A stretch of 34,295 nt of DNA from Clostridiaceae bacterium (GTDB lineage: Bacteria; Bacillota; Clostridia; Lachnospirales; Lachnospiraceae), in NCBI GenBank assembly GCA_021200535.1, contig JAJQGL010000057.1, forward strand, positions 1 through 34,295, given 5' to 3'. A program made the position numbers and the translations under genes. Under the pieces are notes generated by a model. It was not told the DNA's origin and searched no databases. It saw only the letters and a program-made list of their open reading frames with translations. Shown in pieces: positions 1 through 34,295 of this stretch (positions are counted from its first letter, which is position 1; the number at the start of each line of letters is the position of its first letter).

Positions 1-31
1 CTGGCTTCTTTTTCGTCTCTCCGGCAGGCAT
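1..31 (-). CDS. 5' end of a leftward gene, possibly small terminase (partial)
   Basis: An ATG at 31-29 on the minus strand opens a frame reading MPAGETKKKP to the window edge. A purine-rich GGAAAG lies about 11 nt upstream and could serve as ribosome site. Only ten codons are visible, so the family cannot be read. In Firmicutes phages an HNH nuclease gene is often followed by the small terminase gene, and the HNH gene here ends at 456 on the same strand, so a terminase small subunit is a guess from gene order only. The 425 bp between the two genes hold repeats and hairpins but no credible gene. Confidence 0.4.
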   Translation of the reverse strand, partial: MPAGETKKKP

Positions 32-59
32 TTTGCGATTGTCTTTCCGCGCAGAAAAA

Positions 60-78
60 TTCATATTGCGCCGAAACT
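60..78 (-). repeat. Copy 1 of a three-copy phage motif (TTTCGGCGCAATATGA)
   Basis: This 19-bp sequence is repeated exactly at 281-299, and a 15/16 match occurs in the opposite orientation at 875-890. Copy 1 ends 29 bp before the start codon of the leftmost gene. On the minus strand it lies between a TTGAAC and a TATGAA spaced 16 bp, so it may sit inside a promoter. Role as a regulator-binding site is inferred. Confidence 0.65.
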
Positions 79-174
79 ATAGTTCAACCTCTGAAAAAGT
101 TCAAAAAACACCCGAAAAACAATTCGATTTTTACAAGATTTTTTCATCCATGCTCCGCTCATCCAGAACATGCC

Positions 175-219
175 AAAGCACATGAGAATCTAACATTTTC
201 AAAGAAAATCATGTGCTTT
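175..219. other. Large inverted repeat between HNH and the next gene
   Basis: Arms AAAGCACATGA (175-185) and TCATGTGCTTT (209-219) are a perfect 11-bp inverted repeat. A second nested repeat ATTTTC/GAAAAT (195-200 and 204-209) sits in the loop. No clear T-run follows on either strand, so it is not an obvious terminator. It could be an RNA structure in the leader of the leftward gene or a DNA site. Confidence 0.55.
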
Positions 220-240
220 TGTACACCCTGGATGGTTTTT

Positions 241-264
241 CGGCCGGATTTTCACACCCGGCCG
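241..264. other. GC-rich hairpin CGGCCGG/CCGGCCG
   Basis: A perfect 7-bp inverted repeat (241-247 and 258-264) with a 10-nt loop lies between the large hairpin and copy 2 of the phage motif. No T-run follows on the minus strand. On the plus strand only a weak run follows. Function unknown. Confidence 0.4.
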
Positions 265-280
265 CCCTGATTTTTACATT

Positions 281-299
281 TTCATATTGCGCCGAAACT
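281..299 (-). repeat. Copy 2 of the three-copy phage motif
   Basis: Identical over 19 bp to 60-78 and in the same orientation, 221 bp upstream of it with respect to leftward transcription. No convincing promoter elements surround this copy. Confidence 0.65.
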
Positions 300-339
300 C
301 TGCCAGACCCCCACCCTATGAAATTCGCGGAAATTAACA

Positions 340-497
340 GAAGAGGGGGCGCCGGTCTTCGGCAGGTGCCGAACAGAGATTCGAACCCGCCCCCTGGGAC
401 AGCAGAGTACACAATCACGTGCGCGTGAAATTGTGCATCCTGCACGAATGCCGGTTCAATACCTGTATTCCGGGTTCGAGTCCTCATTGCCGGTTTT
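340..497. other. tRNA T-arm-like segments and hairpins, no intact tRNA
   Basis: GGGTTCGAATC on the minus strand (about 370-380) and GGGTTCGAGTCC on the plus strand (472-483) look like tRNA T-arms, and a weaker GGTTCAATACC lies at 453-463. Only three base pairs of each T-stem can form, and neither motif has a matching acceptor-stem half 60-90 nt away. Hairpins ACAATCACG..CGTG..ATTGT (411-434) and GTGCA/TGCAC (432-444) lie between them. The plus-strand motif overlaps the last codons of the HNH gene. Read as tRNA-like or decayed tRNA sequence rather than a functional gene. Confidence 0.35.
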
Positions 498-821
498 TAA
501 ATCGTGGTGCCGCTTACAGAGCGGCTGCCAGTTGCTTTCGTCCCAGAACAGCTTCTGGTTTCCGCGATGCGGAATCTTGTGGTCGACCACAGTTGCTTTT
601 TCGTACCTCGGCGGATTCTCCGCCATGCACATCACGCAAAGTGGATGTGCTTCGAGATACCGCTTCCGCACCCTCTGCCATTTGCTGTTATATCCCCGCT
701 TCGCGGCGGATCTGGTGTATTCCGGGTGCAGCGGCTTGTGTTTTTCACAATAACCTTTTCCGACATCCACCAATTCCGGACAGCCGGGATGCTTGCAGGG
801 AACCTTTGGTTTATATGGCAT
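456..821 (-). CDS. HNH endonuclease (phage packaging-associated type)
   Basis: A 121-residue HNH nuclease. Visible are VVDHKIPHRG (residues 78-87) with the catalytic histidine in the DH pair, an Asn at 97, and CKRHHD (102-107), which together form the beta-beta-alpha metal finger. N-terminal cysteines (C9, C14, C25) and C62/C65 suggest zinc sites. The start at 821 is chosen because AAAGGAG lies 5 nt upstream; the longer frame to 845 has no ribosome site. In HK97-type phages such small HNH proteins sit beside the terminase genes and assist DNA cleavage at packaging; that role is inferred from family knowledge and position. Its C-terminal codons overlap a tRNA T-arm-like motif. Confidence 0.85.
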   Translation of the reverse strand: MPYKPKVPCKHPGCPELVDVGKGYCEKHKPLHPEYTRSAAKRGYNSKWQRVRKRYLEAHPLCVMCMAENPPRYEKATVVDHKIPHRGNQKLFWDESNWQPLCKRHHDLKTGNEDSNPEYRY

Positions 822-874
822 AGCTACTCCTTTCATCAAAGGCATAGATAATTTTTGCCAAAAATTTCCTTTTA

Positions 875-890
875 TTTCGGCGCAAAATGA
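875..890 (+). repeat. Copy 3 of the phage motif, inverted, beside the ncRNA promoter
   Basis: TTTCGGCGCAAAATGA matches the minus-strand sequence of copies 1 and 2 at 15 of 16 positions. It ends one base before the -35 hexamer of the rightward ncRNA promoter. It also falls within the 17-bp spacer of a possible leftward promoter (TTGCAA at 897-892, TAAAAG at 874-869) for the HNH gene. Confidence 0.55.
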
Positions 891-891
891 C

Positions 892-920
892 TTGCAAATC
901 TACGTTGTTTCGCATATAGT
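892..920 (+). promoter_or_regulatory. Promoter of the rightward structured RNA
   Basis: TTGCAA (892-897), a 17-bp spacer and TATAGT (915-920) match a housekeeping promoter and predict a start near 927. TTGCAA is its own complement and could serve as a shared -35 for a divergent leftward promoter towards the HNH gene. No open reading frame with a ribosome site begins downstream, so the transcript appears non-coding. Confidence 0.7.
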
Positions 921-959
921 ATAGTCACAAGAAGAACTTCCTTCTTGACTTCGCTAAAC

Positions 960-1065
960 GATGACGAGTGACGGTTCTGACTCGTCGATAAAATAAAAAC
1001 TGACCGAGTGAAGATGATGTGTGACGGTTCTGACACATCGGTAAAATAAAAATTGACCGAGCGAA
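960..1065 (+). repeat. Two tandem 53-nt repeats with co-varying hairpins
   Basis: Unit A is 960-1012 and unit B is 1013-1065, with seven differences. Stem A is GACGAGT/ACTCGTC (963-969/980-986) and stem B is GATGTGT/ACACATC (1016-1022/1033-1039). Four of the seven differences form two exchanged base pairs (C-G to T-A and A-T to T-A), so pairing is preserved while sequence is not. The 10-nt loop and the following A-rich linker with TGACCGAG are nearly invariant. This argues for selection on a folded nucleic acid. Confidence 0.85.
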
Positions 1066-1188
1066 GGACAATCCGGCGAGGTTGGATAAAACATCCGTCC
1101 CACAGCCAGAGGTTCTACTGCGTACCCATTAAACGCTGTTTATTCAAAAACGCTTCACAATGTGCGGCAGAGAAACATTGTCCAATAA

Positions 1189-1218
1189 GTCTCCGGTCTC
1201 ACAGCCGGAGGCTTTTTT
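1189..1218 (+). terminator. Intrinsic terminator of the rightward RNA
   Basis: Stem GTCTCCGG/CCGGAGGC (1189-1196/1205-1212, one T-G pair) with loop TCTCACAG and a six-T run at 1213-1218. It is a classic plus-strand rho-independent terminator and marks the 3' end of the structured RNA. Confidence 0.85.
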
Positions 1219-1234
1219 ATAGAAATAAACTAAG

Positions 1235-1261
1235 AAAAACCGGGATGAATCATCACCTCGG
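1235..1261 (-). terminator. Terminator downstream of the antitoxin operon
   Basis: Imperfect stem between 1240-1248 and 1253-1261 (one G-T pair, one mismatch), followed on the minus strand by five T (1239-1235). It lies between the leftward toxin-antitoxin remnant and the convergent structured RNA and would insulate the two. Confidence 0.5.
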
Positions 1262-1288
1262 CTTTCTTTTTCATTTTATTCGGTTTTC

Positions 1289-1414
1289 CTAAATTCTCGC
1301 GATCAGTTCCGTTGGCGTGAAAGCCAGGACTTTACTCTTCACAAAATCTTTCACATTCATTTCCCGATTTTGAAGGACATCCAACAGAACATTCGCATCA
1401 ATCAGCAGCTTCAT
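1289..1414 (-). pseudogene. Internally deleted PIN-domain toxin
   Basis: A 41-codon frame starting MKLLIDANVLLDVLQNRE matches the first beta strand and catalytic aspartate of VapC-like PIN ribonucleases. It continues in frame into KSKVLAFTPTELIARI, which resembles the C-terminal tail of the same family. PIN toxins are usually about 130-140 residues, so roughly 95 residues carrying the other acidic residues are missing. The start overlaps the antitoxin stop by 17 bp, the usual toxin-antitoxin arrangement. The remaining peptide should be inactive as a nuclease. An in-frame internal deletion is the simplest reading, inferred without alignment. Confidence 0.75.
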
Positions 1415-1640
1415 ACTTTTCCCTGAGCCTTTCCGACTTTACCTCATCCAGGTCGTAATCCCCCTTTGAGATTTCAGGCAATGAATCGGTTAAATAGGAA
1501 ACAGCCGCTGATTTTGGAATGAGCCGTCCGACTTCGCGTCCGTTTTTTGTAACGATAACTTCCTGCCCTTCAATTACAAGATCCAGATACTTACCAAAAT
1601 TATTCTGCATTTCCGTTGCTGTTACTGTAGTACTTATCAT
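1398..1640 (-). CDS. Phd/YefM-type antitoxin
   Basis: An 80-residue protein with the Phd/YefM-type N-terminal pattern: TVTATEMQNNFGKYLDLV followed by EVIVTKNGREVGRLIP. This fold dimerises, binds operator DNA and presents a disordered C-terminal tail that neutralises the toxin; the acidic tail (DYDLDEVKSERL) fits. An AGGAGG lies 7-12 nt before the ATG. The partner PIN gene directly downstream is gutted, so this antitoxin now has no cognate toxin in cis. Autoregulation is likely: four copies of TTTTCGTCCA in two orientations lie upstream at 1727-1801. It follows metK on the same strand. Confidence 0.85.
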   Translation of the reverse strand: MISTTVTATEMQNNFGKYLDLVIEGQEVIVTKNGREVGRLIPKSAAVSYLTDSLPEISKGDYDLDEVKSERLREKYEAAD

Positions 1641-1726
1641 GATGATTGCCTCCTGGCTAATTGTAGGCTATCATAAACTAGCTAACTCTTCAACAAGCAA
1701 CTTCAATTTATTTGTGCTCTGCAGCT

Positions 1727-1801
1727 TTTTCGTCCACTCCATCTGCTTTTCGTCCAATCCATACCCGATTTTGGACGAAAAGATAGCAAGGTGGACGAAA
1801 G
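1727..1801. promoter_or_regulatory. Four-copy symmetric operator-like array
   Basis: TTTTCGTCCA occurs at 1727-1736 and 1747-1756. Its complement occurs at 1772-1781 and, with one change, at 1792-1801. Spacing within each pair is exactly 20 bp, or two helical turns. The copies form nested inverted repeats: TTTTCGTCCAA/TTGGACGAAAA inside and TTTCGTCCAC/GTGGACGAAA outside. The array lies between metK and the antitoxin start, about 90 bp upstream of the ATG. Operator for the antitoxin or another regulator is inferred; nested RNA stems are the alternative. Confidence 0.65.
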
Positions 1802-1824
1802 CATTTCTCTCCCAAATGAACCTT

Positions 1825-2901
1825 TTATTTCTCCCACGGCATCTCTGGATTCGTGAAATGCCCGTAAGCGGAAACCTGGTTGTAATCCACATCCAGAAGT
1901 CCCAGTGTCTTAATGATGCCTCGCGGTGTCAGGTCGTAATTCTCACGCACGTAAGCATAAAGGAATTCCATACTCTGGCTTTCTGTTCCGTAACAGTCAA
2001 TCGCGATACTGACCGGCTTTTCAACCCCGATGGCATACGCAAGCTGAATCTCACACTTATTCGCCCATCCGGCCAGCACGATATCCCTCGCAATCTTCCG
2101 AGCCATGTAGGCTGCGGAGCGGTCGACCTTGCTCGGGTCCTTCCCCGACATTGCGCCGCCTCCGATTCTTCCGATGCCGCCGTAGGTATCACACGCCAGC
2201 TTCCTGCCGGTCACACCACAGTCCGCAAAAGAGCCGCCTTTCACAAACCGCCCGGTTGGATTGATGAGCTTCTCAAAATCTGAATTTAACCCATAGTCGG
2301 AAGCTGCCATAATCATGAGCGTCTCCACAATGGTGCGGAAGTCACTCGGTTCCACATCCTCAGAGTGCTGCACGGAGCAAAGGAAAGTCGTGATCCTTCC
2401 GCTGTCGTAGTCGAAGCTGACCTGTGCCTTCGCATCCGCACGGAACATCCGGCTCGGATGCTGTTTTAAAAGCTTCAGGAACTTGGTCGCCACAATGTAG
2501 GGAATCGGGAGAAGCTCCGGAGTCTCATCCGTTGAATATCCGTACATGATGCCCTGGTCACCGGCTCCGCCCCTGTCCACACCAAGTGCTATATCGGAAG
2601 ACTGCTCTTTTACCAGAATACCGATATCATAAGGTGTGGCAAAAATCGGGTCATAAATAAATCCTGTCTTATCCCTGCCGATGCGATCAAACACATCGTC
2701 CACCAGCTTGCGATAATCCGGTTGGCGCTTCGAAGTCAGCTCACCTGCAATGATGATGTGGTTGTCCTTGATAAGCACTTCTATCGCCACACGACTCTCC
2801 TTGTCATGCTGCAGACAATCCGTCACAATCGCGTCCGCAATCTGATCGCAGATCTTATCACTGTGTCCATTGGACACCTGCTCACATGTGTAAATCTTCA
2901 T
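1825..2901 (-). CDS. metK: S-adenosylmethionine synthetase (phage-borne MetK)
   Basis: A 358-residue methionine adenosyltransferase making S-adenosylmethionine from ATP and methionine. Signatures are GHSDK (residues 12-16, usually GHPDK), GGAGDQGIMYGYSTDET (111-127) and GGGAMSGKDPSKVDRSAAY (247-265). At 358 residues it is shorter than the roughly 380-400 of cellular enzymes. The ATG at 2901 follows GGAGGAG; the frame extends further upstream but without a ribosome site or family similarity. Phages of Clostridia often carry metK next to DNA methyltransferases, yet none is present here; the next leftward gene is an antitoxin. It overlaps the upstream gene by 4 bp. Confidence 0.92.
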   Translation of the reverse strand: MKIYTCEQVSNGHSDKICDQIADAIVTDCLQHDKESRVAIEVLIKDNHIIIAGELTSKRQPDYRKLVDDVFDRIGRDKTGFIYDPIFATPYDIGILVKEQSSDIALGVDRGGAGDQGIMYGYSTDETPELLPIPYIVATKFLKLLKQHPSRMFRADAKAQVSFDYDSGRITTFLCSVQHSEDVEPSDFRTIVETLMIMAASDYGLNSDFEKLINPTGRFVKGGSFADCGVTGRKLACDTYGGIGRIGGGAMSGKDPSKVDRSAAYMARKIARDIVLAGWANKCEIQLAYAIGVEKPVSIAIDCYGTESQSMEFLYAYVRENYDLTPRGIIKTLGLLDVDYNQVSAYGHFTNPEMPWEK

Positions 2902-3119
2902 TCGGTCTCCTCCTGCAATCCAAAATACTCGGAATATCTTGCTTCCAAACCGCTCGCATCTGCTGGAACTTCCACCGTGCAATACAGCAGGATATTACGA
3001 ATATCATCCCCCACAGCGGACACATCCAGCAGTTCAAAACTCGGATGGGCTGCCAGCCACACATTTAAATCTCTCGCCGGACGGTGGTCTCTGCCGCCGA
3101 ACATAATCACTCGTTTCAT
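2898..3119 (-). CDS. Small phage protein of unknown function (73 aa)
   Basis: A 73-residue protein beginning MKRVIMFGGRDHRPARDL. It overlaps its upstream neighbour and metK by four bases each (ATGA), so the three are translationally coupled. GAGGAG lies upstream of the start. The N-terminus with a beta strand followed by GGRD resembles the start of small Rossmann-like or SLOG-like folds, but the protein is too short to be sure. Role unknown; coupling suggests an accessory to metK or nucleotide metabolism. Confidence 0.65.
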   Translation of the reverse strand: MKRVIMFGGRDHRPARDLNVWLAAHPSFELLDVSAVGDDIRNILLYCTVEVPADASGLEARYSEYFGLQEETE

Positions 3120-3679
3120 TCTGCCATCTCCTCCTCATAATCCCCTGCGGCAAAATCACCTTCCAGCCAGGCGATGCAGCCTTTTTCTGTAATGAAGTCC
3201 TCCACCCAAAGCTCACCGGTGCTGTTGTCTACGCCAATCCACATATCGCCGTTGCAGAAATAGAACTTTTCGCGCGGCGCATGTTCTTTCCCATTCCAGA
3301 TGATGTGTTTCCCGTGCATACATGGAACTTTGTAAATCGCAGAAGCTTTATCTACCTGGAACTTACCCTGCTTACCGTGCTCACATGTTTTACCCGTCTC
3401 ATGCCGCTGCTTCACATCTTTCTTTTCCAGAACTTCTCCGCCACAGGCAGCATATCCCGCAATGTCAACAAAATTGTCAATGGAATCTCTGGCAGCCGAC
3501 CTCGATACTTTCACAAGCACCATCATTATCGCGACATCCTTTGGTGTGAACGCTTCGTCTCGGTAATCGCTCCATAAAGCGGCGATCCTTGCAAAATTTT
3601 CGCTCGGACTGCCGTACTGTTTGTCGCGGTCTTCACAGACACATTTCAAAGCCGCATTCAAAACCTCACTTCTTTTCAT
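3116..3679 (-). CDS. DUF6378-type phage protein with extra C-terminal domain
   Basis: A 187-residue protein. The first 85 residues (RSEVLNAALKCVCEDRDKQYG, FARIAALWSDY, DVAIMMVLVKVSR, DSIDNFVDIAGYAAC) match the DUF6378 pattern seen in many Firmicutes phages, which is helical and of unknown activity. Residues about 110-187 form a second segment rich in aromatic residues (CMHGKHIIWNGKEHAP, FCNGDMWIGVDNSTGELW) that I do not recognise. GGAGG precedes the ATG at 3679. It is the first gene after the origin-like segment. Confidence 0.75.
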   Translation of the reverse strand: MKRSEVLNAALKCVCEDRDKQYGSPSENFARIAALWSDYRDEAFTPKDVAIMMVLVKVSRSAARDSIDNFVDIAGYAACGGEVLEKKDVKQRHETGKTCEHGKQGKFQVDKASAIYKVPCMHGKHIIWNGKEHAPREKFYFCNGDMWIGVDNSTGELWVEDFITEKGCIAWLEGDFAAGDYEEEMAE

Positions 3680-4151
3680 CCCATCCTCCTATCAAAACCT
3701 GTCCCATCAAAATAGATTTCAAAAAACTGCCATTGCAGCAGGTTTCCTTGTCACTTCCTGACTTCGAGGCAGTCACAATCTGACCAGGTGCAATGGCATT
3801 ACACTCCCAGACCTGTGCAGCGACAAACACACCCCCAATCTTACGCAAGGCTGCCAGCGCCATGATACGAATCCACTCGAAAGCACCCCGAAAATAGCTT
3901 TTTTCTCTTTCTGGGGATGGTTGGGGATAATTCTACTATTAAACTTAAAAAAATTTAAAATATATACATATATAGAAATAAGGTTTGAACCCTCCCCATC
4001 CATCCCCACGTTGCGGAAATAGCTCATTTTAAGGCCATAAAACCCCATCTCAGGGCGCACCAGTGCCCAAAAATCCCTCCGCTGTGAACATCTGAAACGA
4101 TCCCTGGCCACGTTTTCAAACGCCATGCGTCAAACTCAGACCTCAACCACA
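3680..4151. other. Gene-poor segment with candidate phage replication origin
   Basis: A 16-bp inverted repeat with one mismatch (3912-3927 and 3993-4008, minus-strand-readable as TGGGGATGGTTGGGGA type) brackets about 65 bp of A+T-rich DNA containing TTAAAAAAATTTAAAATATA. The segment follows directly after the primase-helicase gene. Origins of phages and plasmids with P4-type primases often lie next to that gene and combine short G-rich repeats with an easily melted tract. Two short overlapping frames (4126-3773, 3863-3666) lack good ribosome sites and family features and are not called as genes. Confidence 0.45.
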
Positions 4152-6572
4152 TCACTCTATCTCCACAATAGCGTCCTCATCTGGCCGCAGCCTGCACCCA
4201 AGGACAAGCGCAGTCTTCTCCCCGCCGTCTCTGGGTCTGCGCTTCACAAGCTCAAACTTTAGACCGAGCGCCTTGTTAAAGTTTTTCACGTTCTCCGACC
4301 GGTAGCCGTTATCCACGCACCAGTTCTTATACATGTTGTAGACAGCCGCCGTGCGCACTTCATACGCTTCGCCTTCTTCCAGCCACGCCGCGATGAACTG
4401 TCCGATACGGTCTGATTCTTTCCGATACTCCGATGTGGCATCCTTTACGGCCTGTGGCAGTTCCAGATGGTCTTTCTCAAACCTGCGGTAGCCTTCCAGG
4501 CACCAGTTGAAAATCGCCGATACATTTTTCGGCTGCGCGAACAGGTGCTTCAAAGTCTTATCCTGCTCCGCCTCTGAGAAATGCCGGTTGAATGGGATAA
4601 TCTTAAGCCGCCCTGATTCAAACAGGGTCATGTCCGAGACATTCGGCAGATAATTTGTGTCCACAAAAATCTTAAAGGCAGGCCGGAATTCGAAGCTGTT
4701 CTCATGCAGATATCTGGCGCTTAACGTGCCGTTGCCCGTGAGCCTCTTGACAAGCGCCGCATTGAACGTGATCCGCTTCTCTGGCTCAGAGATATTGACA
4801 AACCTTGCCCCGGCAAGACGTGCAATGTCCTCGGACGGACCGCCGCCATTTGCTGACAGGCCGAACTTCGCCGCCAGCGTTTCCGGGTTGGCTGTCTTCC
4901 CGTAATCGCCCATCACTTTTAAGAACGACTCCATTGCCGTTCCTTTTCCATTCCGGGACGTAGCCCCGTAAAGGATGAACATGCACTCATAGGAAACGTC
5001 GCCCGTAAGCGAATAGCCGAGTGTCCTCTGGAAAAAGTCGGCAAGCGCAGCATCGCCGCACATGACTTCGCTGACAAACGACTCCCAGCGCGGGCAAGAT
5101 GCCTCTGGATCATAGGTGACGCCGGAAAGCATGGTCAAAAAATCTTCCGGACTGTGGTCGTAAAATTCCATCGTCTTTAAATTCAGCGTCCCATTCATGC
5201 AGTTAAACAGTAACGGATTCTGGTCAAACGATGCCATCGTCAGAAAGTACTCGTCCTGCGCGTCATCCACCATAATCTGCCGCTTCCGTCTGGTCTGGGT
5301 CTTCGTGATAAACTCCAGATACTCTGTCCTTGCTTCGTCTCCCTCAATGGTAGCAGCGTAACGGATCAGCTCATTCACCAGATGCTTCGCAAGCTGCATC
5401 ACAAGCATCCCGCCGACATCGTGTTTCCAGACCTTTCCGTTGTAGACATACCAGGACTTCCGGTCTGGGACGTACCTTGCAATCCGCTCATAATAATCTG
5501 CAAACAGCCGCCCAAGCCCCATCTCACTCCACGAGTACAGCGGATTTGTGTGCGGCTGCATATCCTTCAGCTTCCGGTTTACCAGACTGATCGCTGTGGC
5601 CAGGTCGCGCTTTGCCTCTTCGGTCAATGGGACATCCCCATCTTCCCAGAGGATATCAAACTCATCTTCTGCCGGAACCAGATGGCTCACTGGGTCATAA
5701 ATAGCGGTACAGTGGTCGATAACCTTCTGTATCGTCAAAGCTCCATACGTAGAACCAGATTGTTTGCGGTCCCACTTTTTCCGTATCAATGCGGAAGACC
5801 TGTAGATGCGGTCCATCTGCTCAGCATCACATCCGCACCAGAACGACAAGATGGAAAGCAGCGCCATGTCCGCATCCGACTGTGAGCCGTAGCGTCCCTG
5901 CCAGTCTCCCTCATAGAGCTTCGTGAATTTCTCCGCCTGCGCAGAGTTGGTAATCCGATGAATGACTTCCTCATCCGTAAGATACGAATGCGGTTCGATA
6001 GCTACCGCTTTCACAGGCGCATCCCGCTTCATCCATGTATCAAGAACATCTTGCAAAGCTTCACCCTCATCACAGACCGTTCCCCTGCGGTAAACATCCC
6101 CGGTCACGGTCACAAAACGGTGTGTCGCGCCGGGAACGTAAATCTCAAGCCCGCGCTGCTGCCGGTTGATGTAATACCGCTGCCGGTTAAAAACATAATC
6201 TGCAGGGACACGGAAAAATCCGCGAAGCCCTGTGCCAGACGGGGACTTCTCCACGTAGCAGTTCTGAAATGCGTCCAGAACACCGGCCGCGACTTCATTT
6301 AAACTGCCGTCTGCTCCGATGCAATGGTCGATGTCAAAGGCACCAATCCCGTCTGATACTCGGATGCCGATGCCATCATATCCACCAATCGCATAGGTGG
6401 CGGCAGCCTGTGGAAATTCAGAAAAGGAATCCGGATTGTTCGACTGCGCCCGGTAACCCGTCACGGGGTTGTATGGAATCTTCGTCATCCGTCCGTCCTT
6501 CTCTTCCCTCTTCCAGACACAAAACCGGCAGGACTGCTTTAAGTCTGCCGGAATGTTCGTAAAATTTACCAT
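4152..6572 (-). CDS. P4-type primase-helicase (VirE/D5-like)
   Basis: An 806-residue replication initiator. Residues 1-120 resemble the primase-polymerase N-terminus of phage and plasmid primases, with FDIDHC at 79-84 carrying the acidic metal-binding pair and SPSGTGLRGFF at 110-120. The C-terminal half is a D5/P4-family superfamily 3 helicase, with Walker A GATSRNGKGT (536-545) and the NISEPEKR and VDTNYLPNVSD motifs that follow. The ATG at 6572 has AAAGGAGG 9-14 nt upstream; the longer frame to 6617 overlaps the gene before it less plausibly. It would unwind and prime phage DNA together with the family A polymerase further upstream. The adjacent candidate origin supports the role. Confidence 0.9.
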   Translation of the reverse strand: MVNFTNIPADLKQSCRFCVWKREEKDGRMTKIPYNPVTGYRAQSNNPDSFSEFPQAAATYAIGGYDGIGIRVSDGIGAFDIDHCIGADGSLNEVAAGVLDAFQNCYVEKSPSGTGLRGFFRVPADYVFNRQRYYINRQQRGLEIYVPGATHRFVTVTGDVYRRGTVCDEGEALQDVLDTWMKRDAPVKAVAIEPHSYLTDEEVIHRITNSAQAEKFTKLYEGDWQGRYGSQSDADMALLSILSFWCGCDAEQMDRIYRSSALIRKKWDRKQSGSTYGALTIQKVIDHCTAIYDPVSHLVPAEDEFDILWEDGDVPLTEEAKRDLATAISLVNRKLKDMQPHTNPLYSWSEMGLGRLFADYYERIARYVPDRKSWYVYNGKVWKHDVGGMLVMQLAKHLVNELIRYAATIEGDEARTEYLEFITKTQTRRKRQIMVDDAQDEYFLTMASFDQNPLLFNCMNGTLNLKTMEFYDHSPEDFLTMLSGVTYDPEASCPRWESFVSEVMCGDAALADFFQRTLGYSLTGDVSYECMFILYGATSRNGKGTAMESFLKVMGDYGKTANPETLAAKFGLSANGGGPSEDIARLAGARFVNISEPEKRITFNAALVKRLTGNGTLSARYLHENSFEFRPAFKIFVDTNYLPNVSDMTLFESGRLKIIPFNRHFSEAEQDKTLKHLFAQPKNVSAIFNWCLEGYRRFEKDHLELPQAVKDATSEYRKESDRIGQFIAAWLEEGEAYEVRTAAVYNMYKNWCVDNGYRSENVKNFNKALGLKFELVKRRPRDGGEKTALVLGCRLRPDEDAIVEIE

Positions 6573-6598
6573 CTGATTCTCCTCCTTTCCGTTCGTGG

Positions 6599-7225
6599 CT
6601 AATGGGGCTGCTCCCATCCCGCCGCAATCCCAAGATGAATCCGCACGGCCTTGTCGATTTCCGCAAGCTTTCCCTCGTCATTGACAAACGCCACCTTCTC
6701 CACAAGAGCCGACTTGTCAATCGTAATAATCTGCTCTGCCAGAAGCATGGATTCTGACAACGCCTCTGTGTCAAAGCAGGAAAGTGCTGACAGCCGCACG
6801 TGCGTAGGAAGTTCCATCTTTTTCATTTTTGATGTCATTGGCAGCACGGTGCAGGTCTTTGAAAACCGGTTTCCTGTGTCATTACTGATAATAAAAACCG
6901 GCCTTGTGCCGGACTGGATACAGGTATCATAGTGGTCTCCCAGATTCGCAAACCAAATATCTCCCCTGTGGGGACGCGGGGTGTAGGACTTCCGGTAATG
7001 AACCGACTGCAGAGCTACGCCGCTTGTAGCTGTGTCCAGGCAGCCGGATGTTGTATCTGGATAACCGGATACTGTGTCCACACCACTAAGTATCGGATCT
7101 GAATCCAGGTTTTGAAGATCATCTTTTAAATGGCCTCGGTTCCTATATTCACCGTGTTTCCCCGTGTATTTATCTTTTCGGATTTCACGAATTTTCGGGT
7201 TCTTTCTCTTATTTCTTCTCCCCAT
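6599..7225 (-). CDS. PemK/MazF-family protein with N-terminal extension
   Basis: A 208-residue protein. Residues 86-208 match the MazF/PemK fold: RGDIWFANLG, SGTRPVFIISND, TVLPMTSK, and an LAEQIITIDKSAL segment. MazF proteins cleave mRNA, but phage-replication versions have no proven target. The first 85 residues are an unusual extension: basic (GRRNKRKNPKIREIRKDK) then a short repetitive DTVSGYPDTTSGCLDTATSG tract, mirrored by imperfect repeats at about 7035-7080. No antitoxin gene is adjacent. The ATG at 7225 follows GGAGG. The coding region ends 26 bp before the primase start. Confidence 0.8.
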   Translation of the reverse strand: MGRRNKRKNPKIREIRKDKYTGKHGEYRNRGHLKDDLQNLDSDPILSGVDTVSGYPDTTSGCLDTATSGVALQSVHYRKSYTPRPHRGDIWFANLGDHYDTCIQSGTRPVFIISNDTGNRFSKTCTVLPMTSKMKKMELPTHVRLSALSCFDTEALSESMLLAEQIITIDKSALVEKVAFVNDEGKLAEIDKAVRIHLGIAAGWEQPH

Positions 7226-7259
7226 CGTTTCCACCTCCGTTGACCGGGAAATATGTTTT

Positions 7260-7454
7260 TTATGTCTCACTCATCCACATCGCCAGTGCCTGACTCCACG
7301 AAAAACAGGCGCGAAAAAAGCCGGACAGAATTCCTGCTCCGGCTTCACGCACCTGGCAATATAAGAGAAACATATGGCGATAATTTGCCATGAAATGTGA
7401 AAGGGTTCTTCCCATCTCTGGCGATTCTAAGCATAGCACAAAGGGGTCTGTCAT
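7260..7454 (-). CDS. Doubtful small open frame (64 aa)
   Basis: A frame starting ATG at 7454 (MTDPFVLCLESPEMG) follows a GGGGGG run and fills the gap between two phage genes. It runs through a strong terminator hairpin (7314-7344), which produces the C-terminal half, so coding is doubtful. No family is recognised. Confidence 0.2.
   Translation of the reverse strand: MTDPFVLCLESPEMGRTLSHFMANYRHMFLLYCQVREAGAGILSGFFRACFSWSQALAMWMSET
7314..7344 (-). terminator. Strong intrinsic terminator inside the replication operon
   Basis: AGCCGGA (minus strand from 7344) pairs with TCCGGCT (7325-7319), with an additional CAG/CTG inside, followed on the minus strand by five to six T (7319-7314). It stands upstream of the MazF-like gene and primase, so replication genes downstream need read-through, antitermination or a local promoter. 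Confidence 0.75.
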
Positions 7455-7517
7455 GTAAGCCCCCTGTGCTTTCGTAAAGCACCGATTTGCTTTCAAAATG
7501 CCGTTTTCATTTTCTTT

Positions 7518-8006
7518 TTAGCACAGATTGCTTTCACTCTCCTGAACACCTTCCTTTGCCCTCTGGATAGCTACTGTCATGAGAATCAATGCGTTGTCTC
7601 TGGCCCGTTTTACCGCAGACAGCGGCATCGGCTCGCCCTCTAAGTCACAGATGTTCCGCCAAGAAAGGTTCTCCTCATAAAGCTGCTCCATCACTACGCC
7701 GTACTGATCCGGTAGCTGGTACAAAGTCCAATGGAACAGCCCCACTTTCTTATCATCCTCATCGACTTCTGCCTGAAGCCGGGTAGCATCCGGCTGGTAC
7801 AGACTAACCTCGAAACGGGATTCCGCCCTGCTGATTCTACGGTTCAGGCGATTCAGTTCCCTAGCGTTTTCAGCCAGCCTGTGGGAAGCTTCCCTGTGGT
7901 TTTCACAAAGAGCGATGGTCTCCTCTACCTGTCTCGAACGCACCCGGTTCTCATTTACAAGAATCCGGCTCTCTTTTGTAAGCATCATTTTGGGAATCGA
8001 AATCAT
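7518..8006 (-). CDS. Sigma-region-4-like phage regulator (162 aa)
   Basis: A 162-residue protein starting MISIPKMMLTKESRIL at the ATG at 8006, which has GAGGAGG just upstream. The N-terminal half is helical and charged. Residues about 105-140 (LPDQYGVVMEQLYEENLSWRNICDLEG, PLSAVKRARDNAL) have the layout of a sigma-70 region 4 or ArpU-like helix-turn-helix. Such small proteins commonly end the early operon of Firmicutes phages and can act on late promoters; this is inferred. The strong terminator shortly downstream separates it from the MazF-like gene. A second sigma-like protein is encoded at 18283-19011. Confidence 0.7.
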   Translation of the reverse strand: MISIPKMMLTKESRILVNENRVRSRQVEETIALCENHREASHRLAENARELNRLNRRISRAESRFEVSLYQPDATRLQAEVDEDDKKVGLFHWTLYQLPDQYGVVMEQLYEENLSWRNICDLEGEPMPLSAVKRARDNALILMTVAIQRAKEGVQESESNLC

Positions 8007-8016
8007 AACATCCTCC

Positions 8017-8571
8017 TCATTCTTCCTTTTCACGAAACGCCTGATTGCGCTCCAATATATCCGCGATTCTGGTCAGAATCTGTTTCTCCGCTCGGTCACA
8101 TCTCCTGCGTGAAAGTTCACAGCCATCCAGCCCTTTTACTTTACATTTGGGGATATTCTCCACATACAGCTGCACTGCGATATGGTAAAGCTCCCGGCTC
8201 AAAGAGCGCAGGCAAAGCTCAAACATTTCAATTCGCCCACAGATTTTCCGGTAGGGTTCCAGCACCTCCTTCTGGAATTCTGCATCCATTTCCGCATTTA
8301 GGTGGTGCAACATTTTCTCAGCATTGAGCACTGCCTTGGAAACCGGATCGGATGTGCTACCTGTCTGCACACGCTCCGTCTGCTCATGCGTTCCCTGCGA
8401 CATAAGATAATAAACATCATCCAGCGTGTAATGCGGGTATGTTTTCAGCTTTCCCTTATAATAATCCCTGTCCTTTAAAAGGAAACTGTATGACTCCGCC
8501 AGCTCCTTCGCAGCTTCATAAGCTTCCTCCGATATCATCCCCGGTTCTAATTTTAACCTGTCTTCTCCCAT
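8017..8571 (-). CDS. Phage protein of unknown function (184 aa)
   Basis: A 184-residue, mostly helical, charged protein (MGEDRLKLEPGMISEEAYE...). The C-terminal part, LYHIAVQLYVENIPKCKVKGLDGCELSRRRCDRAEKQILTRIADIL, has the spacing of a region-4-type DNA-binding helix pair, so it may be another transcription regulator. The ATG at 8571 lies 4 nt after the stop of the upstream gene; a GGGAG stands 13 nt upstream. It ends 10 bp before the next start. Not assigned to a named family. Confidence 0.65.
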   Translation of the reverse strand: MGEDRLKLEPGMISEEAYEAAKELAESYSFLLKDRDYYKGKLKTYPHYTLDDVYYLMSQGTHEQTERVQTGSTSDPVSKAVLNAEKMLHHLNAEMDAEFQKEVLEPYRKICGRIEMFELCLRSLSRELYHIAVQLYVENIPKCKVKGLDGCELSRRRCDRAEKQILTRIADILERNQAFREKEE

Positions 8572-8575
8572 GCCG

Positions 8576-9046
8576 TCACTCTCCCACCTGGAATCCGACT
8601 TTCCGAATTGCCTCCGCTGCAATCGCATCCGCTTCTTCCTGTATGCCTGTGAGTGCGCAGGTACGGTTTAAAGCCTCAAGGCTTAGTGCCTTAAGTCGGT
8701 AAGAATCTTCCGGCTTAAGGCCAACAAGCATGTTCGCCTCGGAAAGGATTTCTCCAATCTCCTTCATGCATTTTTTCACCCGGCGTTTCGTTTCCTGTCC
8801 GCCTTCCACAACAGACTCTTTCTTAACAAGGATACGGACACCGGCAAGCAGCTGATCCGCATCCAGGCGCGTCAGTTCGCTGTACCACCCGGAATGGAAA
8901 AAACGTTCAAGTCTGGAGATCTCCATCAGGGCACTCTTGTTTCTCGGATTCTTCCTCAGTTTATGGAGCGCCTTTTTATAATCATCGACTGCCTGACGCA
9001 CAATGGCATTGGCAAGTTCCTCATACGGCTCATATTCTGTATACAC
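8576..9046 (-). CDS. Phage protein of unknown function (156 aa)
   Basis: A 156-residue helical protein. The N-terminal pattern AIVRQAVDDYKKALHKL followed by ERFFHSGWYSELTRLD is one I associate with small proteins near Firmicutes phage replication genes, without a known activity. It lies 12 bp after the helicase stop and directly before the 184-residue protein, inside the tight leftward operon. No catalytic motif, signal peptide or membrane segment is visible. Confidence 0.65.
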   Translation of the reverse strand: MYTEYEPYEELANAIVRQAVDDYKKALHKLRKNPRNKSALMEISRLERFFHSGWYSELTRLDADQLLAGVRILVKKESVVEGGQETKRRVKKCMKEIGEILSEANMLVGLKPEDSYRLKALSLEALNRTCALTGIQEEADAIAAEAIRKVGFQVGE

Positions 9047-9058
9047 TTTGCGCCTCCT

Positions 9059-10440
9059 TCACCCGTACAGCCGCGCTTTCACGGCACCAATCAATCTCTC
9101 CTGCGTGATGTCTTTCTGTTCCAGCGCCGCCAGCACATCCTCGTCCACCGTCCCCTTTGTTATGATGTGGTGAATCGTGACAACCTCTTTCTGCCCTTGA
9201 CGCCAGAGCCTCGCGTTCGTCTGCTGGTAAAGCTCCAGTGACCAGGTAAGCCCAAACCAGATAAGGATGTGTCCACCGCTCTGAAGGTTCAGACCATGAC
9301 CGGCGGATGCGCTGTGTATGAGCGCCACCGGTATCTCCCCGGCATTCCAATCACGGATATCCTTGGAGGATTTGATGTCGCGGACTGGAATCTTCAGCTT
9401 TGCGAGATGCTCTAAAATCCGCGCTTTATCATGCTTGAACCAGTACGCTACAAGAACCGGCTGCCCGTTGGCTGCTTCGATCAGATCTTCCAGCTGTTCG
9501 AGCTTCCTGTCATGGATGCGCCGTGCCTTCCCATTCTCATCGTACACAGCCCCGTTTGCCATCTGCAGAAGCTTGCCTGTGAGCGCAGCTGCATTGGCGG
9601 CATCAATGTCACCATCCTTTAGTGGAATCAGAAGGTCTCTCCGCAGCGTATCGTACAGCTCACGTTCCGGCTTCTCCATTTCCACCTCATGCCTTGTACA
9701 GATGCACTCCGGCATATCGAGGTAATCCAACGCTTTCATCGAAACCGTAATGTCAGAAATTTTCTGATAAATCTGCTCCTCTGCCCCCGGCCTCGGAACA
9801 TACTGGAATACGACGCCGGTCTGCGGGTTCATGCTGCCGGGTTTAAAATACGCTTCCCGATATCTGCCGATGAACCGCCCAAGCCGCTCCCCGCCATCAA
9901 GAATTCCGATTTCTGCCCAGAGATCCATAAGTCCGTTGGAAGCCGGTGTGCCGGTCAGGCCAATCCACCGCTTCACGAACGGACGCACCTTGCGAAGATA
10001 CTTAAAACGCTGGCTTTGGTGGTTCTTGAATGAGGATAGCTCATCGATCACCACAGCATCAAAATCCCAGCGTATTCCATTCTTCTCGTAGTAGTCTACA
10101 AGGAATTTGATATTTTCCCTGTTGATAACATAAATAAGAGCGGGATGGTTCAATGCCGCAACCCGCTCCTTCTGTGTGCCGACCACCACGGAAATCTCCA
10201 GTTCCCGCAGATGATCCCACTTTTCTGTCTCCGCTGGCCAGGTGTCCCGCGCTACCCTGAGAGGTGCAATGACCAACACCTTCGATATCTCAAATGTCTC
10301 CAACAGCAGGTCTTTCAGCGCCGTAAGCGTAATGACCGTCTTTCCCAAACCTAACCCATGTCCAGGAACAACGCTGATATAGCATGCTGTTTGATATAAT
10401 CAATACAGAATGCCTGATAATCGTGTGGTCTGAACATCAT
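9059..10440 (-). pseudogene. SNF2-type DEAD helicase, frameshifted at motif I
   Basis: The gene starts at an ATGATG at 10440 that overlaps the VRR-NUC stop and reads FRPHDYQAFCIDYIKQH...LFLDMG before a stop at 10353-10351. Reading resumes in another frame at LGKTVITLTALKDLL, then VIDELSSFKNH, LTGTPASNGL, and a C-terminal helicase domain with SAGHGLNLQSGGHILIWFGL and QTNARLWRQGQKEVV. Removing five bases (a tandem GGTTA/GGTTT copy at about 10347-10356) restores a 458-residue SNF2-like protein with the family's DMGLGKT motif. The break is at the ATP-binding loop, so the present product should be inactive unless recoded. A sequencing error is the main alternative. Confidence 0.8.
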
Positions 10441-10907
10441 AAGGGCATCACCTCCTCCTTTCTGGACTCGACCTCCCCTGGAAGTCCCATCTCCTCCGTT
10501 CTGGGTTCGCTTTCTCCCGGAAGTTCCATCTCTTCAATCTCCGGGATGACTGCCCCTACGCCTTTCGGAAACGGCTGCCCCGTCTTCCAGTTCCGTAATG
10601 CCTCAATCACCGGCTGAATCTGGTCAAAACTGTCTACACAGAACACCGGGAATCCAAGTGCCTCCAGCTGATGCCTGCGCTTCCGCTGAAGCGGCCGCAT
10701 CTGCTTTCCCGGCGCTTTCAATTCCACAAAAGCACATTTCCCAATGCGGAACAGGACGAGCCGGTCCGGTATCCCATTCATGGTCTGTGATGTGAACTTC
10801 AGCGCCATGCCACCGGCCTCCGTTACTGCCTTGCAGAAAGCGCTCTCAATCTTCGACTCGATTGGAATACGCTTTGTTTTCTGCAGAGCACTGCTCTTAT
10901 CTGCCAT
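10437..10907 (-). CDS. VRR-NUC domain nuclease
   Basis: A 156-residue protein of the VRR-NUC family, a PD-(D/E)XK-type nuclease. Residues about 20-100 show IESAFCKAVTEAGGMALKF, GIPDRLVLF and AFVELKAPGKQMRPLQ, containing the catalytic D and the ExK pair. The ATG at 10907 overlaps the preceding stop as TAATG, with GGAG upstream. In phage operons this nuclease regularly precedes a SNF2-type helicase, as here, and may act on replication or recombination intermediates. The C-terminus carries an imperfect 13-residue duplication (EEMELPGESEPRT and EEMGLPGEVESRK). Confidence 0.85.
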   Translation of the reverse strand: MADKSSALQKTKRIPIESKIESAFCKAVTEAGGMALKFTSQTMNGIPDRLVLFRIGKCAFVELKAPGKQMRPLQRKRRHQLEALGFPVFCVDSFDQIQPVIEALRNWKTGQPFPKGVGAVIPEIEEMELPGESEPRTEEMGLPGEVESRKEEVMPL

Positions 10908-11974
10908 TACGCATTTATCTCCTTCCACTGTGCCGGGTTCATGGTAGCCACCTGCCAGCCGATGCCCTCTAAGGCAGTTGCGCGGTCATAGCTTTCCACG
11001 TCCTGGCTCGTCCTCGTAACCGCATTCGACAATCCGTAAAGGGAAAGGTCGCCGCCCTCAATCAGATACTTGAGGATTCCCTCCTGCTCTGTGTCATTCA
11101 TTCCATAAGTCTTACTGGTCAGCTCGACCACTTTCTGCACCTTGCCTGTGATTCTCGCTCCCGTACTCTCGCGGAGCTTGTCGACCACCATCTGAAAACG
11201 TGATTCTTCCACCGCCGCCTTGGTCGCGTCACGGAGCCGCAGCATGAAAGCCCGGTCTTCCGCTTCCATTGTTTCATCCGAATAGACCTCAAAGCTGTCC
11301 TCCACTGCCCGGACCTGCCGACCGACATGATGACGGCGCTCACTGAATTCCGAACATACCATGCCATTGCTGCAGACCAGACGGTTCACAAACGGCTGGA
11401 CAGAGACCGCGCCAAGCCCCACTTCCGAATTAGATACCATCAGCCCCGCCTGCACAACGTCCCCCGGAACGACCTCCGCCAGCATTTTCGTCACAAGGAT
11501 TTTGATATACATTTTGGACTCCGTGATTTCCGAGGAGCAAATCTCATAATCATCGCTCCCGGCAAAATCTGCAAATGTTGCCAGCGCAACTTCCAGATTA
11601 TCCTTGCGCCAGTAACGCGGGGACAAAAGCGCCCTCGCCTTGCGCTCCCCACCGTAATCCATCGTGCGTACCATATGGCTGGTGTCCTTGTCGGCAAGCC
11701 ACGCGTTCACATTCGTTGCGAGCAAATCCGGCTTCAATCTGTACGCCATATCAAAATAGGTGTATGGGATTTTTAACGCCGCGCTCGTCTGCCTGCGGAA
11801 ATGCTCCGTCGTGCCGAACACTTCTTTCTCCCCTGTGTCCGGGTGATTGATTTCAAACGTGTTCCCGTCATCCCAGAGCCGCATTCCTGCCGCAGGCGCA
11901 ATAAAATCGCGCTTTTCCCTGTTCTGCCGGTCAAGTTCTTTCATAAACTCCTGTATCGTTTTCCCTGTCTTCAT
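10907..11974 (-). CDS. DUF932 phage/plasmid-like protein
   Basis: A 355-residue protein of the DUF932 (phage/plasmid-like TIGR03299) family: LWDDGNTFEINHPDTGEKEVFGTTEHFRRQ, RALLSPRYWRKDNLEV, VSNSEVGLGAVSVQPFVNRLVCSNGMV. The activity is unknown; members accompany replication and recombination genes in phages and conjugative elements. The ATG at 11974 is chosen for its GGAGG; the frame upstream to 12076 overlaps the preceding gene and has no ribosome site. It ends in a TAATG overlap with the VRR-NUC gene. Confidence 0.85.
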   Translation of the reverse strand: MKTGKTIQEFMKELDRQNREKRDFIAPAAGMRLWDDGNTFEINHPDTGEKEVFGTTEHFRRQTSAALKIPYTYFDMAYRLKPDLLATNVNAWLADKDTSHMVRTMDYGGERKARALLSPRYWRKDNLEVALATFADFAGSDDYEICSSEITESKMYIKILVTKMLAEVVPGDVVQAGLMVSNSEVGLGAVSVQPFVNRLVCSNGMVCSEFSERRHHVGRQVRAVEDSFEVYSDETMEAEDRAFMLRLRDATKAAVEESRFQMVVDKLRESTGARITGKVQKVVELTSKTYGMNDTEQEGILKYLIEGGDLSLYGLSNAVTRTSQDVESYDRATALEGIGWQVATMNPAQWKEINA

Positions 11975-12014
11975 GCCGTTACCTCCGTTCTGTGTCGGGA
12001 CTGCCCCTTGCTCC

Positions 12015-12407
12015 TCACACATTTCTCCTGTTCCTGCCCCCATACATATCATCGTCAAACGCATAACTGATGCCAATCATCTCATCCGCCAGAATCTTCT
12101 CGAACCTCGTGCGGTTGCGATAGTACCTGTTAATCAGGTCGATGCGGCCAGAATCTTCCAGTTTCTCCATTGCCGCGATCCTCTCCTTTCTCGCATGTTC
12201 CAGGCCTTTATAGAACGGACAGATGTTGTCCTCAAAACTTACATCTTCCAGCACTGCGCACCTGCCCTCACGATAACCGTGGCAGCCTGCACAGCATCCA
12301 CGGTTCTCCGGGCAGTATGGAAGAACATCCACACCCTGTTCAGTCTCCACAGAGACCAGGGACACAAGCGTCTCCGCCCTCTGCCTGCTCACTCCCCTGC
12401 TTTTCAT
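12015..12407 (-). CDS. Cysteine-rich small phage protein (130 aa)
   Basis: A 130-residue protein. Residues about 30-65 contain YCPENRGCCAGCHGYREGRC and, shortly after, NICPFYKG, which suggests a zinc or iron-sulfur site with five or more cysteines. The C-terminal half is helical and basic (RIDLINRYYRNRTRFEKIL). AAAGGAG precedes the ATG at 12407. Located between the DUF932 gene and a small acidic protein in the same operon. No family assigned. Confidence 0.65.
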   Translation of the reverse strand: MKSRGVSRQRAETLVSLVSVETEQGVDVLPYCPENRGCCAGCHGYREGRCAVLEDVSFEDNICPFYKGLEHARKERIAAMEKLEDSGRIDLINRYYRNRTRFEKILADEMIGISYAFDDDMYGGRNRRNV

Positions 12408-12420
12408 ACGCGCTCCTTTC

Positions 12421-12759
12421 TCACAGTTCCGCATCCACTGTCCTGCTGATGGAAGCCACCAGTTTTCGGATTCCTGCCCGGTCCAGCCGTTTCTCATTCA
12501 GCTTCCCGTTCAGCAGCTCAATTCCTTCCTCCACCGCGCATAAAACTTCCCGAAAATGGTCTGCGTCCATTTCCATATCTTTTCTGGTTTCCTCCGCTTC
12601 CAGTCTTGCCTCTCCTGCTTCGTCCACGTTGTCCTGCATATATTCTTCAATAAATTCCCGAAGCCCCACACCCGCATATTCTTCCACAGCATCGAGGGCA
12701 TCCTGAAAACAGAACGGGGTGATATATTCCCCGCCCGGCATTTCTATCACGTGCGCCAT
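12421..12759 (-). CDS. Small acidic phage protein (112 aa)
   Basis: A 112-residue protein starting MAHVIEMPGGEYITP at the ATG at 12759, preceded by GGGAGG. It is strongly acidic and helical (EEYAGVGLREFIEEYMQDNVDEAGEARLEAEETRKDMEM in overlapping helices). It follows the polymerase gene after 46 bp and ends 13 bp before the cysteine-rich gene. No recognised family. Confidence 0.65.
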   Translation of the reverse strand: MAHVIEMPGGEYITPFCFQDALDAVEEYAGVGLREFIEEYMQDNVDEAGEARLEAEETRKDMEMDADHFREVLCAVEEGIELLNGKLNEKRLDRAGIRKLVASISRTVDAEL

Positions 12760-12805
12760 AGCTACCTCCCGTTTGAAAATCAAAACTTCTGTTCCACCAT
12801 TCCGT

Positions 12806-14773
12806 TTAATCCTTGAAATAAAAATGAGGCGCTTCATACCCCGCCGCAGAGAGCGGCAGGTCCGCGCACCAATCCGGATTCTGCGCCATCAGGCTGCAGA
12901 TTTCTTCTACCGTATACTTGCCTGTCGGCGCCTCAAGAATTACCTCATCATGAACACTCCCGACAATCTCAATCCCGGCCCGCTCCATACGCCACATGGC
13001 TTCCGCAAGGATATCCCGTGCAATGGCCTGGGTCGCATTTTCTACCAGCTTCCCAGAATAAGTTTCCTGACGGCTCCACTTGTTGTTCGCGCCGACTCCG
13101 AGAAATGTAATCGCCATCCGGCCAAAGCGGTTGGGCTGCATCTTCGGAGCCATATACGCCAGCTTCCTGCCAGACGGCAGATGCATCCAGAGGGTATTGG
13201 CCGAGAATGAGAATCGAATCTTCCCCACTTCTGTAGTCTCGTGTGTCTTTACGGTCGTCACCGCCGCTCTCTCCACGTCCCACCAGTACTGCACAATCTT
13301 CGGATTGGCGCTGCGCCAGTCATCAATCAGCCCCGGAAGCTCCGACTCTTTCAGTCCCATGTCAAGTGCGCCCATCGATATCAAAGCACCCGATGAGCCG
13401 CCATAACCACAAGCCAGCTCCGCGACCTTCCCTTTCTGTCGCAACTCGCCGTTCACACCGTGCTTGACCACAGGCACACCGAACATCTGCGATGCCGAAG
13501 CGCAGTAGATGTCGCCGCCGTCCTTGAATGTGTCCAGCCTCCACTGCTCCCCGGCTTCCCAGGCAAGCACCCTCGCCTCAATCGCTGAAAAATCTGCAAC
13601 GATGAAGATGCAACCCTCTTTCGGGATGAGCATCGTCCGGATCAGCTGGGAAAGGACATCCGGCGTGTTCCCATAGAACATCTCCACCAGTTCAAAGCAG
13701 CCCATCTTGACCAACTCCCTCGCTTCTTCCAGCGTGTCGATGTGGTTTTGAGGTAAGTTCTGCAGCTGAAGCAGTCTTCCTGCCCACCGACCGGTACGGT
13801 TCGCTCCGTTGAACTGAAAAAGACCGCGCACCCTGCCATCCGCACAGACTGCCCTCTCTGCCGCCTGATATTTCTTCACAGAGGACTTCGCCATCTGCAG
13901 CCGCAGCTTCAGCATGTCCAGTGCCTCCTGATCCGTGCTGTTTTTGTCGAGATCTTTTATCATTGCGGCAACATCCTTCTTTCCGAGCGTCTTCACTTCA
14001 ATCCCACGCTCTTCAAGCCAGCCCTTAAGCTGTGTGACAGAATTCGGATTTTCCAATCCCGTCAGTTCATATGCCCGCCTTGTCATCTCATCAGACAGCG
14101 CCAAGTCGCAGATGATTGCCTGTTCCACAAGCTTTGTGTCAATCAGCACTCCCCGGTCATTCACCCGCTGATCCATATGGTAGTAGTCCCACTCTGCCTC
14201 CGGCATCGGAAAACGCTCCAGCTTCTTACGGATATCCCGTTCTGTCCTCACGTCCTGCATGCAATAATCCTTAAACTGCTGCCATCCCGCCGGGTCGTCC
14301 TGCGGATATGCGCGGCTGACCTCACCGGTCTTGCTGTCGACCTTGGGAACAGAAAATTTCCGTATCAGCGCCTCCCCGGAGCGGTCTTTCTGTTCCCCGG
14401 TCTTTAATGCCAAAGCCGCGTCCTTCAGCTTCAGCGGAAGGGACAGGGATGCTGCGTGTACCATGGAGCAGCGCCAGGAATCCGGTGAAAGCTGATGTCC
14501 CAGATATTTACTCAGACATGTCCGTTCAAAGTTCGCGTTCCAGGCAGCCTTGATGACTTCATCGGACTCAATGGCTTCCGCCAAGTCTGGCGGCAGTTTT
14601 TCCCCACACGCAAGATCGATTATGAAAACCTCGTCATCAAAGGCATACGCACACAGCAGGATTTCAAAATCCGGCGACTCGCAGTATTTGTACAGGCCGC
14701 ATTTGTTTAGGTCGACGGGACTGTATGTTTCCAAATCCAGAGAACAGATCCTTCTGTCTTTCAATTCGTCCAT
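12806..14773 (-). CDS. Phage DNA polymerase, family A
   Basis: A 655-residue replicative DNA polymerase of the phage family A type. The N-terminus has a 3'-5' exonuclease with SLDLETYS (residues 11-18). The polymerase domain shows motif A IVADFSAIEARVLAW near residue 390, motif B around RQKGKVAELACGYGGS, and motif C SVHDEVILE near 606-614. There is no 5' nuclease domain, unlike cellular PolA. AAAAGGAGG precedes the ATG. It follows the ssDNA-binding protein by 93 bp and would copy phage DNA together with the primase-helicase. Confidence 0.93.
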   Translation of the reverse strand: MDELKDRRICSLDLETYSPVDLNKCGLYKYCESPDFEILLCAYAFDDEVFIIDLACGEKLPPDLAEAIESDEVIKAAWNANFERTCLSKYLGHQLSPDSWRCSMVHAASLSLPLKLKDAALALKTGEQKDRSGEALIRKFSVPKVDSKTGEVSRAYPQDDPAGWQQFKDYCMQDVRTERDIRKKLERFPMPEAEWDYYHMDQRVNDRGVLIDTKLVEQAIICDLALSDEMTRRAYELTGLENPNSVTQLKGWLEERGIEVKTLGKKDVAAMIKDLDKNSTDQEALDMLKLRLQMAKSSVKKYQAAERAVCADGRVRGLFQFNGANRTGRWAGRLLQLQNLPQNHIDTLEEARELVKMGCFELVEMFYGNTPDVLSQLIRTMLIPKEGCIFIVADFSAIEARVLAWEAGEQWRLDTFKDGGDIYCASASQMFGVPVVKHGVNGELRQKGKVAELACGYGGSSGALISMGALDMGLKESELPGLIDDWRSANPKIVQYWWDVERAAVTTVKTHETTEVGKIRFSFSANTLWMHLPSGRKLAYMAPKMQPNRFGRMAITFLGVGANNKWSRQETYSGKLVENATQAIARDILAEAMWRMERAGIEIVGSVHDEVILEAPTGKYTVEEICSLMAQNPDWCADLPLSAAGYEAPHFYFKD

Positions 14774-14866
14774 GAGAACGTCCTCCTTTTAAAGAGCCGG
14801 GAGAGTTTCCCCTCCCGGTCCCGGTTATGCTTTTCCTTATTCGATAAAGCGGTCTCTGCTTCCGGA

Positions 14867-15466
14867 TTATTTCAGGTAATCTGGAATGTCCTCTCCATCC
14901 ATACCGCCAAGGATATCTTCCTCTTCGTCCGCGACCTCCTCGAAATCGGACTCCGCAGAGGATTTTCCCGACAGGCGCTCCCCGTCCGCAAGAAACTGGA
15001 TGTTTCCAAGCCCCATCGCCACGCCGCGATTTCCTGATACCGAAAACGCATACGCATTGACCGACACGTTGCAGTAACATCCGGAATATACCGCCATCTG
15101 ATCCGTAATCGGCTGGACACGACGGTCTACAATCTGCGGCGCATCCTTGCTCGAAGCGTTAAAGAACATGGCGTCCGCATAGCATTCATCATCCGGACGG
15201 TCGATATCACCATCGCGCAGCGGGAGCTTCAGGTTCGGCGGAATCTTGCCTCCCCACTTCTTCGTCCTGCCATCCTCCTTCGCAGCCTCAATCGCCTTAT
15301 GAAGTGCCATCAGCGTTTTCTTATCCGACTTCGGGATGATGCAGGAGACGGAGTACTTCTCATCCCCGCTCAACGTTGCTTTGGGCGACCAGATATTCGC
15401 AAAGCTGAGTCTGCAGGGTACAACCACCTTCGTAGGTGCAAGTGTCTTCTTTTTCGTAGTAGCCAT
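14867..15466 (-). CDS. DUF2815 single-stranded-DNA-binding protein
   Basis: A 199-residue protein of the DUF2815 family, predicted to have an OB-like fold similar to phage gp2.5 ssDNA-binding proteins. Family-like segments are VVVPCRLSFANIWSPKA, YSVSCIIPKSDKKTL and YSGCYCNVSVNAYAF, GNRGVAMGLGNIQFL. The tail is acidic (EEVADEEEDILGGMDGEDIPDYLK in parts), as in many SSB proteins that recruit partners by it. GGAGG precedes the ATG. It sits between the RecB-like nuclease and the polymerase, the standard order in this phage group. Confidence 0.85.
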   Translation of the reverse strand: MATTKKKTLAPTKVVVPCRLSFANIWSPKATLSGDEKYSVSCIIPKSDKKTLMALHKAIEAAKEDGRTKKWGGKIPPNLKLPLRDGDIDRPDDECYADAMFFNASSKDAPQIVDRRVQPITDQMAVYSGCYCNVSVNAYAFSVSGNRGVAMGLGNIQFLADGERLSGKSSAESDFEEVADEEEDILGGMDGEDIPDYLK

Positions 15467-15522
15467 AATTTCTTTTCCTCCATGATATGATTTTTGATTG
15501 GTTTGTTTTATGAAAGCAGCCC

Positions 15523-16776
15523 TTAATCGAGGGCTGCAAATTCATCTTCTGCCGTGGTTAAGTCCACCTCCGGCCTCGGGTCAGTTTCCCGCACGAGCGC
15601 CAATTTGCCCGGCGGCTTCTCAACAAATTTTCCGAGGATTTCCCGGAATCTTTTCTTTCCCATGAGTTTTTCAATTTCTGTCAGGGAAAGCATCTGCTGC
15701 CTGTACAGCTGCGTATAGCCCTCCATGGCCGCCGCATCCTCCACGGCTTTCGTATCCGTAAACCGGCGGACAGAACGCCCTTCAACCACTTTCCATCCCT
15801 TCCACCGGACACCGTGATTGATGGCCTCCGATGATACAAAGGCGAACACGGCATCGATCCAGGAAGAAATGCGGTTAAGTGTCGGAAGGATTTCTTCCAG
15901 CTCTCCTTTCGATAAAAACGCCGGCTGTTTGAACGTCGGCGCACTATCATCCCGGTTATATGGTGCTGTGGCATCCGTCTCTTCCACGACGCAGGTATCA
16001 GCTTCTTCCGTAAGCGGCACCACATCCGCATCCAGGTCCAGAAACTCCTCCCTTGCTAACGCCAAAGCATCTTCGGCGCAGGCACGGCAGACGTGCTTTG
16101 CCTTGCAGAACCGGCACTGCTCCTCGCCTGGGACAAAATCACCCTCGCCCTTATAGGCAAGTTGCGCCCTCGGGCGGACATAGTTCTCACCCCAGTCCAG
16201 CAGTTCTCCGATAGTGCATTCATCCGTCGAAATATTGTCCAACCGCGGCTGGACAATCGTCATGGACACCGTCTCAATCGGATACAGGTACTGGAACATA
16301 TGGTAGGCTCCGAGCGCGTACAGCCGCATCTGCGGATTGCCTTCGCAATGGACGAAAACACCCTGCCCATGCTTATAGTCCACGACGTATAGTTTCTTAT
16401 CTGCTATAATTACGCAATCCCCCGTGCCGAATCCACCCGGAACAATGTGGCTGAAATCCAGTTTTTCCTCCACCAGCACCAGTGGGTTCGGGCAGGTCTC
16501 CCGAATCTTCTCGATGATTTCAGTAATAAATTCCGCGTAGATGTCCGAACAGTTCTCCATCTCTTCTGAATCGAACTCCGAAACCGGCCGCCTGCCCACC
16601 TGCTCGTGCAAAAATTTCTTAAGCTTATACTCACACAGAGCATGGGCGGCGGTTCCCTCCTGCGCGTAAACGCTGGACTCTTCTTTCTTCGCGACCTGCT
16701 CCTCCAGCCGGACGGATGGTGTGCAGAGCAGCCACTGTTTTGCCTTCGATGGCCCTAATAATGCGTGTGCTCCCAT
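15523..16776 (-). CDS. DUF2800 RecB-like nuclease
   Basis: A 417-residue protein of the DUF2800 family, related to the PD-(D/E)XK nuclease of RecB/Cas4. Visible are GTAAHALCEYKL (around residue 42) with the first active-site His, and GTGDCVIIADKKLYVVDYKHGQG (about 117-140) carrying the catalytic D and DYK. A CRFCKAKHVCRAC cluster near 220-232 is consistent with the iron-sulfur or zinc site of this group. GAGGAAGAGG lies upstream of the ATG. It precedes the ssDNA-binding protein and may process ends for recombination. Confidence 0.87.
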   Translation of the reverse strand: MGAHALLGPSKAKQWLLCTPSVRLEEQVAKKEESSVYAQEGTAAHALCEYKLKKFLHEQVGRRPVSEFDSEEMENCSDIYAEFITEIIEKIRETCPNPLVLVEEKLDFSHIVPGGFGTGDCVIIADKKLYVVDYKHGQGVFVHCEGNPQMRLYALGAYHMFQYLYPIETVSMTIVQPRLDNISTDECTIGELLDWGENYVRPRAQLAYKGEGDFVPGEEQCRFCKAKHVCRACAEDALALAREEFLDLDADVVPLTEEADTCVVEETDATAPYNRDDSAPTFKQPAFLSKGELEEILPTLNRISSWIDAVFAFVSSEAINHGVRWKGWKVVEGRSVRRFTDTKAVEDAAAMEGYTQLYRQQMLSLTEIEKLMGKKRFREILGKFVEKPPGKLALVRETDPRPEVDLTTAEDEFAALD

Positions 16777-16825
16777 TCTTTCCCTCTTCCTCTCTCAGCC
16801 ATGATCCCTTGTATACAGACTGCAA

Positions 16826-17533
16826 TCACAACTGTGAAAGGTCGTTCAGGAACGCCTCGTACTTCTCTTCCGGCAGGTCAGAGAGCTGCGCTACGCCATA
16901 GGTTTTGACCAGCTTGCCGATAGCTTCAGAGTTGCTGCGCTTCTTCTTAATCTTTGCAACAACCGTTTTCGTAATCAGTTCCTTTGTGATAGCTGGAACT
17001 TCAGATGCCGAAGCAGGAGTGGATGCCTTCGCGGAAGAAGCCGTCCGCTTGTCCACAGCTTCCGTTTTGCTCTCACCCGAAGCACTCTCCTCCGATCCGT
17101 TTTCCTGCGGTGTCTGCCTGTCCATCGTCATTTCCTCCGATTCCGGCTTCTCTGATACCGCCCTATTTGCTACGCTCTCTTCCGTGGTCAGCTGTTCCGA
17201 TATCTCCGGCTTCACCGCTTCTTCTGCATCTTTTTTCTTTGAAGCAGAAACTTTTCTCGTTTTCGTGACCCTCTGCTTTTCTGTAGATTCCTTCACTAAC
17301 GAAGGCTCCTCTGTCACCGCATCCTCTGTGGTTCTATCCACAGCTGCAGTTTTGGATTTCACATCATCCACCGCCAGTTCCACCTGATCGGCGATACCCT
17401 CGAACATCATATGGAGGCCGTCAAATACCGTGGTCAACCCCCGCACAATCTTTGTCGCGTCCCCGGCAAAAACCATGCCGCAGGGAACCACATTTACGCC
17501 AGTTTCTACCGCCGCATCATTTTTTCTTTCCAT
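16826..17533 (-). CDS. Low-complexity linker protein of unknown function (235 aa)
   Basis: A 235-residue protein with a conserved-looking N-terminus (residues 1-60, GMVFAGDATKIVRGLTTVF), a long low-complexity middle (about 65-185) of Glu, Ser, Thr, Ala and Lys, and a compact basic C-terminus (VVAKIKKKRSNSEAIGKLVKTYG, LSDLPEEKYEAFLNDLSQL). This two-domain layout with a disordered linker suggests a tether between partners. The start overlaps the upstream gene by 28 bp, and GGAGG precedes it. No known family recognised. Confidence 0.7.
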   Translation of the reverse strand: MERKNDAAVETGVNVVPCGMVFAGDATKIVRGLTTVFDGLHMMFEGIADQVELAVDDVKSKTAAVDRTTEDAVTEEPSLVKESTEKQRVTKTRKVSASKKKDAEEAVKPEISEQLTTEESVANRAVSEKPESEEMTMDRQTPQENGSEESASGESKTEAVDKRTASSAKASTPASASEVPAITKELITKTVVAKIKKKRSNSEAIGKLVKTYGVAQLSDLPEEKYEAFLNDLSQL

Positions 17534-18150
17534 CTGTATCCTCCTTCGCCCTCACACCTGTTTCCGCAGTCGGCCATCTTCATAACCCCAAGTTCGTCCA
17601 GGATTCTGCTCTCTGCGTAAAGAACCGCCTTAACCGCATTCAGCGGCAGCCCGGTGTCTTCGTGAATCTTTCCAGCCAGCTTGTCCATGTCGAGCAGGAA
17701 GCTGTCCCTGTATGCGGAAAAGAAATCTTTGTGCTTCTCCCATCCCGGAAGCGGCTCCGGCATACAGCGCACCGGGATGCCCAGGTCTCTGGCGAGGGAA
17801 ATCTCCGCCGCCATCCCGTCACTGACCTGCTCACCAAACACCCACAGCTCATCTGACTCTTTCAGCCATTCCATGCCGAAAGCCATGCCCTGAGACCGCT
17901 CTCCGGGATCTGTATCATCCAGAAAACGGGTAAAATAATTGTGCGGGCAAAGCGGCATATAGCCCAGCTTCACAATCAGCCGACATGCCAGCCGGACGCG
18001 CTCCTCATTTTCCCTGCGTTCCCGTTCCAGGTCATCCGGTGTCAGAGAGTTTAAACGCCATGGCGAGCAGACATAGATTTTCATCTGCGGAATCTGTGTC
18101 TGCTGCACCCCTCGCGTCTTCTGCGGCTTTCCCTTTGATAAACTATCCAT
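17506..18150 (-). CDS. DUF4406-like nucleoside deoxyribosyltransferase-fold protein
   Basis: A 214-residue protein. Residues 24-130 (KIYVCSPWR, NEERVRLACRLIVKLGYMPLCPHNYFTRFL, WLKESDELWVFG, SDGMAAEISLARDLGIPV) match the DUF4406/nucleoside 2-deoxyribosyltransferase-like fold, with the GMAAEI glutamate in the place of the family's catalytic Glu. A C-terminal helical segment of about 80 residues is separate. AAAGGA lies upstream of the ATG at 18150. In phages such proteins may alter nucleotide pools or bind nucleotide signals; the substrate cannot be read here. Confidence 0.75.
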   Translation of the reverse strand: MDSLSKGKPQKTRGVQQTQIPQMKIYVCSPWRLNSLTPDDLERERRENEERVRLACRLIVKLGYMPLCPHNYFTRFLDDTDPGERSQGMAFGMEWLKESDELWVFGEQVSDGMAAEISLARDLGIPVRCMPEPLPGWEKHKDFFSAYRDSFLLDMDKLAGKIHEDTGLPLNAVKAVLYAESRILDELGVMKMADCGNRCEGEGGYRWKEKMMRR

Positions 18151-18180
18151 GTTTCGAGTTCCTTTCTGATATAGTAGGCA

Positions 18181-18244
18181 AAAGAGCGGAAGCCGTGCGG
18201 CTTATCTGTCTGCGACGGATAAGCATGTGGCCTGTCCGCTCTTT
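18181..18244. other. Branched inverted-repeat structure between two phage genes
   Basis: AAAGAGCGGA (18181-18190) and TCCGCTCTTT (18235-18244) are a perfect 10-bp inverted repeat. Inside, 18200-18210 and 18214-18224 form an 11-bp stem with a TGC loop (one G-T pair), and AGCC/GGCT (18191-18194/18199-18202) forms a competing small stem. On the minus strand the outer stem ends in TTTT, so weak termination or a regulatory switch after the first operon gene is possible. Confidence 0.55.
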
Positions 18245-18282
18245 CCCGCCTCTACTTAATAGGTCATTTCAGAGGTGGTTTT

Positions 18283-19011
18283 TCAACCTGCCGCCTCAAC
18301 TTTTTCAAAATATTTTTTCACTGTTCTCCTTGCACGGCTCAGTGTCTGATCCACGTTCTGAAAGCTGGTGCCAAGCACCGCCGCAATCTCCTGCAGCGTC
18401 ATACCCAGCCCATAGTACATCTGTGCACACTCCTTCTGACGCATGGATAACAGTTCCAGAAGCTCACTCTCATCATCCAGACCAAGCGCCTCCCGTTCCA
18501 CATCCGCACCCGAATCAATCTCCAGTTCCATCTCTTCGCCGGTCTTCTCATCCACTCCACCGACTTCGCACAGCGATACCAGCCTGTCCGCATCGCGTTC
18601 ACCGCGCCATTTCTCCAGCCGGTCTTCGCCTTTCATCATTACAGCAACCGCCCACGGCTCGTCCAACAGGTCAATGCTCTGGCTGCCGCGTTCCAGTTCC
18701 GGATCGCCATCATACCAGCATTTTCCCACATACTCCATCCGGAGCACCGCCGCCGTATCTTCCGTCTGATAGATTGCAAAGCCCAGATCGTAAAGTTCCA
18801 GTCTGCACCTGGCCGTGGTCAAGGCTGCCACAAGGTTTCCACAGGAGCGCAGATACACCGTACCCGGCGCTCTCTTAAACGCCCGAGTGCTGCTGACTCT
18901 CTGCTTTACCTCCCGCAGTGTCGCCTCCTGATTCAGTTCCGCTCTGCTGTTGTAGTAAAATTTCTCCTCATTCACCTCATGTTCCGTTCCGTGAATCCTG
19001 TAAGTTCTCAT
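18283..19011 (-). CDS. Sigma-region-4-like protein, first gene of replication operon
   Basis: A 242-residue protein starting MRTYRIHGTEHEVNEEKFYYN at the ATG at 19011, preceded by GGAAAGGAAGG. The N-terminal 140 residues are not recognised. The C-terminal 60 residues (ELLELLSMRQKECAQMYYGLGMTLQEIAAVLGTSFQNVDQTLSRARRTVKKYF) form a sigma-70 region 4-type helix-turn-helix. It leads the leftward replication operon and likely regulates phage transcription. A hairpin with a T-run stands about 70 bp before its start. The stretch 18602-18399 has no separate gene. Confidence 0.8.
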   Translation of the reverse strand: MRTYRIHGTEHEVNEEKFYYNSRAELNQEATLREVKQRVSSTRAFKRAPGTVYLRSCGNLVAALTTARCRLELYDLGFAIYQTEDTAAVLRMEYVGKCWYDGDPELERGSQSIDLLDEPWAVAVMMKGEDRLEKWRGERDADRLVSLCEVGGVDEKTGEEMELEIDSGADVEREALGLDDESELLELLSMRQKECAQMYYGLGMTLQEIAAVLGTSFQNVDQTLSRARRTVKKYFEKVEAAG

Positions 19012-19520
19012 GGTTCCTTCCTTTCCGCCTGAGCGGCGGCAAGGGCAGGAATCCTCTTTCTGCAGAATCATTCACGGAACAAAAATGCTCCGGAAGCGTC
19101 TTCTTATGAAACACCTCCGGAGCCTGCAAACTGAGCGCAATAAGTCAAGGGGTATTTCATACCGGTTCCCATATGCGTTTCGGATTTTTCCGAAAAACAT
19201 AAGGAAACCAATGTGAGAATATCCTGCCCTATTGCAACTCAGGCTCGATATTATATTTTTTCATGTGCCGGGAAATTTTCCTTCAGATTCCTGACTCTAA
19301 GGTTGTCCCCGTTGATGCTAATATCATATCAGAACCACCAGAAATTGCATTTCCACATATGTAAAGAAGAAACCCAGCTTTTTTACATATTTGTAAAAAT
19401 ACGGAATATCTGATTGCGATGAGAATTTGTATCTGAAAAGACACAGAAGATTTTCTGAAATGTAATTTCTTAAAACGCAAAAAACCGCTTAACCAAAATT
19501 CCTCTGATTCGAAATTCTGA
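19012..19520. promoter_or_regulatory. Leader of the replication operon
   Basis: No gene is credible in this 509-bp stretch. On the minus strand it carries a TATAAT at 19255-19250 without a good -35, a palindrome GGTATttcATACC at 19151-19163, a small hairpin TTCGG/CCGAA at 19180-19195, and the terminator-like hairpin at 19081-19123 just before the first gene. It looks like a long 5' leader with attenuation or repressor control. Confidence 0.45.
19081..19123 (-). terminator. Terminator-like attenuator before the operon
   Basis: GCTCCGGAGG (from 19123) pairs with CTTCCGGAGC (19096-19087) with one wobble, followed on the minus strand by ATTTTT (19086-19081). Its place between the presumed promoter and the first gene makes it an attenuator or the target of an antiterminator. 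Confidence 0.65.
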
Positions 19521-19529
19521 TTAAGCGGT
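19479..19529 (-). terminator. Terminator of the leftward Xre gene
   Basis: ACCGCTTAA (19529-19521 on the minus strand) pairs with TTAAGCGGT (19492-19484), followed by a T-run (about 19483-19479). The first arm includes the stop codon of the Xre gene. Confidence 0.75.
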
Positions 19530-19895
19530 ATGTACTCCTTGTGCTATTGGTGCCTGGTTTTTTAACAGCGTTTGAATCAAGACTCTGACAGCTTCTTTGT
19601 TGCCCTCATTCAGACGCATAAAGCCTGTAACTGCCTCATCCGTATGTGTCTCTACAATCCATGCGGGATACAATTCATTTGGGGTTGTCCCCAAAGCATT
19701 CGCAATCGCTATCACTGCTTCCGACCCGATATTTATGTACCCATGCTCATATTCGCTAAGAATCTTGGTGGAAAAGGTTCCTCCCAGCGTATCGGCAAGC
19801 TCCTGCAGTGTAAAGTGATTTTCTTTTCTGTATCTTTTTATGTTTGCCCCAAGTTCTTCCATGTCATCACTAATCGGTTCCCTCTTTCTCGCCAA
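19521..19895 (-). CDS. Xre-family transcription regulator (124 aa)
   Basis: A 124-residue protein. Residues about 14-72 form an Xre-type helix-turn-helix (LGANIKRYRKENHFTLQELADTLG, STKILSEYEHGYINIGSEAVIAIANALGTTPNELY). A short helical tail follows. The start is TTG at 19895, supported by GGGAGGAGG 8-16 nt upstream; no ATG fits as well. It is encoded upstream of the phage replication operon on the same strand and could be its repressor or a Cro-like protein. It has its own terminator overlapping the stop. Confidence 0.82.
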   Translation of the reverse strand: MARKREPISDDMEELGANIKRYRKENHFTLQELADTLGGTFSTKILSEYEHGYINIGSEAVIAIANALGTTPNELYPAWIVETHTDEAVTGFMRLNEGNKEAVRVLIQTLLKNQAPIAQGVHTA

Positions 19896-19985
19896 GACTC
19901 TTCACCTCCTCCCTTATGCAAACTTCCATGCAAATCAGCATTTATCTGCCATTGTATTTCACACAGTTTCTCTTTTTCCCGAAAT

Positions 19986-20030
19986 AAAAAATCGGGATGA
20001 TATCCATCTTTACGATTTCTATCATCCCGA
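19986..20030 (-). terminator. Terminator of the small gene at 20022-20300
   Basis: TCGGGATGATA (minus strand from 20030) pairs perfectly over 11 bp with TATCATCCCGA (20002-19992), followed by six T (19991-19986). The stop codon of the small upstream gene lies inside the first arm. Confidence 0.8.
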
Positions 20031-20300
20031 CAACTTACTCCTGTAATAAATCAGAAGATGGATTACATAGAAACCGTCCAATGCACCCTTGGTGCATTCG
20101 CAGTTTTGATGGCCATTAGTCAGCCTTTTTTCTAAAAATACTATGTAATCCCGCAACTGTCTTTCGACAGCATCTCTTCTAAAATAAATTGCAGATTTCT
20201 TTGTCTTGCGCTGTTCGCATGTAAATCTATTTAATTTTTCGATGATTCCCACAAACACTTCCAGAATATGGAATTTCAAATATGTGGAAATTGCGTTCAT
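20022..20300 (-). CDS. Small basic protein of unknown function, possibly 5'-truncated
   Basis: A 92-residue frame from the ATG at 20300 (MNAISTYLKFHILEVFVGIIEKL) to a stop that lies in a strong terminator, which supports a real gene. No good ribosome site precedes this ATG. The same frame continues upstream to about 20365 with plausible sequence (VKSIREFVKNW), and a different frame encodes MHEKTYAYICRNMHKRK from an ATG near 20430. A single frameshift near 20364 would join them, so the gene may be damaged. Function not recognised. Confidence 0.4.
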   Translation of the reverse strand: MNAISTYLKFHILEVFVGIIEKLNRFTCEQRKTKKSAIYFRRDAVERQLRDYIVFLEKRLTNGHQNCECTKGALDGFYVIHLLIYYRSKLSG

Positions 20301-20548
20301 ACATACTCTAGCATCGTTCGATGCTTTTTGCAACCAGTTTTTTACAAATTCCCTAATGCTTTTTACCGTTCTATTATTTTTCTACATTTTCTCTTATGCA
20401 TATTCCGACAAATATATGCATATGTTTTTTCATGCATAGATCCGATCCCATATATTTTTCTTTCCTTTCCGATACACAATTCAATCTTAATCTCGATTGA
20501 AAAAATATCTTTATTCACAACTTATAAATTCAATATTTTTTCCCTAAT

Positions 20549-20620
20549 AAAAAAGTCAGATTAGAAAAGAACATTTCACATTCCATTCAAGGAATATTTA
20601 TGTTCGTTCTCTAACCTGAC
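20549..20620 (-). terminator. Long hairpin terminator
   Basis: The minus strand from 20620 (GTCAGGTTAG...) folds back on 20584-20555 (...CTAATCTGAC) with a few mismatches over about 30 bp, capped by GGAAT/ATTCC, and is followed by six T (20554-20549). It indicates a leftward transcript from the 20620-20950 interval. Confidence 0.6.
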
Positions 20621-20953
20621 GTATGAATCTATAAAAAGCAATTCAATATCGGCTGTTATTTATATTCGTTCTGTGTTCAATTCGGCAAAAAACTTATCAA
20701 ACACATATATCACAATGCCAATTCTGTTGCAAGTTTTATTTTATTCATTCCGACATTTTCGTCAGATTAGATGAAATTCCCCATACTTTTTTGTGCGTTC
20801 TTACCTATTGACAAAGTCTCCTTTCTGTGCTTTGTTATAAAATTAGGCCTAATTATCATGATACTCACATACTCATAATCCGATCCTAATCTTATAATAA
20901 AATATTGTCTGCCATACCAAGAAGTTATAAAATATCAATTATGGATAATAAGG

Positions 20954-21059
20954 CAAAAGCCGGAGCAGAAGAATCATTTCAAATTCGGATATAGCGTCCA
21001 TAAACATTGCTACTTTTCTGGATTCCTATATCATGAAAATGATTCTTTCTGCTCCGGCT
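20954..21059 (-). terminator. Very long hairpin terminator downstream of 21188-21415
   Basis: AGCCGGAGCAGAA (minus strand from 21059) pairs with TTCTGCTCCGGCT (20970-20958), and the pairing continues through GAATCATTT and GATATAG/CTATATC, giving a stem of about 30 bp with small bulges. TTTTG follows on the minus strand. It closes the small gene ending at 21188. Confidence 0.6.
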
Positions 21060-21187
21060 GTGCTCGTATACATTGAATCCGGCTACGCTCAGATGCAGAT
21101 ATTCTATTGTAGATTCTGTGACTGGATACCTACACAACTTATGGTGACATCCTAGCCTCACAGATATCTATAAAATCTCAATTGTCC

Positions 21188-21415
21188 TTAACTGACAACC
21201 TCGTCCTTAAAAATTATATTTAACTTTGCCACTTCCCTGCCATAGAGATTCCCCACAAACTCTTCAGGTGTCATAAAGTCCTCTTTTTTTCCCTGCCTCA
21301 ACCATATCAGTGGCTTTTTCCCCAACATCCGCTTATCAGCATAATGGATATTCTCTCTTGGTGATCTTAGCTCCACATCATTTTCCACGCCAAATCCTGT
21401 GCGTTTTCTTTTCAT
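21188..21415 (-). CDS. Small protein of unknown function (75 aa)
   Basis: A 75-residue basic protein (MKRKRTGFGVENDVELRSPRENI) with a good AGGAAGG ribosome site 4 nt before the ATG. The C-terminal half contains FMTPEEFVGNLYGREVAKLNIIF. It ends at a long terminator. The adjacent IS200-type element begins about 25 bp upstream of its start, so its original promoter may have been displaced. No family recognised. Confidence 0.5.
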   Translation of the reverse strand: MKRKRTGFGVENDVELRSPRENIHYADKRMLGKKPLIWLRQGKKEDFMTPEEFVGNLYGREVAKLNIIFKDEVVS

Positions 21416-21552
21416 CTATCCTTCCTCCCCATCAAATCACGGCCCGAGGGCTCAACCACCAGCTCTGCTGGTGGTCTGCGAAAGCCCTTCCAGGGCATAT
21501 GGTGATTCCGCCTAAAGGCGGTCTGGTAAACCACGTTCACATTGTTACTGGT

Positions 21553-21577
21553 AGCCGCTTAAAAGCGGCTCTTTTTT
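21553..21577 (+). terminator. Rightward terminator inside the IS200-type element
   Basis: AGCCGC/GCGGCT (21553-21558/21565-21570) followed by CTTTTTT. It lies at the 3' end of tnpA but acts on plus-strand transcription, so it blocks antisense read-through into the element. Confidence 0.75.
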
Positions 21578-22000
21578 CTACTTCGCTGGCTCTCCTTCCA
21601 GTCGATCCCTTTCATACTGTTCTGCAATATACCTTTTTATTGTTTCTTCATTGACATTACCGATTGTCTCACAATAATACCCTCTCGCCCAGAAATGGCG
21701 GTTGAACCGATCTCTATACTCTGGATGCCTATCGAAAAGCATTAGAGCACTTTTTCCCTTTATCCGCCCCACAACCTTCGCTACACTTTCTTTTGGTGGA
21801 ATAGATACATACATATGCACATGATCCGGACGTGTTGCTGCTTTTATAATTGTTACGCCTTCCATTTTGCATACTTTACCAATAGCTTCGCCAACCTCTT
21901 TTCTTAATGCTCCAAACATTACCTGTCTCCGATATTTCGGAATAAATACGATATGATACGTGCAATTATACCTACTATGTGATAAACTTTGATTGTCCAT
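21578..22000 (-). CDS. tnpA: IS200-type HUH transposase TnpA
   Basis: A 140-residue Y1 transposase that cuts and joins single-stranded DNA at the hairpin ends. The HUH pair is H60-V-H62 (RPDHVHMYVSIPP) and the catalytic tyrosine is Y124 (IKRYIAEQ). Length and motifs are complete, so the element is probably active or recently active. The ATG at 22000 has GGAGG 7-11 nt upstream; a longer frame to 22048 runs into the element's left-end region. It is flanked by the hairpins described for the element. Confidence 0.92.
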   Translation of the reverse strand: MDNQSLSHSRYNCTYHIVFIPKYRRQVMFGALRKEVGEAIGKVCKMEGVTIIKAATRPDHVHMYVSIPPKESVAKVVGRIKGKSALMLFDRHPEYRDRFNRHFWARGYYCETIGNVNEETIKRYIAEQYERDRLEGEPAK

Positions 22001-22127
22001 ATTTTTACCTCCGTTGTGTTTTGTGCGGTTTGCCAGACCTGCACTCATTATACAACGGGGGCGGACATTTTGTTACTCCGTTTATCGCCTCCGGCATCTG
22101 CTAGTCTCCCCAGCTCTGCTGGGGGAT

Positions 22128-23000
22128 TTATACTGGTTCATTAAAAGGCAATTCATTACTGCCCAACATAAAATTATCAATCACAGCACGAACTTCGCCT
22201 GTAATCTTTAAGTCATACTCTCTCCTCGCAATCGCATTGTACAAAGCATGAATATCGCCCGCAAGCTCCTGCGCATTATTCAAAGTGTTGCACAGGGGAA
22301 GCGCATACCAATTATAATCCTTTCCGCTAACTGTCGAACCCTCTGGTAAATCGGGATTCACTGTCCAGCGTTCAAGATATAGATCATAAAATTCTATCGT
22401 TTCAGGCGGCTGATCATCTTCCGTAGCAAAGTCTCCACCCATAGGAATCATGTAGAACTTTGTTTTGTCATCAATCCAACAGAAATAACTACTGCCAGTA
22501 ACCCAGATAATTGAATTCGGGGCCGCCATTGAATGAATTCTGCGGGTTCCATATTCTGCGAGAGAAGCATTATAAAAATCTGAACGCGGTCTTTCAGTCT
22601 TCCCTATGTCCTGACCATCCTGCCGCTCTTTCACAAAAAACAAGCTGTCTTTTCCGCTCTTTAATGCATCCTCGACATCCGCCATCGTAATGGTCTTCCA
22701 ATCCATCTCGTTCACATCAGTCATATATTTCAGTCTACTGATAAAGTTACGCATATACAGCAAATTATCCGTAGCATGAGAAAAATCGCCTTCTATTAAC
22801 ATATCTGTGCTAACCCCCAATGCCTTTGCGAGCTTCCACACAATATCTGCTGAAGGAGCAGAATCTGTTTCCTTCTTGCTCAACCTTGACAGGTATCCTG
22901 TGGATACCCCCGCTTCTGCTTCCACATCTCCAATTTTAAGCCCTTTTTGCTGAATCAGGGACATTATGTTCTCCATCAATTTTGCCCTGTTAAATTCCAT
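22128..23000 (-). CDS. Xre-type regulator with large C-terminal domain (290 aa)
   Basis: A 290-residue protein. Residues 5-70 form an Xre helix-turn-helix (MENIMSLIQQKGLKIGDVEAEAGVSTGYLSRL, SADIVWKLAKALGVSTDML). The remaining 220 residues resemble a soluble sensor region without a motif I can name (VTGSSYFCWIDDKTKFYMIPMGG). GGAGG precedes the ATG at 23000, and a good promoter lies at 23063-23035. The stop codon TAA is at 22130-22128, directly beside the left end of the IS200-type element, so the last residues may be altered by the insertion. It is divergent from the Xre-ImmA pair. Confidence 0.8.
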   Translation of the reverse strand: MEFNRAKLMENIMSLIQQKGLKIGDVEAEAGVSTGYLSRLSKKETDSAPSADIVWKLAKALGVSTDMLIEGDFSHATDNLLYMRNFISRLKYMTDVNEMDWKTITMADVEDALKSGKDSLFFVKERQDGQDIGKTERPRSDFYNASLAEYGTRRIHSMAAPNSIIWVTGSSYFCWIDDKTKFYMIPMGGDFATEDDQPPETIEFYDLYLERWTVNPDLPEGSTVSGKDYNWYALPLCNTLNNAQELAGDIHALYNAIARREYDLKITGEVRAVIDNFMLGSNELPFNEPV

Positions 23001-23034
23001 AATTGCATTTTACCTCCTATTCAAGATTGTTTGC

Positions 23035-23063
23035 ATTTTATCACAGTCTTTCTAATCCGTCAA
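23035..23063 (-). promoter_or_regulatory. Promoter of the leftward 290-residue Xre gene
   Basis: On the minus strand TTGACG (23063-23058), a 17-bp spacer and TAAAAT (23040-23035) closely match the housekeeping consensus. The start point would be about 12 bp downstream and 30 bp before the ATG. Confidence 0.75.
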
Positions 23064-23195
23064 TCTTATTTTTACATTTATTCAAATATTTTTCTCGTTT
23101 TTGAATTTCTTTGTATCTGTTCAAATTCTCTTTTATAGAATTGAACTCTGTTATTCCTATAATATACACTTTAGCTGATTTTCCTCAATTCCTCC

Positions 23196-23224
23196 TTGAC
23201 ACAACGAAGTTTTTATTCTATAAT
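23196..23224 (+). promoter_or_regulatory. Consensus promoter of the rightward Xre-ImmA operon
   Basis: TTGACA (23196-23201), a 17-bp spacer and TATAAT (23219-23224) match the consensus exactly. Repeated TTCAC motifs follow downstream at 23226-23237. Such a strong promoter would need tight repression in the lysogenic or resting state. Confidence 0.88.
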
Positions 23225-23269
23225 CTTCACATACTTCACAGAACTGATGTTCGTATTGTAGTGTATATT

Positions 23270-23289
23270 CTTCACTTTGTCAAGTGAAG
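23270..23289. promoter_or_regulatory. Operator-like palindrome
   Basis: CTTCACTTTGTCAAGTGAAG is a 20-bp palindrome (16 of 20 positions symmetric) about 40 bp after the predicted start point of the consensus promoter. It shares the CTTCAC half-site with two single copies near 23225-23237. A binding site for the Xre protein encoded just downstream is likely. Confidence 0.6.
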
Positions 23290-23371
23290 TTTTAAAAATC
23301 TTTTACAGCGATTTATGACATGTAACTATTGGCACTGTTAAACACGATTGCAGAATTCAGAAAGAGAGATC

Positions 23372-23827
23372 ATGACAATGACGCGACTTGCAGAAAAAAT
23401 AAGAGACAACCGGGAAAAGCTTGAATTGAAACAGGAGCAGCTTGCTGAGCTCGTGGGCGTATCCAGGCGCAGCGTTATCGCTTATGAGACAGGAGCCGCC
23501 ACCCCGCGGGAGCACACCATGCGGAAGATTGCTCAGGCCCTCGGCGTGACACAATATTATCTCATACATGATGACTGTGAAGACCCGGATGCCGGAATCG
23601 AACAGGAGCCGTTTATCCAGGAAGCCAGGGATGCTTTCGGAAAAAAAGGCGCAGAACAGATTGCGGAATTATTGCAGAAAAATCAGGCTCTTTTCGCCGG
23701 AGGAACTTTGTCAGAAGAACAGAAAGATATGTTTTATGAAGCGATTTCTAAAGCGTATTTCATGAACAAGCAGGCCGCACGGGAGAAATTCGGCCGGAAG
23801 AAAGTTAATAGAAGTGATTCAGAATGA
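23372..23827 (+). CDS. Xre-family repressor (151 aa)
   Basis: A 151-residue regulator. Residues 5-65 form an Xre helix-turn-helix (LAEKIRDNREKLELKQEQLAELVGVSRRSVIAYETGAATPREHTMRKIAQALGV in sequence). The C-terminal part is helical (FGKKGAEQIAELLQKN, LSEEQKDMFYEAISKAYF). The ATG at 23372, with AGAGAG just upstream, fits better than the longer frame; an ATG two codons later is possible. It pairs with an ImmA/IrrE-like protease gene 107 bp downstream, the usual arrangement in which the protease cleaves or inactivates the repressor to induce an element. Confidence 0.85.
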   Translation: MTMTRLAEKIRDNREKLELKQEQLAELVGVSRRSVIAYETGAATPREHTMRKIAQALGVTQYYLIHDDCEDPDAGIEQEPFIQEARDAFGKKGAEQIAELLQKNQALFAGGTLSEEQKDMFYEAISKAYFMNKQAAREKFGRKKVNRSDSE

Positions 23828-23934
23828 TGCCGCTGTAATTCACAGCAGCTTATGTATCTCGGCTAATGATAACCGGTTTACATATATCCATAGAGCCAAA
23901 TGCTCTGCCAATAATGGGATTGTGAGATGTTGAA

Positions 23935-24534
23935 ATGAAAAAAGAACTGATAACAAAAGCCGCGCATGACCTGCGTGCAAAGTACGATGAACGAGATCCG
24001 CGCCGCCTATGTAAACTGCTCGGTATCGGCATCGCGGATATGGCGATGGGAACGGAACCGAGAAGCATTCAGGCGCTCGTTGTGAAAAGCTCACGCTGTT
24101 ACTCGATTGTGCTGAACTCGGACTTAACCACAGGCCAGCAGTATTTCGTCCTCTTCCACGAAATTGGACACGTCCGTCTCGGCCACGCCGCCATTGCGCC
24201 GTGTACCTGCCGGGATTTATTCTCCTCCAGACAAAGCGCTGTGATGGAGATAGAAGCAAATGAGTTTGTCGCAGAATACCTGATGGATACAGAGGATACG
24301 CTGAAGGCGCTGTACAGCACTGACTCATTTTTCGAAGCAGCAAGCATCATGAGGGTGCCGCCGACGATTATGGATTTTAAGTTCCGGATGCTCCGGTATT
24401 ATAATCTGATCGGTCGGGAGTATGGCGGACGCAGCGTATCATCCATGGAGTCGCCAGCCCAAGCCAAAAGCAACTGTATGCAAAATCTGGAATGCGGTGA
24501 GGATTGGAAATTTGCAGAATATTCCGATAGTTAG
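23935..24534 (+). CDS. ImmA/IrrE-family metallopeptidase
   Basis: A 199-residue protein with the zinc motif HEIGH at residues 75-79 and a following MEIEANEFVAEYLM segment supplying the third ligand, typical of the ImmA/IrrE (DUF955) family. In ICEBs1 and some phages ImmA cleaves the Xre-type repressor ImmR; the upstream Xre gene fits as the target. The ribosome site is weak (GAGATGTTGA). A palindrome AGTTAGTT-TT-AACTAACT overlaps its stop codon, and a terminator follows. Confidence 0.88.
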   Translation: MKKELITKAAHDLRAKYDERDPRRLCKLLGIGIADMAMGTEPRSIQALVVKSSRCYSIVLNSDLTTGQQYFVLFHEIGHVRLGHAAIAPCTCRDLFSSRQSAVMEIEANEFVAEYLMDTEDTLKALYSTDSFFEAASIMRVPPTIMDFKFRMLRYYNLIGREYGGRSVSSMESPAQAKSNCMQNLECGEDWKFAEYSDS

Positions 24535-24561
24535 TTTTAACTAACTCTTGATTAAAAATCA

Positions 24562-24617
24562 GCCCCTGTGCCAACGCCTCCGGACACATCTCGGGAAGCT
24601 GCTGCAGGGGCATTTTT
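24562..24617 (+). terminator. Terminator of the Xre-ImmA operon
   Basis: GCCCCTG (24562-24568) pairs with CAGGGGC (24605-24611), followed by ATTTTT. An outer repeat AAAAATCAGC/GCTGATTTTT (24554-24563/24626-24635) encloses it and may give leftward termination as well, since the next gene is convergent. Confidence 0.75.
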
Positions 24618-24690
24618 CAGGATTTGCTGATTTTTCCATATTTCCGATGCACCAGAAGAAAATGCCATCTACCTCTCCGACTCGACGCTA

Positions 24691-25368
24691 TCAATCATCC
24701 TCATCCTCTTCGATTTCTTCATACTCCATTCTGAAACCATCCACGTACCAGTCGAACAAAGGATACCCATCTTCCTGCATCCACTTCCACACGATTTCCC
24801 GCCTCTCCGGATGCTCGTTCAAATATGCTTTCATGTGCCGCCCGCATGGATACTCCTTGCTATGCTCATCGCCATACATAAGCCATTCCTTGCCAACACC
24901 AAGTTCTTCACAGTCGTCATCGTCCAGGTAGAAATCCAGAGATTTTTCGCCGCTTTCAAGTTTGCGAACATCCTGATGGCTCATCTTGAGTGTCTGATGA
25001 AAGTAATCATACGGATCGCAGCCGTGTTCTTCCATGACTGCTTTTAGTCTTCCATACTGTTCTTTTCTACATTCCATCATTTCCAGTTCGCGTTGTGTAG
25101 AGTATTTGGGCATAGGGTCGCCATTCACATCTACTATATCGTCACGGGAAACCGGAGCAGAAATGCGGCGGCTGCCCGCACCGTAGCGCAAATCCTGCTC
25201 AATAGCAACAATAATTTGTCGTTCTTTCATGTCCTTGGTCTTTGGCTTCGTACTGGTCACATAACCTTCATAGCCTTTCCAAGGACCAGACATGATTTTT
25301 ACCGTTTCTCCGATGGCCGGTCGCTCGGACGGGAGAAGATTACTAAAGTTTTGCGGTTTTTTCTTCAT
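24691..25368 (-). CDS. KOW-domain protein of unknown function (225 aa)
   Basis: A 225-residue protein. Residues 19-45 (IGETVKIMSGPWKGYEGYVTS) are a clear KOW motif as in NusG/RfaH, but the NusG N-terminal domain is missing: only 18 residues precede it. The following 180 residues are acidic and contain PYDYFHQTLKMSHQDVRKLESG, suggestive of a helix-turn-helix-like segment, and a very acidic end (EYEEIEEDEDD). The start follows GGGGGAG. It is the last gene of the leftward island and converges on ImmA. An RNA- or ribosome-binding role is only inferred from KOW. Confidence 0.7.
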   Translation of the reverse strand: MKKKPQNFSNLLPSERPAIGETVKIMSGPWKGYEGYVTSTKPKTKDMKERQIIVAIEQDLRYGAGSRRISAPVSRDDIVDVNGDPMPKYSTQRELEMMECRKEQYGRLKAVMEEHGCDPYDYFHQTLKMSHQDVRKLESGEKSLDFYLDDDDCEELGVGKEWLMYGDEHSKEYPCGRHMKAYLNEHPERREIVWKWMQEDGYPLFDWYVDGFRMEYEEIEEDEDD

Positions 25369-25420
25369 ATGTACTCCCCCAGATAATTTAAAAATACCAC
25401 TACTTTAACTGATGCCAAAG

Positions 25421-26911
25421 TCATCCAAATATGTATGCTACTGTTGACATAACTTCACCTCTGGACATGCACTTTTCAACCAAAATATTTATGATGTCTT
25501 TCGTTACAACATTTTCGTTTTCACCTGAACTTGCAGTAAGCATCTCTATGACCGCGTCAAATTTAGCCTTAGCTAATTTTCGAGGCTTTGACGATGCACA
25601 GGTTAAATATGTATTGCTTTGTAAGATTGTTGCGACTTCACAATGATACGTACTCCTGATAATATCTTTCAAATCATCTGATGCATTTTCAAAACAGGTA
25701 ATAAACCAAACTTCTGGAGTGCAGGGCAAAAAGAACAAATACCGTGATCCCCTTCTCTGTGTTTCATAAAGCTCTTTGAAGTTTGCATTCCCACCTGGTT
25801 CTGCTAATCCTTCCGTTTTAGCATCTTCATCTAAAAGAGCAACTACCTTTGACTGCCTTAATATGCGGTCTTTAACATTTTTTGCTAAAAATGCTGTCTG
25901 TTCATAACCTCCAACCGGCACAATAGCATAGGTATTGCTGATTTTTTCTGGCTTAACCATCATGTATTGATTAACCATCGCCGTTAGTAACAATCTGGCC
26001 ATTTCGTCTTCAACAAATATAACCGTATCATAGCCTGTGTTTACTTCAAAGTCAACACTTCCAATCGCCTGTGCTGGATAGCATGGCGTTATAACTTTGA
26101 TAACATCTCTTTCATTGCTCAACAAAATGATATTCTGTGGAGTGCAAGCTTTTATCATAGTTACTGAATGTGTAGCAATAAAAACTGTTAATCTTTTTTC
26201 TTCTGTTTTTTCTTTAATATAATCCAGCAGATTTTTCTGAATACGTGGATGCAGAGCGAGTTCTGCTTCGTCAAGCAAGAACAACGTTTCATCTTCCGTA
26301 CTATTCAGCTTCTCCACCAAATGAATGATTGCCATTTCCCCGGTACTGAATCTTTTTTCAGAATACCTTACAGCTCCATCCTGCAAGATATAAAAATACG
26401 TTGATTGTCGTCCTCTCCCCCTTACATTTTTCAGTCGTTTCAGATTTGAGAACCTCGCAGTCTCAAAGATACGATTTAAAGCCGTTATTAGTTCTTCAGA
26501 AGCACGCTCGATTCTGCCAGATCTAATCTCCTCCTGAGTAACATCCAGTCTTTTTGCATCTGCACGAATAAAAACTGAGTGTTCAAATCCGAATTGCCTC
26601 ATAAGCAGTTCGGAACTTTTTGTTTTTGGAGTTGAGACCCATCGTTTGCTTCTTTTTCTAAACTGAATGGCTGTTGTATCAACTTTGTATATAATCTTAG
26701 CTTCTCTATACTGATCAATTCCAGTATCAGCATTAGCAGATTTAAGCCCAATTGCAAATGCATTAGGATTGGCTATACGATCTATGCATGTTAAGAGAGT
26801 TGTCTTCCCCATTCCATTTGCACCAACCAGAAGATACACGCCATCTGATTCAGGCAATGTAAATTCTAATTTTTTTATGCCCTTAACATTCTCGATTATA
26901 ATTTCTCTCAT
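25421..26911 (-). CDS. OLD-like ATPase with TOPRIM-like domain
   Basis: A 496-residue protein. The N-terminal ABC-type ATPase has Walker A GANGMGKTT (30-38), a signature-like FSTGEMAIIHL, Walker B TLFLLDEAELALHP and the switch FIATHS. The C-terminal part shows TVIFVEDEMARLLL and VALLDEDAK, matching the acidic motifs of a TOPRIM nuclease. This is the OLD-family layout found in phage-defence nucleases such as those of Gabija and in retron- or Septu-associated ATPases. The ATG at 26911 follows GAGGAAAAG. No UvrD-like or HNH partner is adjacent, so a stand-alone OLD-type system or a link to its neighbours is possible. Confidence 0.8.
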   Translation of the reverse strand: MREIIIENVKGIKKLEFTLPESDGVYLLVGANGMGKTTLLTCIDRIANPNAFAIGLKSANADTGIDQYREAKIIYKVDTTAIQFRKRSKRWVSTPKTKSSELLMRQFGFEHSVFIRADAKRLDVTQEEIRSGRIERASEELITALNRIFETARFSNLKRLKNVRGRGRQSTYFYILQDGAVRYSEKRFSTGEMAIIHLVEKLNSTEDETLFLLDEAELALHPRIQKNLLDYIKEKTEEKRLTVFIATHSVTMIKACTPQNIILLSNERDVIKVITPCYPAQAIGSVDFEVNTGYDTVIFVEDEMARLLLTAMVNQYMMVKPEKISNTYAIVPVGGYEQTAFLAKNVKDRILRQSKVVALLDEDAKTEGLAEPGGNANFKELYETQRRGSRYLFFLPCTPEVWFITCFENASDDLKDIIRSTYHCEVATILQSNTYLTCASSKPRKLAKAKFDAVIEMLTASSGENENVVTKDIINILVEKCMSRGEVMSTVAYIFG

Positions 26912-26976
26912 AGTCTTTTCCTCAAACAGCACAGGCAATTATCAAAACGTAATTATTTCAGCGGATCATCGCCTCA

Positions 26977-27065
26977 TCACACCTTCTCATAAGGTTCCAG
27001 CCCAGCAATCGCTACATCTGCACTCATCTTTCCGGCATCCACTTTTTCTTCAAGCGCTCTAATAT
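26977..27065 (-). pseudogene. Remnant of a second loaP-type gene (3' end only)
   Basis: On the minus strand the frame reads EKVDAGKMSADVAIAGLEPYEKV and stop, closely matching the intact gene's end EKVDTGRMSTDVVVAGLELYEKV (29525 upward). Similarity continues past the stop (TTTCAGCGGAT..CCTCATCACACC at both places). The rest of the gene is gone. A 38-codon frame starting at 27140 (MAKNILLGNSVNVQF) overlaps the remnant in another frame but has no strong ribosome site. The remnant and the intact copy flank the two-gene cassette 27167-29306. Confidence 0.75.
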
Positions 27066-27166
27066 CGCCCAGTTTTTATATTCATCAGTCCCACTGAACT
27101 GAACATTTACACTGTTTCCTAATAAAATATTCTTTGCCATTGTTTTACTTCTTTCATTCATCATAC

Positions 27167-28189
27167 TTAGTTCTCGAGATTGCTTTTTACTCTGAACAGT
27201 TCATCCACCTGATGGCTAACCACATCGCTCTGATATATTTCTATGATACGTTCCCGGTTGCTGTTGTCAAATATCTTCTGAGGCAGCTTGTTGATGGAAT
27301 GTGAATACTTCTCCTCCAGACACTCATACGCCATGATTTTCTTGACAATCATTTTCCTGTCTATATCGCCAATATCTTCATGATTGAATACCGCATTTAA
27401 AATCACCAGGCAGAGCAGATCCAAGCCTTTTATCTGGGAATATACTTCTCCCGGGTTTTCTGCCATCTTCATTATAATCGAAAAAATCAGTGGGCATTTT
27501 GAAAAATCATTTTTACTTCCATCCCATCTGATGTCCTCATCCGCGCAACTGTTCAAAATGGTTGCAAGGATAGACAAGTAATATCTTCCAAACCTGTCAG
27601 ACTGGGTATATGCCAAAAGGCACTGGTTGACAATAACCTTCAGCATAGACTGTTCATATCCTGCGTACTCATCGTTTTTGAGATTGTAGGCTATATCGTA
27701 GTAGATAATAATCTCTCCGCTCTCTATGTCTTTCATGAACGCTGATTTGACAACTTTAACCCCCGGCAGGTTCTCAACCTCTGCCTTGATTGGCTTGTCA
27801 ACGAATATGCCAATCCCCTTGAACTGTGTCTGCTTAATATATACATCAGCTATCATGCTGTTTTCAAAAGCAACGCCAAAAAAATTATCCTGCTTCGCCT
27901 TTGCCTGTTTTACAACTCCAATTGTACCTTTCATCAACGCGGCCGCAAAAAATATTCTTTGTGAGCAAAGTCTGTCTCTCAAGGATGTCAGAAAACGGAC
28001 AAGATTAAGCAATTCCTTAGATTCCGCATACAGGCAGTCACTAAAAATACCGACATTGCCCACTCCGTTCAAATGGTATGAGCATTCCTTTGCCGCTTCG
28101 TAAAAGCAGGAAATTTTCTCCGTATAAACTGCCGGGTTGCCGCTAAAATCCTTTGTACCCAGCAGATCCAAAAAAGCTATATAGCCCAT
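27167..28189 (-). CDS. Nucleotide-cyclase-fold-like protein (340 aa)
   Basis: A 340-residue protein. The N-terminal half follows the layout of a widespread cyclase-like family: strand plus metal site AFLDLLGTKDF with D8, then GIFSDCLYAES with D51, helix LLNLVRFLTSLRDRL, strand pair AAALMKGTIGVV (83-93), and FFGVAFENSMIADVY (103-117). D8 and D51 would be the two metal-binding aspartates of class III nucleotide cyclases. The C-terminal 180 residues are helical and unrecognised. GAGGAG precedes the ATG, and the gene starts one base after the stop of its partner, so the two are coupled. A signal-producing role is inferred, not shown. Confidence 0.55.
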   Translation of the reverse strand: MGYIAFLDLLGTKDFSGNPAVYTEKISCFYEAAKECSYHLNGVGNVGIFSDCLYAESKELLNLVRFLTSLRDRLCSQRIFFAAALMKGTIGVVKQAKAKQDNFFGVAFENSMIADVYIKQTQFKGIGIFVDKPIKAEVENLPGVKVVKSAFMKDIESGEIIIYYDIAYNLKNDEYAGYEQSMLKVIVNQCLLAYTQSDRFGRYYLSILATILNSCADEDIRWDGSKNDFSKCPLIFSIIMKMAENPGEVYSQIKGLDLLCLVILNAVFNHEDIGDIDRKMIVKKIMAYECLEEKYSHSINKLPQKIFDNSNRERIIEIYQSDVVSHQVDELFRVKSNLEN

Positions 28190-28190
28190 A

Positions 28191-29306
28191 TCACAACTCC
28201 TCGTCTAAATTCTCTTCAATGATATCAAACAGAACATAATCATCCTCTAAATTTATGTACCTGTCCGGCTCCATATTCGTCTCTATGAGAAACTTTTGTT
28301 TACGCTGTCCGTCAGCAATCACATTGTTGCGGCACAGGAGGAGAATAATAGGTGCGTCTGTGTTTACTTTGCGGAGCTGTAGATAATAATCGGCTATATC
28401 TCTTTTTTCTTTCGGCTCTAATGCGTCAAATAATTCCTTTGCCAGCCTATTATGTTCATCCGGATACAGTCTGTTTCGGAGTCTCAAACTGACTGTTTTC
28501 TGTTCACTATTAATAACCACCCAATCAGCAACATACTTATATATCATATCTTTAAAAGATGATATTAATTCACCTGTGCAGGAAACAGATTCATACAGCT
28601 TTTGAATATAGCTCTGAGCAAACGGCAAATACAGGATTTCCTCTCTGCTCTTGGCTTTAGAACCGTATATGCCTTCCATCTCTTTCGGTGAGAATTCTTT
28701 TTCCAGATATTCTTTTTTAATTGTTCCAAACCCATATCTGCTCTCAAACTCTCTTGGAAGTTCGAAATAATGGTAAAGAGCAATATCAAGCATAATACTA
28801 CTCAAAACATGCTCAAGTTCATCCACTGCAAGTGTAATCTCCGCATCATAGCCTTCTATTCTGCTCTTTTTCCAGGCAGCTTTCACAGGTTTTTTCTTTT
28901 TCGTTTTTATATACGCTTCTGTAAAGAGATTTATGGCAATCAAGTGGCTGATATCCTGTTCCATACGCGCTTCCATAGTCGCATATTTTTTATAATATTC
29001 GTCGAACTTAATCCCGTCATATTCCGTAATACAGACTCTGACACCCTTAAAATCCGGGTTTTCAAAATTCTCTGGATTCTTGCTTATAGATTTCATTACA
29101 ACCGTGGGCACACATTCAGATTTGACAAAAATCTGCGATCCGAATAACTTCGACATAAACGAGTTGGCTTCCTCACAGATGTGGTTCAAATAGTTGACAA
29201 GCCGAAATATTTTGTCTCTTTCCTCGCCATTCGGATAGTCATCCAGATCTGGGTACAGAAAAAGAAGCCTCCTTTGATAATGGCTTTCACTCACATTGTT
29301 TTCCAT
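28191..29306 (-). CDS. Partner protein of unknown function (371 aa)
   Basis: A 371-residue soluble protein without a family I recognise. It has no signal peptide or membrane segment. The middle contains KGVRVCITEYDGIKFDEYYKKYATMEARMEQDISHL and a basic IKTKKKKPVKAAWKKSR patch. The end reads DRYINLEDDYVLFDIIEENLDEEL. GGAGGAAG precedes the ATG at 29306. Tight coupling with the cyclase-like gene downstream indicates a shared function, perhaps as sensor or regulator. A promoter is possible about 90-130 bp upstream (TTGCTT, 17 bp, TATTAT). Confidence 0.6.
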   Translation of the reverse strand: MENNVSESHYQRRLLFLYPDLDDYPNGEERDKIFRLVNYLNHICEEANSFMSKLFGSQIFVKSECVPTVVMKSISKNPENFENPDFKGVRVCITEYDGIKFDEYYKKYATMEARMEQDISHLIAINLFTEAYIKTKKKKPVKAAWKKSRIEGYDAEITLAVDELEHVLSSIMLDIALYHYFELPREFESRYGFGTIKKEYLEKEFSPKEMEGIYGSKAKSREEILYLPFAQSYIQKLYESVSCTGELISSFKDMIYKYVADWVVINSEQKTVSLRLRNRLYPDEHNRLAKELFDALEPKEKRDIADYYLQLRKVNTDAPIILLLCRNNVIADGQRKQKFLIETNMEPDRYINLEDDYVLFDIIEENLDEEL

Positions 29307-29394
29307 AAGCTTTCTTCCTCCAGTTACAAATATTTTTTTAAACCTATTTTATGATGTCGTGCGCCATGTTCACACCTCGTCAAAATTGGAATTA

Positions 29395-29435
29395 TAATAA
29401 CAGAAATAATCGTCCAAAGCAAGGGCGAATTATGG
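29395..29435 (-). promoter_or_regulatory. Possible promoter of the two-gene cassette
   Basis: On the minus strand CCTTGCTT is followed after 17 bp by TATTAT (about 29430 to 29400), with an overlapping TATAAT. An AAGTGGC/GCCACTT hairpin lies upstream near 29452-29482. A seven-codon frame (MAHDIIK, with GAGG upstream) lies between promoter and gene and might be a leader. Confidence 0.4.
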
Positions 29436-29524
29436 CTCTACGCCATTGCAAAGTGGCTTTTTAATACATACTTTGCCACTTCCAACATAATATTCGGACA
29501 CTGTTTCAGCGGATTGACACCTCA

Positions 29525-30037
29525 TCACACCTTCTCATACAACTCCAACCCAGCGACCACAACGTCCGTGCTCATCCTTCCTGTATCCACTTTCTCCTTA
29601 TCCACAATCTTCACCCAGGCGAGTCTTTTATGCCGGTCTATCTTTACAATCCGGTCATCGTAGCCGACCAGCGGTCCTTCTGTGACATGAGCTCTTCCAT
29701 TCCTAACTATCCCTCTGGACATATAGATGTGATGCCTATCCCCACTGATAGTCAATAGGAAATGGGTAGCTTCATCCGATAAACTGTATGTAATGAAACG
29801 GGTTCTGATTTGATGAAGTGTGGCCAACTCTTTACCAATGTGCTGTTCATCACACTCCAGAAATATGTACCCCGGATAAAGAATCACAGTCTCAATATGT
29901 TCTTCACCGTGAAAACGCCGTACCCGATTCGCAGTAAGACGAAAGATTTCACATCCCTCGTCTTCTACACGAGGCACATAAGATTTGGAAGCCGTAACAG
30001 AACCTAGCGTATCATGACAACGCATAACATATAGCAA
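29525..30037 (-). CDS. loaP: LoaP-type NusG paralogue (antiterminator)
   Basis: A 170-residue NusG-family protein. The NGN domain spans residues 1-100 (LYVMRCHDT, ETVILYPGYIFLECDE), and the KOW domain 116-145 (AHVTEGPLVGYDDRIVKIDRHKRLAWVKI) has the DRHKR-W pattern I associate with LoaP. LoaP proteins bind RNA polymerase and a leader RNA hairpin to let transcription pass terminators in long operons such as polysaccharide or antibiotic clusters. The start is TTG at 30037, supported by AAGGAGG. Its place between the SLATT gene and the cyclase-like cassette is unusual, as LoaP genes commonly lead a polysaccharide operon. Confidence 0.8.
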   Translation of the reverse strand: MLYVMRCHDTLGSVTASKSYVPRVEDEGCEIFRLTANRVRRFHGEEHIETVILYPGYIFLECDEQHIGKELATLHQIRTRFITYSLSDEATHFLLTISGDRHHIYMSRGIVRNGRAHVTEGPLVGYDDRIVKIDRHKRLAWVKIVDKEKVDTGRMSTDVVVAGLELYEKV

Positions 30038-30076
30038 AGCGAGGTTTCCTCCTTCTTGGGTGTATGTATTCTTTTA

Positions 30077-30091
30077 TGAAATGTCATTTCA
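30077..30091. promoter_or_regulatory. Palindrome upstream of loaP
   Basis: TGAAATGTCATTTCA is a perfect palindrome with a single central base, 40 bp before the loaP start and just after the SLATT stop. On the minus strand it lies between TTGTGA and GAATAC-type elements, so it may be an operator in a weak promoter. Confidence 0.4.
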
Positions 30092-30105
30092 CAAATTGCT
30101 CATTC

Positions 30106-30753
30106 TCACGAACTACGTCGGCTCATATTCTCCTTAAATTCAATATGCCTGTCCTCTATGAGAACGGTCACAGCGTCTTTAAATTTATTGTACATGGCCG
30201 TCTCGTAATCTATCGCTTCCTGACTATCACGTTTCAAAACAGGCGCGCCTTCGTAATACCCATATTCTCTGCAGCCATACGCATAACTGTAGCAGACTTC
30301 CTGAAACTGCTGGACATAATTTCGGTGACTCAGCCACGCTTCCATATATCCCTTTATACTTCGATAACCTAGGATAACCGTCACAGATGCCGTCGCTACT
30401 GTTGCAAGAACACTAAACCAATCTCCGGCTATACTATTTTTAGTATAAGCACAAATCAAATTAAAAACCGTGGCAGATGCGGTGAGTACCAGGACAGCAA
30501 GCTCGGAGTGAAAATATAAATTACGATTCTTAATAGCCTTGTTATCTTCATGAGTGAATTTCGTAATCATAAAATCAATGAAGCTTTCCGTACCATTAGC
30601 CGTTGTACTCTCTGCCTCATTACACATATCACTCTGAGCATCATCGCATTTTCCGGCCCGATGTTTTAACTGTTCTTCAAGTTCTGAACTTATAGTCGGA
30701 TAAGATGTCAAGCGATTATTCAATTGTTGTTCGTCAAATTTCTTATTTTCCAT
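30106..30753 (-). CDS. SLATT-domain two-helix membrane protein
   Basis: A 215-residue protein with the SLATT layout: a cytoplasmic N-terminal region, the run RNLYFHSELAVLVLTASATV leading into membrane helix 1 (about 83-103), membrane helix 2 (about 111-130, WFSVLATVATASVTVILGYRS), then a cytoplasmic helical region with AWLSHRNYVQQFQEVCYSYAYG and IDYETAMYNKFKDA. SLATT proteins were described as pore-forming effectors linked to nucleotide-second-messenger systems. No cyclase is directly adjacent, but the cyclase-like gene follows on the same strand 2 kb away. Ribosome site is weak (TTTGGAAC). Confidence 0.8.
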   Translation of the reverse strand: MENKKFDEQQLNNRLTSYPTISSELEEQLKHRAGKCDDAQSDMCNEAESTTANGTESFIDFMITKFTHEDNKAIKNRNLYFHSELAVLVLTASATVFNLICAYTKNSIAGDWFSVLATVATASVTVILGYRSIKGYMEAWLSHRNYVQQFQEVCYSYAYGCREYGYYEGAPVLKRDSQEAIDYETAMYNKFKDAVTVLIEDRHIEFKENMSRRSS

Positions 30754-30802
30754 GTTCCAAAATATCAGCTTCTCGGCTAAAATTGCTGGTTTCTATTCCC
30801 AA

Positions 30803-31894
30803 TCAAATATTATAAAACGTCTTATACCATTTTGCAAATTTTCCTAACCCAGTTCTCAAATCCGTACTCGGTTTAAAACCAAAATCCCTCTCTAAACTAT
30901 TGATATCTGCATAGGTCACAGGCACATCCCCCGGTTGCATAGGAACCAGTTCTTTGTGTGCCTCAAAATCATAATCTGCCTCTAGAACCCCGGCTCTTAC
31001 CAATTCCTGTTGCAGGATATCAACAAAATCCAGTAGATTCTCCGGCCGGTTGTTTCCAATATTGTAAATCCGATACGGCGGAACAGGAAGCCCGTCCTCT
31101 CCATTCGCCTTCTCCGGCGCACACTGCATCACACGCTTTACACCTTCCACAATGTCATCCACATAGGTGAAATCCCGCTTGCAGTTTCCGTAGTTGAATA
31201 TCTGGATAGTTTTCCCAGCACGGAGTTTGTCTGTGAACCCGAAGTACGCCATATCCGGTCTGCCTGCCGGTCCGTAGACTGTGAAAAACCGCAAGCCTGT
31301 GGATGGCATGTTATACAGCTTGCTGTATGCATGGGCAAGCAGTTCATTGCTCTTTTTCGTGGCCGCATAGAGGCTAACTGGGTTGTCTACCTTATCCTCT
31401 ACACTGTACGGCACCTTTTTGTTACTTCCATACACAGAAGAACTCGATGCATAAACAAGATGCTCCACACCTCTGTTCCCGTCGTCATAGGAATGTCGAC
31501 ACGCTTCCAATATATTATAGAACCCAATCAGATTGCTTTCAATATACACATCAGGATTCGTGATGCTGTACCTCACTCCTGCCTGCGCCGCCAGGTTGAC
31601 CACAATCGAAGGTTTATAGTCCCGGAATATGCTATCCACACACTCTTTATCCGCTATGCTCCCCTTCACGAAGCTCCATATAGATTCCGGATGCTGCTCC
31701 GCTGTCTTCTGTATCTCGTCCAGCCGGTAATTCTTGATACTCACATCATAATAATCATTCAGATTGTCGATGCCGATGATGTTCACAGGGGAAGAACTCT
31801 TCAGCAGCTCCAGAACAAGGTTTGCACCGATAAATCCGGCGGCACCGGTGATGAGGATGGTTTTATTTTTGATTTCTACATTCTTCTCTAACAC
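30803..31894 (-). CDS. UDP-glucuronate 4-epimerase-type NAD-dependent epimerase
   Basis: A 363-residue extended short-chain dehydrogenase. It has the NAD-binding TGAAGFIG near residue 17-24, the NLAAQAGVRYSI motif, catalytic SSSSVYG and YAATK, and RFFTVYGPAGRPDMAYFGF. This set is characteristic of UDP-glucuronate 4-epimerases, which make UDP-galacturonate. GTG at 31894 is chosen because GAGG lies 8 nt upstream; a GTG at 31903 has no site. It follows the UDP-glucose dehydrogenase by 13 bp, so the two form a UDP-glucose to UDP-glucuronate to UDP-galacturonate route for a surface polysaccharide. Confidence 0.87.
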   Translation of the reverse strand: MLEKNVEIKNKTILITGAAGFIGANLVLELLKSSSPVNIIGIDNLNDYYDVSIKNYRLDEIQKTAEQHPESIWSFVKGSIADKECVDSIFRDYKPSIVVNLAAQAGVRYSITNPDVYIESNLIGFYNILEACRHSYDDGNRGVEHLVYASSSSVYGSNKKVPYSVEDKVDNPVSLYAATKKSNELLAHAYSKLYNMPSTGLRFFTVYGPAGRPDMAYFGFTDKLRAGKTIQIFNYGNCKRDFTYVDDIVEGVKRVMQCAPEKANGEDGLPVPPYRIYNIGNNRPENLLDFVDILQQELVRAGVLEADYDFEAHKELVPMQPGDVPVTYADINSLERDFGFKPSTDLRTGLGKFAKWYKTFYNI

Positions 31895-31907
31895 TTCTTG
31901 CACCTCA

Positions 31908-33140
31908 TCAATCGCGCCCGTACAAATCGCGTGTGTACACCTTTTCCTTCACATCGTCCAGGCAAGAATCATACCTATTAGCGATGATGGACTGTGACTG
32001 TTCTTTAAATGCTGCAAGATCATTAACCACACGACTGCCAAAGAAAGTGCTGCCATCCTCAAGCGTCGGCTCATAGATAATCACAGTGGCGCCTTTCGCC
32101 TTGATCCGCTTCATAACACCTTGGATGGAGGATTGGCGGAAATTATCGGAATTAGACTTCATGGTCAGGCGGTAAACACCGACTACGACTTCTTTCTCCT
32201 TGGATTCACTCCACTCCTCATTCGCCTCATAAGCACCGGCGATCTCAAGAACCTTATCCGCTATAAAGTCTTTTCTTGTCCTGTTGCTCTCCACAACAGC
32301 CTGGATTAAATTCTCCGGGACATCGGCATAATTGGCCAATAGTTGCTTACTGTCTTTAGGAAGGCAATAGCCTCCGTACCCAAAGCTCGGATTATTGTAG
32401 TGGTTTCCAATTCTCGGATCAAGGCACACACCGTTTATGATCTGCTGCGTGTTCAGTCCCTTCATCTCAGCATATGTATCCAGTTCATTGAAGTAGCTGA
32501 CGCGAAGGGCTAAATAGGTGTTGGCGAAGAGCTTAACAGCCTCTGTTTCTGTGGCTCCCATGATGAGTGTGTCTATATTCTCTTTGATTGCACCTTCCAG
32601 CAATAACCCTGCAAATGTGTTCGCCGCTTTCACAAGTCTGGCATTCTCCACATCGGTTCCAACAATAATGCGCGAAGGGTACAGATTATCATAAAGTGCT
32701 TTGCTCTCCCTTAAAAATTCTGGGCTGAAAATGATATTATCACAATGGAATTTCTCTCGGATACTCACAGTGTATCCGACTGGAATTGTACTCTTGATAA
32801 CCATCACAGCATCCGGATTGTACTGAATCACTAGCCTAATCACAGACTCCACCGCAGAAGTATCAAAGAAGTTCTTCTTGCTGTCATAGTTAGTCGGCGC
32901 TGCGATGATAACAAAATCAGCGTCCTTATAAGCAGACTCCGCATCAAGAGTTGCGACCAGATTCAGTTCCTTCTCAGCTAAATACTTCTCTATGTATTCA
33001 TCCTGTATCGGGCTCTCTCTCCTGTTGATTTTCTCCACTTTTGACTCTACGATGTCCACAGCTTTGACTTCGTTGTGCTGGGCTAAGAGGACGGCTAAGG
33101 ATAAGCCGACATAGCCTGTTCCTGCTACTGCTATTTTCAT
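31908..33140 (-). CDS. ugd: UDP-glucose 6-dehydrogenase
   Basis: A 410-residue enzyme oxidising UDP-glucose to UDP-glucuronate with two NAD+. It shows the N-terminal Rossmann motif GTGYVGL (7-13), [23 protein letters not shown], the central [11 protein letters not shown] helix and the catalytic cysteine in [11 protein letters not shown] near residue 256. The C-terminal UDP-binding domain is complete ([27 protein letters not shown]). AAAGGAG precedes the ATG. It precedes the epimerase in one operon. Confidence 0.93.
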
Positions 33141-33251
33141 GGTTGGTACTCCTTTATCATTTATTATTCATGTATAGCACTGTTCAAACTACTTCTGTCT
33201 TCAAAATGTTATATGTCTATTTTATATATTATCTTTAGAAAATTTTATATC

Positions 33252-34295
33252 CTAGCATTTTCTACACGCTAAAGCCAAATCATCAAAATACTTTTTAATC
33301 CATTTAAAAAATATATTAAATATCATGGATAGAACAATTGAAATTATAATGGTCATGATAGTCCATAACGCCTCATTTTCAATCCAACAGTATTCGCTCC
33401 TTAGAATCTGATATACTCCACCATGAATCAAATATATTTCCAGAGAAATTTTACCCAGAAACATCCAGATTTTAAATTTAAATCGAATCTTTCTGCCTGT
33501 TATGGCTACTAAAATTGAAAATAATGACGTTGAAAGTATTCTACAGCAAATGCGAGCAAAACCTTGTTCCTCATAAATATATTCTAGTATTAATGGCAAC
33601 CCTGTGAATATCAAGAAAAGAGAAATAACAATCAACATGATTTTGAAAAAATGTAATGTAAGTAGCTGATCAATTTCATCTTTTTTAAACGCCCAGAAAA
33701 CGCCAACGGAAAAAGCAAAGCCTGACATATACCAGATAGCAGGGTATTGTAATAGTATAAGTATTAATGTCTGAATAAATTGAAGTATCAATAAAATTAA
33801 TATTCCTAGCCAATATCTATGATTGCAGCATTTAAAAGAAATCCAGAAAAAAATATAATAAAGTATTTGGATAATCATGTACCACGAGTTGGCTGCAATC
33901 GGTGCGCCATTAAAAAATGACATAAATATTTGAAGGGGTGAATAAGATTTGCCCAAAAGTGAGTATTCAGCAACATACATAATTGTAATAATAAAATAAA
34001 TAGTAAAAATATATAATATCCGTTTTATCCAAAAAACTGATAGATACTCATTCCCTTTTTTTAGCAACCCAGTCATAAGACCATAACCACTAAAGAAGAA
34101 AAAAACACTAACGACTAAATAACCTGCATGAACCAATAAACAAAAAAGTCGCCCCCCCTGGGTAATTTCCGACATATGATGTAACACAATAACCAGAGCA
34201 AATATGCCTCTTAGGCTAGTTGTTGTTTCAATAGACAAATATTCACTCTCATTAATTGATTTTTCATGAATAAATGAATCAAATATAAGTAAAAG
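33252..34295 (-). CDS. Acyltransferase-3 family membrane protein (5' end beyond window)
   Basis: An integral membrane acyltransferase of the OafA/YrhL (Acyltransferase_3) type. It has TSLRGIFALVIVLHHMSE, with the family's R-G and H near the first helix, about ten hydrophobic segments, and FLGKISLEIYLIHG near the end. Such enzymes add acetyl or similar groups to surface polysaccharide. The frame stays open from a TTG at 34238 through LLLIFDSFIHEKSINESEY to the window edge, so the true start is outside. It is more A+T-rich than the neighbouring sugar-nucleotide genes, which fits horizontal exchange of polysaccharide genes. Confidence 0.85.
   Translation of the reverse strand, partial: LLLIFDSFIHEKSINESEYLSIETTTSLRGIFALVIVLHHMSEITQGGRLFCLLVHAGYLVVSVFFFFSGYGLMTGLLKKGNEYLSVFWIKRILYIFTIYFIITIMYVAEYSLLGKSYSPLQIFMSFFNGAPIAANSWYMIIQILYYIFFWISFKCCNHRYWLGILILLILQFIQTLILILLQYPAIWYMSGFAFSVGVFWAFKKDEIDQLLTLHFFKIMLIVISLFLIFTGLPLILEYIYEEQGFARICCRILSTSLFSILVAITGRKIRFKFKIWMFLGKISLEIYLIHGGVYQILRSEYCWIENEALWTIMTIIISIVLSMIFNIFFKWIKKYFDDLALACRKC

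Follow-up and report, generated by a model that had tools for sequence, protein, structure and literature searches.

The analysed stretch of DNA, called the window below, is 34,295 nucleotides long and probably belongs to a prophage, as PHROG families were matched by nine of the ten window proteins tested, including an HNH nuclease, a primase, a helicase, a polymerase, a single-strand binding protein, and an exonuclease. A short RNA gene is positioned between the genes of the HNH endonuclease and a metK-like protein, the latter similar to genes annotated as S-adenosylmethionine synthetase in Streptococcus phages (Table 1). The RNA is encoded by the plus strand and the nameable genes on both of its sides by the minus strand, in agreement with the initial annotation, which had described an RNA opposed to the phage genes. 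The location that it gave, between an HNH gene and the remnant of a toxin-antitoxin system, is borne out by the match of the nuclease to phrog_144 and by a Phd-family antitoxin frame followed by a 41-residue remnant. The 41-residue frame overlaps the Phd frame and is itself matched by no Pfam or NCBIfam model. It aligns with both ends of frames of 137–139 residues from three of five loci with related phd genes; no such frame was found in the scan of the two nearest phd relatives. The label PIN, for both the long frames and the remnant, is our assumption. ARAGORN called no tRNA in the window. Two T-arm-like motifs noticed by eye at positions 366–500, GGTTCGAATC on the minus strand and GGTTCGAGTCC on the plus strand, are perhaps remnants of tRNAs.

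Table 1. Elements of the RNA gene and of the surrounding cargo slot, in order of position in the window.
Feature	Position	Strand	Evidence
Phage HNH endonuclease gene, slot border	456..845	-	phrog_144, E 1.4e-38
Cargo slot between HNH and metK genes	846..1824		Relatives with empty slot
Promoter TTGCAA-17-TATAGT	892..920	+	-10 region within the stretch common to L094; -35 box just outside
Leader hairpin CAAGAAG/CTTCTTG	928..947	+	Folding of 927-1220; also in L094
Outer clamp helix, 949-955 with 1060-1066, closes TenpI array	949..1066	+	Formable in 63 of 64 arrays
TenpI unit 1: stem 963-969/980-986, pseudoknot 972-976/1002-1006	960..1012	+	Repeats, homologues, covariation
TenpI unit 2: stem 1016-1022/1033-1039, pseudoknot 1025-1029/1055-1059	1013..1065	+	Repeats, homologues, covariation
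Relic of tenpIN terminator without its lower stem and T run	1067..1100	+	Homologous to L094 terminator
CptI-like unit 1: stem 1117-1123/1133-1139 (one mismatch), pseudoknot 1111-1113/1124-1126	1109..1148	+	Pseudoknot scan, unit alignment
CptI-like unit 2: stem 1157-1163/1175-1181, pseudoknot 1151-1153/1164-1166	1149..1183	+	Rfam, scan, unit alignment
Final terminator	1187..1219	+	Aligns with terminators behind CptI-like arrays of L162, L164, L165
41-residue frame, matches both ends of (presumed) PIN-like toxins, middle missing	1289..1414	-	Alignment
Phd-family antitoxin frame	1398..1640	-	phd_fam 42.6 bits (cut-off 20.8); PF02604 39.9 bits (cut-off 29.8)
Phage metK-like gene, slot border	1825..2910	-	phrog_1569, E 2.9e-131

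The RNA gene is confirmed, and its family can be identified. A stand-alone structured RNA had been proposed, and the promoter and terminator on which the proposal drew are both present. The folding energy of positions 927–1220 is −86.3 kcal/mol (z −3.4), and none of 200 shuffled sequences was equally stable. The terminator has an 11-bp stem and a T run (1187–1214), and folds on its own with −17.8 kcal/mol (z −6.5). Within 3 kb, eight promoter-like motifs were found where 3.3 were expected, and four terminator-like motifs, also with 3.3 expected. Promoter-like matches on their own are weak evidence, but the −10 region and the leader hairpin of the window also occur in an intact tenpIN locus, L094. 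The coding frames listed on the plus strand are only short and overlapping ones. A guide RNA of the HNH-associated HEARO/IscB kind was a further candidate and was set aside.

The first half of the RNA contains two direct repeats of 53 nt (960–1012 and 1013–1065), which are 87% identical and had been overlooked in the initial annotation. The repeats form H-type pseudoknots of the TenpI type, an antitoxin of type III toxin-antitoxin systems. A search with a TenpI repeat pattern identified 25 stretches in IMG/VR and at least 119 in bacterial genomes. Of the 119 genome loci listed, 80 have a frame encoding the toxin TenpN no more than 700 nt behind the array and 27 have none, and 12 arrays lie too near an end to be classified. 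The TenpN frames of L016 (152 bits) and L003 (162 bits) were named by the NCBIfam model NF047358, which has a cut-off of 90, and the remaining ones by a profile grown from these two toxins. The 80 loci with TenpN have two units (67 loci), one unit (12), or three units (1), and neighboring units are spaced by 51–53 nt in 89 of 91 pairs with the window copies counted, both among the matches listed.

Covariation of the TenpI units was evaluated in a set (A1) of 64 two-unit arrays, the window and 63 with a toxin, taken from 65 distinct arrays listed. L124 was omitted because its reference ran off the locus, and L049, which has several units, had been dropped earlier. In the 64 arrays, 99.5% of the hairpin and pseudoknot cells are paired, and double-sided changes occur in 11 of 24 pairs. 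The pairing signal collapses once the partners are slid. One of the five covariation measures, the occurrence of further pair types, gave no excess over shuffles (405 of 500). The pseudoknot helix itself covaries, with CUGUU/GACAG in L036, L061, and L112, and CGGCU/GGCCG in L129. Both TenpI units of the window are intact.

The closest intact locus among the matches listed is L094, from a Lachnospiraceae MAG, which is 92.8% identical to positions 907–1100 of the window over 194 nt. None of the differences between the two sequences breaks a pair of the TenpI units. In L094, the shared stretch is followed by a terminator with a T run and then by the TenpN frame. The corresponding segment of the window, between the array and the expected place of the toxin, is only the relic of a terminator, with an energy of −6.3 kcal/mol (z −0.1, 39 nt) compared to −18.9 kcal/mol (z −3.7, 47 nt) in L094, and no TenpN is found behind the array or elsewhere in the window. 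The window agrees with TenpIN systems in the sequence and 53-nt spacing of the repeats, in the H-type pseudoknot and the outer helix, and in the promoter region and the position of the terminator. However, it differs from them in the absence of the toxin, the broken terminator, and the predicted continuation of the transcript into a second class of antitoxin.

The family of the RNA had not been recognized in the initial annotation, but two classes of type III antitoxin can be recognized in tandem. An Rfam search of the window gave no match at gathering scores, and a permissive search of 850–1280 identified RF02920, named ‘Fusobacteriales-1’, at positions 1064–1181 with 45.7 bits (E 4.7e-5), below the gathering cut-off of 52.1. 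Because the first third of this match covers the tenpIN terminator relic, two CptI-like units were counted and not three. A BLAST search of phages, as had been suggested, gave one useful record (MT835481), and BLAST returned nothing from plasmids and nothing useful for the second half of the RNA. Loci of the second class were collected by RF02920 searches of the order (3 of 295 genomes) and of the phylum (2 of 398, the window’s genome being counted both times), a CptI-like pattern scan (seven viral contigs), and a toxin-profile search (3 of 195 genomes). RF02920 is over its cut-off in nine of the 14 loci scanned (L149, L150, L162, L164, L165, L166, L167, L169, and L234), among which L164 and L166 have an identical array shown. 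A CptN-like frame is present behind the array in eight of the nine (L149, L162, L164–L167, L169, and L234) and absent in L150. Therefore, RF02920, which has the Rfam type ‘Cis-reg’, looks like a family of type III antitoxins. CptI-like units with no toxin behind them are present in L163 and L168.

Three CptN-like toxins that were scanned reach 40–45 bits with the CptIN model, whose cut-off is 90, and a profile of six CptN-like toxins matches the solved CptN 4rmo (E 2.3e-9). Assignment to ToxIN proper is not favored, as the paired toxins match TenpIN and CptIN models. The CptN of the IMG/VR record 3300031867_000008 (L016) also has a weak match to Pfam ToxN (20 bits, against a cut-off of 25). 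In this record, the CptN gene (114.7 bits) is positioned directly before tenpI-tenpN, forming two type III systems in tandem.

In the CptI-like units, a 5′ strand of at least 3 nt pairs into the loop of a 7-bp hairpin. In 22 units (set A2), 99.5% of the cells are paired and double changes occur in 7 of 10 pairs; the units were chosen by pattern and by eye, and the pair counts therefore lean towards structure. Repeated units were omitted from the set (L166, the last units of L165 and L167, and the second copy of L150). A scan for the shape, covering the first 4 kb of each strand and hence the right end of the window on the minus strand, identified the two window units, and nothing else, for the plus strand of 1–4000. 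The last unit and the terminator of the window align with their counterparts in L162, L164, and L165 at 79–80% identity, and L168 is 87.7% identical to the window over 65 nt. The pseudoknot units and the terminator of the class are both present in the window, with no CptN-like frame behind the array. The window shares the pseudoknot unit of approximately 40 nt, the linker, and the terminator with CptIN-like/RF02920 systems, but has two units instead of three, a score below the RF02920 cut-off, and no toxin. One report gives the length of the classical CptI unit, from Eubacterium rectale, as 45 nt (PMC4627078).

Covariation had been named in the initial annotation as a check of the fold, and the homologue alignments show covarying pairs in both TenpI and CptI-like units. 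One of the two long-range helices proposed there, formed by 949–955 and 1060–1066, is supported by homologues: at least 6 bp can form in 63 of 64 two-repeat arrays, whereas permuted partners reach 38.7 arrays on average and 47 at most. The letters of the other helix (1066–1072 with 1177–1183) are present, but this pairing competes with the covarying stem 1157–1163/1175–1181, and the motif GGACAAT is found at the same place in L094 without the second partner. Only the first of the two helices has support from homologues. A description as four pseudoknot units suits the fold better than the closed multi-branch shape that the two helices were suggested to form.

The region from approximately 846 to 1824 is cargo, because the slot is empty in L229, L218, and L221 but filled in L162, L165, and L064. 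In L229, which is contig C97 of the window’s own genome, and in L218, the ends of the HNH and metK matches are separated by 6–9 bases, and in L221 they overlap. In the IMG/VR loci L162 and L165, a CptI-like array and its toxin are positioned between homologues of the HNH and metK genes. The same slot of L064 holds a complete tenpIN and an orphan CptI-like stretch, in which one unit is intact, one is eroded, and a clear terminator is missing. Neither kind of array was found in 47 viral loci that have HNH relatives. Beside the arrays, the slots of L064, L162, and L165 contain another conserved stretch (CGGGGTGCTGCAAAGCGTAGAATATCGCTTA in L162), which is perhaps a further small RNA; a pattern derived from the L162 element matched L162 only. 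The slot of the window holds three antitoxins and no intact toxin. It is similar to the hotspots of P2-like phages with anti-phage systems, as outlined in one report (PMC9122126), in having a fixed position between phage genes and variable cargo, but the window cargo includes an antitoxin-only form.

Toxin-less TenpI units are found elsewhere. TenpN is absent from 23 of the 25 viral records with TenpI units, which may be fragments, and many of these fragmentary records come from few phage lineages. Distinct viral orphan units have kept the stem in 12 of 12 cases and the 3′ strand of the pseudoknot in 10 of 12, neither of which is fully fixed by the search pattern. Orphan units in chromosomes are as intact as the viral ones (25 of 28 distinct units among the matches listed). 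Therefore, intactness alone does not separate selection from recent loss. In L005, L007, L010, L012, and L021, a single toxin-less TenpI unit is positioned beside or among phage tRNA genes; no tRNA genes are near the unit in the stretches of L026, L028, and L029. L007 and L012 also contain a skipping-rope RNA. In the orphan arrays of L069, L077, and L133, the pseudoknot of unit 2 differs (GAGC in the loop, GGCTC downstream), which is possibly a second specificity. The chromosomal orphans of L076, L085, and L102 are located directly before a TTAGCACTC-type repeat, which we take to be CIRCE-like and thus presumably a hint at a groESL neighborhood.

The RNA is almost certainly a chimeric, toxin-less type III antitoxin of two classes. 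This identification draws on sequence comparison, which covers both antitoxin homologies, the covariation of the pseudoknots, the missing toxins, and the cargo slot in its empty and filled forms. In this RNA, the promoter and two TenpI pseudoknots of a tenpIN system are followed by the disabled terminator of that system, which connects them to part of another type III system, consisting of two CptI-like pseudoknots and a terminator.

Type III toxins have been described to cut their own antitoxin RNA into units, which then lock them (PMC5086642). According to one study, a single CptI unit suffices, and non-cognate CptI gives no protection (PMC4627078). Phage PhiTE is reported to escape ToxIN through antitoxin-like repeats named pseudo-ToxI (PMC3475682). 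The best reading of the window RNA, which we consider probable, is that it works as a bivalent antitoxin decoy. It would be transcribed from the prophage or the incoming phage and cut into units by the cognate endoribonuclease toxin of the cell. The units may then lock TenpN or CptN-like toxins in inactive complexes, and the phage would thereby evade the type III systems with which its hosts or rival prophages impose abortive infection or addiction. Because type III antitoxins are highly selective, two classes would help. Like pseudo-ToxI, the window RNA is phage-borne, has no toxin, and resembles a type III antitoxin. Wild-type PhiTE is described as having 1.5 ToxI-like repeats, all from one family, and as needing laboratory selection; in its escape phages, repeats are expanded or acquired and ToxIN is suppressed (PMC3475682). 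In contrast, the window has complete units of two other families, which are already fused.

Possible targets of such a decoy are present among related bacteria. TenpN was detected at E 0.001 in 11 of 99 relatives, six of which exceed the cut-off; within the genus, 3 of 27 other genomes have it. The family member G319 has repeats nearly those of the window. The occurrence in the genus, together with the G319 repeats, counts for the decoy reading, as do the intact TenpI units and the viral orphans without TenpN. Points against it are the mismatch in CptI-like unit 1, the missed RF02920 cut-off, the orphans left by toxin loss elsewhere, the equal intactness of chromosomal orphans, the fragmentary viral records from few phage lineages, and the distance of the TenpN toxins of G008 and G009, which do not have this type of TenpI. 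Also counted against it, neither TenpN nor a CptN-like toxin (profile A3) was found in the window’s own genome, and no second chimera of both antitoxin classes in the loci scanned. CptN-like toxins were found in 3 of 195 genomes, one of them with a stop.

It is possible that the RNA is instead a relic without present function. The slot would once have held working tenpIN and CptI-like systems for prophage defense or addiction, whose toxins were removed by recombination and deletion. Loss of the toxin before the antitoxin is the only safe order, and antitoxin leftovers are therefore to be expected. Such remnants, judged by eye, exist in L004, L085, and L239, which makes this explanation a serious one; the partner of Phd is also gutted, CptI-like unit 1 has a mismatch, and the orphan array of L064 is eroded. 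However, the promoter, both TenpI units, CptI-like unit 2, and the final terminator are all intact in the window, the differences from L094 spare every TenpI pair, and the broken internal terminator extends the predicted transcript into the second antitoxin. In L239 (G955), an intact CptI-like unit, identical to that of the window over the pattern, was seen by eye before a CptN-like frame without a start.

A functional RNA with a role other than toxin neutralization, such as regulation of phage genes, would also fit a transcript unit that stands alone and runs against the phage operon, but it is very unlikely, considering that every element aligns with an antitoxin locus and that the slot is cargo missing from related phage contigs. 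It is likewise very unlikely that the junction near position 1100 was created by the assembler. The draft genome comprises 118 contigs and contains three HNH relatives, but the slot of C97, the related contig with HNH and metK, is empty, so that the second half cannot come from there, and the RNA is single-copy in the genome.

No paper was found under ‘Fusobacteriales-1’ or ‘RF02920’. The literature on phage-borne, orphan, or decoy antitoxins, from which subscription papers were mostly outside the coverage, yielded pseudo-ToxI and the protein inhibitor TifA, and no natural chimeric or tRNA-array type III antitoxins. The bivalent decoy fits the picture of a virus carrying antidotes against the self-destruct defenses of its hosts. 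More broadly, and with the chances in our view evenly balanced, phages of gut Firmicutes may carry antitoxin-only RNAs as a standing counter-defense, either as multi-specific fused arrays or as single TenpI pseudoknots among tRNA genes. Each of these RNAs would fit the selective type III toxins that hosts and rival prophages carry. The slot of the window, with Phd and its gutted partner, would then be an antitoxin-only island directed against three toxin families. If this is true, phages use type III antitoxins as modules from which multivalent antidotes are assembled, a function would be assigned to the family RF02920, and a rule would be available for finding anti-toxin RNAs in phage genomes, where they are invisible to protein-based annotation.
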